Positions 1 to 64,000 of a stretch of DNA of 64,000 bases are shown piece after piece; position 1 is the stretch's first letter, and every line of letters starts with the position of its first letter. The DNA is from Flavobacterium sp. 245 (GTDB lineage: Bacteria > Bacteroidota > Bacteroidia > Flavobacteriales > Flavobacteriaceae): the NCBI RefSeq assembly GCF_004362055.1, contig NZ_SNXB01000002.1, positions 248,001 to 312,000 of the forward strand, in the 5' to 3' direction. The position numbers and the translations under genes were made by a program. Below the pieces are notes generated by a model that ran no database searches, was not told the origin of the DNA, and worked only from the letters and a program-made list of their open reading frames with translations.

Positions 1-412
1 TTCACTATGGCTTTTCAATCAGACATGGAATATTTTCAGTCAGATTGGAACCGTAATGCTTATTGGATTAGTAACTAAAAATGGTATTTTGATTGTCGAA
101 TTTGCGAATCAGCTTCGTGAACAAGGCAAACCAAAACTAGAAGCAATCCTAGAAGCATCAGAAGCGCGTCTTCGTCCAATTTTAATGACCAGTTTAGCAA
201 TTGCATTAGGAGCGTTGCCAATTGCAATGTCTCTTGGAGCAGCTTCAACAAGCCGAATTGGAATGGGAGTTGTAATTGTTGGAGGAACTATTTTTTCTCT
301 TGCTTTGACACTTTTTGTAATTCCTGCCATTTATTTAATGTGGTCAAAACAAAGAAAACATTATCCAGAGTTTGATCATATTGACGAATACGAAAAAGAA
401 AGTATAAAATAG
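1..412 (+). CDS. RND efflux transporter inner-membrane subunit, C-terminal end (partial)
   Basis: The reading frame is open from the first bases of the window to the stop at 412, so only the last ~137 residues are seen. The stretch LIGLVTKNGILIVEFANQ is the characteristic transmembrane segment of the second half of AcrB/MexB-type RND pumps (HAE1 family), followed by a loop with RLRPILMTSLA and two more hydrophobic helices. The protein is a proton-driven trimeric pump in the inner membrane that exports drugs or other amphiphiles. A TolC-type porin gene follows on the same strand, consistent with a tripartite system whose adaptor gene would lie upstream. The first in-frame ATG here (56) is internal to the gene and is not its start. 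Confidence 0.93.
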   Translation, partial: SLWLFNQTWNIFSQIGTVMLIGLVTKNGILIVEFANQLREQGKPKLEAILEASEARLRPILMTSLAIALGALPIAMSLGAASTSRIGMGVVIVGGTIFSLALTLFVIPAIYLMWSKQRKHYPEFDHIDEYEKESIK

Positions 413-421
413 TAGCTACAA

Positions 422-458
422 AATCATGAATTTTACATCTTGTTAATTCATGATTTTT
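422..458 (+). terminator. Hairpin with T-run between RND pump and porin genes
   Basis: AATCATGAATT at 422-432 pairs with AATTCATGATT at 445-455 and is followed by a T-run. It may terminate or attenuate transcription between the pump gene and the porin gene. The ATG at 450 lies inside the right arm, which argues against its use as the porin start. Confidence 0.6.
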
Positions 459-476
459 TGGCAAAAGAAAATAAAT

Positions 477-1787
477 ATGAATATTAAAAATATATACAGC
501 ACTTTACTAATTCTCTTCTTCTGCGTTGTAAAAACTAATGCACAAGCTGTTCTGACTATTGAAGATGCTACCAGAATCGCTTTAGAAAATAACTTTGAAA
601 TTAGAATTGCAAAGAATAACTCAAAAATAAGCGAAACAAATGTCACGATTGGAAATGCAGGAATATTGCCAACCGTTGCAGCGACTGTAACAGATAACAA
701 TAGCGTTACGAATTCATCACAAACTCGTCAGGACGGAACTACAACTTCTTTAGACAATGCAAAAAACAACAGTTTAACTTACGGAGTTGGCCTAAACTGG
801 ACCGTTTTCGACGGAATGAAAATGTTTGCACGATTAGATCAGTTAAAAGAACTTCAAAAATTAGGTGATTCTGAATTGAGAAGAACCGTTTTAATCAAAA
901 TTGTACAGGTAAATTCGGCTTATTATGATCTTGTACAGCAACAGCATCAATTGGCCGCTTTAGATACTACAATCGTAATTTCTAAGCAAAGATTGACATT
1001 GGCACAAAATCGTTTCAGCATTGGAAAAGCTTCAAAATTAGAAGTTCTAAATGCTCAGGTTGATTTAAACTCAGATCAGGTTGCTTTATTACGTCAAAAA
1101 GAAACTTATGCAAACGCTAAAATTTTACTGAACCAATATTTGGCACGTGATCCAAAAATTGATTTCACAGTAACCGATTTAGTTACAGTTGATAATGGAA
1201 TGAATTTTGCTGAATTGTCAGATCTAGCACATAAACAAAATCCGGCTGTAGAAGCTCAAATTATTAATAAACGTATTGCTGAACTACAATTAAAGCAAGT
1301 AAAAGCAGACCGTTACCCGGTTGTAAACTTAACATCTGGATATAATTTTTCTGAAAATCAATCCAGTTTAGGTTTTACGAGCCAGTCGTCATCAAAAGGA
1401 TTTAACTACGGTTTTAATGCACGACTGAATTTATTTGATGGTTTGAATCAGCACCGAAATGAAAAAGTAGCAAAAATGGAAATCGAAAATTCTCAAATTG
1501 CTATTGAACAGCAAAATATGATTTTGGATACACAGCTGAGCACTGCATTTCAAACGTACCAAACAAACTTAGGATTAATTGATTTAGAAGAAGATAACGT
1601 AACAATTGCTAAGCAAAACTTAGATATTACGTTAGATAAATTCAGAATTGGAACCATTACAACACTTGATTTCAGAACGGCGCAGTTAAATTATGTAAAT
1701 GCTAAAGTTCGTTACAGCAATGCTCAATATCAAGCAAAATTATCTGAAATTGCCTTGAGAGAATTAGCTGGAAATATTAATTTTTAA
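477..1787 (+). CDS. TolC-family outer-membrane efflux protein
   Basis: About 436 residues with an N-terminal signal peptide (hydrophobic core LLILFFCVV, cleavage near TNAQA). Two repeated long coiled-coil halves follow, the arrangement of TolC/OprM-type outer-membrane channels. Recognisable elements are the early LTIEDATRIALENNFEIR segment and the repeated motifs RFSIGKASKLEVLNAQ and KFRIGTITTLDFRTAQ, typical of the two OEP repeats. It forms the outer-membrane duct for the RND pump encoded just upstream. I prefer the ATG at 477 to the one at 450 because it places the signal peptide at the N-terminus and lies outside the hairpin. The family is certain; the substrate is unknown. Confidence 0.92.
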   Translation: MNIKNIYSTLLILFFCVVKTNAQAVLTIEDATRIALENNFEIRIAKNNSKISETNVTIGNAGILPTVAATVTDNNSVTNSSQTRQDGTTTSLDNAKNNSLTYGVGLNWTVFDGMKMFARLDQLKELQKLGDSELRRTVLIKIVQVNSAYYDLVQQQHQLAALDTTIVISKQRLTLAQNRFSIGKASKLEVLNAQVDLNSDQVALLRQKETYANAKILLNQYLARDPKIDFTVTDLVTVDNGMNFAELSDLAHKQNPAVEAQIINKRIAELQLKQVKADRYPVVNLTSGYNFSENQSSLGFTSQSSSKGFNYGFNARLNLFDGLNQHRNEKVAKMEIENSQIAIEQQNMILDTQLSTAFQTYQTNLGLIDLEEDNVTIAKQNLDITLDKFRIGTITTLDFRTAQLNYVNAKVRYSNAQYQAKLSEIALRELAGNINF

Positions 1788-1816
1788 ATTAAATTTGTTT
1801 TAAAAATTAATAAAAA

Positions 1817-2680
1817 ATGATCGCGTACAATACTAAAGAGTGGTTTACCTTTATCTTTCATTTTCATAAATCAGACACTATCAGGCAGTTATTCCCTGTA
1901 ATGATTGGGATTGGTATTTACGCTGCCCTTGTTGGTTATATTGAAGTGATTTATTTTGGAATTGATGAAAAACATTACCTTAAAAATATTCCTGTTATGC
2001 ACGGAATATTAGGTTTTGTGATTTCTCTTTTATTAGTTTTTAGAACAAATACAGCATATGATCGCTGGTGGGAAGCCAGAAAATTATGGGGCGGTTTGGT
2101 AAACAACAGCCGTAATTTTGCTATAAAACTTTCGGCTATTTTAAAAGATGAAAATGACCGAAAGTTTTTTAGAAAGTTTATTCCTGGCTACGCTTCCATC
2201 TTATATAAACATTTAAATAATTCTGAAACAGCTAAACAGCTTTTTGAAGATGTTGACTTGGAATTGGATCATCATAAACACAAACCAAATCAGGTGAAAC
2301 GAATGATGTTTCATAAAATCAACGATTTGTATGATTCAAAAAAGATAACGGGCGATCAGCTTATCATTTTAAATGCCGAATTAGTGGCTTTTACAGATAT
2401 ATGCGGTGCTTGTGAGCGAATAAAAAACACACCTATTCCCTATTCTTACAGTGCGTTTATAAAGAAATTCATCTTCTTTTATATTATGACTTTGCCTTTT
2501 GGTTATTCTTTAAGTTTAGGCTATTATGTTGTTCCCGTAGTTGTTTTTATTTTTTATGTTTTGGCCAGTTTAGAATTAATTGCTGAAGAAATTGAAGATC
2601 CTTTTGGTGATGATGAAAATGATTTACCTATCAAAAAGATTTCAGAAAACATTAAAAAACATGTTGAAGAGTTGATTTAG
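1817..2680 (+). CDS. Bestrophin-family membrane protein (UPF0187/YneE-like)
   Basis: 287 residues. The signature FRTNTAYDRWWEARKLWG near residue 75 is the conserved bestrophin/YneE segment. Hydrophobic helices occur near residues 25-45, 60-75, 215-230 and 233-250, and the acidic C-terminal part contains EEIEDPFGDDENDLP, another family hallmark. Bacterial bestrophins are pentameric ion channels of the inner membrane (cation-selective in characterised homologues). The gene starts 29 bases after the porin stop on the same strand, so it may be co-transcribed, but no functional link is evident. Confidence 0.9.
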   Translation: MIAYNTKEWFTFIFHFHKSDTIRQLFPVMIGIGIYAALVGYIEVIYFGIDEKHYLKNIPVMHGILGFVISLLLVFRTNTAYDRWWEARKLWGGLVNNSRNFAIKLSAILKDENDRKFFRKFIPGYASILYKHLNNSETAKQLFEDVDLELDHHKHKPNQVKRMMFHKINDLYDSKKITGDQLIILNAELVAFTDICGACERIKNTPIPYSYSAFIKKFIFFYIMTLPFGYSLSLGYYVVPVVVFIFYVLASLELIAEEIEDPFGDDENDLPIKKISENIKKHVEELI

Positions 2681-2823
2681 TGATCTTGTTTTAAACATAT
2701 AAAAGCGTAATAACAAAGTAAGTATCAGACTTTTTATTTACTGCATTATTTATAAATTTCGACGCGCGGCTATTTTTCAGGCAAAAACAAAATTTTTTTT
2801 TTCTTACTACAACACGCAATCCT

Positions 2824-2831
2824 TATATTTG
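2824..2831 (+). promoter_or_regulatory. Bacteroidota -7 promoter element of pheT
   Basis: TATATTTG matches the TAnnTTTG -7 consensus of the primary sigma factor in Bacteroidota and lies 29 bases before the pheT ATG. No clear -33 TTTG was found at the expected distance. Confidence 0.6.
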
Positions 2832-2860
2832 TATCCTCATACAAGAATAATTAAGCTAAC

Positions 2861-5281
2861 ATGAAAATATCTTACAACTGGTTAAAACAATTTATTAAAA
2901 CAGACTGGACTTCAGAACAAACTTCAGAATTGCTTACAGATTTGGGTCTGGAAGTTGAAGTGGTTGAAAAATACCAATCTATAAAAGGTGGATTGGAAGG
3001 CGTTGTTGTAGGTCATGTTCTTACCTGCGAAAAACACCCAGATGCTGACAGACTTAAAGTAACAACTGTAAACATTGGTTTAGAAGCACCTGTACAAATT
3101 GTGTGCGGTGCGGCAAATGTTGAGGCAGGTCAAAAAGTTCCCGTTGCTACTATTGGAACTGTTTTATACGATAAAGATGGTAACGAATTTACCATCAAAA
3201 AAGGAAAAATTCGCGGACAGGAAAGCCACGGAATGATTTGTGCCGAAGACGAACTAGGTTTAGGAACAAGTCATGAAGGAATCATGGTTCTTGATGAAAA
3301 CCTAGTACCTGGAACTGCGGCGGCTGAAGTTTTTAAAATTGCAAATGACGAAGTATTCGAAATTGGCTTGACTCCAAACCGTGCTGACGCGATGAGTCAT
3401 TTTGGAACTGCTCGTGATTTGAGAGCTGGAATGCTGCAACGTGGTGTAAACGTAGAATTGATTACGCCTTCTGTAAGTAATTTTAGAGTTGATATGCGTA
3501 CGTTGAAAATTGACGTAAATGTTGAAGAACCTCATTTAGCACCAAGATATTGCGGCGTAACCATTTCTGGAATTTCAGTTCATGAATCACCATCTTGGCT
3601 TCAGGATCGATTGAAAGCAATTGGATTAACTCCAAAAAATAATATTGTCGATGTTACTAATTATGTTTTGCATGAATTAGGACAGCCGTTACACGCGTTT
3701 GATGCCGCTAAAATCAACGGAAAAGTAATTGTAAAAACACTTCCAGAAGGAACAAAATTCATCACTTTAGACGATGTAGAAAGAACATTACATAAAGAAG
3801 ATTTGATGATTTGTGATGAAAAAGGTCCATTGTGTATTGCCGGTGTTTTTGGAGGAAAAAAATCAGGAGTTACAGACGGGACAACTTCTATCTTTTTAGA
3901 AAGTGCTTATTTTGATGCTGTAAGCATTCGTAAAACTGCAAAAAGACATCAATTAAATACAGATGCTTCTTTTAGATTTGAAAGAGGAATCGATCCAACA
4001 ATTACTGAATATGCATTGAAACGTGCAGCACTTTTAATTCAAGAAGTTGCGGGCGGAAAAATCACTTCGGATGTTGTGGAAGTGTATCCTAAAAAAGTCG
4101 AAGATTTCTCTGTTTTATTAAATTTCAGTCACGTTTATAAAATTATTGGACAGGAAATTCCGAAAGATACCATCAAAAAAATATTAGTTTCTTTAGATAT
4201 TAAAGTAAACAGTGTTTCTGATTCTGGTTTAGGATTAACAATTCCTGCTTACCGTGTTGATGTACAACGTGAAATTGATGTAATCGAAGAAATTTTACGT
4301 GTTTATGGTTACAATAATATTAATTTTTCTAAAAAATTCAATGCTACTGTAGCAAATTCTCCAAGAACAGAAGATTATAAAGTACAAAACGTAATTGCTT
4401 CTCAGTTAAATTCTCAGGGTTTTCATGAAATGATGGCCAATTCTTTGACCACTGCTGCGTATGCAAAACTTTCGGCTTCATTAAAAGAAGAACATAATGT
4501 AACAATGCTGAATCCTTTAAGTAGTGATTTGTCCACTATGCGTCAGTCATTATTGTTTTCAGGGCTTGAAGCTATTTCTTATAATATCAACAGAAAAAAT
4601 GCCGATTTAAAATTATTTGAATTCGGAAAAAGCTACCACAAATATCTTAATGGATACGAAGAGCATAAACACCTCACCTTGCTTATTTCTGGAAACAGAA
4701 ACAAAGAAAGCTGGACAAACCCTCAAAAAACTACGGATTTCTTTTTGTTAAAAGGATATGTAAAAGGAGTTCTAGCTCGTTTGGGAATTGATAAAATTTC
4801 GAATGCGCCAGTGCAATCTGATATTTTTTCTGAAGGAACAGCAATTTGCTACAACAATGACACTTTGGTCGAAATGGGTGTAGTAAAAAAATCAATTTTA
4901 AAGCATTTCGGTATTAAACAAGATGTCTATTACGCGGATTTTAACTGGGATTTAGTGCTGAAAATTATTACTGGAAAAATTAAATATACTGAAATTCCAA
5001 AGTATCCAGAAGTACGAAGAGATTTAGCGTTGCTTATTGACCAGAGTACAACATATGAAAGTATTTTTAATTTGGCAAAACAAACAGAAAAATCACTTTT
5101 AAAAGATGTCAACTTATTTGATGTTTATGAAGGAGAAAAACTTCCAGCTGGGAAAAAATCTTATGCGTTGAGTTTTACTATTCAGGATAATACAAAAACG
5201 CTTACTGATGCTCAAATTGATAAAATCATGTCAAAATTACAGCAGACTTTTGAAACGGAACTTGGCGCAAGCTTAAGATAA
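2861..5281 (+). CDS. pheT: Phenylalanyl-tRNA synthetase beta subunit
   Basis: 806 residues, the normal length for bacterial PheT. The N-terminus MKISYNWLKQFIKTD is typical. A tRNA-binding OB domain covers residues ~40-155 (GVVVGHVLTCEKHPDADRLK). B3/B4 editing and B5 domains follow, with RYCGVTISGI and NIVDVTNYVLHELGQPLHAFDA, and RFERGIDPTITEYALKRAA further on. The C-terminal ferredoxin-like anticodon-binding domain contains KYPEVRRDLALLID. The enzyme attaches phenylalanine to tRNA-Phe as an (alpha-beta)2 complex in the cytoplasm; pheS is not in this window. It has its own promoter upstream and a strong terminator downstream, so it appears monocistronic. Confidence 0.97.
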   Translation: MKISYNWLKQFIKTDWTSEQTSELLTDLGLEVEVVEKYQSIKGGLEGVVVGHVLTCEKHPDADRLKVTTVNIGLEAPVQIVCGAANVEAGQKVPVATIGTVLYDKDGNEFTIKKGKIRGQESHGMICAEDELGLGTSHEGIMVLDENLVPGTAAAEVFKIANDEVFEIGLTPNRADAMSHFGTARDLRAGMLQRGVNVELITPSVSNFRVDMRTLKIDVNVEEPHLAPRYCGVTISGISVHESPSWLQDRLKAIGLTPKNNIVDVTNYVLHELGQPLHAFDAAKINGKVIVKTLPEGTKFITLDDVERTLHKEDLMICDEKGPLCIAGVFGGKKSGVTDGTTSIFLESAYFDAVSIRKTAKRHQLNTDASFRFERGIDPTITEYALKRAALLIQEVAGGKITSDVVEVYPKKVEDFSVLLNFSHVYKIIGQEIPKDTIKKILVSLDIKVNSVSDSGLGLTIPAYRVDVQREIDVIEEILRVYGYNNINFSKKFNATVANSPRTEDYKVQNVIASQLNSQGFHEMMANSLTTAAYAKLSASLKEEHNVTMLNPLSSDLSTMRQSLLFSGLEAISYNINRKNADLKLFEFGKSYHKYLNGYEEHKHLTLLISGNRNKESWTNPQKTTDFFLLKGYVKGVLARLGIDKISNAPVQSDIFSEGTAICYNNDTLVEMGVVKKSILKHFGIKQDVYYADFNWDLVLKIITGKIKYTEIPKYPEVRRDLALLIDQSTTYESIFNLAKQTEKSLLKDVNLFDVYEGEKLPAGKKSYALSFTIQDNTKTLTDAQIDKIMSKLQQTFETELGASLR

Positions 5282-5300
5282 AGGAATACTATTAAATACA

Positions 5301-5329
5301 AAACCCGACTTTAAAAGGTCGGGTTTTTG
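5301..5329 (+). terminator. Rho-independent terminator of pheT
   Basis: AAACCCGAC (5301-5309) pairs with GTCGGGTTT (5318-5326) and is followed by TTTT, 20 bases after the pheT stop. Confidence 0.85.
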
Positions 5330-5333
5330 TGTT

Positions 5334-5507
5334 TTAAAACGTAACGCGTGTTGATAATCTCCTCGCTCCTGCTGAATTTGGATGGATTTCATCTCTCCAA
5401 AATTCTGATGAATTCATTAAACCGCGATAATCTATAATTCGGCTTTGAAAACGATATCCATAACAGGTAAAATGATTTTTAATTTGACACAAAAGGGCAT
5501 ATAAGCT
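5334..5507 (-). pseudogene. C-terminal remnant, possibly of an SGNH/GDSL-type hydrolase
   Basis: The minus strand is open for about 57 codons between two stops and has no plausible start. It reads ...GYRFQSRIIDYRGLMNSSEF then WRDEIHPNSAGARRLSTRV. The D-x-I-H-P-N-x-x-G ending is the usual C-terminal catalytic Asp-His segment of SGNH/GDSL hydrolases, so this is probably the tail of a lost gene. The rest of the interval 5282-5674 (up to the apt gene) shows no feature apart from the pheT terminator. The family call rests on this one motif and is tentative. Confidence 0.4.
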
Positions 5508-5674
5508 CTAAAACCTATACAATAAGCAAATCCCTATACAATCTCATATTTTCATTAACAATGCTTTAAACGATCAAAAAACAGGCTCTATAGTTTATTT
5601 GACAGACTAGAATAAAAACCCGAATTTGATTAGTGCTTTATATTATAAAAAACACAAAATTGTTTTGGTTTAAA

Positions 5675-6187
5675 TTAATACGTAATCGCAGAAAATATTG
5701 GATACTCTTTTATCTTTTCTCTTCCATTTAAGAAAGACAGTTCCATCAAAAAATTACATTGCACGATTTCGCCTCCCAAACGTTCTACCAATTCACAAAC
5801 CGCTTTTGCAGTCCCGCCGGTCGCTAAAACATCATCGTGAATTAAAACGCGGTCTCCTTGTTTAATGGCATCAGTATGCATCTCTAAACTATCTGTGCCA
5901 TATTCAAGCTCATAGGAAGCTGAAATTGTTTCATATGGCAGTTTTTTAGGCTTACGAACGGGAATGAAACCAGCATTTAATTCCTGCGCTAATAAAATTC
6001 CGAAGAAAAAACCTCTGCTCTCTGCTCCTACTACTTTGTCAATTTTCTGTTCTTTTAAAGAATTAACCAAAACCGAAAGACATTCTTTTCTTGCAATTGG
6101 ATCAATTAAGAGCGGCGTAATATCTTTAAACAAAATTCCTTCTTTTGGAAATCCCTGAATATCACGTATATAATTTTCTATCTTCAT
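5675..6187 (-). CDS. apt: Adenine phosphoribosyltransferase
   Basis: 170 residues, the standard APRT length. It begins KIENYIRDIQGFPKEGILFKDITPLL (here split: IRDIQGFPKEGILFKDITPL), characteristic of APRT, and contains the PRPP-binding signature VLIHDDVLATGGTAKAVCE near residues 112-130. It converts adenine and PRPP to AMP and pyrophosphate in the purine salvage pathway. It is convergent with pheT and divergent from the tRNA-Arg promoter, with no operon partner in the window. Confidence 0.96.
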   Translation of the reverse strand: MKIENYIRDIQGFPKEGILFKDITPLLIDPIARKECLSVLVNSLKEQKIDKVVGAESRGFFFGILLAQELNAGFIPVRKPKKLPYETISASYELEYGTDSLEMHTDAIKQGDRVLIHDDVLATGGTAKAVCELVERLGGEIVQCNFLMELSFLNGREKIKEYPIFSAITY

Positions 6188-6214
6188 TTTTTTTAATTTT
6201 TATCTTATTTTATG

Positions 6215-6245
6215 TTTGTATATGTCACATTTATGTCTATCTTTG
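6215..6245 (+). promoter_or_regulatory. Promoter of tRNA-Arg
   Basis: TTTG at 6215-6218 and TATCTTTG at 6238-6245 are separated by 19 bases. This matches the Bacteroidota -33 TTTG and -7 TAnnTTTG elements, and the pair lies 57 bases before the tRNA. Confidence 0.7.
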
Positions 6246-6301
6246 CACCCGCAATAAGCAATCAACAAAGCTAATAAAAATTAGCTTAATGATAACAAAA
6301 A

Positions 6302-6375
6302 GGCCTCGTGGCGCAACTGAATAGCGCATCTGATTACGGCTCAGAAGGTTACTGGTTTGAATCCAGTCGAGGTCA
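6302..6375 (+). tRNA. tRNA-Arg (anticodon ACG)
   Basis: A full cloverleaf can be drawn. The acceptor stem GGCCTCG/CGAGGTC has one G-U pair; the D-stem is GCGC/GCGC. The anticodon stem TCTGA/TCAGA carries loop TTACGGC with anticodon ACG. The T-stem ACTGG/CCAGT has loop TTTGAAT, and the discriminator base is A. CCA is not encoded. Its 3' end is the attachment site of the element at 6364-17276, and the gene remains intact after insertion. Confidence 0.95.
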
Positions 6376-6376
6376 C
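6364..6376. repeat. attL: 13-bp direct repeat within the tRNA-Arg 3' end
   Basis: CAGTCGAGGTCAC covers part of the T-arm and acceptor stem of the tRNA plus one following base. An identical copy is at 17264-17276. Confidence 0.85.
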
Positions 6377-6596
6377 AAAATAAATCCTTAAACATACTGA
6401 TTATCAGGAGTTTAAGGATTTTTTATTTTGGTATTTGTACGATTTTTGTATTGTAGCTTAAAAGTTCTTGTAAAAAGTACGATTCACGGCAAAATAAATC
6501 TGTCGTTTTTAGCTTCAATTTTACACTTTTGCACCAAATCAAAATACCAATACAAATTTAATTGCATTGTGTTTGATATTACAACTTAATTATTAG

Positions 6597-6957
6597 TTAC
6601 GCACTCTGTACACGTGATGAGATAGGGATATATTAATTTAAAATCATTAATGATATTTTTTAACGGTGAGGTTACGGTGAGGATTGACCCTAATGTTACC
6701 CTAATTGATTAAATTTGAAAAAAGTTGATTAATCAAATCGTTACGCACGCGAATAGATAGGAATGAGCTTTTTATTTCCGAACCATTACGCGCGCGTATC
6801 GTTGTACTTTTGATATTAATTTGACCTAAACGCGCGTAACAGATAGTTGCATATTGTATTTCCCTATCTCATTACGCGTGACAGATAGTGCAAAACAAAT
6901 CATTAAAAAACCATTAATGATTATTCACAACGGTAAGATTACGGTTAGGATTAAACC
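6597..6957. repeat. Origin-like repeat cluster of the integrated element
   Basis: This non-coding interval (part of 6376-6992) has related motifs in both orientations: GTTACGCAC (6597 and 6740), ATTACGCGCGCGT (6785), ACGCGCGTAAC (6830) and ATTACGCGTGAC (6871). Most are followed by a GATAG or AGATAGG word. CTATCT at 6864 and AGATAG at 6883 flank one copy as an inverted repeat. The cluster is bracketed by an imperfect ~45-bp direct repeat: CATTAATGAT followed by AACGGTGAGGTTACGGTGAG from ~6644, and CATTAATGAT followed by AACGGTAAGATTACGGTTAG from ~6912. Such iteron-like arrangements typically bind a replication or transfer initiator. Function is inferred from pattern and from the replicase-like gene in the same element. 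Confidence 0.55.
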
Positions 6958-6992
6958 ATAAAAAAACCGATCATCTCTGAACGGATATGCTT

Positions 6993-7580
6993 TTACATCA
7001 TCAATAATTTTTCAATTGTTCCTACTGGAAAACTATCAGCTTTAAGTATTTTATTATTTAGCCTTTTGAAACGTTTCGTTTCTTTGCCGTTGTAATGTGT
7101 TTTAAAATACTTTTTAAAGCGTTCTTCATATACGTCGTCTGAAAGGTAACACGCATCAAATATTTTACTTAAATCCCTATTCTTTTTACTTTCTATTTGT
7201 TTTTGATACATCAAACTATTAAAGGCTTCACGATGCAAAAAATAACCACTATGCAAATATAATTTTCTACAATGCTTTTTAGTGCTTGGACAAACAAAAT
7301 ATAAAACCTCTCCTTTGCCTAAATTCGAGGGTTTACTAATTATCTTAACTTTATAATTTTTAGGTTCTCCATTACATTTATAATCCAAAATAATAAATGT
7401 TTCAAAATCATTCTTTGTAACTTTTATACCAATATTTGAATGTGGTGTTCCGTTCCTACTCCAACTAACTGTACCCGATTTAGTACCATTATAAGTTAAG
7501 TAATCCCATTCTTTGAGTTTCTTTAGTGATAAAAACAAACAGTCTTCTACTGTTGTTGGATAATTTGCGTAACGTCCCAT
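6993..7580 (-). CDS. Conserved hypothetical protein, zinc-ribbon-like
   Basis: 195 residues from the ATG at 7580; two residues earlier there is only a TTG. I do not recognise a named family. The middle part reads VLYFVCPSTKKHCRKLYLHS followed by GYFLHREAFNSLMYQKQIES. This pattern resembles small phage- and plasmid-associated proteins with C-x-x-C...CRKLYL...F.CR.C..L.Y zinc ribbons, but most of the second cysteine pair is missing here. The C-terminus is rich in Lys and predicted helical. It lies alone between the origin-like repeats and the cassette array, so a role in element maintenance is possible but unproven. Confidence 0.6.
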   Translation of the reverse strand: MGRYANYPTTVEDCLFLSLKKLKEWDYLTYNGTKSGTVSWSRNGTPHSNIGIKVTKNDFETFIILDYKCNGEPKNYKVKIISKPSNLGKGEVLYFVCPSTKKHCRKLYLHSGYFLHREAFNSLMYQKQIESKKNRDLSKIFDACYLSDDVYEERFKKYFKTHYNGKETKRFKRLNNKILKADSFPVGTIEKLLMM

Positions 7581-7706
7581 AGACAATAACCTAAATTATT
7601 AAGGAATATTGATTGTTTTTTGATAACTAAAATACGGAAAACTATCCTAATTACCTATAAATAAGCAACATAAAACTAAGCTAATCATTTCATTTTCAAC
7701 AATAAA

Positions 7707-7791
7707 CCTGAATTTACCAAATCATCCAAATACAAAACCAATTACCCATTAAGCCAATTGCCCAAATCCGTTGTAGTAGCTGTTGTACGAA
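7707..7791 (-). repeat. attC-like site A, truncated (distal end of cassette array)
   Basis: Read on the minus strand it starts CGTACAACAGCTACTACAAC and continues with the same ATTTGGGCA...GGCTTAATGG core as the other sites. It fades out after the ACCAAATCATCC segment (plus-strand view). The opposite arm carrying ACTACAGCGGG is absent, so this last site is only half preserved. The rest of 7587-7800 holds nothing else that I can identify. Confidence 0.65.
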
Positions 7792-7800
7792 GTATTTTAT

Positions 7801-8193
7801 TTAGTTATATGGTTTTAATTTTTTATCCTTTTTTATTTCTTCAATTATTGTTTTATAGTCAAGAATTAATGTGTCAACTTTTTTATAAACAGTGATTGTA
7901 TATTCTCCCTTTTTTTTATCTATAGAATCTCCAACTAAAATTTCGGACCAAAAATTACCAACTACTGAAATTTTCGAATTATTCAATACGATAGTCGGAC
8001 TATTATGATTCTCTTTATCATAATATTTTTCAATGACATTTCCAGAAAAATTTTCATTCAAAATATTGTCAAAATTTTTTTTGTAGAATGATTCTTTATC
8101 GTTGTAGAAGATTTCCCAAATTAAAATGAATAGTATACATATAACAACTCCTATATTCAATATTTTTTTTAATTGAGCATTCGATAGTTCCAT
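7801..8193 (-). CDS. Cassette 1: small membrane-anchored protein of unknown function
   Basis: 130 residues. One hydrophobic segment at residues ~11-27 (ILNIGVVICILFILIWEIF) probably anchors the protein, with the rest outside the cytoplasm. The later part, with SPTIVLNNSKISVVG...VGDSIDKKKGEYTITVYKK, resembles small secreted or anchored proteins common in Bacteroidota accessory regions that lack an assigned function. Its start side carries GTTGTACGAA and its stop side TTCGTACAAC. These ends are mutually complementary, marking the gene as a single mobile cassette with attC-like site A. Confidence 0.65.
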   Translation of the reverse strand: MELSNAQLKKILNIGVVICILFILIWEIFYNDKESFYKKNFDNILNENFSGNVIEKYYDKENHNSPTIVLNNSKISVVGNFWSEILVGDSIDKKKGEYTITVYKKVDTLILDYKTIIEEIKKDKKLKPYN

Positions 8194-8224
8194 TGTTAAG
8201 TTTTGAATGTTTATTGGTTTATTT

Positions 8225-8361
8225 CGTACAACGTTCTGGCACTACAGCGGGTTTGGGATTAAATTAAGCCTTATTTTCGGATTTGCCAAATCATCCCAAA
8301 TACAAGACCATTTTTCCATTAAGCCAAATGCCCAAATTGCTTGTAGCGTGTGTTATGAGCC
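8225..8361 (-). repeat. attC-like site B
   Basis: About 137 bp between two cassette genes. On the minus strand it begins GGCTCATAAC, contains an arm like ACAAGCAATTTGGG and a matching arm CCAAACCCGCTGTAGT, and ends at GTTGTACG. The arms can pair over ~15 bases with mismatches. The sequence is closely similar to sites C and D. Confidence 0.75.
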
Positions 8362-8365
8362 GTTT

Positions 8366-9214
8366 TTATTTCAGTTGTTCAATGACTTTTTTCTCAAATG
8401 ATTTAGATAATATTTCTTCGTCATTATTCCAATGTGTTAGAGTCTTTTCATCTGTTGGGCATTTATGATGAAAGCCTAAAACTTTGATTTTTGATTTCTT
8501 ATTATCGCCACTAATTACAAGTTTTGCGTCATATCCTTCAAAACAAAAATCTTCGAAAATAAATAAGTCCATTGTGTCTTTCACAAACTTATCAATAGGT
8601 GGCTTTTTTGCATCAATTGTGTCCCAATAATATTTATGAATTTTGTATTTTCCAGTTGAGTCTAAAATGTAATTTTCTTTTTCTTTTTCATATTGATTAG
8701 AAATAGTTTTCAGGTAATAAATTTTTGTTTTAAGAGTATCAATAGGAAAGTCAAAAGTATATTCGTTTTTATATTCTATTTCTGAATCATAGCTAGTAGC
8801 TATAAAAGAAAAAGAGGTCAAAATAACAATAAATGTTGGATTAATAGTTGTGAAATTTTTATTAACTTTTTGATGATATGAGTAGGAAATTGGCAAAATT
8901 AGTAGTGCTAACAAATCAGTCAAATCAACAACTCTATTCAGTTTAATTATAGATAACTGATTTATAATTTCAAATAAAGCTTCGCTATAAACTGTTTTCC
9001 AATAAATGAATATAATTGCTGAGGCAAAGTATATTTTGTCTTTTAATTTAGGAAATAGAATGGTCCAAAATAAGGGAAAAATAAACAATCCTGCAAAGTC
9101 AGACAATTTTCCAGTCAGCCAATTTCCATAATAAATTTTAAAGTAAAAGTCATTCAGAAGTAAAATGGTTAAGGCTAAAATAAATCCTATTGATGTGAAT
9201 TCTCTTTGTTTCAT
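8366..9214 (-). CDS. Cassette 2: polytopic membrane protein of unknown function
   Basis: 282 residues. The first half is strongly hydrophobic with about four or five membrane helices (residues ~8-25, 38-55, 60-75, 95-110, 125-145). It includes the motif NWLTGKLSDFAGLFIFPLFW, which I recognise from a widespread but uncharacterised family of integral membrane proteins. The second half is polar and probably extracytoplasmic. The gene is flanked by complementary ends GTTATGAGCC (start side) and GGCTCATAAC (stop side), with site B directly downstream, so it is a complete cassette. No function can be assigned. Confidence 0.7.
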   Translation of the reverse strand: MKQREFTSIGFILALTILLLNDFYFKIYYGNWLTGKLSDFAGLFIFPLFWTILFPKLKDKIYFASAIIFIYWKTVYSEALFEIINQLSIIKLNRVVDLTDLLALLILPISYSYHQKVNKNFTTINPTFIVILTSFSFIATSYDSEIEYKNEYTFDFPIDTLKTKIYYLKTISNQYEKEKENYILDSTGKYKIHKYYWDTIDAKKPPIDKFVKDTMDLFIFEDFCFEGYDAKLVISGDNKKSKIKVLGFHHKCPTDEKTLTHWNNDEEILSKSFEKKVIEQLK

Positions 9215-9249
9215 TTGATCGTGTTAGGAATTGATCTGTGGTCTAAAAT

Positions 9250-9386
9250 GGCTCATAACGTCTTGGCACTACAGCGGGTTTGGGGTTAAATTAAGCCTAT
9301 TCTTCGGATTTGCCAAATCATCCAAGTACAAAGCCATTTTCCCATTAAGCCTCTTGCCCAAATCCGTTGTAGTGGCTGTTAGCGGT
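9250..9386 (-). repeat. attC-like site C
   Basis: About 137 bp. On the minus strand it begins ACCGCTAACAGCCACTACAA and ends CTGTAGTGCCAAGAC-GTTATGAGCC. Arms ACTACAACGGATTTGG and CCAAACCCGCTGTAGT are complementary with two mismatches. The stop codon TAA of the upstream gene (cassette 3) lies inside the GCTAAC core. Confidence 0.78.
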
Positions 9387-9921
9387 TCGGCTTTTTCTCA
9401 AGTTGTTTATTTAAACTATTCTTTAATAATCTTTCCAAATCGTCAAAATCATATTTTAAAGTATTGGAAGTTATAGACAAAGAGGTTCCGTACATTTTTT
9501 CATTTGCAAGCAATAGTTTACGTTGAATGAATCCAACTCTATCAAGGTATTTGTCCGCATTATTCGTAAAAATAAGTAAAAATTTTGTCGACATTATTTG
9601 TTCAGTTTTAATTTCTGTAATGTCTGTCCAATTTATTAAACCAACACTTGATGCATTTGTATTATCAGTAATTCCATTTTCGTCAACTGTTAAACCAACT
9701 GTATTATCAAACAATTTTCTAATTCCATAAATACCTGCGACACCACAGAATAAAACACTTGCAATACCTGAAATTCTTATAAACTCAGGGCTTCGCATTA
9801 TCGGTGAAATAAATTCTTCAGGATTAATTACAAAAAGTGTCCCTAACACCCCAAAAATCACTGCTCCAAGTAATAACAAAATTATTTTAGTCTTGCTTAA
9901 TGGTATTTCAATTTTATTCAT
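9379..9921 (-). CDS. Cassette 3: STM3941-like membrane protein
   Basis: 180 residues. It starts IEIPLSKTKIILLLLGAVIF and has two N-terminal membrane helices (residues ~10-31 and ~50-66). A cytoplasmic PH-like domain follows with GLTVDENGITDNTN, INWTDITEIK and FLLIFTNNADKYLDR. This order matches the family annotated as STM3941, whose role is not established. Its last codon and stop are formed by the attC-like core (CGC TAA C). The ends GTTAGCGGT and ACCGCTAAC are complementary and specific to this cassette. Confidence 0.75.
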   Translation of the reverse strand: MNKIEIPLSKTKIILLLLGAVIFGVLGTLFVINPEEFISPIMRSPEFIRISGIASVLFCGVAGIYGIRKLFDNTVGLTVDENGITDNTNASSVGLINWTDITEIKTEQIMSTKFLLIFTNNADKYLDRVGFIQRKLLLANEKMYGTSLSITSNTLKYDFDDLERLLKNSLNKQLEKKPNR

Positions 9922-9973
9922 TTTAATACTATTGTTTCAGTTCGTTTTTGTTCTCCAGTTTCGTTGCAAGCTG

Positions 9974-10110
9974 ACCGCTAACGTTCTGGTACTACAGCGG
10001 GTTTGGCACTAAATTAAGCCCATTCTTTGGATTTGCCAAATCATCACAAATACAAAACCAACTTTCCATTAAGCCAAATGCCCAAATCCGTTGTAGTAGC
10101 TGTTAGGCAC
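9974..10110 (-). repeat. attC-like site D
   Basis: About 137 bp. On the minus strand it begins with GTGCCTAAC, whose last seven bases GCCTAAC fit the integron inverse core RYYYAAC exactly. It has arms ACTACAACGGATTTGG and CCAAACCCGCTGTAGT, and ends GTTAGCG. This is the best-matching site of the array. Confidence 0.8.
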
Positions 10111-10117
10111 TGGCTAT

Positions 10118-10840
10118 TTATTTCTTTCCACCGAATAATCTTGATAGAAAACCTTGTTTCACTCGTTTCTCAACTATCCAAATTGGTTCATCACTTGGTC
10201 TTATGATTTTTGTGTTCGGTCCTGATTTACCCCAAGGAAATCCAGTTTTTATAGGTTGATTAGTCAAGTCCGCCACTAAAAACATTTCTGGTAGTTCAAC
10301 TTGTCCGTTTTCAAAGTCATAATACTTTTCATTTTTTTCCATTATTCCGACTTTTTCACTCCAAATATCCATTACGGTCTTTTCGTGAATAATGTCCAAG
10401 TGCGATTGATTTCCTTTTTGTCCGAACTCGTCAACGTGTCTTATGAACTCCGTCAAATTTTCAGAGTGTTTTACAACGACAGATGGGTCGTGACAGACAT
10501 AATAAACTGAATTCCAATTTCCCTTAGAGTCAATATCTAAAATCCAAAAATTCCCAAACCCATCTCCTGCAAGTTGTATTGATTTTGGAAACATTTCTTC
10601 AAATCCAAAATGACCGAATGCATCAAAACGTACTTCTTCAAGTCCATAAAACTCAAAACCTTTGCTGAATCTTAATAATTCTTCGATTTCATTCGGTAAG
10701 TTGTTATCTGGAAGCTGATTTTTCAGGTTTTCTATTTCACTGTCGGTCATTCCGTCCAGCAATTCGACTTTATACAAATCTCCGTCTTCAGATTCATATT
10801 GGTTTGAAAGAATTGATTCTAATTGTTGTTTTGATGTCAT
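10118..10840 (-). CDS. Cassette 4: SMI1/KNR4 (SUKH) family protein
   Basis: 240 residues. The pattern LPNEIEELLRFSKGFEFYGL followed by ...DAFGHFGFEE, QLAGDGFGNFWILDID and YYVCHDPSVV is typical of SMI1/KNR4-SUKH domains, where a conserved GDG.GN.W segment is diagnostic. The family includes many immunity proteins against contact-dependent and polymorphic toxins, and no cognate toxin is present here, so a stand-alone (orphan) immunity role is plausible. The C-terminal ~60 residues, with FPWGKSGPNTKI, form an extra basic extension ending in FLSRLFGGKK. Complementary ends GTTAGGCAC and GTGCCTAAC delimit it as a cassette. Confidence 0.8.
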   Translation of the reverse strand: MTSKQQLESILSNQYESEDGDLYKVELLDGMTDSEIENLKNQLPDNNLPNEIEELLRFSKGFEFYGLEEVRFDAFGHFGFEEMFPKSIQLAGDGFGNFWILDIDSKGNWNSVYYVCHDPSVVVKHSENLTEFIRHVDEFGQKGNQSHLDIIHEKTVMDIWSEKVGIMEKNEKYYDFENGQVELPEMFLVADLTNQPIKTGFPWGKSGPNTKIIRPSDEPIWIVEKRVKQGFLSRLFGGKK

Positions 10841-10863
10841 TTCTGTTCGTGTTGTTTTAGCTT

Positions 10864-10948
10864 GTGCCTAACTTGTATATATGTCTGACGACATCAGACA
10901 TAGCACTCCTAAATTGGGTCGCTATGTCTGACAAATGTCAGGGTTTAT
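10864..10948 (-). repeat. attC-like site E, unrelated in sequence (proximal end of array)
   Basis: ATGTCTGACGACATCAGACATAGC at ~10879-10902 (24 bases, given here in two parts: ATGTCTGACGAC, ATCAGACATAGC) pairs with GCTATGTCTGACAAATGTCAG at 10921-10941, leaving small bulges. The site ends on the plus-strand left at GTGCCTAAC, the complement of the cassette-4 end. Bulged arms next to a core site are attC-like. It could be an attC of another lineage or an attI-like entry site. The rest of 10841-11054 has nothing else recognisable. Confidence 0.5.
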
Positions 10949-11054
10949 TTATTTTCAAATATATAATAATAAACTTATAAATGATCAAAAGGACTTTTAA
11001 TTTGTTGAATACTCATAGGCTTTTGCTTCTTACTTCATTTTTTTTTAAAATTAG

Positions 11055-11282
11055 TTAGTCTATCCAAAGAAAGTCGTCCGTTTTCGGGTTCGAATAGGTG
11101 GAATTGATTTCAATAAGTTCCTTAATATTATTAATCTCGTTTTCAAGTCGTTTACATTCGTGCCTAGTGCAAAATGCCTTTCGTATATTTTGCTCAATCG
11201 TTTGTATCTTTTGTTCAATTCCTGCAATCTCTCGGTTAATAGAATATTCCGTTCTGTCATTTTCAATTGTATTTTGAAACAT
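11055..11282 (-). CDS. Small coiled-coil protein of the replicase operon
   Basis: 75 residues, predicted almost entirely helical with heptad-like spacing (IAGIEQKIQTIEQNIRKAF, ENEINNIKELIEI). Its ATG overlaps the last 20 bases of the upstream replicase-like gene, which suggests translational coupling. An alternative overlapping frame (68 residues, 11060-11266) is less likely because it lacks this overlap arrangement and has the poorer composition. I do not recognise a family. Confidence 0.5.
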   Translation of the reverse strand: MFQNTIENDRTEYSINREIAGIEQKIQTIEQNIRKAFCTRHECKRLENEINNIKELIEINSTYSNPKTDDFLWID

Positions 11283-13458
11283 AATTAATATTGTATTTAG
11301 ATTCTATTTTGAATAAATCAATAATCTCGCTTACTGCTTCTTTTGTTAGCCTCATTTGTTCCGTTCGTATTAAGTCTAATTTGTGCCAATCTTTAATTTG
11401 TTTGGCCAGTTGTTTTGCTTGCCTTTCTTTTGTCTGTTTTTTATCAATTTTAGGACAAAACAACATTTTACCCGCCAAACTCTGCTCTATTATAATACTC
11501 TTTATAATAGACGATGGTTCAGCATCCAAAGTGAGGGTTTTTGAATTTATTGTCTTTCGGCCTGCCTTGTCGATTTCAAACATTTTCAAACGTAAATTGT
11601 AATATTGACCTCCTTTGGGTTTTCGGTCAATTTTATATTGGCCAATAATCCAGCGTTTTAATAAGTTCTTAAATTTTTCAAACATCCAAAAATCAGTACA
11701 CAATCCCGTTGCCGTGTTTTGTGCTAGCATATTATTAAAATCAATATCATCGGTTTTGTTTTCGTTATAAATTGTAGTAATACGGGTTTGCCTAATAACT
11801 GGAACAAAATCGGTTGCGGTTTCAGCCTGCAATAAGCGTGAATAAGAAACAATGTCAAAGTTTAAATACTTCCGAATGTGCTGACAAAAAACGTGCGTTA
11901 CATCTGCTTCGAGTGTGTAATCGTTTAACACTAACAAAGTGTTATAAGCGTTTTTTATTTCGTTAAAAATTGGTTTTTCTGTATCAATTTTTGGAGCGTA
12001 ATAACTAAACTTTTCTTTATGGTAATTTATGCCAACGTACACGCTAAAACGTTCCTCCCTTTCAGTTTCAGCACGCCAAACAACTTCAACATAATCAGTA
12101 AATATCAAAACTATGTCAGGAATTTTGCCAATTTCATATTTGATAGCAACGCGCTTATTCGTTATTCCATTAAAATAAATTGCTTTTGGCGTGTTGTATT
12201 GGCGTGTTTCGATTTCAAAATTTGTTTTGTGCTGTTCTGTTGGCTTTAATTCAAATTGTATTATTCCATTTTCAAAAGACGTTATCAGTTGAGAATAATT
12301 CACATCACGTCTTTTTAACAAATAAACCGCATCGTGTCCGCGTGTTGAACCTTTGATTTTATTAACCTTTATAAAAATGTCCGTGTATTTCAATTCGAAC
12401 TTACTGGCAAAGTGTCCAAACAAATATTCAGATGCATCTGTAACCTCTTTTATTATCCGTGTGGCCTGTTTGGGTGTCCAACCGAAACCGCATAAGTCAG
12501 TATGATATTGTTTTTGTTTAGCGGGTGATTTTCGGAACTCTCGCCAATTCAATATTGATTGAAATTTACGCTTTGCCTCATCTCTCGTTATTCCATGAGC
12601 CTTTGCATAATTATCATAAGCCGTTTTTGATACGTTTGAACCAACAAGCAAATCGATATACGATAAATGACCGCTTTTAATATCAAACTCAATCATTTCA
12701 AAGGGCTGTACTTTGCGAAGAATTCGAGGTGTCTGTATCAATTTATTGTAAATGCGGTACTCTGAAACTTTTCCCTTTTTTATTGGAAACTCATATTTGA
12801 AATTTATGCAATTATGGCCTAAACTTATAAGCGTGTTTGCAATCAAATCCAATGTTCCATAATACCAATTGTTTAAATAGTTATCTTTTGAGAAATTTGA
12901 TGGTTTTACTCCCTCACCGTTCCAATTCTTAAAAGTGTCAATTTTAGTAAATGCGCGCGTCAATTGTGTTTTGTCTAAATCATTTGGCAAAATAATGCCG
13001 TGCAATCTGTAATACTCAACAACCTTAATATATTGATGTTGGCCAAACATTTTTGAACCAAAAAAATAGGCCGTTTGAATAATCAAATAAGATTCCATGA
13101 ATAATTCAGCATTAAACAATTGTTTATAATCGGTTTTATCTATTGTGTAAATTGGTATGTATTGAGTATAATTACACGCGTCAAAATAACCTTTTATACT
13201 CGCAATTGTAGTTGTTCCGTTTGCTTTATAACTATGCTTTTTGTTTTCCGCATCGTAATAAACAAAAATATTATCATAAAAATAATTGATAGCCAAATAT
13301 GTAAGACTGTCAAAATGATACCCGTTTATAGTATTGAAATTCGATAGATTTTCTATTCCGTTCCTTAGTGCACTTTCTGTATCGGGGTTTGCACGTCGAT
13401 AGGACGAAAGTAAATTATTCAAATCAGTATCAACACTTATTGTGTTGTACTTTATCAT
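11263..13458 (-). CDS. Putative element replicase with family-A DNA-polymerase-like motifs
   Basis: 731 residues, not matching a family I can name with certainty. Around residue 259 it has FDIKSGHLSYIDLL, which aligns with motif A of family-A polymerases (DYSQIELRxLAHL): Asp first, Leu at positions 7 and 13. At ~292-299 RDEAKRKF resembles motif B (RxxAKxxxF). At ~374-380 RGHDAVYL resembles motif C (xVHDExx). The order A-B-C is correct, but the spacings (~33 and ~80 residues) are shorter than in Pol I. There is no 3'-5' or 5'-3' exonuclease domain before it. The gene sits one base after a small DNA-binding-like gene. A replication function for the element is an inference from these motifs, the origin-like repeats and the operon context. 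Confidence 0.55.
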   Translation of the reverse strand: MIKYNTISVDTDLNNLLSSYRRANPDTESALRNGIENLSNFNTINGYHFDSLTYLAINYFYDNIFVYYDAENKKHSYKANGTTTIASIKGYFDACNYTQYIPIYTIDKTDYKQLFNAELFMESYLIIQTAYFFGSKMFGQHQYIKVVEYYRLHGIILPNDLDKTQLTRAFTKIDTFKNWNGEGVKPSNFSKDNYLNNWYYGTLDLIANTLISLGHNCINFKYEFPIKKGKVSEYRIYNKLIQTPRILRKVQPFEMIEFDIKSGHLSYIDLLVGSNVSKTAYDNYAKAHGITRDEAKRKFQSILNWREFRKSPAKQKQYHTDLCGFGWTPKQATRIIKEVTDASEYLFGHFASKFELKYTDIFIKVNKIKGSTRGHDAVYLLKRRDVNYSQLITSFENGIIQFELKPTEQHKTNFEIETRQYNTPKAIYFNGITNKRVAIKYEIGKIPDIVLIFTDYVEVVWRAETEREERFSVYVGINYHKEKFSYYAPKIDTEKPIFNEIKNAYNTLLVLNDYTLEADVTHVFCQHIRKYLNFDIVSYSRLLQAETATDFVPVIRQTRITTIYNENKTDDIDFNNMLAQNTATGLCTDFWMFEKFKNLLKRWIIGQYKIDRKPKGGQYYNLRLKMFEIDKAGRKTINSKTLTLDAEPSSIIKSIIIEQSLAGKMLFCPKIDKKQTKERQAKQLAKQIKDWHKLDLIRTEQMRLTKEAVSEIIDLFKIESKYNINYVSKYN

Positions 13459-13459
13459 T

Positions 13460-13735
13460 TCAATAATCCTTTTTAGTCGATAGATACCACGCTTGAAAAC
13501 CTGTTATTTTACAACGTTTCATTTCAACTTCGAAATGCAAACCGAGTTTTTCCAAACTACGTTTATATTGAGTGAGTTTTTTTTGCAGGGTATTTAGTGC
13601 ATTACTCACCATTGAATTAGTGGTAATATGAGTTTTTAGATATTCAAAATATCGGTTTTCCTGAGCTTTAAAAAAGTTATCTTTGCTTTGAAGTGTCGAA
13701 AGATAATTGCGGTGGTTAGTATTATTACTTCCCAT
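13460..13735 (-). CDS. Small helix-turn-helix-like protein
   Basis: 91 residues. The part RYFEYLKTHITTNSMVSNAL...RSLEKLG followed by CKITGFQAWYLSTKKD has the layout of short Bacteroidota element proteins. In those, a winged-helix stretch precedes a conserved C-x-I-T-x-x-x-A-x-Y-L-(S/T)-T tail. They accompany integrase and replication genes and are thought to bind DNA. The gene follows the HTH gene after 3 bases and precedes the replicase-like gene by 1 base, so all belong to one operon. Confidence 0.6.
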   Translation of the reverse strand: MGSNNTNHRNYLSTLQSKDNFFKAQENRYFEYLKTHITTNSMVSNALNTLQKKLTQYKRSLEKLGLHFEVEMKRCKITGFQAWYLSTKKDY

Positions 13736-13738
13736 CGC

Positions 13739-14020
13739 TTATTTTTTTAAAGGAATTAAACATTCCAATAATTCCGCTTTTTTGTAGTATCTGCGGTTTC
13801 CAATTCCATAGGCAATAACTTTGCCTTTATTTGTCCAATGCCATAAAGTACTGCTATCGATTTGTAGATAATCGCACGTTTGTTCTCGGGTTAATAACTC
13901 ATCAGGGTTATGAATATTAAAGCTATTTTTAAAGTCTTCTAATTGACTTTTCACACCCTGTTTGATTAACTCCGTTAATGCTTCAGGACTTAAATTTTGA
14001 AGTAAGATTGAATTTTGCAT
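13739..14020 (-). CDS. Excisionase-like helix-turn-helix protein
   Basis: 93 residues from the ATG at 14020; the frame could also begin at a TTG three codons earlier. The C-terminal half, LLTREQTCDYLQIDSSTLWH followed by WTNKGKVIAYGIGNRRYYKK, is the winged HTH_17 / excisionase-family domain (MerR-like helix-turn-helix plus wing). It is likely to regulate the operon and/or assist excision by the integrase. A perfect 10-bp inverted repeat lies just upstream of the start, a good candidate for its own operator. Confidence 0.85.
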   Translation of the reverse strand: MQNSILLQNLSPEALTELIKQGVKSQLEDFKNSFNIHNPDELLTREQTCDYLQIDSSTLWHWTNKGKVIAYGIGNRRYYKKAELLECLIPLKK

Positions 14021-14023
14021 TTT

Positions 14024-14054
14024 TTGCAATGTTTTTATGTTTATAACATTGCAA
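14024..14054. promoter_or_regulatory. Palindromic operator upstream of the excisionase-like gene
   Basis: TTGCAATGTT (14024-14033) and AACATTGCAA (14045-14054) are perfect inverted repeats 11 bases apart, immediately upstream of the HTH start. Autoregulation or integrase-accessory binding is inferred. Confidence 0.6.
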
Positions 14055-14118
14055 ATATTGGTTTGGGCTTGTATCCTAAAAGATTACGGTTTGTACCTTT
14101 TTGGGTATGGTTTGTACC

Positions 14119-15663
14119 TTAATTTCTATAAAGCTCTTTTGCTCGTGCATAAGCTTGTAACCGTTGATTTGTTCTACTATGATTTGAAATTTTTTGTACA
14201 ATCAAACCCTTGTAAGTTTCAGGAATCCATTCTAAAAAAGTTTTTTGATTAACGGTATTATGAATTAAGCCTTCTTTTTTCATTTCTTCAAACATAAACT
14301 TTACATCCGTCCTACTTCGTTCATTAATTTCAAACTCATCAAACATAGATTGCCATACCTCAAAAGCATTTTCTTTAAAAATATGATTGTGTAATTCTTT
14401 TTTACCTTCATCATTAAATAAAGGTTCAGTTTGTTTAGATTTTAAATTATCGGTTGCAATTGTTTTCTCATATAACTCTTTATAATCTAAGTAAAGTTTT
14501 AAATCAACTAAAAAACGAGGTGTACTACCAATCAATTGAACTTTATAATGATTATTAATAAAAGCAATGTTAAGCGAGTTTTTGCATTGATTCATTGCTT
14601 TTTTTGAATATTCACGAACTTCATCAATTTCAGAAGCCACGTCTGCTGTTTTAAATTTATTTTGTTGAGTTTGTAAAAACTCATACACATTAATATTTTC
14701 TTTGGATAAATCGACTTTTAAAGCTTCATTGGTATAAAAACTTAAAAAGTCCGTAAAATCGTTAAAATGAATTTTATTGTTTTGAGGTTGTTGAGATTGC
14801 AATTTAAGTAGATAGTCTTTGTATCTATCCTTTATTATTTTATAATCAGTTTTATTTATTGTCAAGTTTGCAAGGTTTTCTAACTCTAGTTTTATTTTTT
14901 CATTTTGTGTATAATTTCTATTATGCTTTTCCATTCTTTGGATAAAGAAAATATCTTTTAAATCATCCCAATTTTCAGGTTTTATAAAACTATCATTATT
15001 AAACTCTCTATTTTTATTGTTTTCAAAATAAATTTTAAAAAAGTTTATATCGCTTAAAGATTTTGCAATACTTTGTTTTGTTAAAGTATTTGTTGTTGGA
15101 AATATAACTTCAGTAAGTAAATCAATAACTTCGCTCATATCATTAACGAGCTTTGATTTAAATTTAAACACTTCAAATTTTTTATCTTCAGGTTCTATAA
15201 AAAAATCAAATAATTCCTTTAAATCTCTTTCTAAATCACTAAAAAACATATCATTGAAATAGTTGCATTTTGTTGATTCTCTAAATTCAATATATTTATT
15301 TTTCTGAAATAAAATTTCAGGAATATCGGCTTCTTCAAAATTTTCTTTTAAAGTATATATTTCACTAAGACCCCACTGCCAAAATCTCTGATTAGTAAAA
15401 TAACCCAGTTCTAAATCTGTTGCTTTTTTATAAAGTGGCAGTATGATGTTTTTATGAATGACATCAAATTTTTGTTCTAATTCAGTTTGGATTTTATCAT
15501 ATTTCAATTTATGCACAAAATTTTCACGAGGTTTTAAATTACATCTTTGTTCGTCTAAATTCTGCAACTCAACAATTATATTATGGTGTTTTTTGAAGTA
15601 TGAAATGTTTGAATGTAAATAATCAATAAATTGAAAGAGATGTTTTATTTTTTCTGTTATCAT
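14119..15663 (-). CDS. Conserved hypothetical protein of integrative elements
   Basis: 514 residues, mostly helical and Lys/Asn-rich, without signal peptide or membrane segment. The C-terminal ~80 residues (ERSRTDVKFMFEEMKKEGLI, KTFLEWIPETYKG, SNHSRTNQRLQAYARAKELY) resemble the tails of uncharacterised proteins found beside tyrosine recombinases in Bacteroidota elements. That tail has a repeated pattern of an F.F.Y..M..DG.I helix and a W....Y segment. It may act as a regulatory or recombination accessory protein, as RteC does in conjugative transposons, but similarity to RteC is not clear. It is 57 bases downstream of the integrase gene on the same strand. Confidence 0.65.
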   Translation of the reverse strand: MITEKIKHLFQFIDYLHSNISYFKKHHNIIVELQNLDEQRCNLKPRENFVHKLKYDKIQTELEQKFDVIHKNIILPLYKKATDLELGYFTNQRFWQWGLSEIYTLKENFEEADIPEILFQKNKYIEFRESTKCNYFNDMFFSDLERDLKELFDFFIEPEDKKFEVFKFKSKLVNDMSEVIDLLTEVIFPTTNTLTKQSIAKSLSDINFFKIYFENNKNREFNNDSFIKPENWDDLKDIFFIQRMEKHNRNYTQNEKIKLELENLANLTINKTDYKIIKDRYKDYLLKLQSQQPQNNKIHFNDFTDFLSFYTNEALKVDLSKENINVYEFLQTQQNKFKTADVASEIDEVREYSKKAMNQCKNSLNIAFINNHYKVQLIGSTPRFLVDLKLYLDYKELYEKTIATDNLKSKQTEPLFNDEGKKELHNHIFKENAFEVWQSMFDEFEINERSRTDVKFMFEEMKKEGLIHNTVNQKTFLEWIPETYKGLIVQKISNHSRTNQRLQAYARAKELYRN

Positions 15664-15720
15664 GGCTTTAAAATCAATGGTCTAAATACTGGAAATGTAT
15701 TTCAAAAATGAAAATTTTAA

Positions 15721-17067
15721 TTAAAAATAGTTGGTTAGTTCCATAGCTAAATCCTTGTTACTTTTACCCAAATAATTTAAAAACATTGCTTCGGTGCTAT
15801 GCCCCGTAACATTGATTAAATAAGTAGTTGGAATAGTTCCGTAAAAATTAGTAGCAAAAGAACGTCTTCCAATATGTGAGGTTATTAATTCCCATTTTTT
15901 AAACATTCCAATTTCTTTGCGATACTGCTTAACCTCATCTTTATTTTTGGTTTTCTTTTGGGCTTTGTCCTCTTGGTTTAAATCTGTTAATTTACTGCCT
16001 TTAATTTCATTAGTCAATCCAGCTATACGGCAAACTTGTTTTATAAATAAATTATACTTTGGGTCTGAAATAGGTTTAGGAAAATCATTATTTCTTTTTT
16101 CTAAAATTTCAATTACTTTAGGGTGTAATGCAACTGTCATAACTTTATTGGTTTTGACTTGTGTAAACTCAATAAATGGCTTCAAATCGCCTTGTTTGTT
16201 TTTTTCGTATCTAATCATTGATTTATCAAATCGCATAAAATCTGATATTCTTTGTCCTGTATAGCAACTAATAATTAACCAGTCTTTAGCATTGTCATAA
16301 TTATCATTTAAACGTCTTTTGTCAATGTTTTCAATCTTTGTAAGTTCCTCAAAGGTTAAATAAATCTTTTCAGTCTTATGCTGAGGTGTTTTAATTTTAT
16401 CTAATTGGTGGCTCGTAGTAATACCGTTATGCTTTGCGTGATTACAAACTGTTTTAATAGTTCTTAAATCCTTTGAAATAGTATTTAAAGCATAATTGTT
16501 TTTTAAACAATAATTTTCAAAATCCATTTTGAATTTATCGTTTATATCAGAAATTTTAATTTTGTGATTTAATGTTTTTTGATAACGCTCTAATAAGTGT
16601 TTTGAAACATTGTATTTTTTTTGAGTACCAATTGTTATTTCATTTTTTTTGACTTCCATAAAATAATCAAAGTACTTTAAAAGTTCCGTTGGTAGTTCTT
16701 CTGCTTCCTTTGGTGGATTGTAATAAAAATCAATTTGAGTTTGCAACCATTCTTTATTTACCTCATCAGGATTAACAGAATTGAAAATTTTTAAAATGTA
16801 GTTTTCAATCTTGTTAAGTTCAGTATTTACTTCTAAGCGTCTATTTAAAATGTCAGGGTCTTTTGAGCCTTTGATTTTGATTTCTTTAATACCCTTTTCT
16901 TTGTTCGCTTTAATTTCAGCGTGATGTCCAAACCAATTGAAGTAATCAATTTCAAACTTTGTATTTGCTCCAATAACAAAATCAGTATCATTGAAACGAT
17001 ACAATAAACGTAAATGCAAATTTGCTTTGTCTTTAGTTGAGCGATACAAAAAGTTAACCGTAGCCAT
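15721..17067 (-). CDS. Tyrosine recombinase (phage/element integrase)
   Basis: 448 residues. The N-terminal arm-binding region is followed by a SAM-like core-binding domain (~125-225, LLKYFDYFMEVKKNEITIGT). The catalytic domain contains Arg273 in CYTGQRISDF, a lysine in QVKTNKVM near 305-308, His398/Arg401 in TSHIGRRSFAT, His423 in VTGHSTEAM and the nucleophile Tyr432 in FLNYLGKS. All catalytic positions are therefore present. It would insert and excise the element at the tRNA-Arg 3' end, and its gene lies 197 bases from attR. It is not an IntI: the extra integron-integrase helix between the catalytic boxes is not evident. Confidence 0.95.
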   Translation of the reverse strand: MATVNFLYRSTKDKANLHLRLLYRFNDTDFVIGANTKFEIDYFNWFGHHAEIKANKEKGIKEIKIKGSKDPDILNRRLEVNTELNKIENYILKIFNSVNPDEVNKEWLQTQIDFYYNPPKEAEELPTELLKYFDYFMEVKKNEITIGTQKKYNVSKHLLERYQKTLNHKIKISDINDKFKMDFENYCLKNNYALNTISKDLRTIKTVCNHAKHNGITTSHQLDKIKTPQHKTEKIYLTFEELTKIENIDKRRLNDNYDNAKDWLIISCYTGQRISDFMRFDKSMIRYEKNKQGDLKPFIEFTQVKTNKVMTVALHPKVIEILEKRNNDFPKPISDPKYNLFIKQVCRIAGLTNEIKGSKLTDLNQEDKAQKKTKNKDEVKQYRKEIGMFKKWELITSHIGRRSFATNFYGTIPTTYLINVTGHSTEAMFLNYLGKSNKDLAMELTNYF

Positions 17068-17089
17068 ATTATAAAGTATTTGAATAATA

Positions 17090-17097
17090 CAAATATA
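17090..17097 (-). promoter_or_regulatory. -7 promoter element of the integrase gene
   Basis: CAAATATA on the plus strand is TATATTTG on the minus strand, fitting TAnnTTTG, 23 bases before the integrase ATG. Confidence 0.55.
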
Positions 17098-17263
17098 ATT
17101 AATTTGTACGGTATTTGTACGGTAAAATGAAAGTTACATCAAACTATTGCAAAGTAAATCAAAATAAACATTTCTGTAAAGTATTGATTTTATTGATATT
17201 TTACAGTACTTTTGTACAAAATGCTAGTATAATTGATTTTGTAGTTTTGCAACTATTGTAGTT

Positions 17264-17276
17264 CAGTCGAGGTCAC
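17264..17276. repeat. attR: 13-bp copy of the tRNA-Arg 3' end
   Basis: CAGTCGAGGTCAC is identical to 6364-6376. The bases upstream do not form a tRNA, so this is the distal attachment site. Confidence 0.85.
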
Positions 17277-17285
17277 CACACTGCC

Positions 17286-17322
17286 AAAAGGCGCCAATTG
17301 AAGACAATTGACGCCTTTTTTT
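17286..17322 (+). terminator. Terminator GGCGCC-type (copy 1), original tRNA-Arg terminator
   Basis: AAAGGCGCCAATTG pairs with CAATTGACGCCTTT around AAGA, followed by a T-run. It probably terminated the tRNA-Arg transcript before the element inserted. Near-identical hairpins occur at 23583 and 63013. Confidence 0.75.
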
Positions 17323-17580
17323 ATTATACTTTACTAATTTATTAGTCTAAAGAGCTGCAGTATGCTATATTTTATTGCATCAGTATAAAAAGTTGCGTAT
17401 TTAGTAGAGCTGAAAGGCAGGTTGCAATGTTTAGATTCTTCATTTATTTTTTGCTGGAAATAATAATAGCTTTGAGAGAATTGCTGCATATGGTATTAAA
17501 ACAAAATTGAGTATTTACTAAAAATACAACAATTGGCTTCCAATATACAGTTCTCCAAAGACAAAATAGGGCTCTCCAGC

Positions 17581-17790
17581 AGCCCTAGCCCCGATAGCAG
17601 TGAAAATCCTTTTGTGCCGGGGTTCGGCACAAAAGATTGGAACGTATAGCGGGAAAAAGCTCCTAAAAAAGAATATTATATACAATTGACCCGGAGTTCG
17701 GTACAAAAGATTGCTTCGCCAGTTTGCTGACCCTCGGGTGGAACGTATAGCGAGAAGAGCTCCTAAAAAATAATATTATATACAATTGAC
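17581..17790. repeat. Flavobacterial intergenic repeat, one full and one partial copy
   Basis: Copy 1 (17581-17690) contains CTAGCCCCGATAGCAGTGAA, a hairpin-like CTTTTGTGCCGG...CGGCACAAAAG segment, and GGAACGTATAGCGGGAAAAA followed by GCTCCTAAAAAA. Copy 2 (about 17700-17790) repeats GTACAAAAGATTG, GGAACGTATAGCGAGAAGAG and GCTCCTAAAAAA, and both end in AATATTATATACAATTGAC. I recognise this as a family repeated many times in Flavobacterium intergenic regions. The stretch 17323-17580 shows nothing else identifiable, and the apparent ORF across the repeat is not a gene. Confidence 0.65.
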
Positions 17791-17804
17791 GATGATGACC
17801 ACTC

Positions 17805-18148
17805 CAAATTAATTGCCTAATTTATCATATAAATAACACCAAATACCTTTTACCTTAATATAAGTCTCATCTAATCTCCAGCTCGCGCCCACTCTACCTT
17901 TCCTCTTTCTCACCTCTGATTCAATGAAAGGTGTAAACTTATAAACCCAGCGCTGAATCGTAGCATGATCCACAAGCACTCCTCTAATTTTCATTATTTC
18001 TTCAACGTCACGGTAACTAAGTGTAAATCTTAATTTAAAATATACTGCCTGAAGAATTATGCATTTTGGATAACAATGACCTTTAGTATTCATTTTTTGA
18101 TGGGTTTAAAATTATAAAGATAAAGTTATTCCCAAATGCGACAGAACC
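17805..18148 (-). pseudogene. Truncated IS6-family transposase and IS right end
   Basis: The N-terminal ~90 residues of a transposase nearly identical to the intact copy at 63170-63835. It begins MNTKGHCYPKCIILQAVYF and includes the first catalytic Asp in WRLDETYIKV. Relative to the intact copy it has lost nine bases (the residues before DKLGN) and everything beyond residue ~94, including the second Asp and the Glu. The right terminal repeat AATGCGACAGAACC is preserved at 18135-18148. The element landed inside an ISAon1-like transposase gene whose remains continue from 18149. Confidence 0.85.
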
Positions 18149-18330
18149 TCTCTTTTTGCTTCTGCAGAGGCATTAGTACTTCTGCTGTGAAAATAATTTA
18201 ATATAGTTTGATAATGATTTATAATTATATGTGAGATGATACCAAAAGACTTAAACCCAGATTGATCTACTTCTTCATGCCATTTGCTTTATCTTCTATT
18301 TGATTTCTTTATCAATAGCTTTTAATTTAA
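18149..18330 (-). pseudogene. ISAon1-type transposase remnant interrupted by the IS6 element
   Basis: Minus-strand translation gives KWHEEVDQSGFKSFGIISHI followed by NHYQTILNYFHSRSTNASAE. This is the conserved C-terminal part of ISAon1/ISL3-like transposases, whose usual form is ...NHY..ILNYF.NRSTNASAESFN. The reading breaks off exactly at the IS6 right end. A second, shorter remnant of the same gene type is at 23789-23890. Confidence 0.75.
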
Positions 18331-18375
18331 CAACAATATCACTTAAATTTACTTTAAAAATTTAAAACTGATAGT

Positions 18376-19173
18376 ATGAAAAAGAATCAAATACCAAACA
18401 GACGGTTTTCTACTTTAATAGTAATTTTTCTAGTTAGTTTAATCAGTGTGCAAGCACAAAATATAAAGGGTCAAAATATTAAAAATATTGTTCTCGTACA
18501 TGGTGCCTTTTTAGATGGTTCTGGTTGGGAACCCGTTTATAACATTCTAACAAAAAAGGGCTATAAAGTATCTGTAACACAGCATTCATTGCAAGATTTT
18601 GATGATGATGTGGCAGCGGTTAACCGAATTATAGAACAACAGGACGGTCCTTGTATTTTAGTTGGACACAGCTATGGTGGTGTTGTAATTACACAGGCAG
18701 GCAATAATCCTAAAGTGGCAGGGTTAGTTTACATTGCTGCTCATGCTCCCGACGAAGGTGAACTCAGGGCAGATTTAGTAAAACAATTTCCTTCAGCATA
18801 CAAGTCGTTGATAAAAGGAAGTGACGGTTTAGATTATATTGATCCGGAAAAATTTCCTGAAGATTTCGCAGGTGACCTTGAAATCAATAAAGCTCGTTTT
18901 ATGGCAAATTCTCAGGTTCCAACAGCAGATAAAATTTTTAAGGGAATTGTAAATAAATCAGCCTGGAAAACAAAACCCAGCTGGTATATGGTAGCTGAAT
19001 CAGACAGAATTATAAATCCCGATCTGGAAAGATTTTATGCAAAAAGAGCAAAAAGTAAAAAGGTTGTCGAAATAAAAGGTGGCAGCCACGCCATTTACAC
19101 TTCACAGCCTGAAAAAGTTGCAGATTTAATTAAAGATGCTTCCATTGGATCTTTAGTTTCTAAAATAAAATAG
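18376..19173 (+). CDS. Secreted alpha/beta hydrolase
   Basis: 265 residues with a signal peptide (hydrophobic FSTLIVIFLVSLISV, cleavage near QAQN). It has the oxyanion-loop motif VLVHGAFLDGSGW, the nucleophile elbow GHSYGGVV and a C-terminal GGSHAIYTSQ segment holding the catalytic His. It belongs to the large, non-specific alpha/beta hydrolase family (salicylate-esterase/pyrethroid-hydrolase-like branch). It probably acts in the periplasm. It is the only gene of this small cluster that stands on its own strand, with a hairpin terminator after it; the substrate cannot be inferred. Confidence 0.88.
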   Translation: MKKNQIPNRRFSTLIVIFLVSLISVQAQNIKGQNIKNIVLVHGAFLDGSGWEPVYNILTKKGYKVSVTQHSLQDFDDDVAAVNRIIEQQDGPCILVGHSYGGVVITQAGNNPKVAGLVYIAAHAPDEGELRADLVKQFPSAYKSLIKGSDGLDYIDPEKFPEDFAGDLEINKARFMANSQVPTADKIFKGIVNKSAWKTKPSWYMVAESDRIINPDLERFYAKRAKSKKVVEIKGGSHAIYTSQPEKVADLIKDASIGSLVSKIK

Positions 19174-19215
19174 TAAGTTCACTTTTTTCAAATTGAGCAA
19201 AACATAAGAACTAAA

Positions 19216-19248
19216 AAACCTCTAAAAATCAAATGATCTTAGAGGTTT
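19216..19248 (+). terminator. Hairpin between convergent genes
   Basis: AAACCTCTAA (19216-19225) pairs with TTAGAGGTTT (19239-19248). It lies between the convergent hydrolase and SDR genes and could end transcription from the hydrolase. Confidence 0.55.
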
Positions 19249-19318
19249 ATAAAGTGAGTTCAAAAAAGTAGTAAAATTTAAATTTACTGATGTACTATCA
19301 TCAATTCTTTTTTATTAT

Positions 19319-20065
19319 TTACGCAGATATTCCCCCATCAATAGTAAAGCTACTTCCTGTAATATAACTGGATTCTGGCCCGGCTAAAAAATTAACCAAT
19401 CCTGCTACTTCTTCCGGTTTACCAAAACGTTTAAGAGGAATTGCATTGATGAAAGCTTCCCTTACAGCATCATCCCCAGGCAACATGTCTGTATCTATTG
19501 CACCGGGTTCAACTGTATTTACAGTAATATTTCTTGGCGCTAAATCCCATGCAAGTCCCCTTGTGTAAGCTCCAATTGCTGCTTTAGTAGCAATATAATC
19601 AGACATATAAGGACTACCAATACGTTTTGCGCCCACTGAACCGATACTAACAATCCTTCCACCATCCGGCATATATTTAATAACCGAACGAACAGCTTCA
19701 GATACAGCTCTTATGTTAACATTGATCTGACGATCATATTCATCGATTCTTTCAGATGCTGTTTCCAATGGTCCTTTTACTGAGATTGCAGCATTATTAA
19801 CTAAAATATCTATTTTTCCATATTTCAATGCAATCTGATCGATCGATTTTTCTAAGGCTCCTTTAATTGAGCTATCTACTTTAATAGCCAACGATTCGCC
19901 TCCTGATTCTTTTATTCCTTTTACTATATTTTCTGCTGTTTGTTCAGAACTTACATAGGTGAAGATAACATTTGCTCCTTCAGCCGCTAAGCGCTTAACA
20001 ATTGCTGCACCCATGCCACGAGTTCCTCCCGTAACAAATGCTGTTTTACCTTTTAGTGTTGACAT
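19319..20065 (-). CDS. SDR-family oxidoreductase (3-oxoacyl-ACP reductase-like)
   Basis: 248 residues, classical SDR length. The cofactor site is TGGTRGMGAAI, the NAG-type motif is NNAA (VNNAAIS), the catalytic Ser is in VSIGSVGAK and the catalytic pair YMSDYIATKAA gives Tyr-x-x-x-Lys. The C-terminus FLAGPESSYITGSSFTIDGG is typical of FabG-like enzymes that use NAD(P)H. It lies 78 bases after the quinone-oxidoreductase-like gene on the same strand, probably one operon controlled by the divergent HxlR regulator. Confidence 0.92.
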   Translation of the reverse strand: MSTLKGKTAFVTGGTRGMGAAIVKRLAAEGANVIFTYVSSEQTAENIVKGIKESGGESLAIKVDSSIKGALEKSIDQIALKYGKIDILVNNAAISVKGPLETASERIDEYDRQINVNIRAVSEAVRSVIKYMPDGGRIVSIGSVGAKRIGSPYMSDYIATKAAIGAYTRGLAWDLAPRNITVNTVEPGAIDTDMLPGDDAVREAFINAIPLKRFGKPEEVAGLVNFLAGPESSYITGSSFTIDGGISA

Positions 20066-20143
20066 TATATTTTTTTTATGATTAATAATTAATTATGTGG
20101 GTGAATAATTGGTTGTAGAATATTTTGGAAATGGTGTAACTTA

Positions 20144-21091
20144 TTAATCCATTATAATCACAATTTTCCCTTGCGTGTGTCCTTTTTCTATTTCAAGATG
20201 TGCTTTTGCTATATCCTTCCATGAAAAAACCTTTGATATATGCGGAACTAATTTTCCTTCTTCTAAGAGTTTTGCGACGAATTTCATATCCTGTCCATTA
20301 AATGATACCATATTATAGAATGCATTAATATTCAAGGATTTTGCTTTCAGATTTTCTTCTTCTGTTATATTTGACCAGAGACTAATTAGGCTTCCGCCTG
20401 GCTTTACCACTTCCATACTTCTCATGATATGCCCATCTGATTTAACAGCTTCAATTACGAGATCCATATCTTTCTTTAAAGTATTCTCAAAAGGACCGAG
20501 TTGGTAATCAATGAACTCGTCAGCACCCAAACTCATTACAAAATCTTTTTTAGAACTTGACGCTAAAGCAGTTACATGCGCGCCAAAATATTTTGCAAAC
20601 TGAACAGCAAAATGACCTACTCCTCCACCAGCAGCTGTTATAAATACACGATCATTTTTTTTTATTCCTACTTTCTGAATTGGCTGCAAAGCAGTAAGTG
20701 CTGCGAGTGAAGTGGCAGCAGCCTCTTCGTAAGTACTATTTTTAGGCTTGATAGCCAATTGGGAGGCAGGTGCTGCAACAAATTCTGCGTATGTTCTGCC
20801 AATATAAGGATGCCTAAGTACTCCAAAAATATCATCCCCAATTTGCATATCAATAACTTTAGCTCCTTTTTGAACTATCTGACCCGAAACATCCCATCCT
20901 AAAATCAATGAAGATTCTTCGCCGAATATCCAGCTGACACTTTTATTTTCTCTAACAATAGCATCGGCGGGATTTATACTAACTGCCCTTACTTTTATTA
21001 GTACTTCATCGTCTTTAATAGTTGGAACAGAAACAGACTCAAAAGTAAAATTTTCAACCCCACCCTGCTCTTTCAGTACAATCGCTTTCAT
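20144..21091 (-). CDS. NADP-dependent MDR oxidoreductase (quinone reductase-like)
   Basis: 315 residues with a GroES-like N-terminal domain (SINPADAIVRENKS) and a Rossmann domain with AAGGGVGHFAVQFAKYFGA. The zinc ligands of alcohol dehydrogenases are absent, which places it in the QOR-like branch of medium-chain reductases. It reduces quinones or activated alkenes with NADPH. It is the first gene of a minus-strand operon with the SDR gene and shares a palindromic promoter region with the divergent HxlR gene. Confidence 0.9.
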   Translation of the reverse strand: MKAIVLKEQGGVENFTFESVSVPTIKDDEVLIKVRAVSINPADAIVRENKSVSWIFGEESSLILGWDVSGQIVQKGAKVIDMQIGDDIFGVLRHPYIGRTYAEFVAAPASQLAIKPKNSTYEEAAATSLAALTALQPIQKVGIKKNDRVFITAAGGGVGHFAVQFAKYFGAHVTALASSSKKDFVMSLGADEFIDYQLGPFENTLKKDMDLVIEAVKSDGHIMRSMEVVKPGGSLISLWSNITEEENLKAKSLNINAFYNMVSFNGQDMKFVAKLLEEGKLVPHISKVFSWKDIAKAHLEIEKGHTQGKIVIIMD

Positions 21092-21144
21092 AATATATTG
21101 AGTAATTGATTATTTGTGATTTATTTTTATGTTTTATTTGAGTG

Positions 21145-21173
21145 CAAAGTTATTTCCATTTATCATAACTTTG
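21145..21173. promoter_or_regulatory. Back-to-back divergent promoters forming a palindrome
   Basis: CAAAGTTAT (21145-21153) and ATAACTTTG (21165-21173) are perfect inverted repeats. Each arm contains a TAACTTTG (-7 consensus TAnnTTTG) reading outward, one toward the oxidoreductase operon and one toward the HxlR gene. The regulator is likely to bind here and repress both. Confidence 0.65.
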
Positions 21174-21207
21174 TATTTAGTATAATCGATGTTACTAAGA
21201 TCAAGTC

Positions 21208-21552
21208 ATGGCGAAATCGGATAAAATAGATCAACGAGAAGCAGCAAAAGCATTAGCAGATACCATTTATGTGATTGGTGGTAAATGGAAACTTCCGATT
21301 CTTCATTCCATTTGTAGTGGGAATATAAGATTTAAAGATATTGAAGAAAGTATTCCCGGGCTTAGTCATAGAATGTTGTCCAGGAATTTGAAGGAACTAG
21401 AACAAAATAAACTCATTACACGTGTAATGTCCGATGAAACTCTTTTTTATGAATATCATTTTACTGAATACTCAAAAGAATATGGAGACCTAATGCTAAA
21501 AATGATAGAATGGGGAAAATCGCACAGAAAAAAAATAATTCAATCTACATAA
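21208..21552 (+). CDS. HxlR-family transcriptional regulator
   Basis: 114 residues with the HxlR winged-helix pattern: VIGGKWKLPILHSICSGNIR, then FKDIEESIPGLSHRMLSRNL and KELEQNKLITR. The final part holds the wing and an amphipathic helix used for dimerisation. Unlike many HxlR proteins, no cysteine sits at the extreme N-terminus; a Cys occurs in the SICSG loop. HxlR proteins often sense electrophiles or quinones by thiol chemistry and control neighbouring reductases. The divergent quinone reductase/SDR operon fits that role. Confidence 0.9.
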   Translation: MAKSDKIDQREAAKALADTIYVIGGKWKLPILHSICSGNIRFKDIEESIPGLSHRMLSRNLKELEQNKLITRVMSDETLFYEYHFTEYSKEYGDLMLKMIEWGKSHRKKIIQST

Positions 21553-21940
21553 TTCCCACTCAATTCTTAAATATCAATAATTTTAACTTCTAGAAATTGA
21601 GTTCCGAGATTGATAAATTTGTTTGATGTGAGTTAGAATATAAATAAATTGCAAATTTACAACTACAAACAAATTTTAAATACGCAAACTACAAATCAAA
21701 ACTTTTACTTTTGTGATAAATTCGTGGCACATGTGTCTTGAAATTGCCTCCAATTTTGCCACAAAAAGTTAAGGCGTTTTTTAGAATATTTCACACGTCT
21801 AAGTTTTGTGGCAGAATCGTGGCATAAGGTATTTTTGAAAACTAAAAACACAACAAAACCAAAGGTTAAGAAGTTTAGGTTCGAAGCTTTATAATTATAA
21901 ACTGTCCGCAACTGTATTTTATAAAGAACTTAAACTGAAG
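21553..21940. other. Gene-free, decayed interval with GTGGCA-type degenerate repeats
   Basis: No convincing gene. The stretch 21720-21840 contains TTCGTGGCACATG, TTGCCACAAAAAGTTAAGGC and TGTGGCAGAATCGTGGCATA. Related degenerate blocks recur at 30355, 47545 and 62765. An ORF of 68 codons across it (minus strand, 21705-21911) is not protein-like. Confidence 0.4.
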
Positions 21941-22297
21941 TTATTCTAAACGTTTCAAAATTAGGGTACGTAAACGTTCCTCATGCTCATCTCCCCAATT
22001 TCCTATAGCTGAAATTACAGGAACTAGCGTTTTACCAAAATCAGTCAGGCTGTATTCTACTTTGGGAGGCACAACAGGGTAAATAATCTTCGAGACAAGT
22101 TCATGTTCTTCTAATTCCTTCAGCTGAATATTTAAAACCCTGCGTGAAGCATCAGGTATTTTACGCTGCAGCTCACTTGGTCTTTTATGTCCCTGATCGA
22201 TAAACCAAAGTAAGCGTATCTTCCATTTACCATAAAGTACCTCACCTATAAGATCAAGTCCACAATTTAAGTTCGGTATTGTTTTTCTCTCATACAT
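21941..22297 (-). CDS. HxlR-family transcriptional regulator
   Basis: 118 residues. The family pattern is clear: GEVLYGKWKIRLLWFIDQGH, then RPSELQRKIPDASRRVLNIQ and LKELEEHELVSKIIYPVVPP. One cysteine (residue ~13, LNCGLD) lies near the N-terminus, the usual place of the redox-sensing Cys in thiol-based HxlR proteins. The gene is divergent from an SDR/NTF2-like operon. It has a matching -7 element CAAAAGTA (22302-22309, TACTTTTG on its strand), so it probably controls itself and that operon. Confidence 0.9.
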   Translation of the reverse strand: MYERKTIPNLNCGLDLIGEVLYGKWKIRLLWFIDQGHKRPSELQRKIPDASRRVLNIQLKELEEHELVSKIIYPVVPPKVEYSLTDFGKTLVPVISAIGNWGDEHEERLRTLILKRLE

Positions 22298-22331
22298 ATT
22301 ACAAAAGTAAACCTATCTACCAATTCCTGCA

Positions 22332-22354
22332 ATAGGGGAAAAATTTATCCCTAT
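22332..22354. promoter_or_regulatory. Inverted repeat in the divergent HxlR/SDR control region
   Basis: ATAGGG (22332-22337) and CCCTAT (22349-22354) form an inverted repeat, followed by two direct copies of CGTACTT (about 22368 and 22389). These are candidate operator elements for the HxlR regulator. Confidence 0.45.
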
Positions 22355-22432
22355 ATGAATCGTAACTCCGTACTTGTGAGGAACTAACGTACTTCCGAGA
22401 TTTGTACAAAGAAATTTAAAATACTATATAAG

Positions 22433-23215
22433 ATGGATTATCAAAATGAATTATCAGGCAAGATTGCCTTAGTAACAGGAGGTACAAAAGGAGCCGGAAA
22501 GGCAATTGCAGAAAGACTACTGCAAGCGGGCGCAACAGTAATTATTACTGCCAGAAACGCAGCAGAAAAAGAAAACAACAAACTGCATTTTATTTCTTCT
22601 GATTTAAGTACAGCAAAAGGAGCAGAAAAAGTAGTTAGTGAAGTTTTGTCCACTTATGGGAGATTAGACATTCTTGTGAACAATCTTGGTTCTTCAACAA
22701 CACCCGCCGGTGGCTTCAGTGCGTTAACTGACGAAGATTGGATATCAACCCTACAAGCTAATTTACTTGCTCCTGTCAGACTTGACAGGGGATTTTTACC
22801 GCAAATGATCAACCAGAAAAGTGGTGTTATTATTCACATCGCTTCCATTCAGGGCATATTGCCGCTATACGACTCTACTTTGCCTTACGCAGCTTCGAAA
22901 GCAGGATTGATCAATTACAGCAAAAGTTTATCGAAAGAAATTACGCCAAAAGGTGTCCGCGTGCTAACTGTTTCGCCAGGATGGATAAATACAACAGCAT
23001 CGATAGCTTGGTTGGGCGAGATCGCAAGAAATTCAAATAGCACTGTAGAAGAAGCTCAGCAAGGTGTCATGGACGCATTGGGTGGAATACCTTATGGCAG
23101 GCCTGCCGAACCGGAAGAAGTAGCCGAATTGGTTGGCTTTTTAGTTTCACCAAGAGCCAGTTACTTAACAGGAACAAATTTTGTCATTGACGGTGGAACG
23201 GTACCAACAATTTAA
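22433..23215 (+). CDS. SDR-family oxidoreductase
   Basis: 260 residues. Cofactor motif TGGTKGAGKAIAERL, NNLG in place of NNAG, catalytic Ser in IHIASIQGI, and Tyr/Lys in LPYAASKAGL. The C-terminal YLTGTNFVIDGGTVPT is standard. It is an NAD(P)-dependent dehydrogenase/reductase of unknown substrate. It is followed after 20 bases by an NTF2-like gene on the same strand, likely co-transcribed, and is divergent from an HxlR regulator. Codon use and gene style match the second HxlR cluster nearby. Confidence 0.92.
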   Translation: MDYQNELSGKIALVTGGTKGAGKAIAERLLQAGATVIITARNAAEKENNKLHFISSDLSTAKGAEKVVSEVLSTYGRLDILVNNLGSSTTPAGGFSALTDEDWISTLQANLLAPVRLDRGFLPQMINQKSGVIIHIASIQGILPLYDSTLPYAASKAGLINYSKSLSKEITPKGVRVLTVSPGWINTTASIAWLGEIARNSNSTVEEAQQGVMDALGGIPYGRPAEPEEVAELVGFLVSPRASYLTGTNFVIDGGTVPTI

Positions 23216-23235
23216 AAACTAAATATATCAAAATC

Positions 23236-23559
23236 ATGAAATTACCACAAGTAGTAGAGCGTTTCATTGAAACGCAACACATTTTCGACAGCAAAGCTTT
23301 CGCAGAATGTTTCACCGAATCTGCCATCGTTCATGACGAGGGAAAAACCCATAATGGCAAAGAAGAAATTCAACAGTGGATTAACCATGCGATGGAGGAG
23401 TATAAATCTGCGCTGGAACCACTTAATTATGAGCAATCTGAATCAAAAGGTGTCCTGACAGCAAATGTTTCCGGCACGTTTCCCGGCAGCCCTATCGTGT
23501 TGAAATTTCATTTTGATTTTAATAATGGACAAATTCAGGATTTAAAAGTAACAGATTAA
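23236..23559 (+). CDS. NTF2-like / SnoaL-like protein
   Basis: 107 residues. The N-terminal helix ERFIETQHIFDSKAFAECFT and the sheet region with IVHDEGKTHNGKEEIQQWI are typical of the NTF2-like cone fold used by SnoaL-type isomerases and many uncharacterised proteins. It is the second gene of the SDR operon and ends in a strong terminator. It may bind the small molecule handled by the reductase; no catalytic assignment is possible. Confidence 0.82.
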   Translation: MKLPQVVERFIETQHIFDSKAFAECFTESAIVHDEGKTHNGKEEIQQWINHAMEEYKSALEPLNYEQSESKGVLTANVSGTFPGSPIVLKFHFDFNNGQIQDLKVTD

Positions 23560-23582
23560 AAGATAAAAGAGAGTGACTAATT

Positions 23583-23622
23583 AAAATGGCGCCAATTGAA
23601 GACAATTGGTGCCATTTTTTTT
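23583..23622 (+). terminator. Terminator GGCGCC-type (copy 2)
   Basis: AAATGGCGCCAATTG pairs with CAATTGGTGCCATTT around AAGA and is followed by eight T. It is nearly identical to hairpins at 17286 and 63013. Confidence 0.85.
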
Positions 23623-23788
23623 CATACAGTATCAAATAAGTAAGTTTGATTAATTTTTGCGGATCAGGTGCAAAAATTAGCGATTAGGCAAAAAGAGGAT
23701 CAAAACGAAAACCTGTTGAGTATAAAATTTAAACATAAATATTGCTTAGCCTCAAAAGGAAAAAATTTAAATTCCTAACACCTCTGAA

Positions 23789-23890
23789 CTAAGATTTAAT
23801 AACTTTTATTTTTACATTGAAAGATTCTGCCGAACCATTTGTACTTCTGTTATCAAAATAATTTAAAATCGTTTGATAATGATTCATAAT
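23789..23890 (-). pseudogene. ISAon1-type transposase C-terminal remnant
   Basis: Minus-strand translation MNHYQTILNYFDNRSTNGSA followed by ESFNVKIKVIKS and a stop. This is the unmistakable end of an ISAon1-like transposase, here cut short after ESFNVKIK. The sequence matches the remnant at 18149-18330. The rest of 23623-24042 shows no other gene. Confidence 0.75.
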
Positions 23891-24042
23891 TGTTCGGGAG
23901 ACTTAAAAACATAGAAATATTTTATGCAAAAACGCCATATTCAATATAATTATCCTTTGTCAAGCTCAATAGCTTATTTAAATATTTATGTACCTTAGCT
24001 AAAGTAAAGAAATACTTTAGCAGCACTTTTACGCACTGTTGT

Positions 24043-24624
24043 ATGAAAGCACTTTTAAAACAAAATATCGCTAAACATATTTCTCTTTCAGAAAATGAAA
24101 TAGAAGATTTTTGCAATTTATTTGAGCAAAAGTTAATCCCCAAAAAAAACTTTTTACTTAGAGAAGGAGAGATTTGCAAATTTGAAGGTTTTGTTACCAA
24201 AGGGCTTTTTCGGGTTTATCATATTGATAAAAATGGTTTTGAACAAATACTCTATTTTGCTATTGAAAATTGGTGGGTTACCGATATTGATAGTTTTACT
24301 ACTGAAACCCCTTCACAACTTTTCATAGAAGCACTCGAAGACAGCGAAGTGCTTGTAATTTCTAAAAAAGATAAGGAGTTTGCCTATGCTAATTTGCCTA
24401 AAATTGAAAAGCTATTTCGGGTAATGACACAAAAAACGCACGTTGCCCTTCAACGAAGAATGATAGATAACCTTAGTAAAACAGCAGAATCCCGCTATAT
24501 AGAATTTACAGAAAAATACCCACAGCTAATACAACGGCTTTCTAACATACAGATAGCTGCCTATCTGGGAATTACCAATGTTTTTTTGAGTAATATTCGA
24601 AAGAAAATCGCTGTCAAAAAATAA
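24043..24624 (+). CDS. Crp/Fnr-family transcriptional regulator
   Basis: 193 residues with a cyclic-nucleotide-binding-like beta-barrel (FLLREGEICKFEGFVTKGLF, FAIENWWVTDIDSF) and a C-terminal helix-turn-helix (LSNIQIAAYLGITNVFLSNI). The group is common in Bacteroidota, and the cAMP-contact residues are not conserved. It precedes an MBL-fold gene by 89 bases on the same strand and may regulate it. Confidence 0.9.
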   Translation: MKALLKQNIAKHISLSENEIEDFCNLFEQKLIPKKNFLLREGEICKFEGFVTKGLFRVYHIDKNGFEQILYFAIENWWVTDIDSFTTETPSQLFIEALEDSEVLVISKKDKEFAYANLPKIEKLFRVMTQKTHVALQRRMIDNLSKTAESRYIEFTEKYPQLIQRLSNIQIAAYLGITNVFLSNIRKKIAVKK

Positions 24625-24713
24625 GTTTTTCCTTTTATTTATTAAACTAGTTTAATGTTTTGAGATCACATTACGTTCCATCTTTGCAGTGTTAATTTAA
24701 ACCAGCATAAGCA

Positions 24714-25604
24714 ATGAAAGACACTATCTCAAGAGTATTTATAACAATTTTAATTTTATTTAATATGGAATCACAAGCACAAGGTTTTAAAACAATTGAA
24801 ACTAAAGATTTAAAACTTCAGGTTTACAACGCATCAGAAAACAGTTTTGGTGTAGCATCGGTAATCATTTCCGGAAAGACAGATGCAATTTTGATTGACG
24901 CTCAATTTACTTTGGCGGATGCCGAAAAAGTAGCGCAGGAGATTAAAGCAAGTGGCAAAAAATTAACCACCATTTTTGTTTCTCACGCAGATCCTGATTA
25001 CTATTTTGGATTAGAGATATTTAAAAAATACTTCCCGGATGTTGTTGCTTATGCATCACCTGCTTCCGTAGAAGCAATTAAGGCTACGGCGCAAAAAAAA
25101 TTAGACGTTTGGGGCGAACGATTAGGTAAAGCTATTACGTCAAATGTTGTTTTGCCACAAGTTTTAAAAGGAAACAGCATTGAACTGGAAGGTCAGAAAT
25201 TAGAAATTGTTGGTTTGGAAGACTTTCCGAATAAAACTTTTGTATGGATTCCTTCTATCAAAGCAGTTGTAGGCGGAATTAATGTTTTTGGAACTAGTTT
25301 CCATCTTTGGATGGCGGATGCTCAAACTACTGAAGCCCGCAAAAACTGGATTGCCGTATTAGATAAAATCTCGGCTTTAAAACCTGCAATTGTAATTCCG
25401 GCTCATGCCAATTCCAATTCTCCATTTGATATCGCTGCTGTAAATCACACCAAAAGTTACATTCAATTCTACGAAGAGGCTTTGAAAACCAATAAAACAT
25501 CAGAAGCTTTAATTACTGCTTTGAAAGCAAAATATCCAACACTTACTTTTGATACTGCCTTAATGATTGGTGCAAAAGTAAATACTGGAGAAATGAAATG
25601 GTAA
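24714..25604 (+). CDS. MBL-fold metallo-hydrolase-like protein with altered metal site
   Basis: 296 residues with a signal-like N-terminus (FITILILFNMESQAQ). The metallo-beta-lactamase fold is visible: ISGKTDAILIDAQFTLADAE and then VSHADPDYYFGLEIF, plus a later IPAHANSNSP. The usual HxHxDH zinc motif is changed to H91-A-D93-P-D95-Y96, so two of the three histidines are replaced. Some relatives carry the same DPDYYFG form, so it is probably a subfamily trait rather than damage, but the hydrolytic mechanism would have to differ. The downstream SnoaL-like lipoprotein gene overlaps it by 7 bases, implying coupling. Confidence 0.85.
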   Translation: MKDTISRVFITILILFNMESQAQGFKTIETKDLKLQVYNASENSFGVASVIISGKTDAILIDAQFTLADAEKVAQEIKASGKKLTTIFVSHADPDYYFGLEIFKKYFPDVVAYASPASVEAIKATAQKKLDVWGERLGKAITSNVVLPQVLKGNSIELEGQKLEIVGLEDFPNKTFVWIPSIKAVVGGINVFGTSFHLWMADAQTTEARKNWIAVLDKISALKPAIVIPAHANSNSPFDIAAVNHTKSYIQFYEEALKTNKTSEALITALKAKYPTLTFDTALMIGAKVNTGEMKW

Positions 25605-26059
25605 AATCAATCATTTACAGCCTGACGGCACTCTTTGTATTGTCAGGCTGTTCTTTAAACAAAAAGACAATGACAAATCTTGAAATAGTTAAAAGCACTT
25701 ACGAAGGAAAAACTTCGGAAGAAAATGGTCGAAATTTGGCTAAATATGTTGTCGAAGATATTTCGTGGACAGAAGCTAAAGGTTTTCCGTATGCAGGAAC
25801 TTATATTGGTTTAGAAAATGTAACTCAAAATGTCTTTAACCGATTAGGAAGCGAATGGATTGATTACAAATTTACTCCTGAAAATTACGTTGCCAGCGAT
25901 GATAAAGTAGTCGCTTACGGAACTTACACGGGAACCTATAAAATTACAGGTAAATCATTCACTGCCAGAGTGGCTCACGTTTGGAAATTGAAAGACAGTA
26001 AGATTATCAGTTTCGAACAGTTTGTCGATAGCCAAACTGTAAATGATGCTCTGAAATAA
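25598..26059 (+). CDS. SnoaL-like lipoprotein
   Basis: 153 residues. A lipoprotein signal peptide ends at the lipobox LSGC (residues ~18-21). The mature part is an NTF2/SnoaL-like domain (EIVKSTYEGKTSEENGRNLA ... YVVEDISWTEAKGFPYAGTY ... VAHVWKLKDSKIISFEQFVD). It is presumably periplasmic or outer-membrane attached. Its start overlaps the end of the MBL-fold gene, so the two products are likely to act on the same process. Confidence 0.85.
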   Translation: MVKSIIYSLTALFVLSGCSLNKKTMTNLEIVKSTYEGKTSEENGRNLAKYVVEDISWTEAKGFPYAGTYIGLENVTQNVFNRLGSEWIDYKFTPENYVASDDKVVAYGTYTGTYKITGKSFTARVAHVWKLKDSKIISFEQFVDSQTVNDALK

Positions 26060-26085
26060 AGTACTGTTTTTAGTTTTAAATATAA

Positions 26086-26111
26086 AAACCGTTGATGAAT
26101 GTCAACGGTTT
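26086..26111. terminator. Bidirectional terminator
   Basis: AAACCGTTGA pairs with TCAACGGTTT around a 6-base loop, with T-runs on both sides. It separates the convergent SnoaL-like and hydrolase genes. Confidence 0.8.
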
Positions 26112-26125
26112 CTTTGATCAAGTTT

Positions 26126-27172
26126 TTATTTCAAATGTTCTTTAAAAAAATCATCTAATTTATCAAAAGGAATTACCTCTACTTTGTCATACAAATCAAC
26201 GTGAACTGCATTAGGGATAATTATTAATTGTTTTGGTTCATTTGCTACTTTAAAAATATCTTCACTAAAATATCTTGAGTGCGCCATTTCTCCAGCGATT
26301 AAAAGCATTGGTCTTGGCGAAATTTCTTTTACATAAGCTAATATTGGCATATTCATAAAAGAGATTGGATTGGTTACCAGCCAAGCTCCATTTGAATTCA
26401 CAGAATTGACGTGAAAACCACGGGGCGTTCTGTAATAATCAAAATATTCTTTTACAAATTGTGGCTCATCGCCTTTCAATTTTTCCGGCAAATTTCTTGT
26501 ACCATATACCGGTTTTCCATTTTCGGCATCTTTCCAACGTTGCTGACCTAAATTCTCCAATGTTTTGGTTCTTTGTTGCAGAGTTACTGAATCATTATAT
26601 CCTTTGGACATTACCCTGGTCATATCATACAAACTTGTCGTGGCAACGGCTTTTACTCGTTTATCAATAGCAGTTACATTTAAAGCAAAACCGCCAAAAC
26701 CACAAATCCCGATGATACCAATTTTATTTCTGTCTACCTTTTCTTGTAATCCTAAAAAATCAACCGCAGCACTGAAATCTTCTGTATTGATTTCCGGAGA
26801 GGCCAGATTTCGTGGTTCGCCTCCGCTTTCACCTGTGTAAGATGGGTCAAAAGCCAAAGCTATAAAACCACGTTCTGCCATTTGGTTGGCATATAATCCA
26901 GACGATTGTTGTTTCACCGCTCCAAACGGTCCGCTGATGGCTAATGCTGACAATTTTTCGTTTCCTGTATTTTTCGGAAGATATAAATCACCGCTTAAAG
27001 TAATGCCGTAACGATTTTTGAAGCTCACTTTTTGACGTATTACTTTGTCACTAAGCTGAAATGTATAATGTTCTTTTGATGTATTCATTTTTTCTAAATT
27101 TGATTGTACTTTTTGTGCAGATGCAAGCCCTGTTATCAGGAATAATATTGCGATTGCTAATATTTTTTTCAT
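26126..27172 (-). CDS. Secreted alpha/beta hydrolase (dienelactone-hydrolase-like)
   Basis: 348 residues with a signal peptide (ILAIAILFLITGLASAQ). The core contains GIIGICGFGGFALN, a nucleophile elbow where Ser is replaced by Cys (GICGFGG), as in dienelactone-hydrolase relatives. The end has AHSRYFSEDIF and IPNAVHVDLYDK carrying the catalytic His. The closest named relatives are uncharacterised YcjY-like hydrolases. It is followed after 48 bases upstream by the cyclophilin-like lipoprotein gene. The substrate is unknown. Confidence 0.88.
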   Translation of the reverse strand: MKKILAIAILFLITGLASAQKVQSNLEKMNTSKEHYTFQLSDKVIRQKVSFKNRYGITLSGDLYLPKNTGNEKLSALAISGPFGAVKQQSSGLYANQMAERGFIALAFDPSYTGESGGEPRNLASPEINTEDFSAAVDFLGLQEKVDRNKIGIIGICGFGGFALNVTAIDKRVKAVATTSLYDMTRVMSKGYNDSVTLQQRTKTLENLGQQRWKDAENGKPVYGTRNLPEKLKGDEPQFVKEYFDYYRTPRGFHVNSVNSNGAWLVTNPISFMNMPILAYVKEISPRPMLLIAGEMAHSRYFSEDIFKVANEPKQLIIIPNAVHVDLYDKVEVIPFDKLDDFFKEHLK

Positions 27173-27220
27173 TTTCTTTTGAATTATTTTTAAACTTATA
27201 TTTTTCCTAATAATTTAATT

Positions 27221-27703
27221 TTAATTGTTTTCAAATTTCACAGCTACATTTCCGGCACCCATTGCAGTAGCAAGACCTACAGGATTGTCAATATATCCGA
27301 GTTTTGTATAACTATAGGAAGTGTTGAAGCTTTTATAAAAAAGCGCCAGCACATTGTCCCCGTAAAGCATTAAATCGCCCGCTTTGATATCTCCTCCAAC
27401 TGAAGCATTTACTGAAAACGAAACAGGGAAATCATAGTACTTTTCATTACCATTAAGTTCGGTCATATTTAGGGTCAGCGGGAGCATTGCTTTCAATGCG
27501 ACTGTACTTGGATTGTTATACAATGTTGCCGTAAAAACTGTTGTACCAATTGTAATTTTCATCTTAGTTGTTGAAATAGTATCGTTATTTCCATTCTCAT
27601 TATTTTCTCTTGGTGCTCTTTCGTTATCATTGCTGCAACTTGCGCTACAAAAACAAAAAGCAAAAAGCATAGCGATAACTGTCACTAGAGATTTCAGTTT
27701 CAT
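27221..27703 (-). CDS. Cyclophilin-like fold lipoprotein
   Basis: 160 residues. A lipoprotein signal peptide ends near AFCFCSASC. After a polar linker, the domain MKITIGTTVFTATLYNNPST ... ALKAMLPLTLNMTELNGNEK ... GDIKAGDLMLYGDNVLALFY matches the small 'cyclophilin-like' family. It has a cyclophilin-type barrel but no known isomerase residues. These proteins are often encoded next to AraC regulators, acetyltransferases and hydrolases, as here. Its role is unknown. Confidence 0.87.
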   Translation of the reverse strand: MKLKSLVTVIAMLFAFCFCSASCSNDNERAPRENNENGNNDTISTTKMKITIGTTVFTATLYNNPSTVALKAMLPLTLNMTELNGNEKYYDFPVSFSVNASVGGDIKAGDLMLYGDNVLALFYKSFNTSYSYTKLGYIDNPVGLATAMGAGNVAVKFENN

Positions 27704-27720
27704 AATTATCTCTTTTAAGG

Positions 27721-28311
27721 TTAAACATTTTTAATGAATTTAGCCGGAATTCCGCCAACAATAGTATTATCTGGAACATCTTTAGAGACTACTGCTCCTG
27801 CTGCGACAACTGCATTTTCTCCAATTGTTACGCCGGGCAAAATCGTAGCATTGGCACCAATCCATGCATTTTTTTTGATGAGAATTGGTTTACCTGTTAG
27901 TCCTTTTCTTTCCTGTGGATCTAATGGATGATTTTCGGTAATGAGACTGACTTTTGGTCCAATTAAAACATCGTCTTCAATGGTAATTCCACCCAACGCC
28001 AAAAAGGTGCAGTCAAAATTGATAAATACGTTTTTACCAATTGTAATATGTTTTCCACAATTGATATAAAGAGGTGTAAATACAGTAACATCCTGAAGTT
28101 CTTTATCTAAGATTTTGCTTAGTATCTGTTTGATTTCTTCAGGATTTACAGCATTATTCATCTGATTAAGTAATGCTTTCACAGCGAATGCTTCGGCTCT
28201 CAATCTGCCTATTTGCGAATCATTTGGAAATATAGTTTCACCGATTAAAAGTCTCTCAAAAATATCTTTTTGAAATGGTACGGTATCGGAAATAAGGTTT
28301 GGATCTGACAT
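27721..28311 (-). CDS. Sugar O-acetyltransferase (Maa/LacA/NodL-type)
   Basis: 196 residues of the left-handed parallel beta-helix family. The N-terminal Mac domain ([20 protein letters not shown]) is followed by hexapeptide repeats: [40 protein letters not shown] and [20 protein letters not shown]. The catalytic His is the one in ENHPL. It transfers acetyl from acetyl-CoA to sugars. It forms a minus-strand run with the lipoprotein and hydrolase genes, 85 bases downstream of the AraC regulator gene. Confidence 0.93.
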
Positions 28312-28396
28312 AATATTTGAATTAAATAACCAGATACAAAGGTAAGACTGCCTTTAAGCAAGGTAGTAACGATTATCAAACCAAAGATTAAGAAAT

Positions 28397-29275
28397 TCAA
28401 ACTTCCGATTGACGAAATGCAGAAGGATTGGTGCCGGTATTCTTTTTGAAGAAATTATTGAAGTAGGTTGGATAGTCAAACCCAAGTGCGTAACCAATTT
28501 CAGATACACTCCAATCAGTATGAAGTAAGAGCGCTTTGGCTTCTGTGATGATTCGCTCTGTAATATGAGTCGTGGTCGATTTTCCGGTTACTTCTTTTAC
28601 AGCCCGATTCAGGTAATTGACATGCACATTCAAATGTTGTGCATAATGTTGTGCTGTTCTTATTTGAAGTGGATTAGAAGTAGTTTCAATTGGAAATTGT
28701 CTTTCCAATAATTCCAAAAATACAGATGACAATCTGGTAGAGGCATTCTTATTTTGTTCGAAATTATCAGAAGGTTCCATCTTTAAAGATTCATGGATAA
28801 TAAGACTGATGTAATTGCGAATCAGCTCATCTTTAAACACATAATCACTTTCCTGTTCGGTAATCATTTTATGAAAAATAGTATTGAGAAAACCTCTTTG
28901 CTCTTCTGTGATTTTCAAAACAGGTGTTCCGCCAATTTTAAAAAAAGACGATTGCTGCAGACTTTCGGAACGCTCGGCGTTTTTAAAAAACTCTTCTGAA
29001 AATAAAATAGTATAACCCGTATAAGTTGTTGAAATAGTTTCCCATGAATATGGAATGTGCGGATTTCCAAAAAAGAGAATCGTACCCTCCTGCTCATAGG
29101 TTTTATCAGAATAATGAATCTTGCTTTTACCTGTTGTCAGACAGATTTTATAGAACTCCTTTCTGCTGTACGTTCTGGTTTCGGTACCATCATCTTCTAT
29201 CTGAAATGCCTTAAATCCCTGCAGTTTCAGTTCATTATTAAACACGGAAACTTCTCTTACTATCTTCTCTTTCAT
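28397..29275 (-). CDS. AraC-family transcriptional regulator
   Basis: 292 residues with a cupin-like sensor domain in the N-terminal half (YEQEGTILFFGNPHIPYSWE). A C-terminal AraC DNA-binding domain follows, with its first HTH at NVHVNYLNRAVKEVTGKSTT and the second at SVSEIGYALGFDYPTYFNNF. It likely activates the downstream acetyltransferase, lipoprotein and hydrolase genes on the same strand. Confidence 0.93.
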   Translation of the reverse strand: MKEKIVREVSVFNNELKLQGFKAFQIEDDGTETRTYSRKEFYKICLTTGKSKIHYSDKTYEQEGTILFFGNPHIPYSWETISTTYTGYTILFSEEFFKNAERSESLQQSSFFKIGGTPVLKITEEQRGFLNTIFHKMITEQESDYVFKDELIRNYISLIIHESLKMEPSDNFEQNKNASTRLSSVFLELLERQFPIETTSNPLQIRTAQHYAQHLNVHVNYLNRAVKEVTGKSTTTHITERIITEAKALLLHTDWSVSEIGYALGFDYPTYFNNFFKKNTGTNPSAFRQSEV

Positions 29276-29319
29276 TTTACAAAGTTAAGAAATTCAAACT
29301 TGTTTAAAACCCTTAATTC

Positions 29320-29454
29320 TTAATTCTTATACTGGCCATTGCTCTTATCGGCGGACTGATAAGCTCCACTATTCTGTCCAGAATTGTACCCCCTGTAATG
29401 TACAAACTGATGCCTCCAAGTATCGAAATTGATAATAAAGAAATACTAAACTAA
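29320..29454 (+). pseudogene. RND transporter C-terminal remnant
   Basis: An open frame without start reads LILAIALIGGLISSTILSRI followed by VPPVMYKLMPPSIEIDNKEI and a stop. This is the last transmembrane helix and tail of a CusA/CzcA-type RND pump. It has no upstream partner, so it is a fragment left by a deletion or rearrangement. Confidence 0.7.
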
Positions 29455-29498
29455 ACTAAACTGAAATCAATACATTTAAAAAGGAAAGACCATTTTAT

Positions 29499-29623
29499 AT
29501 CAATCCCCAACAGGACATCCAAACCAACTTACTAAATCCAATGAAAGACAGTAGTTACATGTAGTAAGCCAATCTCCTCAAATCTTCCATAAAATTTATA
29601 GAAATTTGTCCCGTAGAGGTCAC
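29499..29623 (-). repeat. 125-bp repeat, copy 1, with a gene-tail-like reading frame
   Basis: ATCAATCCCCAACAGGACAT...GTCAC is ~85 % identical by eye to 62883-63006. The minus strand reads GQISINFMEDLRRLAYYM then stop, and copy 2 reads GQISINFMEDLKRLAYYW then stop. The repeat therefore probably derives from the 3' end of a gene duplicated or mobilised in the genome. The gene family is not recognised. Confidence 0.55.
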
Positions 29624-29630
29624 TCTTAAA

Positions 29631-29664
29631 GAAACGTTAAAACATTAGTTTTAGCGTTTTTTTT
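29631..29664 (+). terminator. Rho-independent terminator-like hairpin
   Basis: AAACGTTAAAAC pairs with GTTTTAGCGTTT (one G-T) and is followed by a T-run. It directly follows the repeat at 29499. Confidence 0.7.
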
Positions 29665-29824
29665 TATGCCTTGTTCACATAATTTAACCCACTTTAACTT
29701 ATAAAAACAAACGGTTTGTAAATCCAGTTAAGATAACTCTACAGTATACAAACCATCTTTAAAACTCTGTAAACATTGATATTATAAAAAATCATTACCT
29801 TCATCTTAACATTAATTTAAGTTT

Positions 29825-30004
29825 ATGGAAATTGAAGAAGAAAAATATAGAGGAAAAATTACAGCTAATAAAGCTCAAAAAATGCTTAGTGATGAAGGAA
29901 AGAATGTTACTCTGGAAGAAGCAGAAGAGATTTTAGAATTTCTACAAAAAATCGCATATGTTCAAGTAAGAAAATTTCTAAACGAAAAAGATGAAGATAC
30001 GTAA
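29825..30004 (+). CDS. Small conserved acidic protein
   Basis: 59 residues: MEIEEEKYRGKITANKAQKM then LSDEGKNVTLEEAEEILEFL and QKIAYVQVRKFLNEKDEDT. It is helical and highly charged. It resembles short proteins widespread in Bacteroidota mobile or accessory regions (pattern A.K.L...G..VT.EEAE.IL.FL..IA...V..FL). Some databases call these PTS IIBC by error. The function is unknown. It stands alone, with decayed sequence on both sides (29276-30585 otherwise carries only remnants and repeats). Confidence 0.6.
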   Translation: MEIEEEKYRGKITANKAQKMLSDEGKNVTLEEAEEILEFLQKIAYVQVRKFLNEKDEDT

Positions 30005-30585
30005 TCCCAAAATTGACTTGATATCCAAAAAAAGACTAATAGAAGATAAAATATAAACAGAGTATTAATTTGAATTTGGTGCAGAATCGGTGCATTAGTT
30101 CAAAACACTGAATAAAAGCAATTTATAAGCTTTAGTTTGAATCATTACTAAAAAAAATCCTATATATCTTCGTTCTAATTCACTACGTTCTTGCTTTACA
30201 TACTCGAATATTACAAATTAAAAAACAGCCAATTCGACCAAAAGTTAATTTCACTCCCAGAAATTAACTTTTCGGTTATGAACAAAATAAAATACTTTGA
30301 GATACAATTAAGATACAAATTAATAGATCATTACCAAAGGCAGAAGCGATACTTTGAGTTTTATGGCAGAATCGTGGCGCATAACTCTTCACATGACACT
30401 TAATTCCTTAAAATCAAACTCTTCTCTACCTATATTCGAATAACAGAGCGTCCCTCTTCAAAATTAAAAACAATTAAATTATTCAAAAAAAATAGGTAGA
30501 CTACTATTCTTATTGAGTATTTATAGATTTGTTGTTCTAATGATGCAAAAAAAATGGTTTATTTCTCTTTTATGAGGTGACTATT

Positions 30586-31167
30586 TTACTTAATATTCCT
30601 TCGAATTCTGCTCAGAGATTGTGGTGTTATTTCAAGATATGAAGCAATGTCACTTAGCGATACACGAGATGCAATATCAGGCTGCTGCTCCTTAAATTTT
30701 CTATATTTAGTTGTCGAATCATGTCCCAGATAACTATTCCGGATCAGAATCTTGTCTAAAAGAGTTTGTTGAATAGTTTGTGCTATAATTGATTCAATAG
30801 CAGGAATCTTTAAATAAAGTACTTCCAGTTGTTTTTTTGAAATTCTAAAAACCCGGGTATCACAAGCTGCCTGGATGCTTTCTGTAGCAATTGTCCCATT
30901 CTTGAAATTGTTTAAAATCGTGCAAAATTGATTTTCTTTTAAAAAGAAGTGGGTCACATTATTACCTTTTTCATTATGGACTAAAATTCTGAGGATACCC
31001 GAACTGATAAAGAATAATTCATCTGGTACATGCCCAGAATGAAAAAGATAATCTCCTTCCTTATGGCTGCTTTCTATTAAATATTCTGAAATTAATTCTT
31101 TTTCATTTTCTTCAAATACATGATACTGCTGCAAAAAAGAAATGAGGCTATTAGTTATGACTGGCAT
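30586..31167 (-). CDS. Crp/Fnr-family transcriptional regulator
   Basis: 193 residues. Cyclic-nucleotide-binding-like domain (GDYLFHSGHVPDELFFISSG, ILRILVHNEKGNNVTHFFLK) and C-terminal HTH (RVSLSDIASYLEITPQSLSR). It is divergent from an SDR gene (216 bases between the starts) and may control it. It is a Bacteroidota-type regulator without clear cAMP-binding residues. Confidence 0.9.
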   Translation of the reverse strand: MPVITNSLISFLQQYHVFEENEKELISEYLIESSHKEGDYLFHSGHVPDELFFISSGILRILVHNEKGNNVTHFFLKENQFCTILNNFKNGTIATESIQAACDTRVFRISKKQLEVLYLKIPAIESIIAQTIQQTLLDKILIRNSYLGHDSTTKYRKFKEQQPDIASRVSLSDIASYLEITPQSLSRIRRNIK

Positions 31168-31382
31168 GTTAATCCAAATTAGTTAGGCAATCAAAATTAT
31201 AACTTAATTTTGAATAATACCTGACAAAAAAACCGATTCGTTTTTACCATTTGTTAAGTGTCGTAAGTTTTATTTTCAGGAGATTTGCAATCATAATTAA
31301 ATAACGGGAATTAAAGAAATATCGATAATGCCAATTGCTCTTTTTAATTATTACTAATCTCCATTTATCTAAATTTAATTTT

Positions 31383-32117
31383 ATGAATACAAATTTAAAA
31401 ACCCTTTCAGGTAAGAAAATCATTTTATTGGGCGCCAGTTCCGGCATTGGATTAGCTACTGCTATCGCTGCTTCGCAAGAGGGAGCAAAAGTTATTATAG
31501 TATCTAGTAACCAGGATCGCATCAATGATGCTCTAAGTCAGCTACCTAAAAATTCAGAAGGCTTTGCTATAGATTTAAGCAAGGAGGATAATATTGAAAG
31601 CTTCTTTACGAAAATTGGAAATTTTGACCATTTGGTTTATACAGCTGGTGAGAATCTTCAATTAAAACTTATTAGTGAAACTGATATTGATACGACAAAA
31701 TCTTTTTTTGACCTGCGTTTCTGGAGTTCGGTTGCGGCGGTAAAATATGCTACGCCTTTTATAAATCAGGGTGGTTCTATTTCCCTGACTAGTGGAACCG
31801 CCAATGCACGTCCGGGAGCAGGATGGTCGGTGGCTTCGGCCATATGCGGAGCCATGGAGGCTTTTGTAAGGGCTATGGCTGTTGAATTAGCACCTATTCG
31901 GGTTAATTGTGTAGTGCCGGGTGTTTTAAAAAGTAATTTGTGGGATGCAATGTCCGAAGCCGATCGCGAGGATATGTATAGGTATTATGCAGATACTCTC
32001 CTCCTGAGAAGAGTGGGAGAAACTGAAGATGTTGCCGAAGGATTTTTATATCTGATGAAACAACAGCACGGAACAGGACAAAGCCTGGTTATCGATGGCG
32101 GGACATTGTTAATATGA
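31383..32117 (+). CDS. SDR-family oxidoreductase
   Basis: 244 residues from the ATG at 31383; an in-frame ATG 48 bases upstream would add a hydrophobic, non-conserved leader. Motifs are GASSGIGLATAIAA (cofactor), the active-site Ser in SLTSGTANARPG and a shorter C-terminus ending GQSLVIDGG. The usual Tyr-x-x-x-Lys is not clear: the region after Ser reads GWSVASAICGAMEAFVRAMA, so the catalytic Tyr and Lys appear replaced. This resembles atypical SDRs of the YbbO/'SDR without YxxxK' type. It is divergent from a Crp/Fnr regulator. Confidence 0.87.
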   Translation: MNTNLKTLSGKKIILLGASSGIGLATAIAASQEGAKVIIVSSNQDRINDALSQLPKNSEGFAIDLSKEDNIESFFTKIGNFDHLVYTAGENLQLKLISETDIDTTKSFFDLRFWSSVAAVKYATPFINQGGSISLTSGTANARPGAGWSVASAICGAMEAFVRAMAVELAPIRVNCVVPGVLKSNLWDAMSEADREDMYRYYADTLLLRRVGETEDVAEGFLYLMKQQHGTGQSLVIDGGTLLI

Positions 32118-32132
32118 AACAAAAAGCGAATT

Positions 32133-32156
32133 AAAAGCCGGTAATTACCGGCTTTT
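32133..32156 (+). terminator. Terminator of the SDR gene
   Basis: AAAAGCCGGTAA pairs with TTACCGGCTTTT, 15 bases after the SDR stop. Confidence 0.8.
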
Positions 32157-32157
32157 G

Positions 32158-32410
32158 TTAATAATAGCATAAAATGAAGCTTCCCATAAATTCTAATTTC
32201 AAACCGTTAAACGGCAAGACAGAATACCAGTATATTTTGCCTATAAGTCCCAGTGGTTTAAAAGTAGCATCCTGATATAAGGTATTGTTGATTATTTTAA
32301 ATTGCAGCCACGCTTCGCCCGAAAGTTTTATTTGCATACAAAAGCAGTTTACCTTCCTTCTTGTGGTCGTATATTACCTTCCCGAAATCCAGTGCATATC
32401 CTGCATGTAT
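32158..32410 (-). pseudogene. DUF2867 (YbjT-like SDR) C-terminal remnant, frameshifted
   Basis: Minus strand: one frame reads IWKQIHAGYALDFGKVIYDH then KKEGKLLLYANKTFG. A second frame continues QIKLSGEAWLQFKIINNTLY then QDATFKPLGLIGKIYWYSVL PFNGL (given in parts) to a stop. The segment PGEAWLEF...Q.A.F.P.GL.G..YWY.VLPF is diagnostic for DUF2867, the C-terminal domain of YbjT-like NAD(P)-binding proteins. A frameshift lies between the two parts and the N-terminal Rossmann domain is gone. Nothing else was recognised in 32411-32667. Confidence 0.7.
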
Positions 32411-32667
32411 TTGCTTCCAAATTTTATAATATTAAGATAAAAGCCTAATATCTAAAAGATATCAGGCTTTACTTCAAAAAACAAATACTTAAATTAAGTA
32501 ATTAAAACTTAAACAAAATTCGAAAAACACCCAGTATTTAATAAAATTCGAATTTTAAAAAAACATAAGACCCCTCATAAGCGATATTAAACTTAATTAT
32601 TGTTAAGAAGACTAACTGCAAGAATTTTGGTTTAGACAACTCATATCTCATTTAAATTTCATAAAAA

Positions 32668-33573
32668 TTAAATTTTAATTTTTAACATCATTTTTTCAAT
32701 TCTGGAAAGCGAAATTTCAGGATTAGCCCCAGGTGATTCAGCTACTAATGCACCAACTGCACAGGCAAAATCAATTGAATACTGAGGAACTTTTCCGCTT
32801 AATAATGAAGCTATCAAAGCCGCCAGAAATGAATCTCCGGCACCTACGGTGTCAGCTACTTCAACAGGATATCCCTCATTTTCATAAAGTTGGCCTTCCC
32901 ACATCAGCAAAGCTCCGTGTTTGCCCCTCGTTACACACATTCCCTTTACTTCGCTTTTTTCAGCTATAAAATTCATATTGTCTTTCAGACTTGTAAACGG
33001 CGAGGACATAGCAGCAGTAATTTCTAATAATTCCTCATCATTAAACTTTATAAAATCAGCTGATTGCATGAGGCGTTCCAGCATTTCATAAGAATAATGC
33101 GGTTTTCTTAAATTCACATCAAAAACCTTATAGACTTTTTTTTGCAGCATTTCTTCCAGTGAAAGCCTTGAAACGTTATCTCGGCAAACTAAACTGCCAT
33201 AAATTAAAACATCCGCATTAGCAACTGAATTCCTCGCCAAATCATTCAATTCAATTTTATCCCATGCAGACGGGTAACTGATTTCATAACTTGCCGATCC
33301 GCGCTCATTTAAGGTTACGTTGACCAAACCAGTTGGAAAATCTTCAGAAACTACAATTGTATCCGTTTCAAGTCCCAGTTGTTTCACTTGCTCTTTTATT
33401 GCTCTCCCATCTTCATCATTACCTACACAGCTTATCATAGCTACTTCGCAACCCAGCGTTTTCATTCTCAAGGCTACATTCAATGGTGCTCCGCCAATCT
33501 TTTTTTCATTGGCAAAAACATCCCAAAGTACCTCTCCGTATGCCACCGCCTTAAGGTTTTTTCCGTTATTCAT
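32668..33573 (-). CDS. Fructokinase-like PfkB-family carbohydrate kinase
   Basis: 301 residues. The N-terminus has GEVLWDVFANEKKIGGAPLN, the sugar-binding G-G-A-P-x-N motif. The C-terminal signature is DTVGAGDSFLAALIASLL, with the catalytic Asp. The family (ribokinase/PfkB) phosphorylates sugars with ATP. As the last gene of a GH32/SusCD locus, it most likely makes fructose-6-phosphate from the released fructose. It lies 23 bases after the upstream GH32 gene on the same strand. Confidence 0.92.
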   Translation of the reverse strand: MNNGKNLKAVAYGEVLWDVFANEKKIGGAPLNVALRMKTLGCEVAMISCVGNDEDGRAIKEQVKQLGLETDTIVVSEDFPTGLVNVTLNERGSASYEISYPSAWDKIELNDLARNSVANADVLIYGSLVCRDNVSRLSLEEMLQKKVYKVFDVNLRKPHYSYEMLERLMQSADFIKFNDEELLEITAAMSSPFTSLKDNMNFIAEKSEVKGMCVTRGKHGALLMWEGQLYENEGYPVEVADTVGAGDSFLAALIASLLSGKVPQYSIDFACAVGALVAESPGANPEISLSRIEKMMLKIKI

Positions 33574-33596
33574 TCTAAAATATTTTATTATTGTTC

Positions 33597-35153
33597 TTAT
33601 TCAGGCTGGGTTATCTGAAGATTCGAGATTGTGCTCGTTTGTCCTTCAGCAATTAAACCCCATTTATTTTTGTCTCTTCCGTAAACGCGATTTGTGAGAG
33701 CTGCTTTTCCGTTTATGTAAACTATGACAACACTTCCTTCAGTAATTATTTCAACATCATATTTTACATTCGTCTGAAATGCAAATGGTAAACGGGTTAC
33801 TTCCTGCGAAGCCGAATTATAACCGCTTATTTTACTATTAGCAATATCCAAAACCACTTTATAATAACTTCCTGTATCATTGGTATGAAAAACAAATCCA
33901 GTTGTTCCACTAGCTTTCGCTAAAGTAACTTCGGCTTTTATTTTGACTTTCTTTCCAACGCTTTTAAAAGTAACCATTGCTTTTTCTGTTTCTCCAGATA
34001 AAGAATAAGTTCCATTATTGGTTGTTGCATTAGATGAAATTGCATCTACTTCTGCAGTAGTATTCTTTTTCGAAAATAAATCCTTAACCGATTTCGGCGA
34101 CTGAGTTCCTAAAGTTCCATCTGAATTCTGAATCAATTCATGGATAACCATATTCCCTGCCCAATCTTTATTTCCTAAATCATTATCAGGCGTTTTTCTG
34201 GCATTCCATCCAAAAACATATCTTTTATTTCCGTCAGAAGCCGTTTTTCCTGCGTAAAAGTATTCTCCATCAATTCTGTCATTTTCCGGTTTTGTCCATG
34301 GACCAGTTATTGATGATGAAATTCTGTAATGCGTTCCTTTATTGCCACTCCAATTCTCAGAAAAAATTAAATACCAATTGCTTCCCATTTTGAAAATATC
34401 CGCACATTCCATCATCAGATAATTATCTTCAGGCGTTGTGGTATAAATTGGAGCTTGAACATCCCATTTTCCTGATGCAGGATCAGCGCTTGTAAAATGT
34501 AACAAAACGGCTTTTCTTCCAGGTTCTGTTTGTGTACTCACTAACATTGAATATTTTTTCAATTCATCATTATAAAACACATGCGGATCTCTGAAATCAT
34601 AGTTGTAATATCCCGCCGGAGCTGTAATTTTAAAAGATGGAACTTTTGTCCATTTTTTCAAATCGCTGCTGGTTGCACATAACACACTTTCTCTTGCATT
34701 CGACTGTGCAAAAGCCGGATTTTCATTGTGCCCTGTATAATAAAAATAATAAAGATTGCCCACTTTGACAACTGACCCGGTGCCAATGGCAAAATCCGGT
34801 TCAAGCGTTGTGCCATAAGGAATTGTTTGACCTTCATAAGTAAAATGGGCCAAATCTGTGCTCTGATATTCATGAATATCATGAAATCCTTTTCCCGCAG
34901 GTTTATTCTGCGCATCATGCAGAAAGTAAATGTGAAATTTTCCGTTATCGAAAAAAGGCATAATATCTCCGGTATAACCAGCACTGTAATATGGGTCGTT
35001 TGCACCCATCCATTGCGCGGGCGGAACAGGAAAAACACTTGTTATTTCAGAATTGCCTCCTGAAATCGAACCTCCTATATAATTTTCATCCTGACTGCAC
35101 GAAGCCAGTGAAAAGAAGACAAAGGCGATTGTGATTATATTTCTATATTTCAT
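33597..35153 (-). CDS. GH32 family lipoprotein (fructan hydrolase) with C-terminal sandwich domain
   Basis: 518 residues from the ATG at 35153; the frame extends five codons further only to a TTG. A lipoprotein signal ends SLASCSQ. The five-bladed propeller shows the nucleophile region GDIMPFFDNGKFHIYFLHD, the RDP motif in NYDFRDPHVFYND and the acid/base Glu in MMECADIFKMG. The classical WMNDPNG is absent; the first motif is of the GD-I-M-P type. A C-terminal LamG/concanavalin-like domain (SSISNLQITQPE end) follows. It probably cuts fructan at the cell surface. Confidence 0.88.
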   Translation of the reverse strand: MKYRNIITIAFVFFSLASCSQDENYIGGSISGGNSEITSVFPVPPAQWMGANDPYYSAGYTGDIMPFFDNGKFHIYFLHDAQNKPAGKGFHDIHEYQSTDLAHFTYEGQTIPYGTTLEPDFAIGTGSVVKVGNLYYFYYTGHNENPAFAQSNARESVLCATSSDLKKWTKVPSFKITAPAGYYNYDFRDPHVFYNDELKKYSMLVSTQTEPGRKAVLLHFTSADPASGKWDVQAPIYTTTPEDNYLMMECADIFKMGSNWYLIFSENWSGNKGTHYRISSSITGPWTKPENDRIDGEYFYAGKTASDGNKRYVFGWNARKTPDNDLGNKDWAGNMVIHELIQNSDGTLGTQSPKSVKDLFSKKNTTAEVDAISSNATTNNGTYSLSGETEKAMVTFKSVGKKVKIKAEVTLAKASGTTGFVFHTNDTGSYYKVVLDIANSKISGYNSASQEVTRLPFAFQTNVKYDVEIITEGSVVIVYINGKAALTNRVYGRDKNKWGLIAEGQTSTISNLQITQPE

Positions 35154-35174
35154 TTTTATTAAATTCAAAGTGAT

Positions 35175-36572
35175 TTATTTTGCCGCTAAATAATTGATAC
35201 TATTTTGTGTCAGCAATTTAATGTTTGTAATAAACTCATTTGCCTGACTTGGCACTCCACTGCTGTTGGTTTCATTGTACCAATCGTAAGCTCCCATAGA
35301 AATTACAATTACATTTTTATTCGTACTTGTATTTGGGAATTCTGCAATTGTAACTCTTCCGTTCAATTCATTATCCCAGGCTTCACTTGCCAGATTGGTT
35401 CCTCCTGTTTGGTTTCTCCAACCTTCTCCATTATTGTATCCACCCCATTCTGGTAAAAACCACCATGCTGTATGATTTAATCTGAAAGTTCCGCTTTGCA
35501 ATAAATTGGCTTTTCCGGATTCAAAAGTGGTTAGGCCTTGAAATATTGGGTGGCCTTCATAACCAACAAATGACATTCCCCATGAATTACCGTCTACAAA
35601 TCCATTTGGAGGAAAATCACCAAAAACATTATTTGGTCCTTTTCCTGAAGGAACAATTCCTAAAGCATCAACATATTGCGAAGCAAAAGAAGTCAAAAGC
35701 AGGTTTCCTCCATTTGTTCTGAAATTTTTCAATGCATTTGTAACCGCAGGATTATAAGCTACAGAAGGTAAATTTGTAGCCGAATCAAAGTGCCACCAAA
35801 TCACATCGATATCGCTTAAATCAGCACCGCTTTGTACACTTTCAAACGAAATATATTTAGCCCCCGGAAAATTATCAAACAGCCAGTTTGAAGCCGTAAC
35901 TTCATCCATGTTTGTAATTCCCGATCTTGTAGCCGCAGTTCCTAAAAATGCAACTGTTAATCCTGTAACCGGAACTCCTACATTTGCTGTATAGTTAACG
36001 ATTTTGCCATTCGATGTTATTACAAAAGTGACTGCATTTGTAAAATCAATTGTTGCGCCCGAAGCAGGTGAAATTGCAACACCTGTCGTTACTTCGATTA
36101 CGGGTTTAAGCGCTCTTAAATCAGTATCTTCAGGCAAAGTCATATTAATCGTTTTATTAATATCGTTTACAGTAGCTGCAACACCATTTATCTTAAAACT
36201 CTTAATCGGACTTAAAACAGTTGTGGTTACTGTATAATCTTTATACAAATTTCCGTTAACTACTCTGAATTTTACCGGATTTGTAAAATTCATTGCTGAA
36301 TTTAATTCCGGATTTGACGTAGCTCCTTCTTCAAAAACAACTTCCGGCTTTATGGCTGTTATATCTGATCCGTACGGCATTACAACAGTAATTTTTCCTG
36401 TTGTCTGATCAATGCTTCCTGAAACTCCGTTTAGTTTGAAGGAAAGTACATTTGAAGGCGAACTCACATCAAATCCGCCAGTTTCAAAATTATTTTCGCA
36501 GGCAGTAATCATAAAAATCATTGCCAATATTATAGATACTTTGGTCCAATATTTATTTAAAGCTTTTTTCAT
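35175..36572 (-). CDS. DUF4960-containing surface lipoprotein (SusE/F position)
   Basis: 465 residues. A lipoprotein signal (IILAMIFMITACENN) is followed by two Ig-like DUF5018-type repeats (residues ~40-115 and ~120-200, each with KDYTVTTTVL or VNYTANVGVP ends). Then comes a C-terminal domain with VAFLGTAATRSGITNMDEVT, DVIWWHFDSA and GAYDWYNETN, characteristic of DUF4960. Such proteins occur in fructan loci between SusD and GH32 genes and are presumed glycan-binding, filling the SusE/F slot. It lies 19 bases after susD. Confidence 0.88.
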   Translation of the reverse strand: MKKALNKYWTKVSIILAMIFMITACENNFETGGFDVSSPSNVLSFKLNGVSGSIDQTTGKITVVMPYGSDITAIKPEVVFEEGATSNPELNSAMNFTNPVKFRVVNGNLYKDYTVTTTVLSPIKSFKINGVAATVNDINKTINMTLPEDTDLRALKPVIEVTTGVAISPASGATIDFTNAVTFVITSNGKIVNYTANVGVPVTGLTVAFLGTAATRSGITNMDEVTASNWLFDNFPGAKYISFESVQSGADLSDIDVIWWHFDSATNLPSVAYNPAVTNALKNFRTNGGNLLLTSFASQYVDALGIVPSGKGPNNVFGDFPPNGFVDGNSWGMSFVGYEGHPIFQGLTTFESGKANLLQSGTFRLNHTAWWFLPEWGGYNNGEGWRNQTGGTNLASEAWDNELNGRVTIAEFPNTSTNKNVIVISMGAYDWYNETNSSGVPSQANEFITNIKLLTQNSINYLAAK

Positions 36573-36591
36573 ATTGCTGATTCTTTAAGGA

Positions 36592-38283
36592 TTAATAACC
36601 TGGATTTTGTTTGTACAATCCCTGACTGAAATTGATTTGTTTCAACGGAATTGGGCAATATTCTTCTTTATGCGCATCAAAAAAAGCATCCTGATAATAG
36701 GTACGTTTTGTTTTTTCTTTTGCATAAAAGTCATTCATAACCTGATCTGTAATTCCCCAGCGAACAAGGTCAAAAAATCGGCTTCCTTCCATAGCTAATT
36801 CTAAACGACGTTCCCAACGCAACGCTTTACGGGCAAAATCCTGAGTCCAATTACAATTGCCGCCATCTACATAGGTATTGATTTTGAAGTTATTAACGTA
36901 AGGCAGTCTTCCTGTACTTTGCGCTGCCCTTTCTCTGATTTGATTAATTAACGGCAAAGCTTCAGATTGTCTTCCTAATTCAATCAAGGCTTCGGCACGC
37001 ATTAAAATCACATCAGCATAACGAATCTGAATTCTGTTTTTTGAATTTCCGTAAAAAGGATCAATATTTACAACACAACTGCAATTTGGGGCAACATTTT
37101 CCTTTAAAGAAGCAAAATAGCCATAGGTTCCCGGAGATCTTACCCAAGCTTCAACATACAGAAATTCAGGGTCATATTTATAAGGCAGACCTGGCATCGC
37201 AACCGTATGATACAATCTCGGATCAACAGTATTGGCGTCTATATTTTTATAATCAAAATCTTCATTGTTGTAAGTATCAAACTCTGGTAAACCATTTGCT
37301 CCAGTTTTAAAAGCATTTACTAAATTCTGACTTGGCTTATGAAAATCACAACAGCCTAAACCTTGTGGCGTTGAAAGAACGTCTGAGAAATTCAATCTTC
37401 CGTAAAGCGTTCCGTCATTATCAGAAAATTGGATTGAGAAAATAGATTCCGGCCCGTTTTCGTAAGTTCCAGGCAGGAAGTTGTTTGCAAAATCAGGTTC
37501 TAAAGAAGCTTTTCCAACTACTTTATCTGTTGCCGCGATCACTTCCTGTAGATGCTGCTGGTTTATACCTGTAACTTTGAATGTTTCATCCTGTGTGTAC
37601 GCTTGGTACAATCTTGTTTTTGCCAAATAAGCATAAGCCGCTTTTTTAGTGGCCCGCCCCACTTGTGGCTGTGTATCAGGCAAATTATCGGCTGCAGCCT
37701 GAAAATCTTCAGCAATTTTATTCCAAAGTTCTTCGTTTGAAAGTGCTTTGTTTGAAATCGTTTTATAATCTTCTACCGGAATATCTTCGGTAATATAAGG
37801 TACATTTCTAAACATGATTTTCAGCATAAAATAAAAATGCCCTCTCAAGAAACGCATTTCAGCCATTCTCGTTTTCTTCAACGGATAATCTGCTTCTGAG
37901 ATTTGTTCTAAAGCTTTCAACGCTTTATTGGCTCTTGAAACACCAACATAACTGATATACCAGAAACTATCCAATTCTCCAAAATCCGGACGGATATTAT
38001 TTGAGACTTCAAAAAAGTGAAAATCCTGAATGTCATTTGTACCACTTCCGCCTTTATAAGCATCATCTGAACGCACATTACCAAACGGCCATAAACTGTA
38101 AGGAGAATCGTAGTGATCATTTCCTAACTGTGCATAAGCTGCATTCATAAATCCTTCCACCGACTGCGGCGTAACAATATCTTCTTCAGACAACACACCA
38201 CGCGGATCATTTTCTAAAAAATCGGAACAGGAAGCCAAGAAACCCATCACTGCAAATCCTGCGATATATAATATTTTTTTCAT
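36592..38283 (-). CDS. SusD/RagB-family nutrient-binding lipoprotein
   Basis: 563 residues. Lipoprotein signal AVMGFLASCSDFLENDPRG with the standard SusD start. The TPR-rich core includes MRFLRGHFYFMLKIMFRNVP YI (parts), IRERAAQ, ALRWERRLELAMEGSRFFDL and the ending QGLYKQNPGY, all typical of RagB/SusD. It caps the SusC barrel and captures oligosaccharides at the surface. The gene starts 15 bases after susC; both belong to the fructan operon. Confidence 0.96.
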   Translation of the reverse strand: MKKILYIAGFAVMGFLASCSDFLENDPRGVLSEEDIVTPQSVEGFMNAAYAQLGNDHYDSPYSLWPFGNVRSDDAYKGGSGTNDIQDFHFFEVSNNIRPDFGELDSFWYISYVGVSRANKALKALEQISEADYPLKKTRMAEMRFLRGHFYFMLKIMFRNVPYITEDIPVEDYKTISNKALSNEELWNKIAEDFQAAADNLPDTQPQVGRATKKAAYAYLAKTRLYQAYTQDETFKVTGINQQHLQEVIAATDKVVGKASLEPDFANNFLPGTYENGPESIFSIQFSDNDGTLYGRLNFSDVLSTPQGLGCCDFHKPSQNLVNAFKTGANGLPEFDTYNNEDFDYKNIDANTVDPRLYHTVAMPGLPYKYDPEFLYVEAWVRSPGTYGYFASLKENVAPNCSCVVNIDPFYGNSKNRIQIRYADVILMRAEALIELGRQSEALPLINQIRERAAQSTGRLPYVNNFKINTYVDGGNCNWTQDFARKALRWERRLELAMEGSRFFDLVRWGITDQVMNDFYAKEKTKRTYYQDAFFDAHKEEYCPIPLKQINFSQGLYKQNPGY

Positions 38284-38298
38284 TTTTTTAATCTTTTG

Positions 38299-41200
38299 TT
38301 ATAAAGTAAAATTAAGACCAGCAGTAAAAGTTGTCGGCTGAGGATATCCAAAACCAGCATTTTCCGGATCAACTCCTGTGAAGCTTTTAGCATCAATAAT
38401 CAACAAATTCTGTCCGCTGATGTAAAGTCTAAAACTTTCCATATTCAATTTCTTCAGTAATTCTTTAGGAAAACTATATCCAAACTGCAAAACTCTAAGT
38501 TTAAGATAATTTCCATTTTCTACGTAATAAGTTGAAAATCTAGACTCTGCATTTCTATCAACAGTTGTCAGCGCAGGGATTGTAGAATTTGGATTGTCTA
38601 AGGACCATGCATTCAGCAAACGAGTTCCTTTGTTTGATCCCACATCATCAACGCTCCAGAAATCAGTCTGATATTTGGTGTTATTGATAACATCCACATC
38701 ACTTGCACCTTCCCAAAAAGTGGTAAAATCAAAGTTTTTATAAGACAAGTTTAAATTAATTCCGTACAACAATCCCGGATTTGGATTTCCGATCCAGGTA
38801 CGGTCTTTATCTGTAATTGTTCCGTCGCCGTTTAAGTCTTTGTAACGAATTCTACCAAGTCCTTTTCCTTCCTGAATTGCCGAGTTATCCACCTGATCCT
38901 GACTTGTAAACAATCCGTCAGTAACATATCCGTACATCGAATTAATTGGACGTCCTAAAATATTATCATCCAATCCGTCGCCTCCGTAGTTGTTTTTTAC
39001 TTCATCCGGCAATTGTGTAATCTTATTTTTGTTTGCCGAAATGTTTCCGGAAATATCATACTTCAATCCAAATGAAGTTTCATCGTGATATCCTAAAGAA
39101 AACTCCCAACCTTTATTTTCCATAGAAGCTCCGTTTACCCAACGATTTCCACCTTCTCCAATAACTCCTAAATACGGTGGCAATACCAAAATATCATCTG
39201 TTTTTTTGATATAATAATCAATAGATCCGCTTAATTTTTGTTTGAATAAACCAAAGTCCAAACCAATATTCGTCTGTGTAGTCGTTTCCCATTTCAAATC
39301 ATCATTTCCTGATTGCGTTGCGATGAAACCAGATGGAAGTAATCCGTTTCCGTTTCCTGCAATATCATAAGCTGTTCCGTAAGACGTTGCCCAAGTTGGA
39401 CTTCCGCCTGCGTAACTTGCCAGATAAAGCGAGTAAACTGCCGTATTGCTGATTTCTTGATTTCCGGTTTGTCCCCAGCCTGCTCTTAATTTCAAGTCTG
39501 AAAAAACAGGAGCACTATTTTTAATGAAGTTTTCATTGCTGATTCTCCACCCCGCTGAAACTGCCGGAAATGTCCCGAATTGATTGTTTTTTCCAAAACG
39601 AGAAGAACCATCACGACGAATTGTTGCCGAAACCAAATAGCGATTATCAAACTCGTAATCTGCTTTTCCAAAATAAGAAAGCAAAGAATATACAGTCGAA
39701 GTTCCGCTGGTAAAAGATTCTCCAGTTCCTGCATCTGGATACATATAATCCGGCGTTTCGATCAAAAAGTCATTTTTACGTAACGTGTTTGTATCATAAG
39801 TATCTTTATACATCTCCGTTCCCGCCATCAAATTAAGATTGCTTTTTCCAAAATTTAAGCTGTAAATTGCTGTATTCGTCCAAGTCCATTTGTCGCTGAT
39901 TGACTGATCGATTGTAACAGACGTTTGATCGTTTTGCAGATAACCTGATTTGTAGCTTCTTTGCAGCGTACGTTTTTTGTAAAAACCATAATCCATTCCG
40001 AAACTGGTTTTGATGTGCAGATTTTTAATGATTTCCAAATCCGCGTAAGCGTTACCAAAAAGACGTAAATAATCGTATTTGTTATCTTTATTATATTCTA
40101 AAAGACGAACCGGATTTTGTCTGTCGTTCATTCCTCCAACCGGTCCTCCCCAACCAATTCCGTCTACAGTATGCACCGGAATAATTGGTAAAGCTCTCAA
40201 TGCAGGATCTAAAACGCCCGGATCTGTTACTTCGTTTGTACGATTTAAACTGAAATTTTCTCCGATAACTAATTTGCCATCAAAGTATTTATAAGAACTG
40301 TTCATTCGGGCAGAAATTCTTTCGAAATCTGTTGTTTTTACAACGCCTTCATTTCCATAATATCCTAGCGAAAAAACATAATTTCCTTTGTCAGAAGCAT
40401 TCGAAACTGATAAATCATAAGAATTGGCAACTCCGGTTTGAGAAATTGCGTCATACCAGTCCGTATTTGAAGCTTTTATGGTTTGTTGTGCATCTAAATA
40501 TTCCGGAACCAAAACTTTATTCAATTGCGGTTTATTATTGTTTACCGACCAATCAAACTGATAACGTAAATTGTTATTATTCGGATTTAAACCGTCGTTA
40601 ATATTCGCCTGCCAAAGTGCCTGCCCAAACTGGTTTGCGTTTAGGACATCTAACTTTCTTGAATAATCAGAAAAGGAAGCATAGGTACTGAAATTGATTC
40701 TCATTTTACCTTCTTTACCTTTTTTGGTTGTAATGATGATTACTCCGTTTGAAGCTCGGGAACCATAAATACTCGCTGAAGAAGCATCTTTCAGAACCTG
40801 AATCGTTTCAATATCATTAGGATTTAATTCATGCATTCCAGATTTTGTCGGCATTCCGTCAATTACGTAAAGCGGATCTGTGTTGTTCAAAGTTCCAACA
40901 CCACGAATTACCACTTTTGTATTTCCTCCGCTCGGCGAACCATCTGAAGATACTTTTACTCCGGCAATTCTTCCCTGCAAAGCTTTGATTGGGTTTGGCT
41001 CCGGCTGCTTCATGACTTCCTTCATGTTCACAACGGCAACTGCTCCGGTGATATCCGTTTTCTTTTGTTTGGAGTATCCTGTTACTACAACTTCATTTAG
41101 CTGGTTGTTGTCTACTTTTAAAGTTACATTGATCGTTTTTTGGCCTTTAACAGGAATAGATTGTGGAGCATATCCTATAAAGGAAACTACAAGAACCGCA

Positions 41201-41403
41201 TCTGAATTTATATTGCCGAACGAAAAATTGCCATCAAAATCTGTTACTGTACTGGTATTTGTACCTGAAATAAGTACGGTTGCTCCTGGAAGCGGCATTC
41301 CGTCATCTGCAGAAAATACCGTTCCCTTTACTCCATTTTCCTGAGCCGTCATAAGTAGCACCGGAAAGAAGAAAAATAGAAAATAAATAATTTTACTTTT
41401 CAT
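38299..41403 (-). CDS. SusC/RagA-family TonB-linked outer-membrane transporter
   Basis: 1034 residues. Signal peptide (IIYFLFFFFPVLLMTAQ), carboxypeptidase-D-like domain at residues ~22-95 (GVKGTVFSADDGMPLPGATV), TonB plug with IKALQGRIAGVKVSSDGSPS and VIRGVGTLNNTDPLYVIDG, then a 22-strand barrel ending GFGYPQPTTFTAGLNFTL. It imports oligosaccharides through the outer membrane using TonB energy. It is paired with the SusD gene downstream and lies 18 bases after the first GH32 gene. Confidence 0.97.
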   Translation of the reverse strand: MKSKIIYFLFFFFPVLLMTAQENGVKGTVFSADDGMPLPGATVLISGTNTSTVTDFDGNFSFGNINSDAVLVVSFIGYAPQSIPVKGQKTINVTLKVDNNQLNEVVVTGYSKQKKTDITGAVAVVNMKEVMKQPEPNPIKALQGRIAGVKVSSDGSPSGGNTKVVIRGVGTLNNTDPLYVIDGMPTKSGMHELNPNDIETIQVLKDASSASIYGSRASNGVIIITTKKGKEGKMRINFSTYASFSDYSRKLDVLNANQFGQALWQANINDGLNPNNNNLRYQFDWSVNNNKPQLNKVLVPEYLDAQQTIKASNTDWYDAISQTGVANSYDLSVSNASDKGNYVFSLGYYGNEGVVKTTDFERISARMNSSYKYFDGKLVIGENFSLNRTNEVTDPGVLDPALRALPIIPVHTVDGIGWGGPVGGMNDRQNPVRLLEYNKDNKYDYLRLFGNAYADLEIIKNLHIKTSFGMDYGFYKKRTLQRSYKSGYLQNDQTSVTIDQSISDKWTWTNTAIYSLNFGKSNLNLMAGTEMYKDTYDTNTLRKNDFLIETPDYMYPDAGTGESFTSGTSTVYSLLSYFGKADYEFDNRYLVSATIRRDGSSRFGKNNQFGTFPAVSAGWRISNENFIKNSAPVFSDLKLRAGWGQTGNQEISNTAVYSLYLASYAGGSPTWATSYGTAYDIAGNGNGLLPSGFIATQSGNDDLKWETTTQTNIGLDFGLFKQKLSGSIDYYIKKTDDILVLPPYLGVIGEGGNRWVNGASMENKGWEFSLGYHDETSFGLKYDISGNISANKNKITQLPDEVKNNYGGDGLDDNILGRPINSMYGYVTDGLFTSQDQVDNSAIQEGKGLGRIRYKDLNGDGTITDKDRTWIGNPNPGLLYGINLNLSYKNFDFTTFWEGASDVDVINNTKYQTDFWSVDDVGSNKGTRLLNAWSLDNPNSTIPALTTVDRNAESRFSTYYVENGNYLKLRVLQFGYSFPKELLKKLNMESFRLYISGQNLLIIDAKSFTGVDPENAGFGYPQPTTFTAGLNFTL

Positions 41404-41421
41404 GAGGTTAGTGGTTTTTAG

Positions 41422-43029
41422 TTAGTTTATATTTAATTGGTTAATTACGAGGTTATTCAATTCAATTTCCTCCTTTGAAGAAACTGATAGAGATGTAAAT
41501 GGCTGGTTTGTGAAAAAGATTTCTGTTATAACTTTTTCGCCATTGTTGTAAAATATTTCAATAGAGGTTTTATCTAAAATAATTTTAAAAACACCTTCTT
41601 TTTGATTCCCGTTTAAAGCTGCTTTTGTGATCGTTGCTGCAAACTTTTCAGAGAAATCATTTTTTCCAGACTTCGAACGATCTACAAATAAATAATGATC
41701 TGAATTATTGATTCCGAAAGTCAAAGACTCACCTTTTTCATTTGAAAGCGTAAAAGTGTACGTGTCTTGTTTTATGTTTTTCAGCTTAAAATCAATAATT
41801 GCCTTAGTTAAATCAATTTTCCCTGATCCGGAAATCGAAAGATTGCCTTTTCCTTTTAGGTTTTTCTTTTTTATAGATTTAGAAACATATTTATTGATTT
41901 CTTTTACCGGATTACTGATCAGACTATAAGCATTTCCTTTTTTTATCAACTGAATTTCGCGGGCAATTGTAGTGCTGCTTCTCCATGCAAATGTTGGAAC
42001 ATCTTGCGCGTACTCCCAATTAGACATCCAGCCGATAAATAATCGACGTCCGTCAGCACTTGGAACATTATTCCAAGTTACACCAGCATAATTGTCTTTC
42101 CCATAATCTATCCAAACAGCCTTTTCCTGTTCTACTCTTTTGGCAAAATTTGGGTCTAATGTAAAAGTAGTTCCATCAAAATCTCCAATAAAATATTGCG
42201 TTCCGGAACCTCCATTTACACCTCCTGGATTTAAGCTCTGAATTAAAACCCATTTGGTTTCATTTGACCCTTGTACTTTTATTTCAAAAAAATCTGGACA
42301 TTCCCAAACACCTCCATGTGCCCCAATATTTTTTCCGAAATCAGATAAATATTCCCAGTTTTTTAAGTCTTTGGATTTATAAAATTGAGAACGGTCCTGT
42401 GCTGCTAAAACCATAATCCATTGCTTATTCGTTTCATCCCAAGTTACTTTCGGGTCACGAAAATCTCGAATTCCAGGGTTTTTTATGACAGGATTTCCTT
42501 CCTCAAATTTCTGCCATGTAAAACCATTGTCATTCGAAAAAGCAATGTCCTGCTGCTCGACATCAATTTTATTTTCTTTTTCTTTTGTCATATCATGCAG
42601 CGTATAAATTGCTACAATTGGAGCCGTTTTCTCCGTTCCTAAACCCGAAGTATTGTTTGAATCTACAACAGCACTTCCTGAAAAAATATATTTATTCTTA
42701 TCCGGGTAAATCGCGATAGGCAACTCTTCCCATTTAATGAGATCTTTACTAACGGCATGTCCCCAATGCATCGGTCCCCATTTATTTCCATCAGGAAAGT
42801 GCTGGTAGAATAAATGATATTTTCCATCTGCATAGAACATTCCGTTAGGATCGTTCATCCAGCCTTTTTTTGGAGTAAAATGAAAATTAGGACGGTACAT
42901 TTGCTCCTCTGAAGATGCTGATACTGAAACAGCAGTTGTTTGCGCAACAGCCGAATACGGTTTAAGTCCCCCTACTGAGAGGAGTATCGCACTATAAAAT
43001 GCCAGCGGTAGATGTTTCTTTGATCTCAT
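41422..43029 (-). CDS. GH32 fructan beta-fructosidase / levanase-like
   Basis: 535 residues with a signal peptide (PLAFYSAILLSVGGLK...AVAQ). Classical GH32 motifs are present: nucleophile in PKKGWMNDPNGMFYADGKYH, RDP in IRDFRDPKVTWD and the acid/base Glu in HGGVWECPDFFEIK. A C-terminal beta-sandwich (residues ~385-535) completes the family layout. Likely a periplasmic exo- or endo-acting fructanase that frees fructose. Its start overlaps the end of the MFS gene by 38 bases, so translation is probably coupled. Confidence 0.95.
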   Translation of the reverse strand: MRSKKHLPLAFYSAILLSVGGLKPYSAVAQTTAVSVSASSEEQMYRPNFHFTPKKGWMNDPNGMFYADGKYHLFYQHFPDGNKWGPMHWGHAVSKDLIKWEELPIAIYPDKNKYIFSGSAVVDSNNTSGLGTEKTAPIVAIYTLHDMTKEKENKIDVEQQDIAFSNDNGFTWQKFEEGNPVIKNPGIRDFRDPKVTWDETNKQWIMVLAAQDRSQFYKSKDLKNWEYLSDFGKNIGAHGGVWECPDFFEIKVQGSNETKWVLIQSLNPGGVNGGSGTQYFIGDFDGTTFTLDPNFAKRVEQEKAVWIDYGKDNYAGVTWNNVPSADGRRLFIGWMSNWEYAQDVPTFAWRSSTTIAREIQLIKKGNAYSLISNPVKEINKYVSKSIKKKNLKGKGNLSISGSGKIDLTKAIIDFKLKNIKQDTYTFTLSNEKGESLTFGINNSDHYLFVDRSKSGKNDFSEKFAATITKAALNGNQKEGVFKIILDKTSIEIFYNNGEKVITEIFFTNQPFTSLSVSSKEEIELNNLVINQLNIN

Positions 43030-44350
43030 TTTTTTTGATATTTTTTTTGGTTAGATTTTCACTTAATACTTCTAAAGAAACTCCTTTGGTTTCTGGCATC
43101 AGAAAAATTACGAACAGTAATTGCAGCACCATCATCAATGTAAAAATTAAGAATACTACTTCCGGGCCAATTTCTGAAAATAGCATCGGAATTAAAGATG
43201 GGATAATTGCTGCCAAAACCCAATGTACTGAACTCCCAAATGCCTGTCCAGAAGCCCGAATGTGATTTGGAAAAATTTCGGAAATAAAAACCCAGATAAC
43301 TGCCCCTTGGCCAATGGCGTGAGAAGCAATAAATAAGAAAAGGAAAATAGGTACAGATAAGCCTCCCCAATTGAAATAAAAGGCAGCAGAAACCAATCCT
43401 AAAGAAATAATATATCCCACAGAACCAATGTACATTAACAACTTTCTTCCTAATTTGTCAATTAATGCTACGCCGATTAAAGTGAATATAAGATTCGTAA
43501 TTCCGATTCCGATACTACTTAATAAAGCTGTATTTTGTCCTAAACCTGCTTCTTCAAAAATTCTTGGCGCATAATATAAAAAGGCATTGATTCCCGAAAA
43601 TTGGTTAAAGAATGCAATTAAAAAAGCCAATACTAACGGAAAACGGTATTTCTTCATGAAGATATTTTCATGTTTTGTAACACCATTTTCTCTGGAATCA
43701 TCCATGATGTCTTTTAGGTCAGCAGACGGATCAATTTGAAACAGAACTTTACGAGCCTCTTCATCTCGGTTTTTAGATAATAACCATCTTGGGCTCTCTG
43801 GAATTGTAAGTATAAAAAGAATGTAAATAAAAGAAGGAATAGCCTGCACTCCTATCATCCAACGCCAGGCATTTTCTCCAATATCTTTTAAAAAGTAGTT
43901 GGAGATAAATGCAATTAAAATTCCAAGTACAATATTAAACTGATACAGCGCTACTAAACGTCCGCGTTTGTCAGCCGGAGCAATTTCGGAAACATAGGCC
44001 GGCGCTGCAATAGTTGAAGCCCCAACACCCAAGCCTCCAATAAATCTGAAAGCAGCAAATACAAATGGATCATTTGCAAAAGCAGCACCAATAGCAGAAA
44101 GAAAGTATAAAATTCCTATCCAGAACAGTGTTTTTTTACGACCTATTTTATTGGTTGGAATTCCACCAAAAATGGCACCTACAACTGTTCCCCAAAGTGC
44201 CATTGCCATAACAACAGATCCATGAAAAGCATCAGATGAATGCCAAAGAAGCTGTAGCTGTTTATCAGCTCCAGAAATAACTACGGTATCAAAACCGAAT
44301 AGAAAACCTGCCAGTGCAGCAGTAACAGACCAAATCAATATCTTGTTCAT
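42992..44350 (-). CDS. Sugar-porter MFS transporter
   Basis: 452 residues with twelve membrane helices. Signatures of the sugar-porter subfamily are ADKRGRLVALYQFNIVLGIL near residue 127, PESPRWLLSKNR (PESPR), NQFSGINAFLYYAPRIF (QQ/NQxSGIN) and PETKGVSLEVL at the end. It moves a hexose, here most likely fructose, across the inner membrane with protons. As first gene of the operon it feeds the downstream fructokinase. Confidence 0.95.
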   Translation of the reverse strand: MNKILIWSVTAALAGFLFGFDTVVISGADKQLQLLWHSSDAFHGSVVMAMALWGTVVGAIFGGIPTNKIGRKKTLFWIGILYFLSAIGAAFANDPFVFAAFRFIGGLGVGASTIAAPAYVSEIAPADKRGRLVALYQFNIVLGILIAFISNYFLKDIGENAWRWMIGVQAIPSFIYILFILTIPESPRWLLSKNRDEEARKVLFQIDPSADLKDIMDDSRENGVTKHENIFMKKYRFPLVLAFLIAFFNQFSGINAFLYYAPRIFEEAGLGQNTALLSSIGIGITNLIFTLIGVALIDKLGRKLLMYIGSVGYIISLGLVSAAFYFNWGGLSVPIFLFLFIASHAIGQGAVIWVFISEIFPNHIRASGQAFGSSVHWVLAAIIPSLIPMLFSEIGPEVVFLIFTLMMVLQLLFVIFLMPETKGVSLEVLSENLTKKNIKKNEIKETSTAGIL

Positions 44351-44461
44351 TGTAGATGTATTAAAAACTTGTTGCTAAGATATCCGCAAAAAAAACAACT
44401 TATTTTTAATGATGTTACAATTTAATTCTATAAATACTGACAGTTTGATATTTAAATAACA

Positions 44462-44483
44462 AAAGCCTTATTTACAAGGCTTT
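44462..44483. terminator. Hairpin between MFS and HTCS genes
   Basis: AAAGCCTT pairs with AAGGCTTT around ATTTAC. It lies upstream of the MFS start, near the putative control region, and may shield the operon from read-through from the HTCS gene. Confidence 0.5.
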
Positions 44484-44537
44484 AGATAATTTAAAATTTA
44501 TTTACGAAAACCTTGTAGTTTCGATTTTGTTACATTA

Positions 44538-44576
44538 GGTTTAAAATTGATACCTAAATTGCATCAATTTTAAACC
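44538..44576 (-). terminator. Perfect 14-bp AT-rich inverted repeat after the HTCS gene
   Basis: GGTTTAAAATTGAT (44538-44551) and ATCAATTTTAAACC (44563-44576) are perfect inverted repeats 11 bases apart, five bases beyond the HTCS stop. A terminator is likely; a regulator site for the operon beyond it is an alternative. Confidence 0.5.
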
Positions 44577-44580
44577 AATA

Positions 44581-47319
44581 TTAAATGGAAGATTTGTATT
44601 CCTTTGGTGAAATTCCAAATTTATTCTTAAAAGCTGTAGAAAAATAGTTGGGAGAAGAGAAACCAAGTGAGTACGCAATTTCAGAAATATTCATATTATT
44701 TGACTTTAAAAGCTCTGCCGCCTTCTCCAATTTTACATTATTGATATGGTCACTTATATTAATTCCTATAATTGCTTTTACTTTTCGATACAACTGAACT
44801 CTCGAAACTCCGAGTTTATCAGCTAAATCTTCAACAGAGAATTTGGGATTTTCGACGTTTTTCTTAATGATGTCATTCATTTTGGTAATAAAGGATTGTT
44901 CCTGATTGCCAAATTTCGACTCAGGTTCAACACGATATATATTATTAGTATAGTAATAACGAAGTTTCTCTCTGTTGAAAAGCAGACTTGATATAGATTG
45001 TTTTAAAATAGACAGGCTAAAAGGCTTCGTTAGATACTGATCTACTCCACTTTGCAATCCTTTTAAAACTGATTCTTTATTGCTCTGTGCTGTTAAAATA
45101 ATAATAGGAATATGTGACGAACGCAAATCTTTTTTCAATTCTTTACTGATTTCGTAACCGTCTTTATCTACCAAATTAATGTCACAAATGATAATATCAG
45201 GAACAATTTCCATTGCTTTTTCAATAGCATCGCTTCCGTCAGAAGTATAAATGACATATTCATTAGATAATTTAGCTTTTAAAAATGAAACCAAATCTAT
45301 ATTGTCTTCTATAACCAGAAGTGTATGTTTTTCAGATTCAGAAATTACATTTTTCTCATTCAAATCAGATTCTATATCAAGATTATCTGTAATTAAACTT
45401 GGTGTTTCATTTAGTTTTTCAGCTTTATTTATAATTTCAGAAGGCTGTAAATGGCTTACTCCTTTCAATAAGGTAATTAAGAATTCGCTTCCCTGTTTTG
45501 ATTTCAATTCTATCGTTCCCCGATGTAAGAGCACAAACTCTTTTGAGAGATGAAGTCCAATTCCCGAACTGTTTTTATTATTATTTGAAGCCCTGAAAAA
45601 AGGATTAAAAACATTAGATAATTCATTTTCGGGTATTCCGATTCCAGAATCTTTAAAACTGATTTTAACTGTATTATCTTGATTGTCGATAATTGAAATG
45701 CTGATTTTTCCGTTATCGGGTGTAAATTTAAAGGCATTAGAAAGCAAATTGAAATACACTTTATCCATCAATCCTCTATCGATAAACAATTCCAAGTTTT
45801 TATTTTTGCAAGTAAGCTGAAAATCAATATTTCTTCGGGCAGCTTCGCCTTTAAAATTAGCCATGACTTCATTTGTGAAATCGTAAATTTTTGTATTGGA
45901 AGCTCTAAGTGCAAATTTTTGTTCTTCAATCTTCCTGAAATCCAACAATTGATTTATTAATCTGAGCAATCGATTTGAGTTTTTATGAATTAGTTTTACT
46001 TCGTCAATCAGTGCTGTACCTTTAATTTTTTCATTTTCAATCAACGACTCTACATAACTCATAATAAGCGTTATGGGTGTTTTAAATTCATGCGAAAGTC
46101 CAGTAAAGAAATTCAATTTTGCGTCGTTGCTTCTTTGAGCAATTTGAGCCATTTCCTGAATTTCATTATTCTGATCAATTACGGTTTGATTAATTCTTTC
46201 AAGCTGTTTTTTCTTTCTTGAAATAGAAATAGTTGAATAAATACTATAAATCGTCAAACTCAAAATAATCACTAAGAAAAAACTCAGCAACCGAACCAAG
46301 TTATTCTGCGAAGCATATTCTCTTTCCTGAACCTTTATCGCTCCCTGTTGTGACTCAATAACTGTTTGCTGTTGATCGACTTTATCCATTTGATTTTCGA
46401 TAATTTCAGCATTATTCTTATCTATTACAATTGTATTTAGAATATTATTTTTTGCAATTGCTTCTTTATTGTACATTTTTAAAGCCAATTTCAACGCTTC
46501 ATTTCCTCCTGTCGGATATAGTATTGTACCGTCTAAAACTCCGCTTTTTACCAATTCTATCCCCCCATTTACTGTATTGAGTCCGTCAACACCAATAAAT
46601 TTGATTTTCTTTTCTAAACCAACAGTTTTGGCAGTTTCCCAGGCACTTAAAGCCATACGATCATTATGAGCAAAAATATATTCGATGTCATGATTTTGTA
46701 AAAGAATTGCTTTTAAAGGCACTTTGACTGACTCTTTTTCCCAATCGCCATTTATAGTGTTTTCGATCTTAAAACGCTTATTTTCTTTGATAATCTGATC
46801 AAATCCAAGACTACGTTCATATGCTGGTGAAGAACCGTTTGCTCCTGTTATTTCAATGATTTTGCCAGAACCTTTACTGTGAGAGATAATATATCGGGCA
46901 GCAATTCTGCCAATTTCGATATTATCAGCTCCAAGATAAGCAGTATAGCTTTCTCCCTCAATTTTTCGATCTACAACAAGAACAGGAATTCCTGCCTTTA
47001 TTGATTTTTCTACAACTGCAGTCAAAGGTTTAGATTGAATTGGAGAGACAATAATAACATCAACTTTATTAGATATGAATCTTTCAATATCTTCTATCTG
47101 TTTCTCGATATTATTATTGGCGTCTTTTATAGTTAAATCGACCTCAGGCCTTAATGAAGCTTCAATTTTCATTGAGCTGTTCATTTGTTTACGCCAATCA
47201 TCTGTAGTCATAGCCTGAGAAAATCCAACTTTTATTTTATCGCTCAGTTTTTGTTTGCAGGAAATTAAAGTTAATGATGCTAAAAAAAGCAGCAAAATAT
47301 ATTTTACAGTTTGATACAT
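44581..47319 (-). CDS. Hybrid two-component regulator with periplasmic sugar-binding sensor
   Basis: 912 residues, the full HTCS layout in one chain. A lipoprotein-like N-terminal signal (LASLTLISCKQ) is followed by a LacI/ribose-binding type sensor at ~30-310 (IKVGFSQAMTTDDW, IDGLNTVNGGIELVKSGVLD). A membrane helix lies near 345-362. The HisKA phospho-site is in GLSHEFKTPITLI, the HATPase in NLLSNAFKFTPDNGK and SGIGLHLSKEF, a receiver with Asp in IIICDINLVDKDG, and an AraC domain at the end. Fructose-sensing HTCS proteins of this architecture control fructan loci in Bacteroides, which fits its position next to this operon. Confidence 0.95.
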   Translation of the reverse strand: MYQTVKYILLLFLASLTLISCKQKLSDKIKVGFSQAMTTDDWRKQMNSSMKIEASLRPEVDLTIKDANNNIEKQIEDIERFISNKVDVIIVSPIQSKPLTAVVEKSIKAGIPVLVVDRKIEGESYTAYLGADNIEIGRIAARYIISHSKGSGKIIEITGANGSSPAYERSLGFDQIIKENKRFKIENTINGDWEKESVKVPLKAILLQNHDIEYIFAHNDRMALSAWETAKTVGLEKKIKFIGVDGLNTVNGGIELVKSGVLDGTILYPTGGNEALKLALKMYNKEAIAKNNILNTIVIDKNNAEIIENQMDKVDQQQTVIESQQGAIKVQEREYASQNNLVRLLSFFLVIILSLTIYSIYSTISISRKKKQLERINQTVIDQNNEIQEMAQIAQRSNDAKLNFFTGLSHEFKTPITLIMSYVESLIENEKIKGTALIDEVKLIHKNSNRLLRLINQLLDFRKIEEQKFALRASNTKIYDFTNEVMANFKGEAARRNIDFQLTCKNKNLELFIDRGLMDKVYFNLLSNAFKFTPDNGKISISIIDNQDNTVKISFKDSGIGIPENELSNVFNPFFRASNNNKNSSGIGLHLSKEFVLLHRGTIELKSKQGSEFLITLLKGVSHLQPSEIINKAEKLNETPSLITDNLDIESDLNEKNVISESEKHTLLVIEDNIDLVSFLKAKLSNEYVIYTSDGSDAIEKAMEIVPDIIICDINLVDKDGYEISKELKKDLRSSHIPIIILTAQSNKESVLKGLQSGVDQYLTKPFSLSILKQSISSLLFNREKLRYYYTNNIYRVEPESKFGNQEQSFITKMNDIIKKNVENPKFSVEDLADKLGVSRVQLYRKVKAIIGINISDHINNVKLEKAAELLKSNNMNISEIAYSLGFSSPNYFSTAFKNKFGISPKEYKSSI

Positions 47320-47656
47320 GAAATTATAAGTTTATGTAAATGAAAGTGACTTTCGAAAATACCTTCTTAAACCAGTAACTTGCCAAAATAATTAGGAAGG
47401 ATTATTTTGTTATGACAAGTAAGAAGTGTGTATATGATTGTAAAGATAAAATTAAACTTTTAAGTTTTAACAATGACACCTCATAATTTTCTCATTATTA
47501 TAATCAACAAATTTTCTTTGCCAACATTTCAGTAAAGTTCAATGTAAAATCGTGGTAACAGGGTTTTGGAGTTCCCTCCAAAAGTGGCACAGAAATCTAA
47601 GGCGGTTTTGTAAAAAAGAAGCTCACATAAAAACTATTAAATTGAATAATTCCGCT
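47320..47656. other. Gene-free interval with degenerate repeat
   Basis: No gene. 47540-47620 contains AAAATCGTGGTAACAGGGTT, TTCCCTCCAAAAGTGGCACA and TCTAAGGCGGTTTTG, a weak relative of the block at 21720-21830. The next gap, 48329-48622, has nothing recognisable. Confidence 0.35.
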
Positions 47657-48328
47657 TTAATCAAAAATTATGGTTGAATCTCCTTTTCCCATGATAACTT
47701 TACTTGTCAGACCGATAAATATTCCATGTCCAACAATTCCATTAATATCATTTAACTTTTTAGATAAAGAAGCAGGATCAGAAATGATGCCAAAATCAGC
47801 ATCTATAATATTGTTTGCCTGATCTGTTTTAAATGGTCTATCTCCTGCCATCCTAATTTTTCCAATACCATTTAATATTTTAATTTGACTTAAAATATAA
47901 TTTGAAGCAAATGGAATTACTTCAATTGGGACTTTGAATTTTCCTATTTGTTTTACTTCTTTTGATGAATCCACTATTATAATTTCTTGTTTTGTTAATG
48001 AGGCTACAATTTTTTCTCTAAGCAATGCACCCCCACCGCCTTTGATTAAAATTAAGTCAGAGGTAAATTCATCTGCTCCATCAATTGTAATATCTATTGA
48101 ATTTATCAAATTAATATCAATCAAAGGAATATTTAAAGCCTCAGCAAGTTCTTTAGTTTTATTAGAAGTTGGTACCGCTTTTATTTTTAGGCCATTGCTG
48201 ACAAGTTTTGCAATTTCTCTTATTGCATAAACAGAGCTTGAACCTGTACCTAATCCCACAATCATATTATCAGTTAGTAATTTAACTGCTTCTTTTGCCG
48301 CAAGCTTTTTTTCTTGTTCTAAATTCAT
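47657..48328 (-). CDS. rpiA: Ribose-5-phosphate isomerase A
   Basis: 223 residues. Motifs VGLGTGSSSVYAIREI, TIDGADEFTSDLILIKGGGG AL (parts) and KVIMGKGDSTIIF are typical of RpiA, with the catalytic Asp and Lys in DGADE and KGGGGALLREKI. It interconverts ribose-5-phosphate and ribulose-5-phosphate in the pentose-phosphate pathway. It lies 328 bases from the HTCS gene with no sign of co-transcription. Confidence 0.95.
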   Translation of the reverse strand: MNLEQEKKLAAKEAVKLLTDNMIVGLGTGSSSVYAIREIAKLVSNGLKIKAVPTSNKTKELAEALNIPLIDINLINSIDITIDGADEFTSDLILIKGGGGALLREKIVASLTKQEIIIVDSSKEVKQIGKFKVPIEVIPFASNYILSQIKILNGIGKIRMAGDRPFKTDQANNIIDADFGIISDPASLSKKLNDINGIVGHGIFIGLTSKVIMGKGDSTIIFD

Positions 48329-48622
48329 GTTTTATAAAATTTGTGAATCTTCAATTAAAAGTAATAGTAAATTCTATTACAAATTTATTTTTTTTAATAA
48401 ATTCTGTTCTTATACAATACACTAATATTAATTTATGTTTCCAATTTGTCATTAAAAAATACTGGAGTTTTTTAACGTAAAAACTACTTAAAAGGACACC
48501 TTCTTCATTTCAACGATTCATTTTGCCTGTTTACCTAAAATCATACTTTTTAAAGAAGTTTTCTAAAGACCTTTACATAAGAAAACAAAGCATTACTGCT
48601 TATAACTTAAAAACTTGAAATT

Positions 48623-49096
48623 ATGAAAGCAACCATTGGTATTACAGAAAAAAACACAAACGCTGTTTCTAATGAATTAGCAAAACTGTTAGCAGATGAA
48701 TTTGTACTTTACACCAAAACCAGAAATGCACACTGGAATGTTACAGGCGATAATTTTCATGCGAATCACATTTTCTTTGAAAATCATTACAAACAACTAG
48801 ATGAAATCATTGACAGCGTTGCTGAACGTATGCGCAAAATTGGTCACTACGCACCAGCAACCTTAAAGTCCTATCTTGAATTGACGCATCTTACAGAATA
48901 CAGTGAAAGAACAAACGATGGTTTAGGATTTATGAAAGATCTATTGCAAGACCATGAAAGCATCATTGAATTTATTCGTGGCAACATTACTCCTTTTGCC
49001 GATGATTACAAAGATTATGGTTCAAGCGATTTTATTACTGGTTTAATAGAAATTCATGAAGAAATGGCATGGATGATACGCTCTTACTTTAGATAA
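48623..49096 (+). CDS. Dps-family DNA-binding / ferritin-like protein
   Basis: 157 residues. The ferroxidase-centre pattern is intact: NAHWNVTGDNFHANHIFFEN followed by HYKQLDEIIDSVAERMRKIG. The four-helix layout and length match Dps. It stores iron as ferric oxide and protects DNA against peroxide, forming dodecamers in the cytoplasm. It stands alone, 46 bases upstream of the LytTR regulator, on the same strand, opening a stress-related gene run. Confidence 0.95.
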   Translation: MKATIGITEKNTNAVSNELAKLLADEFVLYTKTRNAHWNVTGDNFHANHIFFENHYKQLDEIIDSVAERMRKIGHYAPATLKSYLELTHLTEYSERTNDGLGFMKDLLQDHESIIEFIRGNITPFADDYKDYGSSDFITGLIEIHEEMAWMIRSYFR

Positions 49097-49142
49097 AATA
49101 ACAAGGAATAAGTATATTTGTCTAAACCAAAAACCAAATACC

Positions 49143-49838
49143 ATGAAAGCGTTAATTGTTGATGACAATGATATTGCAAGAACTACTTTATCTCATTTGG
49201 CAAAACAAATTCCGAATCTTACTGTTGTAAATGAATATTCTAACGCCATTGAAGCGTATCATCATTTACAGGAAAATCAGGTAGATTTAATTTTTTTGGA
49301 TATTGAAATGCCTGAGATGACAGGAATTGAGCTGACAAAAAATCTCGCAGGGAAAGATATCATCATCATTTTTACCTCTTCTAAAAAAGAATATGCGCTG
49401 GAGGCATTTGAATTGAATATCGCAGATTATATTCTAAAACCAGTTACTCCTGCCCGATTTTTACAGGCAGTAAGTAAAGCGCAGTCTATAATTGAAAGCC
49501 GAAAAGAAAATGTGCAATTTGGCAAAGAAGAATTCTTATTCGTCAGAGATTCGAATATTACAAGACGCTTAAAACTGGATGATATTTTTTATGCAGAAGC
49601 AATGGGCGATTATGTAAAGTTTTATACTAAAGAAAAAATGTTTGCCATCCACGGTAAAATGAAAACTGCTGAAGAACGACTGCCAAAAGATGATTTCATT
49701 AGAGTACATCGTTCCTATATCGTTTCTATTGGTAAAATCGATACTTTACAAGATGGCGGTATTATGATTAATAAAAAATTTATTCCTGTTGCAGATGCCT
49801 ACAGAAAAGCACTTAACACAAGAATGAATGTATTTTAA
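49143..49838 (+). CDS. LytTR-family response regulator
   Basis: 231 residues. A receiver domain (VDLIFLDIEMPEMTGIELTK, phospho-Asp about residue 55) is followed by a LytTR DNA-binding domain (FLFVRDSNITRRLKLDDIFY, RVHRSYIVSIGKID). It acts as a transcription factor phosphorylated by a sensor kinase. The hybrid kinase gene begins 82 bases downstream on the same strand, so the two may form one system. Confidence 0.94.
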   Translation: MKALIVDDNDIARTTLSHLAKQIPNLTVVNEYSNAIEAYHHLQENQVDLIFLDIEMPEMTGIELTKNLAGKDIIIIFTSSKKEYALEAFELNIADYILKPVTPARFLQAVSKAQSIIESRKENVQFGKEEFLFVRDSNITRRLKLDDIFYAEAMGDYVKFYTKEKMFAIHGKMKTAEERLPKDDFIRVHRSYIVSIGKIDTLQDGGIMINKKFIPVADAYRKALNTRMNVF

Positions 49839-49920
49839 ATATCATTTTGTTTTCGATGCTGAGAAATTAGAATTCTGTCTTATTGAATTAAGATAGTACA
49901 ATTTCATATACACTTATTTT

Positions 49921-52128
49921 ATGATAAATACGTCTACCGTAATGGGTAACAAACGCTTTAGTTATTTTATAATTAGCAGTTTTATTTTATGCAGTATATT
50001 ATTGATTGCTGTACAAATTAATTCGGCTCAAAATACTAAAGAACTCATACGAAATAATAATACCCTTTTAAACGAATTGCGTTCCAGCAATCATTTAAGA
50101 GAAATTGACCGCGATATTTTGGGTGTCGAAAGCAGAATTCGAGCTTCGATCGCTACTAATGACACTACACATTTAGAAGGAATCGATCAAAAGATCAGGC
50201 AGATTAGAAATTTTCTCGATTCCCTTTCTGTGGATAATGCCGATCCTGAAGAGGAAAAGTTAATACAAAGACTCAGAGTTTTGGCTCAGGATAAAATGGT
50301 CACAAAAGGAAAACTCCTGCATCGTTTTGATTCTTTAGGAAATATGGATGATGATAGCTCAATTGCTAATCCTAGAGCCAGAATAATTTCTAATGAGATT
50401 ACCGATATTACAGCAAAGATTTACCATAAGCGTCAATTGCGCATGGTAGAGTTGCGAAATCTAAGTGTGGAAATGGGTCAAAGAGCAAAACTTTACGACA
50501 TCTCCTTATTAGTTTTACTAGTTTTGAGTGGTGCCGTTATAGGGTATCATATTATGCGCCAATTTAGAAGACAACATTTTCTGATTAAAGAATTGGATAT
50601 TGCAGAAAAAAAAGCATCGATCGCCGCTCAGACCAAAGAAAATTTTCTGGCTAATATGAGTCATGAAATCAGAACGCCGCTTAGTGGTATTTTAGGTTTC
50701 ACCAATTTATTACAAAAAAGGCCTTTGGATGAAACTTCCGCAGAATTTGTGAATTCTATTCAGCGTTCGGGCGAAAATTTAATGACCATTATTAATGACA
50801 TACTCGATTTATCTAAAATTGAGGCTGGAATGATGCGTATTACGCCTGGAATATTCAGCATCAACGGATTATTGGATTCGGTTGAAACGCTTTTTTCAGA
50901 ACGTGTAAAAGAAAAAAAATTAACCATCTCCAGTAAAGTCGATACTTCGATCCCTGATACTTTAATTGGTGATGCCACGAGATTAACTCAAATATTAGTA
51001 AACCTCATTGGAAATGCCATAAAATTTACCCATCAGGGATCTGTAAACATTGAGGTCCATAACAAACTACAACATGAAGACAAGATCATTGTAGGCTTTA
51101 AAATTACGGACACGGGAATTGGAATTGATAAAGAAAAGCTAAATGAAGTCTTTGAAAGATTCAATCAAGGTGAAGACTCCACAACTCGAAATTACGGTGG
51201 GACTGGCCTAGGATTATCAATAGTAAAAAAACTGATTTTATTGCAAAACGGTGATATTGAAGTAAAAAGTGAACAAGGAAAAGGAACAACCTTTAGCTTT
51301 TATATTCCGTATGATATTGCTAAAGAACAGCTCAATTCTAAACCTATTGCCAATATTAACCACTTTAAAGATATCTCAAATACCGCTTTGAGAGTTTTAG
51401 TTGTAGATGACAACGCGATCAATCAAAGTTTAATGAAACATTTGCTTTCTCAATGGAATGTTGATTTTGAAATGGCTTCTAACGGTTTGGAAGCAGTAGA
51501 ATATTTAAGCAAAAAAGATTGTGATCTTGTATTAATGGATTTACAGATGCCTCAAATGGATGGATATACGGCTGTTCAGCAAATTAGAGAAATCTTAAAA
51601 CTAGATATTCCCATAATTGCCATGACGGCACATGCCCTGCCTGGCGAAAGAGAAAGATGTTTGAGCCGAGGAATGAACGAATACATTTCAAAACCTATAA
51701 AAGAGGAAGAACTTTTTAAACTGATTGCTGCTTTTGGACTGAAAGAATCAAATTCCGAAGAAACAAACGTTATACAATCTGATCCTGTTTTTCAACATAT
51801 TGATCTTTCGTATATGCAATCTGTAAGCGCTGGCAATAAAGCGTTTGAACAAACTGTCACCAAACAGTTTATTGACAATGTGCCACTACATTTGGAACAG
51901 CTTATGACGGCTTATCAAAATCAAGATTTTAAAATGGTGAAACTTAGAGCACATGACTTACAATCAAGTGCTGCTATAATGGGACTATTGCCTCTTTTAG
52001 AAGAAAAACTTGATATTCTTGAATTGGCTACAGAACAAAATGCAACTTTACATCAAATTTTAAATGATGTCGAAAAGATTTTGAACTCGTCTCTCTTAGA
52101 AGCTAAAGTTTTTTTAGAATCACTGTGA
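49921..52128 (+). CDS. Hybrid sensor histidine kinase with receiver and Hpt domains
   Basis: 735 residues. Two membrane helices (about 16-32 and 196-212) flank a helical periplasmic sensor of CHASE3-like character (HLREIDRDILGVESRIRASI). Then HisKA with MSHEIRTPLSGILGFTNLLQ, HATPase with NLIGNAIKFTHQGS and GLGLSIVKKL, a receiver with LVLMDLQMPQMDGYTAV, and a C-terminal Hpt with KLRAHDLQSSAAIMG. A complete internal phosphorelay is therefore present. The upstream LytTR regulator is a likely output partner. Confidence 0.94.
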   Translation: MINTSTVMGNKRFSYFIISSFILCSILLIAVQINSAQNTKELIRNNNTLLNELRSSNHLREIDRDILGVESRIRASIATNDTTHLEGIDQKIRQIRNFLDSLSVDNADPEEEKLIQRLRVLAQDKMVTKGKLLHRFDSLGNMDDDSSIANPRARIISNEITDITAKIYHKRQLRMVELRNLSVEMGQRAKLYDISLLVLLVLSGAVIGYHIMRQFRRQHFLIKELDIAEKKASIAAQTKENFLANMSHEIRTPLSGILGFTNLLQKRPLDETSAEFVNSIQRSGENLMTIINDILDLSKIEAGMMRITPGIFSINGLLDSVETLFSERVKEKKLTISSKVDTSIPDTLIGDATRLTQILVNLIGNAIKFTHQGSVNIEVHNKLQHEDKIIVGFKITDTGIGIDKEKLNEVFERFNQGEDSTTRNYGGTGLGLSIVKKLILLQNGDIEVKSEQGKGTTFSFYIPYDIAKEQLNSKPIANINHFKDISNTALRVLVVDDNAINQSLMKHLLSQWNVDFEMASNGLEAVEYLSKKDCDLVLMDLQMPQMDGYTAVQQIREILKLDIPIIAMTAHALPGERERCLSRGMNEYISKPIKEEELFKLIAAFGLKESNSEETNVIQSDPVFQHIDLSYMQSVSAGNKAFEQTVTKQFIDNVPLHLEQLMTAYQNQDFKMVKLRAHDLQSSAAIMGLLPLLEEKLDILELATEQNATLHQILNDVEKILNSSLLEAKVFLESL

Positions 52129-52193
52129 AATAAATAAGACAAGAGCTCGTTTTAAATTCAAGAAAAACCATCTTACTATATATTATTCAATTG

Positions 52194-52222
52194 AAAGACT
52201 GTCTGTAAAAGGCGGTCTTTTT
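52194..52222 (+). terminator. Terminator of the kinase gene
   Basis: AAAGACTG pairs with CGGTCTTT (one G-T) and is followed by TTTT. Confidence 0.65.
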
Positions 52223-52305
52223 TGTTTTTTTTCATTTTAAAATATAGCTGTATAAAATGCCCATTTAAATAATCATACATTAATGATTGCAGGCGTAATT
52301 ATCGT

Positions 52306-52408
52306 TGTGTCCCAGTGGTTGAAACCACTGGCTATGTTTACCCATATTGAGATGATTTTTCGTTCCAATTTTAAAACATAGCCCGAGGTTTCAACCTCGG
52401 GAAACGTA
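52306..52408. repeat. REP-like composite palindrome
   Basis: Two perfect 20-bp palindromes (CCAGTGGTTGAAACCACTGG at 52312 and CCCGAGGTTTCAACCTCGGG at 52382) are joined by the paired arms CTATGTTT (52332) and AAACATAG (52374). It has the form of a repetitive extragenic palindrome unit. The rest of 52129-52549 carries only the terminator. Confidence 0.7.
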
Positions 52409-52549
52409 TTAAATACAGATCTATGATAACAACAAACGATTGATTTCGCTCTTTAAACGAGTGTTTTTGCCCATTCGATGAATAGTGGAATGCTACACGA
52501 ATGTAAGGCGGTAAATTTACTTCAGTTAAACATTTAAAACCAAGAAATC

Positions 52550-53107
52550 ATGGAAATCATCCAAACCAAAGAAAACGCATTATCACATTCAGCAGTAACT
52601 GCAGTTATTAATGCTCCAATTGAAAAAGTAAATATTGCAGACTGGCTTTTAAATCTTCCTGATGCAGAATACCAACGTTGTTCCACTCAGCATATTGGTG
52701 CAGGAATTACCAGCACCTATGAAGGCGAACCTATGTCTATTAATGTAGAAACAATTGGCGATGCTTTAATGGTACAGCATTATGTGGCAACAGTTCATCG
52801 TCCAGATTATTGCCGTATGCTGTCTATCTCAGATTCTATTACTAAAAACGGACGTACTAAAGTTCAGGTTTTATGGGAACTTAAAGTAACCAAAATTGAT
52901 GAAAATACTTGCCTTTACACCAATGAGATTCATGCAACTGCAACACCAGAAATGTTTGAATACTTAAAAGAACATGGAGTAGATCTAGCTGGCGCTGCTG
53001 CTTCAAGACAAGCTGCTTCTGATGCACACAATCATGAGGAAACTCCTAACTTTGCTAAAAGCATAGAAAACAAAGCATTAACTGGAAAATACAATCAGCC
53101 TTTTTAA
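52550..53107 (+). CDS. Conserved hypothetical protein, SRPBCC-like
   Basis: 185 residues. I recognise no named family with certainty. The layout HSAVTAVINAPIEKVNIADW ... GAGITSTYEGEPMSINVETI ... GRTKVQVLWELKVTKIDENT has the alternating strands of a START/SRPBCC ligand-binding domain. A helical C-terminus EYLKEHGVDLAGAAASRQAA completes it. It has no signal peptide. It heads a plus-strand run and is closed by a terminator after the stop. The function is unknown. Confidence 0.7.
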   Translation: MEIIQTKENALSHSAVTAVINAPIEKVNIADWLLNLPDAEYQRCSTQHIGAGITSTYEGEPMSINVETIGDALMVQHYVATVHRPDYCRMLSISDSITKNGRTKVQVLWELKVTKIDENTCLYTNEIHATATPEMFEYLKEHGVDLAGAAASRQAASDAHNHEETPNFAKSIENKALTGKYNQPF

Positions 53108-53120
53108 TAGTATAGAAATC

Positions 53121-53150
53121 GAGCGCACCAATGTGCGCTCTTATTATTTT
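53121..53150 (+). terminator. Rho-independent terminator
   Basis: GAGCGCAC pairs with GTGCGCTC around CAAT and is followed by TTATTATTTT, directly after the stop at 53107. An upstream ATG of the next frame (53131) falls inside this hairpin. Confidence 0.85.
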
Positions 53151-53157
53151 GAGTATT

Positions 53158-53589
53158 ATGAAAAATAATTTGTTTGAAATACTAATCGGCTCTTGGACAT
53201 TAGTTGAATTGATTGAAGTACCTTTAAGGGATGGAAAAATTACAAATCCGATGGGAACCAAACCAAAAGGCATTATTATTTATAACAGCGACGGCTATAT
53301 GTCGGCACAAATAATGAATACTGATTTTGAACATTCTGATACCAAAGACAGTACCTCTTATCTCGCCTATTCTGGTCCCTTCAAAACTGATGATGAAAAA
53401 CAAATAGTCAGCCATACCATGTCTGTTTCACTTTTTGAAAATTGGAGAAATGAGACACAAAACAGAAAAGTTCTTTTTAAAGATGGATTGCTTCATTTAG
53501 AAACAGAGAAACCATTTATAAGCAATTCACGTTGGGTCATTCATAAACTCACTTGGAAAAGAACAGAACAATTAAACAAAAACCATTAA
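53158..53589 (+). CDS. Lipocalin-like domain protein
   Basis: 143 residues from the ATG at 53158 (the earlier ATG at 53131 is within a terminator). The pattern NLFEILIGSWTLVELIEVPL, PKGIIIYNSDGYMSAQIMN and a C-terminal ...KLTWKR is that of the lipocalin_5 group, a small barrel that binds lipophilic molecules. The downstream quinone-reductase gene starts 11 bases after the stop, so the two form an operon. Confidence 0.85.
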   Translation: MKNNLFEILIGSWTLVELIEVPLRDGKITNPMGTKPKGIIIYNSDGYMSAQIMNTDFEHSDTKDSTSYLAYSGPFKTDDEKQIVSHTMSVSLFENWRNETQNRKVLFKDGLLHLETEKPFISNSRWVIHKLTWKRTEQLNKNH

Positions 53590-53600
53590 TCGCAAACCAA

Positions 53601-54569
53601 ATGAAAGCAATAGTTATAACTCAATTTGGAGCTCCAGATGTACTTAAACTGCAGGAATATCCAACTCCAGAAGTAAGCGGAGACAAAGTATTAATAGAAG
53701 TTAAAGCAGCAGGTTTAAACCGCTCTGATATCTTCCAGCGTGAAGGGAATTATCCTGCACCAGCTGGAATTTCATCTGAAATTCCAGGTTTGGAAGTTTC
53801 AGGAATTGTAGTCGAATGCGGACCAGATGTTACCGATTTAAAAATTGGTGATAAAGTCTGTGCTATTCTCGCTGGCAGTGGTTATGCAGAATATGTAAGC
53901 GTTCGGGAAGGTCAATGTCTGCCAATTCCAGCTGGACTGACTTTTGCTGAAGCAGCAAGTTTGCCTGAAACGGTTTTTACTGTATGGTCAAATGTTTTTC
54001 AGAGAGGAAACCTAAAATCTGGTGAAACTCTTTTGATTCACGGCGGCAACAGTGGCATTGGCATTACGGGAATCCAAATTGCCCATTCTCTTGGCATTCG
54101 TATAATTGTAACAGTAGGATCTGATGAAAAAGGTCAAAAATGTCTCGATCTTGGCGCTGCATCATATATTAATTACAAAACCCAAGATTTTGAAACCGTT
54201 TTGCAGGAAGAAGGAGTCGATGTCATTTTAGATATGATTGGCGGTAATTACCTGAGTAAAAATGTAAATATCCTAAAACCCGAAGGCAGATTAGTTCATA
54301 TTAATGCCGTAAGCGGCAGTCATGTAGATCTTGATATTTGGAAAGTAATGATTAAACGTTTAACAATTACCGGAAGCACCTTAAGAAGCCGAGACTATGA
54401 TTTTAAAAAACAGCTAGCCAAAGAAGTGCAAAAAAACGTCTGGCCATTAATCGAGTCAAAACAATTCAAACCGATTATTTTTAAAACCTTTCCTTTCACC
54501 GAAGCTCCTGATGCACATCGATTATTAGAAGATGGCAGTCATACGGGCAAAATTATTTTAGTTCGATAA
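53601..54569 (+). CDS. NAD(P)H quinone oxidoreductase, PIG3-like
   Basis: 322 residues from the ATG at 53601 (MKAIVITQFGAPDV). It is a zinc-independent MDR: N-terminal SGDKVLIEVKAAGLNRSDIF (seen as VSGDKVLIEVKAAGLNRSD), Rossmann motif HGGNSGIGITGIQIAHSLGI, and the C-terminal PFTEAPDAHRLLEDGSHTGK pattern of the PIG3/QOR group. It reduces quinones with NADPH. Together with the lipocalin-like and monooxygenase-like genes it suggests handling of quinones or oxidised lipids. Confidence 0.93.
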   Translation: MKAIVITQFGAPDVLKLQEYPTPEVSGDKVLIEVKAAGLNRSDIFQREGNYPAPAGISSEIPGLEVSGIVVECGPDVTDLKIGDKVCAILAGSGYAEYVSVREGQCLPIPAGLTFAEAASLPETVFTVWSNVFQRGNLKSGETLLIHGGNSGIGITGIQIAHSLGIRIIVTVGSDEKGQKCLDLGAASYINYKTQDFETVLQEEGVDVILDMIGGNYLSKNVNILKPEGRLVHINAVSGSHVDLDIWKVMIKRLTITGSTLRSRDYDFKKQLAKEVQKNVWPLIESKQFKPIIFKTFPFTEAPDAHRLLEDGSHTGKIILVR

Positions 54570-54614
54570 TTAGTCCGAATAAACCTTAAACCTCAACCAA
54601 AAATAAATAGTAAT

Positions 54615-55166
54615 ATGGAAAATCAAGGCGCATCTGTTGTTATTACGCACCATATTTTGGATGGAAAAGAACAGGAATATGAAAAATGGCTGGATGAAAT
54701 TGTTCCCATTACCAAACACTCCAATGGTTTTATCGATTTGCAGATCGTACGGCCAATTCTGCATTTAACGTTTGTTTACACGGTTATTATCCGATTTGAC
54801 ACTATTGAAAACCTTAAATACTGGATGGAATCGGAAGACCGTAAAATGCTCATTAAAAAAGCAAATCCATTATTCAGAAAAAATGACAACTACCAGATAA
54901 AATCAGGTTTGGATTTTCTTTTTAATGCAAAAAACGAAGGAAACAAAGTTCCTGTTCGCTGGAAACAATTTCTTGTAACATGGTCTGCTATTTATCCATT
55001 GTCCCTTTTAATTCCTTTATTGGCACTCCCCTTTTTGAGATTTTTGAAAGTACCGTCAAATCATTATTTTGATGGATTAATAATTTCGGGCATCATAGTC
55101 TTTTTAATGGTATTTGTTGTAATGCCCAATTATACCAAACTGATCAAAAAATGGCTTTATAAATAA
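54615..55166 (+). CDS. Antibiotic-biosynthesis-monooxygenase-like protein with membrane tail
   Basis: 183 residues. An N-terminal ABM (dimeric alpha-beta barrel) domain, HHILDGKEQEYEKWLDEIVP and NSNGFIDLQIVRPI-like segment, is fused to a C-terminal part with two membrane helices (~118-138 WSAIYPLSLLIPLLALPFL and ~152-170 GLIISGIIVFLMVFVVM). The fusion is known from ABM proteins of unknown substrate, possibly quinone-linked. A terminator follows at 55192. Confidence 0.85.
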   Translation: MENQGASVVITHHILDGKEQEYEKWLDEIVPITKHSNGFIDLQIVRPILHLTFVYTVIIRFDTIENLKYWMESEDRKMLIKKANPLFRKNDNYQIKSGLDFLFNAKNEGNKVPVRWKQFLVTWSAIYPLSLLIPLLALPFLRFLKVPSNHYFDGLIISGIIVFLMVFVVMPNYTKLIKKWLYK

Positions 55167-55191
55167 TTAAAACTTCCCTCATTATAAAATC

Positions 55192-55222
55192 AAAAATCAC
55201 TGTAGTTTGCAGTGATTTTTTT
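55192..55222 (+). terminator. Terminator after the ABM gene
   Basis: AAAAATCACTG pairs with CAGTGATTTTT around TAGTTTG and is followed by more T. Confidence 0.8.
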
Positions 55223-55410
55223 GGTTTAAACTCTAAAGAAACAAATCCTCTATAATCAGAAAGCTTCAAATTATTCCTAAAGTTTCTCTTACTAAATTCA
55301 ACGACTCATTTTGCCCATTTAACGAATTCAAACTATACTCAGCATATATCTTCAATAGCTTTACAATAGAATTAAAAACCAATACAATTAATCATCAAAA
55401 AGCTATTATT

Positions 55411-56451
55411 ATGACTACCGAATTATTAAGTTTCAAATACGAACTAGAAAAAAAAGAACCACGCACCAATGACGGCGGTACAACAAGAGGAGCTTCCGTA
55501 AAAGATTTTCCAGCTTCTATTGGCATCGCAGGAGTTTCAATGCGACTACAGCCGGGAAGTATGCGCGAATTACACTGGCACGCAAATGCAGCAGAATGGG
55601 CTTATGTTATTTCAGGAACGGTTCGCACCACGATTATTCATCCAAATGGTAAAAGCTACACTGATAATTTTGAACCAGGCGATGTTTGGTATTTTCCAAA
55701 AGGATACGGACATTCAATTCAAGCAACAGGAACAGAAGAATGCCATTTTATTCTAATCTTTGATAATGGTAATTTTTCCGAAGATCACACTTTCAGCGTT
55801 ACCGATTTTGTATCCTGCATGCCACCAGAAATTGTTGCTCAAAACTTGGGAATTACTTTGGAAGAAGTAGCCGCATTACCTCAAAAAGAAGCCTATTTTG
55901 CAGCCGGGATTGTTCCTGACGAATTATCATTTACTGCCGCTTCCCGACCTGAAGAATCAGATATTGAATTGACCAATTTACACCGTTATCCCTTGCATTC
56001 TCAACAACCTAGAATAATTCCAGGTGGCGGTTTGCAAAGATTGGTAACAAGCAAAGAATTTCCTATCAGTACCACAATGGCGGGATCTATTATAGAATTA
56101 CAGCCAGGCGCTTTAAGAGAAATGCATTGGCATCCCAATGCTGATGAATGGCAATATTATATTTCTGGTCAAGCCGAAATGTCTGTTTTCTTAGCAGAAA
56201 GCACAGTCGTTACCGAACAATTCAACGCTGGAGATGTCGGTTATGTGCCAATGGGTGCAGGACATTACATTAAAAATACTGGAAATACCGTTTGTAAAAT
56301 CTTAATTGGATTTAATAGTGGCACCTATCAGTCTATTGATTTAAGCGAATGGCTTGCAGGAAATCCAAAAGATGTCGTGGTAACGAATTTTGGTTTGGAA
56401 GAAGGCGAAATTGAAAAATTTCCTAAAAGCAAACTGTTTATTCAACCGTAA
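55411..56451 (+). CDS. Bicupin, oxalate decarboxylase-like
   Basis: 346 residues with two cupin domains. In the first, RELHWHANAAEWAYVISG gives the Mn ligands His55, His57, Glu62 and a later His101. In the second, REMHWHPNADEWQYYISG provides the same set. The layout matches oxalate decarboxylase (OxdC), which turns oxalate into formate and CO2. The lid that gates the N-terminal site reads FSEDHTFSV: the key Glu (124) is kept, but the classical SENST is SEDHT. It has no signal peptide. It starts a run with DUF1275, peroxiredoxin, DsbA-like, FdhD and YdeP genes. Confidence 0.88.
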   Translation: MTTELLSFKYELEKKEPRTNDGGTTRGASVKDFPASIGIAGVSMRLQPGSMRELHWHANAAEWAYVISGTVRTTIIHPNGKSYTDNFEPGDVWYFPKGYGHSIQATGTEECHFILIFDNGNFSEDHTFSVTDFVSCMPPEIVAQNLGITLEEVAALPQKEAYFAAGIVPDELSFTAASRPEESDIELTNLHRYPLHSQQPRIIPGGGLQRLVTSKEFPISTTMAGSIIELQPGALREMHWHPNADEWQYYISGQAEMSVFLAESTVVTEQFNAGDVGYVPMGAGHYIKNTGNTVCKILIGFNSGTYQSIDLSEWLAGNPKDVVVTNFGLEEGEIEKFPKSKLFIQP

Positions 56452-56462
56452 TCATAAGTATT

Positions 56463-57182
56463 GTGGATGCCAAAACACAGTTCATAGATTCGTCTGAACA
56501 AACTAGATCGCAGGAGAAACTAGCCATATTTTTAGCCTTTATTGCAGGCTTTCTTGATGCTGCCGGTTTCCTGAAATGGAAAGTATATGTCTCTTTTATA
56601 AGCGGAAACAGCACACAATTGGGAATCGCTTTATCCAGTGGCAAACTCAATGTACTTCTTTCGTCTTTAACGGTAATTGGCTGTTTTGTTTTCGGAATAT
56701 ATGCTGGAACCTGCATTTCGTTGTGGAGAGAATCCAAAATTCAGACACTGCCATTTTATATCGTTTCAGGCATATTGATTGTCTATACAATGGCATCCAA
56801 TTATTATACGATAAACAACGGATTGTCGATACCTATCATTCTATTTTCAACTGGTGTTATGAATACCATTGTAACGTCTGTTGGAAGTCAAAAAATAAAT
56901 ACCGATTTCGTGACGGGAACTTTGAATAGTCTGGCTAGAAATACAGCCATGTTAAGTCTTTCCCGCAATAAAAACAGTCGGAAGTTTTATAAACTCAATG
57001 CTATACGGCTTTTACTATTATGGATTGGCTTTTTACTAGGGGCATCTGTCGTACCAATTATACTTCCGTTATTCAAAAATTGGACGCTTATTTTGCCTGC
57101 TTTATTACTACTTGCTTGTGCATTGTTACTGCCGATTACTGACTTTAACCTTAAAAATAAATCTTATGTTGAAGAAAAATGA
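56463..57182 (+). CDS. DUF1275 (YoaK) family membrane protein
   Basis: 239 residues with about six membrane helices. The start codon is GTG at 56463, 11 bases after the bicupin stop. LAFIAGFLDAAGFLKWKVYV and FISGNSTQLGIALSSGKL are the family signature (AG..DA.....F...SGN). The last part includes LLLLWIGFLLGASVVPIILP. The function of the family is unknown. Its end overlaps the peroxiredoxin gene by 17 bases. Confidence 0.9.
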   Translation: MDAKTQFIDSSEQTRSQEKLAIFLAFIAGFLDAAGFLKWKVYVSFISGNSTQLGIALSSGKLNVLLSSLTVIGCFVFGIYAGTCISLWRESKIQTLPFYIVSGILIVYTMASNYYTINNGLSIPIILFSTGVMNTIVTSVGSQKINTDFVTGTLNSLARNTAMLSLSRNKNSRKFYKLNAIRLLLLWIGFLLGASVVPIILPLFKNWTLILPALLLLACALLLPITDFNLKNKSYVEEK

Positions 57183-57618
57183 CGTTGCGCCAGATTTTAC
57201 CTTATTTGCAACACCCGATCAAAAAATCACTTTATCAGAATTTAAAGGAAAAAACGTGATTTTAGCTTTTTATCCTGCCGACTGGAGTCCAGTTTGCAGC
57301 GACCAAATGGCACTTTACAACGAAATGCAGAAATATTTCAATAAATATGATGCTACAATTTTCGGTATTTCTGTAGATAGTAAATGGTGTCACATGGCCT
57401 TTTCTCAATCAAGAAATCTGCATTTTCCTTTACTGGCTGATTTTGAACCAAAAGGAGACACTTCAAAAAAATATGGCGTATACAATGAGAAAGAAGGTGA
57501 ATGCAATCGTGCCCTTTTTGTAATTGACAAAGAAGGAATTATACAATGGAGTTATCTCTCGCCAATGGCTATAAACCCAGGAGCAGATGGAATTCTTGAA
57601 GCTTTAGAAAAACTATAA
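57166..57618 (+). CDS. Peroxiredoxin (AhpC/TSA family)
   Basis: 150 residues from the ATG at 57166. Active-site segment LAFYPADWSPVCSDQMALYN with peroxidatic Cys44. A second Cys in EGECNRALFVIDKEG could act as resolving cysteine. It reduces peroxides with thioredoxin-type electrons in the cytoplasm. The upstream in-frame ATG at 57112 lies within the DUF1275 gene. It is followed after 13 bases by a DsbA-like gene. Confidence 0.93.
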   Translation: MLKKNDVAPDFTLFATPDQKITLSEFKGKNVILAFYPADWSPVCSDQMALYNEMQKYFNKYDATIFGISVDSKWCHMAFSQSRNLHFPLLADFEPKGDTSKKYGVYNEKEGECNRALFVIDKEGIIQWSYLSPMAINPGADGILEALEKL

Positions 57619-57631
57619 AAACCAATCAATT

Positions 57632-58147
57632 ATGTCACTAAAACCATCGGTCAGTAAAACTGATCATATACAAGGAAAAAAAGATGCTGATATAGTAATC
57701 GTAGAATACGGAGATTATCAATGTCCCTATTGCGGTGCAGCTTATCCTATTCTTAAAGAAATGATGACGAAATACGGCAAACAGATAAAATTTATTTTTA
57801 GAAATTTTCCGTTATCAGAAATGCATCAATACGCCCGTCCTGCCGCAATTGCGGCAGAAGCCGCAGCATTGCAGGGAAAGTTCTGGGAAATGCATGATGC
57901 CATCTACGAAAATCAGAGAATTCTAAGTGAACCTTTTTTATTAGAATTAGTAGAAAAATTGGAGCTAGACCCACATCAATTCAATGTGGATATTAAAAAA
58001 TCTGAACTTGCCGCAAAAGTAGATTCCGATTTTGAAAGCGGTATTTTAAGCGGTGTAAATGGCACACCTTCTTTTTTTGTCAATGGTAGAAAATTTAACG
58101 CAGGCGCAGAAGATCTCTTGCAACTGATGAGTGAAATCGTGAAATAA
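57632..58147 (+). CDS. DsbA-family thioredoxin-fold protein
   Basis: 171 residues. VEYGDYQCPYCGAAYPILKE carries a CPYC active site near residue 31. VNGTPSFFVNGRKFNAG contains the cis-Pro of the thioredoxin fold. There is no signal peptide, so unlike classical DsbA it would act in the cytoplasm. It may cooperate with the adjacent peroxiredoxin. Confidence 0.92.
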   Translation: MSLKPSVSKTDHIQGKKDADIVIVEYGDYQCPYCGAAYPILKEMMTKYGKQIKFIFRNFPLSEMHQYARPAAIAAEAAALQGKFWEMHDAIYENQRILSEPFLLELVEKLELDPHQFNVDIKKSELAAKVDSDFESGILSGVNGTPSFFVNGRKFNAGAEDLLQLMSEIVK

Positions 58148-58262
58148 ATAGTTCAAAAATTAAATCTAAAAATCGAATAGTATGCTCTCAATTAATGAAT
58201 GAAATTATATTTTTTGAATCTATTTTTAATTAAATTTACGTAACAACTTCAATTACAATATC

Positions 58263-59135
58263 ATGGAAATAAATTATACGGAATTAGTTTCCATCAAGCA
58301 CGTAAGTGTTCAAAGAATAGAAAATAACGGAACCTCATCGTTTTTAGATACGCTTTCTGTTGAAGAACCTCTTGAAATCAGGCTTTCTTACAGTCCTAAT
58401 TCAGAGAGAATTCAAAAGAACATTTCGGTTACCATGCGAACTCCTGGCAATGATGTTGATCTTGCGATTGGTTTTCTGTTTACAGAAGGAATTATTGCTT
58501 CTTTTGAAGATATTCAAGATGCTTTTGCAATAAAAATGAATTGCTTGTCACAAAAACAAAACATTGTTCAGGTTGATCTTAAAGAAGGTTTTACTCCAAA
58601 TTTGATGCAGACAGATCGAAATTTCTATACGACTTCAAGTTGTGGCGTATGCGGAAAAAGTTCGATTCAATCTATAAAAACGGTAAGCCCATTTGGAAAT
58701 TTGATGAGATCGCAGATCCAGATTCATGCATCTGTTTTTTATCAATTACCCGAAAAATTAAGAATTGCTCAAAGCGATTTTGAATCCACTGGCGGTCTTC
58801 ATGCCTCAGGGCTTTTTAATACTCAAGGCGATTTGATTCTTTTAACTGAAGATGTTGGAAGGCATAACGCATTAGACAAATTGATTGGAAGATCTCTTGC
58901 AAATCAATCGCTGCCATTAAATGAACATATTTTGCTTCTAAGCGGAAGAGCCAGTTTTGAGTTAATCCAAAAAGCAGCAATGGCGGGAATTTCTATTATT
59001 GCTTCTATTGGCGCTCCATCCAGTTTGGCCGTAGAACTAGCGACAGAGTTTAATATTACACTTTTAGGATTTCTAAAAGAAAACCGATTGAATATATACA
59101 ACTCATCGGAACAAACCGTAATCCTAACACAATAG
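58263..59135 (+). CDS. fdhD: Formate dehydrogenase accessory sulfurtransferase
   Basis: 290 residues. The N-terminal region has ISVTMRTPGNDVDLAIGFLF TEG (parts), the conserved CGVCG pair of sulfur-transfer cysteines sits in TSSCGVCGKSS (~residues 125-131), and the end includes LSGRASFELIQKAAMAGISI. FdhD passes sulfur from IscS to the molybdenum cofactor of formate dehydrogenases. The next gene, 18 bases downstream, encodes just such an enzyme. Confidence 0.95.
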   Translation: MEINYTELVSIKHVSVQRIENNGTSSFLDTLSVEEPLEIRLSYSPNSERIQKNISVTMRTPGNDVDLAIGFLFTEGIIASFEDIQDAFAIKMNCLSQKQNIVQVDLKEGFTPNLMQTDRNFYTTSSCGVCGKSSIQSIKTVSPFGNLMRSQIQIHASVFYQLPEKLRIAQSDFESTGGLHASGLFNTQGDLILLTEDVGRHNALDKLIGRSLANQSLPLNEHILLLSGRASFELIQKAAMAGISIIASIGAPSSLAVELATEFNITLLGFLKENRLNIYNSSEQTVILTQ

Positions 59136-59153
59136 CCATTAAACCATAATACA

Positions 59154-61520
59154 ATGAAGAAAGATCTACAACAAAAAACAGCTGATTTAAGCCATAAATT
59201 ACCTGAAGCAGAAAATCCGTACCAGCTTTCGAAACTTAAATTAACAAAAGTAGAAAAATGGGCTGCCGGCGTTCCTGCGGTTATGGCTGCGGTAAGCGAT
59301 CTTATAGAAGACAAAACCATTCTAAGAGGCGGAAAAGCTTTATTTAAAATGAATCAAATGGGCGGTTTTGACTGTTCCAGCTGCGCATGGCCAGATCCTG
59401 ATGATGATCGATCTCCTTTGGGCGAATATTGTGAAAACGGAGCAAAAGCTCTGGCTGAAGAAGCTACAACCAAAAAAGTTGATGCTGCTTTCTTTAAAGA
59501 AAACTCTGTTTACAGCCTTTCAAAATTGGACGATTACCAAATTGGAAAAATGGGAAGATTGACCGAACCTATGTATTTGCCTGTTGGCGGTACACATTAT
59601 CAGCCCATAAGTTGGAATGAGGCTTTTACAAAAATTGCTTCCCATTTAAATGCGCTTGAATCTCCAAATGAAGCGGCCTTTTATACTTCGGGAAGAACCA
59701 GTAATGAAGCTTCCTTTCTTTATCAGCTTTTTGCAAAAGAATTTGGAACCAATAATATGCCAGATTGTTCCAATATGTGCCACGAAACCTCTGGAACAGC
59801 TTTGAAAACTACAATCGGAATTGGAAAAGGAACGGTTACTCTAGAAGATTTTTATGATACCGATGTGATTGTGATAATCGGACAGAATCCAGGAACAAAT
59901 GCTCCAAGAATGCTGAGTGCTTTAGAAAAAGGCAAAAACAATGGCGCAAAAATTATTGCGGTTAATCCGTTACCTGAGGCTGGCTTAATGGGATTCCATA
60001 ATCCACAGGCTATAAAAGGGATAATTGGATCAGGCGGAAAACTTACAGACCTTTTTCTTCCGATAAAAATAAACGGCGATATGGCACTTTTAAAAGCTAT
60101 TGAACTTTTGCTAATTGAATTAGAAAAGAAAAACCCAGGTGAAGTTTTTGATCATGAATTTATCAAAGACAAAACAACTGGTTTTGAAAATTTTGAGAAA
60201 CAGTTTGAAAATTTAGACTTGGATCATCTTGCCTTTCTATCTGGAGTTCCAAAAGATTTAATTATAGAAGCAGCAAAAATACTGGCTTTCAAAAAAAGAA
60301 TTATTGTTTGCTGGGGAATGGGACTTACCCAGCAGCCAAATGGTGTCGATATGATCCGAGAGATTGTCAATATTTTATTGATTAAAGGAAGTATTGGTAA
60401 ACCCGGCGCAGGAGTCTGTCCCGTTCGCGGACACAGTAATGTTCAAGGAAACAGAACCATGCTTATTGATGAAAAACCTACCAATGAACAATTAGATCGT
60501 CTTCAAAATTATTTCGGATTTAGTCCGCCGAGAAATCACGGTTATGATGTAGTTGGAACGATAAAAGCGATTCATGACGAGAAAGTAAAATTTATGTTCT
60601 GCATGGGCGGTAATTTTCTATCGGCGGCACCAGATACGACTTATACCGCAGAAGCATTTCGAAAACTGAAACTGCTGGTGTGTGTCTCGACAAAACTCAA
60701 TAGAGGCCATTTGATACACGGAAAAGAATCTCTTATTCTTCCTACGCTTTCCCGAAGTGATATGGATATCGTTAACGGAGAAGTGCAGATTATTAGTACA
60801 GAAAATTCTATGGGCGTGGTGCAGTCTTCAAAAGGCGTGCTTAAACCTATCTCGAATCAATTGATAAACGAAACTCAAATTGTCTGCCGAATGGCGATGG
60901 CTGTTCTTGGAGAAAAATCAGTCATCGACTGGAAGCGATACCACGACAGTTATGATGATGTGAGAGAAGCTATTGAAAATTGCATTCCAGGTTTTGAAAA
61001 TTACAATAGTAGAGTTCGCGAAAAGGGCGGTTTTTATTTGCCTAATGCTCCTCGCCATGGTCAATTTACGGCTAAAGAATCTGCTGATCGTGCGGCATTT
61101 ACTTTAACAGAAATTCCAGATAATGAATTGGAACCAGATGAATATATGATGGCCACAACTCGTACGCATGACCAGTTTAATACTACTATTTATGGTATGG
61201 ATGACCGCTACAGGGGAATAAAAAATGAACGACGTGTTATTTTTATGAATCAAAATGATATTGATAAAGCAGGATTTAAAGCAGGAGATAAAGTAGATCT
61301 CTTTAATTATAATGATGGCATAGAAAGAATTGCACCTTTATTCCTTATTGTTTCTTATCAAATTCCAGAGCGAAATACAGTCACTTATTTTCCTGAAACC
61401 AATGTTTTGGTTTCTGTAAATAATGTGGTGAAAGAAAGCAATATGCCGGCATCTAAATACGTGAAAATAAAAGTAAAAAAACACGATCCTGCCATTTACG
61501 AAAAGATAAAACACATGTAA
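59154..61520 (+). CDS. FdhF/YdeP-family molybdopterin oxidoreductase
   Basis: 788 residues. Near the N-terminus GGFDCSSCAWPDPDDDRSPL and EYCENGAKA give three cysteines (74, 77, 93). This is the reduced Fe-S ligand set of YdeP-like proteins compared with four in true formate dehydrogenases. The molybdopterin domain follows (TSGRTSNEASFLYQLFAKEF, NCIP; DIIVIGQNP-like VIVIIGQNPGTNAPRMLS) and a MopB C-terminal domain (TRTHDQFNTTIYGMDDRYRG). A Cys or Sec metal ligand as in FdhF is replaced by the MCHETSGTAL segment. YdeP-type proteins are linked to acid resistance and formate-like oxidation. Confidence 0.92.
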   Translation: MKKDLQQKTADLSHKLPEAENPYQLSKLKLTKVEKWAAGVPAVMAAVSDLIEDKTILRGGKALFKMNQMGGFDCSSCAWPDPDDDRSPLGEYCENGAKALAEEATTKKVDAAFFKENSVYSLSKLDDYQIGKMGRLTEPMYLPVGGTHYQPISWNEAFTKIASHLNALESPNEAAFYTSGRTSNEASFLYQLFAKEFGTNNMPDCSNMCHETSGTALKTTIGIGKGTVTLEDFYDTDVIVIIGQNPGTNAPRMLSALEKGKNNGAKIIAVNPLPEAGLMGFHNPQAIKGIIGSGGKLTDLFLPIKINGDMALLKAIELLLIELEKKNPGEVFDHEFIKDKTTGFENFEKQFENLDLDHLAFLSGVPKDLIIEAAKILAFKKRIIVCWGMGLTQQPNGVDMIREIVNILLIKGSIGKPGAGVCPVRGHSNVQGNRTMLIDEKPTNEQLDRLQNYFGFSPPRNHGYDVVGTIKAIHDEKVKFMFCMGGNFLSAAPDTTYTAEAFRKLKLLVCVSTKLNRGHLIHGKESLILPTLSRSDMDIVNGEVQIISTENSMGVVQSSKGVLKPISNQLINETQIVCRMAMAVLGEKSVIDWKRYHDSYDDVREAIENCIPGFENYNSRVREKGGFYLPNAPRHGQFTAKESADRAAFTLTEIPDNELEPDEYMMATTRTHDQFNTTIYGMDDRYRGIKNERRVIFMNQNDIDKAGFKAGDKVDLFNYNDGIERIAPLFLIVSYQIPERNTVTYFPETNVLVSVNNVVKESNMPASKYVKIKVKKHDPAIYEKIKHM

Positions 61521-61754
61521 TTCTTTTCAAATAAAAATAAGTTAGCGAAGACTTTTGAGGCATTTATTTAGATTAAAAATAGTAATAGCGCTGTTACAAT
61601 TCATTACTTAATCTAGGTTAATCGACTGCTCTACTCTTCCTATATAAATTTGTCAAAGAAATCTAAGTCAAATAAAAAATGATAAAAACTTAGAATTTAA
61701 CGACAATACCAAAATTAGGATACTCTTAATTTTATTAATCTTAAAACCAAAAAA

Positions 61755-62573
61755 ATGAGCACAATTACAGTAAAAGACGGAACAGAAATTTATTATAAAG
61801 ATTGGGGAACAGGACAACCTATCGTTTTTCACCACGGATGGCCTTTATCAGCAGACGACTGGGATGCGCAAATGATGTTTTTCTTAAAACAAGGATATAG
61901 AGTTATTGCTCATGACAGACGCGGACACGGTCGTTCTGGTCAAAGTTCTGAAGGTAACAACATGGAGACCTATGCTGCAGACGTAGCAGAATTAACCGCT
62001 GCACTTGACTTAAAAGATGCGATTCATATTGGCCATTCAACCGGCGGAGGCGAAGTAATTCGCTACGCATCAAAATATGGAAAAGGACGTGTTTCTAAAG
62101 CCATTATTATTAGTGCTGTTACGCCGATCATGATCAAAAATAAGGCAAATCCTGATGGTGTCCCATTGTCTGTTTTTGATGAAATCAGAGAAGGAACCGG
62201 ATTTAACAGAGCACAATATTTCTATGATTTCCCAATCGCTTTTTACGGATGGAACCGTGAAGGAAAAACAGTTCAGGAAGGTATCAAACACAATTGGTGG
62301 CGTCAAGGAATGATGGGTTCTGTACTGGCTCATTATGAAGGAATTAAAGCTTTCTCTGAATCCGATTTTACTGAAGATTTGAAAAGTTTAGACATACCTG
62401 TATTGGTTCTTCACGGAGAAGATGATCAGATCGTTCCATATAATCAGGCTCCTAAAGCTGCTGCTCTTTTGAAAAATGGAAAATTAATTTCTTATCCTGG
62501 ATTTCCTCATGGTATGCCAACAACAGAGGCAGAAACAATTAATAACGATATTTTAGAATTTATCAAATCTTAA
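61755..62573 (+). CDS. Alpha/beta hydrolase, haloperoxidase-like
   Basis: 272 residues. Motifs FHHGWPLSADDWDAQMMFFL, the nucleophile elbow GHSTGGGEVIRY (Ser98 region), Asp in LHGEDDQIVPYNQAPKAAAL and His in YPGFPHGMPTTEAETIN are those of cofactor-free haloperoxidases/esterases. In vivo these enzymes are usually esterases. There is no signal peptide. The gap before it (61521-61754) has no recognisable feature beyond AT-rich leader; a terminator follows. Confidence 0.93.
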   Translation: MSTITVKDGTEIYYKDWGTGQPIVFHHGWPLSADDWDAQMMFFLKQGYRVIAHDRRGHGRSGQSSEGNNMETYAADVAELTAALDLKDAIHIGHSTGGGEVIRYASKYGKGRVSKAIIISAVTPIMIKNKANPDGVPLSVFDEIREGTGFNRAQYFYDFPIAFYGWNREGKTVQEGIKHNWWRQGMMGSVLAHYEGIKAFSESDFTEDLKSLDIPVLVLHGEDDQIVPYNQAPKAAALLKNGKLISYPGFPHGMPTTEAETINNDILEFIKS

Positions 62574-62599
62574 ATATATCCTGATTTTTTAAATAAAAG

Positions 62600-62637
62600 C
62601 CTCCAGTCTACATTTTGATTCTGGAGGTTTTTATTTT
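62600..62637 (+). terminator. Terminator of the hydrolase gene
   Basis: CCTCCAG (62600-62606) pairs with CTGGAGG (62621-62627) and is followed by TTTTTATTTTTG. Confidence 0.8.
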
Positions 62638-62882
62638 TGATTTCTTTGATGATCTGTTGTCTAAAAATTAAATTGTTTTCGTGTTTAAACATTTGATATC
62701 ATAATCGAATAACAAAATAGATAAAACTTTACTCATAACAAATATGTAAAGCAGTAAATCAAATTTTGTGGCAAATTCGTAGCATATGAGATTTGGAGTG
62801 GATATCTTTTTTGACGCAAAAATTTAAGGAAGTTTTTAATAAAAGAATTTAACTATCTGCTTTTTGATACTACATTTTTCAA

Positions 62883-63006
62883 TCAATCCCCAACAGGACA
62901 TCCAAACCAAATTCTTTAAGCTAATGAAAGACAGCCTTTACCAGTAGTAAGCCAATCTCTTCAAATCTTCCATAAAATTTATAGAAATTTGTCCTGTTGC
63001 TGTCAC
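62883..63006 (-). repeat. 125-bp repeat, copy 2, with a gene-tail-like reading frame
   Basis: Similar over its whole length to 29499-29623; the minus strand reads GQISINFMEDLKRLAYYW then stop. Here it is followed at once by the GGCGCC-type terminator. The preceding 62638-62882 contains a degenerate GTGGCAAATTCGTAGCATA block and no gene. Confidence 0.55.
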
Positions 63007-63012
63007 AAAGCC

Positions 63013-63050
63013 AAATGGCGCCAATTGAAGACAATTGGCGCCATTTTTTT
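63013..63050 (+). terminator. Terminator GGCGCC-type (copy 3)
   Basis: AAATGGCGCCAATTG pairs perfectly with CAATTGGCGCCATTT around AAGA and is followed by TTTT. Other copies are at 17286 and 23583. Confidence 0.85.
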
Positions 63051-63117
63051 ATTTAACCCTTATCAATAAATGAGTTTGACTCGTTTTTGCTTTATTTTCT
63101 TCATAAATAAACAAACT

Positions 63118-63892
63118 GGCTCTGTCGCATCTGTCAGAATAAAGTATAAGAATTTAAGCTATTTAAAAGTTAGCCCGCTAATTTACAAAAGGATTCAAAC
63201 ATAGTTTTTCCGGGATTAACCATCTGATTCTTTCTAAGCATATGCACAACCTCAATACCGCTTAAAGTTCTCTTTGCAGATTCAAAACTTTTAAAGCCTA
63301 ATCCGTTTTGTATGCGCCACTTGATAAATCGATGGTCCTGTTCGACAATATTGTTCAGATATTTACATTGCCGGATTTTAATCTTTGAGAACGAGCGCCT
63401 GTTATAGACTTTGATCGCTGCTGTATTAGAACCACTTTTATCAATGTTTATTACTCGTGGCGTGCCGTTAGTACTAATTGCTTTAATTAGAAAAGACTGA
63501 GCGCTCATTCTCTGTCTTTTCTTAGTCAAAAGAAAATCAACCGTATTACCTAATTTATCTACTGCCCTGTACAAATAACACCAAATACCTTTTACTTTTA
63601 TGTAGGTTTCATCCAATCTCCAGCTTACCCCCACTTTGACCTTTCTCTTCTTCATCTCTGATTCAATGAAAGGCGCAAATTTATAAACCCAACGTTGGAT
63701 CGTAGCATGATCCACAATCACGCCCCTAATCTTCATTATTTCTTCAACATCTCGATAACTTAAAGTAAACCTAAGCTTAAAATATACTGCCTGCAGTATA
63801 ATAGACTTCGGATAGCGATGACCTTTTGTATTCATAAGTTTAAGAATTTAAAAAAGGCAAAGATAAAACTTAGTTGTAGATGCGACAGAACC
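63118..63892 (-). mobile_element. Complete IS6-family insertion sequence
   Basis: 775 bp bounded by GGCTCTGTCGCATCT (63118-63132) and AGATGCGACAGAACC (63878-63892), inverted repeats with one mismatch. The single transposase gene fills most of it. Flanking 8-mers (AACAAACT left, AAACAATA right) do not match, so no target duplication is seen, which may reflect later rearrangement. The segment 63893-64000 carries no recognisable feature. Confidence 0.88.
63170..63835 (-). CDS. IS6-family (IS26-like) transposase
   Basis: 221 residues. The N-terminal HTH-like part (LSYRDVEEIMKIRGVIVDHA TIQRW, in parts) is followed by the DDE domain: Asp75 in WRLDETYIKV, Asp132 in VINIDKSG and Glu165 in IVEQDHRFIK. 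All catalytic residues are present, so it is probably active. IS6 elements move by replicative cointegrate formation and recombine with other copies. A truncated copy lies at 17805-18148 in the same orientation. Confidence 0.95.
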   Translation of the reverse strand: MNTKGHRYPKSIILQAVYFKLRFTLSYRDVEEIMKIRGVIVDHATIQRWVYKFAPFIESEMKKRKVKVGVSWRLDETYIKVKGIWCYLYRAVDKLGNTVDFLLTKKRQRMSAQSFLIKAISTNGTPRVINIDKSGSNTAAIKVYNRRSFSKIKIRQCKYLNNIVEQDHRFIKWRIQNGLGFKSFESAKRTLSGIEVVHMLRKNQMVNPGKTMFESFCKLAG

Positions 63893-64000
63893 AAACAATA
63901 TACCTGTATGAAAATATTGTCAAAAAAACAAATTGGCAACGTAAATAATTCATAAAAATAAAAGTAATGTCCTTTTTAATATTGTAGTATTTTTATTTAT

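Follow-up and report, generated by a model that had tools for sequence, protein, structure and literature searches.

Integrons, including the sedentary chromosomal ones, comprise the integrase IntI, the insertion site attI, attC sites, and the cassette promoter Pc. An insert specific to IntI is described as essential to integron function yet incompletely conserved in its subgroup (PMC8138268), and its presence is used to distinguish the integrases of integrons among recombinases (PMC9668308). Older and later papers list the phylum Bacteroidota or the Bacteroidetes/Chlorobi group among integron carriers (PMC8618304, PMC2426708); complete integrons in Bacteroidota are rarely reported. One survey names the Salinibacter ruber M1 integron, reported with a tool based on models of IntI and attC, as the sole complete one in Bacteroidetes proper (PMC9024848). 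Among the matches listed in open-licence PubMed Central, preprints aside, no title or abstract presents such a system in Flavobacteria, although a description may be found in a preprint or behind a subscription.

Here we examine a window of 64,000 nucleotides from Flavobacterium sp. 245, in which positions 7712-10872 of the minus strand hold four gene cassettes with ~118-bp sites. Judging from sequence comparisons, this array is very probably part of a Bacteroidota system that captures genes as integrons do, served by a XerA-like tyrosine recombinase without the IntI insert. The Bacteroidota system shares with integrons an integrase, an insertion site, and an array of single-gene cassettes, as well as the GTTR boundary, a 3' site with inner arms, folding of the bottom strand, and a cassette end complementary to its own start. 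It differs from them in its integrase, in the position of the integrase gene upstream of the array and co-directional with it, in a 15-nt own-end stem that keeps base 11 unpaired, and in an attI-like site that contains two direct copies and one inverted copy of a motif. The window array resembles a CALIN, a cluster of attC sites without an integron integrase, in having no intact integrase alongside, but it keeps an attI-like site and an integrase 3' stub, in a genome with two intact integrases of the same, non-IntI kind. XerA and other Xer tyrosine recombinases have the catalytic domain in common with the Bacteroidota integrases, but the latter are found with cassette arrays and attI-like sites. 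In two of the genomes (L023 and L066), the Xer-type proteins fall in a clade other than that of the cassette integrases. The parts of the window array are:

10975..11013, minus strand: 3' remnant of a cassette-integrase gene, coding SIQQIKSPFDHL and a stop (intact C4 copy, SIQQIKSPFDEL and a stop), by alignment and translation
10956..10963, minus strand: TATATTTG, candidate -7 element of the cassette promoter Pc, with a putative function
10873..10950, minus strand: attI-like site, ending in TATATACAA before the boundary GTT
10927-10930 (direct), 10895-10898 (inverted), and 10884-10887 (direct), minus strand: repeated motif cores in the attI-like site
10102..10872, minus strand: cassette D body (gene 10118-10840, 240 aa, SMI1/KNR4 (SUKH) family)
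9983..10101, minus strand: attC-like site D, the 3' end of cassette D
9378..9982, minus strand: cassette C body (gene 9379-9921, 180 aa, STM3941 family)
9260..9377, minus strand: attC-like site C
8352..9259, minus strand: cassette B body (gene 8366-9214, 282 aa)
8233..8351, minus strand: attC-like site B, with hybrid inner arms
7782..8232, minus strand: cassette A body (gene 7801-8193, 130 aa)
7712..7781, minus strand: truncated attC-like site A, left half only

The four cassettes and their sites, three full and one half, lie where the original prediction had placed them. It described the array as lacking an integrase, which is true of the window, where only the 13-codon 3' stub and the attI-like site remain, but not of the genome, where two intact integrases head sister arrays. 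The array was also thought to lie inside a tRNA-targeted element, but the tRNA-Arg 3' end (22 bases, at most 3 mismatches) is not duplicated in the window. The prediction did not include the attI-like site, the integrase remnant, the complementarity of cassette ends to their own starts, or the two integrases elsewhere in the genome. Searches of Pfam and NCBIfam gave no match for the cassette B protein at E 0.01, and the family matches of the cassette A protein are all sub-threshold. PADLOC returned one weak match and no convincing defence family for 10 cassette proteins, a permissive Rfam search (E <= 1) of window positions 7500-11100 gave no match, and the array DNA was not found in plasmids.

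The end of each cassette repeats its opening ~15 bases in inverted form, except for a mismatch that is conserved at base 11; in the four window cassettes, the end is the reverse complement of the start at 10, 10, 11, and 11 of 12 bases. Our cassette detector requires such pairing at 9 or more of 12 bases. At bases 13-15, which are invisible to the detector, own starts and ends pair at 76-88%, compared with 34-46% for reshuffled partners (460 cassettes). The own-end stem continues past its mismatch in a second helix at bases 12-15; neither feature is seen in aadB or in the classical array L133 (three cassettes). Nearly all of the longest ORFs of at least 80 aa (388/405) run with the array.

The complete sites B, C, and D span 118-119 bp between their AAC and GTT boundaries. 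Sites C and D have the predicted inner arms, ACTACAACGGATTTGG and CCAAACCCGCTGTAGT, whereas the hybrid site B combines the same right arm with a left arm of another type (CTACAAGCAATTTGG). What had been taken for a relaxed core is the rule of this system, GTTR followed by cassette-specific bases, and not a decayed GTTRRRY. The sites do fold (lack of an attC-like fold would have counted against the prediction), and the bottom strand folds better than the top strand in 87 of 92 sites, with a weak bias at L064 (8/10 sites) and L088 (6/9 sites). The top strand, too, folds better than shuffled sequences (locus means z -2.3 to -6.3). In the Flavobacterium sp. 245 genome, the 15-base arm pattern has 91 matches with at most 2 mismatches, compared with 28 for the pattern read backwards, and the matches with at most 1 mismatch are mostly concentrated in a few arrays. 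Scatter without associated genes, named beforehand as the mark of a simple intergenic repeat, is confined to a few single or cut copies (e.g., C6 and C12). The integron-like reading of the window cassettes is strongly supported.

The integrase remnant consists of the last 13 codons of the gene; the attI-like site comes just after it, and the array starts there. Positions 11013..10927 match a locus of G077 at 88%. Across 38 aligned attI-like sites, the motif columns change together (82-92%), and a box like TATATTTG, which we liken to a TAnnTTTG-type -7 consensus, has eight columns, of which six are conserved in 90% or more of the sites. The genome contains the terminal 20 bases of the attI-like site three times (at most 3 mismatches), in each case at the head of an array, one being that of the window. 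A conserved stretch of ~100 nt separates the integrase stop codon from the GTT of the first cassette, an arrangement that has the form of an attI beside its integrase.

Two intact 347-aa copies of the integrase are present in the genome, each heading an array of same-type sites, and the window array is or was presumably served by them. Both keep R204, K229, H294, R297, H320, and Y329 (C3 copy numbering), which we take to be the catalytic residues. Further tyrosine recombinases are encoded elsewhere in the genome, for example on C5 and C17. By sequence and structure, the integrase is best matched by archaeal XerC-like/XerA chains and IntI4, and archaeal XerA and IntI4 ranked top in a structure search that barely covered the extra N-terminal domain of ~60 aa. 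For this domain, Pfam gave one sub-threshold match (DUF5710) on one of four stretches tried. The integrase was absent from 50,697 phage records at E <= 1e-40.

The cassette set-up of the window is found again in other members of the phylum Bacteroidota. We used a strict chain detector in place of a looser one, for which shuffled DNA (k=7) yielded chains of almost the same length. Chains of at least three cassettes were found downstream in 57 of the 87 examined integrase loci with at least 3 kb downstream, whereas any of three shuffles reached three at only 2 of 87; the other 30 loci with room have no such chain. In other genera, loci with and without chains of at least three are equally frequent (10/20 each). 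These arrays of cassettes, each bearing an attC-type site (R'', L'', L', R') at its 3' end, amount to 535 cassettes in chains of at least two, some of the short chains perhaps arising by chance.

We compared clean pairs of the same cassette, in which the bodies are at least 93% identical, both sites are known, and the preceding sites are unrelated (51-64%, around a background mean of 56%). In all eight such pairs, the site after the cassette is 96-100% identical, indicating that it goes with the 3' end of the cassette. Seven pairs lie within one array and one lies between species; two are adjacent copies (L208 1/2 and L179 7/8), which tandem duplication could have produced. When the cassettes of a pair are less alike, the sites after them sometimes differ (L170-4/L173-12 and L160-0/L088-1), and they clearly do so in one 95% pair (L048-3/L009-8). 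Such pairs and the hybrid sites show that sites are also exchanged by some other route. Two window cassettes occur in other species: cassette D and its site in G114 (96% over 10872..9978) and cassette C in G077 (88% over 9982..9256, in first position behind an attI-like site), both with their predicted ends kept and with different neighbours; cassette B has a 74% relative in first position in G328.

A fragment of a classical integron, with ordinary attC sites of an IntI-family integrase, would account for the R''/R'-like cores, the paired inner arms, the bottom-strand folding, and the single-gene cassettes. The linked integrases, however, score 204 and 201 bits against TIGR02249, below its cut-off of 265, and skip model positions 177-238. 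Their conserved lysine motif and the HxLRH motif lie 65 apart, compared with 106 in eight recombinases that carry the insert; these eight form one clade at 100, and the IntI clade (100/100) excludes the Bacteroidota cassette integrases. A common origin of the two is neither demonstrated nor rejected (AU p 0.157). The co-directional integrase gene upstream and the two-helix end stem likewise speak against a classical fragment, which is refuted as regards the integrase and which we consider very unlikely overall; the original notion of a classical cluster of attC sites does not fit because the linked integrase is not IntI. By its anatomy and comparative genomics, the system nonetheless appears to act like an integron.

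The hybrid sites, the few bodies with exchanged sites, and the two adjacent duplicates could also reflect real cassettes moved mainly by homologous recombination between their ~118-bp sites, with the integrase as a bystander. The preceding sites of the clean pairs are alike only at background level, and a cassette that stands first at an attI-like site in one species follows an attC-like site in a second species, making this explanation very unlikely. Least credible is a dispersed intergenic repeat, lying by chance between small genes and spread by transposition and homologous recombination. The likeness of sites within a genome, the hybrids, and the single copies would agree with it, but the complementary ends are specific to each cassette, units of cassette and site lie between unrelated neighbours, ORFs share one direction, and arrays begin ~100 nt behind an integrase stop codon. 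We think that the clean pairs and the cross-species cassette units refute it.

For an integron-like system with its own recombinase lineage, the probable mechanism would involve cleavage of folded bottom-strand sites by the XerA-like integrase at the GTT boundary. Cassettes would leave as circles (GTT-gene-AAC-site) and enter at the attI-like site just downstream of the integrase gene, and the conserved promoter-like box would read from this site into the array.

Truncated relatives of the integrase adjoin blaVEB-3 and tet(X3) on Klebsiella and Acinetobacter plasmids. At these loci, the detector found a chain of three in L230 (the third unit looks wrong), two cassettes in L234, one each in L231 and L233, and none in L232, and it scored neither tet(X3) nor blaVEB-3 as a cassette. 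Inspected by eye, tet(X3) shows poor pairing of its start with its end (8 of 12 bases), and the blaVEB-3 cassette lacks its 3' end. A blaVEB cassette in a class 1 integron has an end stem of the Bacteroidota type, mismatched at base 11. Bacteroidota may harbor a second, phylum-wide kind of integron, whose recombinase lineage never had the IntI insert and possibly arose independently of IntI, and which has been a source of cassettes for clinical plasmids (blaVEB and perhaps tet(X3)). We regard this wider reading as evenly balanced, rating it lower than we otherwise would because the two resistance genes went unscored and only one of the eight clean pairs is not confined to one array.

These results suggest that surveys with IntI and attC models have missed a large cassette pool in Bacteroidota, one that touches clinical resistance genes. 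If the system works without the IntI insert, the insert would be one solution and not the requirement, and there would be two lineages in which to compare the evolution of single-strand cassette recombination.

The array in the window consists of four single-gene cassettes (A-D) that alternate with attC-like sites of 118-119 bp, the final one halved. Sites of the same type also build bigger arrays elsewhere in the genome of Flavobacterium sp. 245.

Arrays and sites of the window type in Flavobacterium sp. 245
Window, 10872 to 7712, minus strand: four one-gene bodies of 451-908 bp alternating with sites
Contig C3, 490-501 kb: chain of 14 cassettes (integrase locus L009)
Contig C4, 427-438 kb: array with window-type sites (integrase locus L010)
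Contig C4, 161 kb, and contigs C6, C11 and C12: small groups or single window-type sites

Each of the C3 and C4 arrays is headed by a gene for a 347-aa tyrosine recombinase that lies directly upstream and is co-directional. About 100 bp, ending in TATATACAA directly before GTT, separate its stop codon from the first cassette. The final 20 bases of this attI-like site have three copies in the genome with at most 3 mismatches, in C3, C4 and the window. Upstream of the window copy are 13 codons, SIQQIKSPFDHL and a stop, that form the end of a recombinase gene. Because the attI-like copy follows these terminal integrase codons, the window array is the leftover of a complete system that lost its integrase gene; its far end is also cut. 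The original prediction of an array without an integrase thus holds for the window, which keeps only these last codons, but not for the C3 and C4 arrays with their intact integrases. At window 15721-17067 lies another tyrosine recombinase, which has a Phage_int_SAM_5 domain and presumably belongs to the island; the tRNA-Arg 3' end is not duplicated within the window.

Across 38 aligned copies, the attI-like site contains a species-variable motif core in two direct copies (-58 to -55 and -15 to -12 from GTT) and one inverted copy (-26 to -23). Matching columns of the copies vary in concert, being 84-89% identical between the direct copies and 82-92% complementary to the inverted one, although this covariation is a ranking and not a test, since the pairs are the best of a scan across all column pairs in related sequences. 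A box resembling TATATTTG near the upstream end of the site is a candidate promoter, which we take it to be from the Bacteroidetes -7 consensus.

The 3' end of each cassette is the reverse complement of the same cassette's own start. We searched for chains of cassettes by using this own-end complementarity only (an exact match over GTTR and the next four bases, 9-10 or more matches in 12 overall, following start 50-190 bases further), with parameters chosen after inspection of a few arrays. Chains of at least three cassettes lie behind 9 of the 79 named integrase relatives searched (of 80), many with short downstream sequence and many outside Bacteroidota; any of ten shuffles reached three at 1 of the 79. 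A larger set of 120 loci was picked as Bacteroidota-type integrases, and 87 of these have at least 3 kb downstream. Here, chains reach at least three cassettes at 57 loci and at least five at 39, with a maximum of 28, while in three shuffles per locus three were reached at 2/87 and five at 0/87. The cassettes of L201 (genome G249, from the same genus group) are letter-for-letter equal to those of F. enshiense DK69 (L088); these loci represent one strain, so the distinct loci with such chains number 56 of 86.

Own-end pairing extends to positions 13-15, outside the detector's view, at 88, 86, and 76%, compared to 34-46% for reshuffled ends (460 cassettes, 49 loci), and is at background at position 16. 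Base 11 pairs in just 2% of these cassettes: A faces C in 386 of them and G in 62, and the A-C combination becomes a G.T pair once read on the bottom strand. The inner arms of window sites C and D contain two mismatches in the same sense. Folding of 92 sites from 15 loci with DNA parameters favors the bottom strand over the top in 87 sites in the excised-circle form and in 80 in the array form. By-locus average z values in the excised-circle form are -3.5 to -7.5 for the bottom strand and -2.3 to -6.3 for the top, and two loci show only a weak bias (L064, 8/10; L088, 6/9).

To define what moves, we compared the 50 same-cassette pairs among 535 cassettes, leaving out ten of the 50 that pair L201 with L088. 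Eight pairs are informative: their bodies agree at 93% or more, the sites before and after are known for both copies, and the preceding sites agree at 51-64%, where the background mean is 56%. In all eight the following sites are 96-100% alike. In seven, both copies lie inside a single array, two of these pairs being adjacent copies, and one (L200-1/L215-2) is between species, with body and site both at 100%. Because following sites agree while preceding sites stay at background, the attC-like site is part of the cassette's 3' end, as in integrons. The remaining close pairs are less telling, as their preceding sites are also alike (L200-10/15: following 89%, preceding 88%).

Lower-identity pairs may differ in the following site (L170-4 versus L173-12 and L218-9; L160-0 versus L088-1 and L201-1). 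At 95% body identity, cassettes L048-3 (L048 5139-5676) and L009-8 (L009 9224-9757) carry following sites that differ in type, which would fit an exchange of the attC-like site at the AAC boundary. In hybrid sites (window 8233-8351; L009 4275, minus strand), the left and right inner arms differ in type, with each of the two possible combinations seen, and the arms therefore pair less well. Together, differing following sites and hybrid sites point to a second, site-exchanging process that would also be at work.

The proposal that related genomes be searched for the same sites between other genes finds its answer in window cassettes C and D. Cassette D and its site recur in genome G114 (96% over 10872..9978), preceded there by another attC-like site, and cassette C and its site occupy the first position in G077 (88% over 9982..9256). 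Cassette D also matches G152 (91%) and G164; in the latter it occupies the first position and the match stops inside the site. Overall, 25 of the 348 genomes of the genus, this one included, match the window array (E <= 1e-50), some through sites alone.

The integrase profile matches 158/348 genomes of the genus (E <= 1e-110) and 114/392 genomes of the phylum in 76/178 genera (E <= 1e-80), a match not necessarily being an integron. Array hosts include Algibacter, Winogradskyella, Seonamhaeicola, Rufibacter, and F. enshiense. At chosen loci on long contigs outside the genus, 10/20 have chains of at least three, and L248 adds one clean pair. In five of the 20, the profile match begins only at position 44-65, so that little or nothing of the N-terminal domain is present; these have no chains (0/5), and the detector found none at four more. 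Of 44 named loci whose downstream sequence spans 3 kb or more, arrays of at least three accompany 9/23 integrases whose N-terminal extension is estimated at 40 residues or longer, versus 0/21 without one (Fisher p 0.0016). The 23 take in six recombinases carrying the IntI insert, with an array seen only at L133, upstream, and some of the 21 loci are cut by contig ends. In L152-L229, many draft contigs run only a few kb past the integrase before they end; the repeated sites may be what breaks these assemblies. L111 (8629-10741, Bacteroidetes GWF2_41_31) and its relatives L110 and L112 have far longer recombinases, with open frames of about 680-720 aa, and L111 has a chain of five cassettes. In Oceanirhabdus (L115 2466-13406), a XerA-like recombinase is followed downstream by several direct repeats, each about 400-840 bp long and 85-92% identical, that lack the cassette signature.

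The C4 integrase matches 42 plasmid records (E <= 1e-50), of which 24 are from Acinetobacter.

Resistance loci
L232 2967-4988, Acinetobacter baylyi plasmid: tet(X3) unit, truncated integrase relative directly upstream
L233 6142-7763 and L236, Klebsiella plasmids: blaVEB starting at GTTAGCGGTAAT, truncated integrase relative upstream
L235 1500-2576, E. coli, class 1 integron: blaVEB

In the one Acinetobacter plasmid examined, the truncated relative lies ~190 bp before tet(X3), with a hairpin and GTTATGTGCC, seen by eye, between them; the ends of the unit pair poorly and receive no cassette score from the chain detector. In one Klebsiella plasmid, blaVEB-3 is preceded by a truncated integrase relative adjoining an ISAs1-family transposase, and begins, by eye, with GTTAGCGGTAAT after an attI-like palindrome. 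The blaVEB-1 cassette of the class 1 integron shares this GTT start, and its two ends form a long Bacteroidota-type stem with the base-11 mismatch, which its neighbor aadB lacks. These single examples suggest a Bacteroidota source but do not establish it. In a Chryseobacterium plasmid (L230 13167-25033), an array-like region behind an integrase of this kind contains an IS110 transposase and a group II intron.

The nearest model for the integrases is XerA, NF040815 (214 and 220 bits; cut-off 220), and the integron integrase model is also among the closest, below its cut-off. Because the NCBI name of NF040815 includes "integron integrase", some such genes already carry that label, which is not a test. 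Among sequences of solved structures, an archaeal XerC-like protein and XerA match best, followed by IntI4 with the IntI insert skipped. An AlphaFold2 model of an F. aciduliphilum relative (mean pLDDT 88, pTM 0.61) places a small extra domain, made up of four strands and two helices, ahead of the two usual domains. VIA-align ranks XerA (Z 25.0, rmsd 13.3, 251 aligned) and IntI4 (Z 22.3, rmsd 3.7, 259 aligned) best, and the top Foldseek match is IntI4. In a tree of 98 recombinases, all eight insert-bearing ones form a single clade (support 100). A 43-sequence tree with a Xer root joins the Bacteroidota array integrases at 80/84, which is not firm, and IntI with six insert-free XerA-like proteins from archaea, candidate phyla, and one Firmicute at 89/92; an AU test does not reject a common origin for IntI and the Bacteroidota cassette integrases (p 0.157). 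Because its integrase is not of the IntI type, the system falls outside the integron family as currently defined. Although it differs from integrons in this respect, it shares with them the cassette-borne 3' site and, by all sequence features tested, would function as an integron does.
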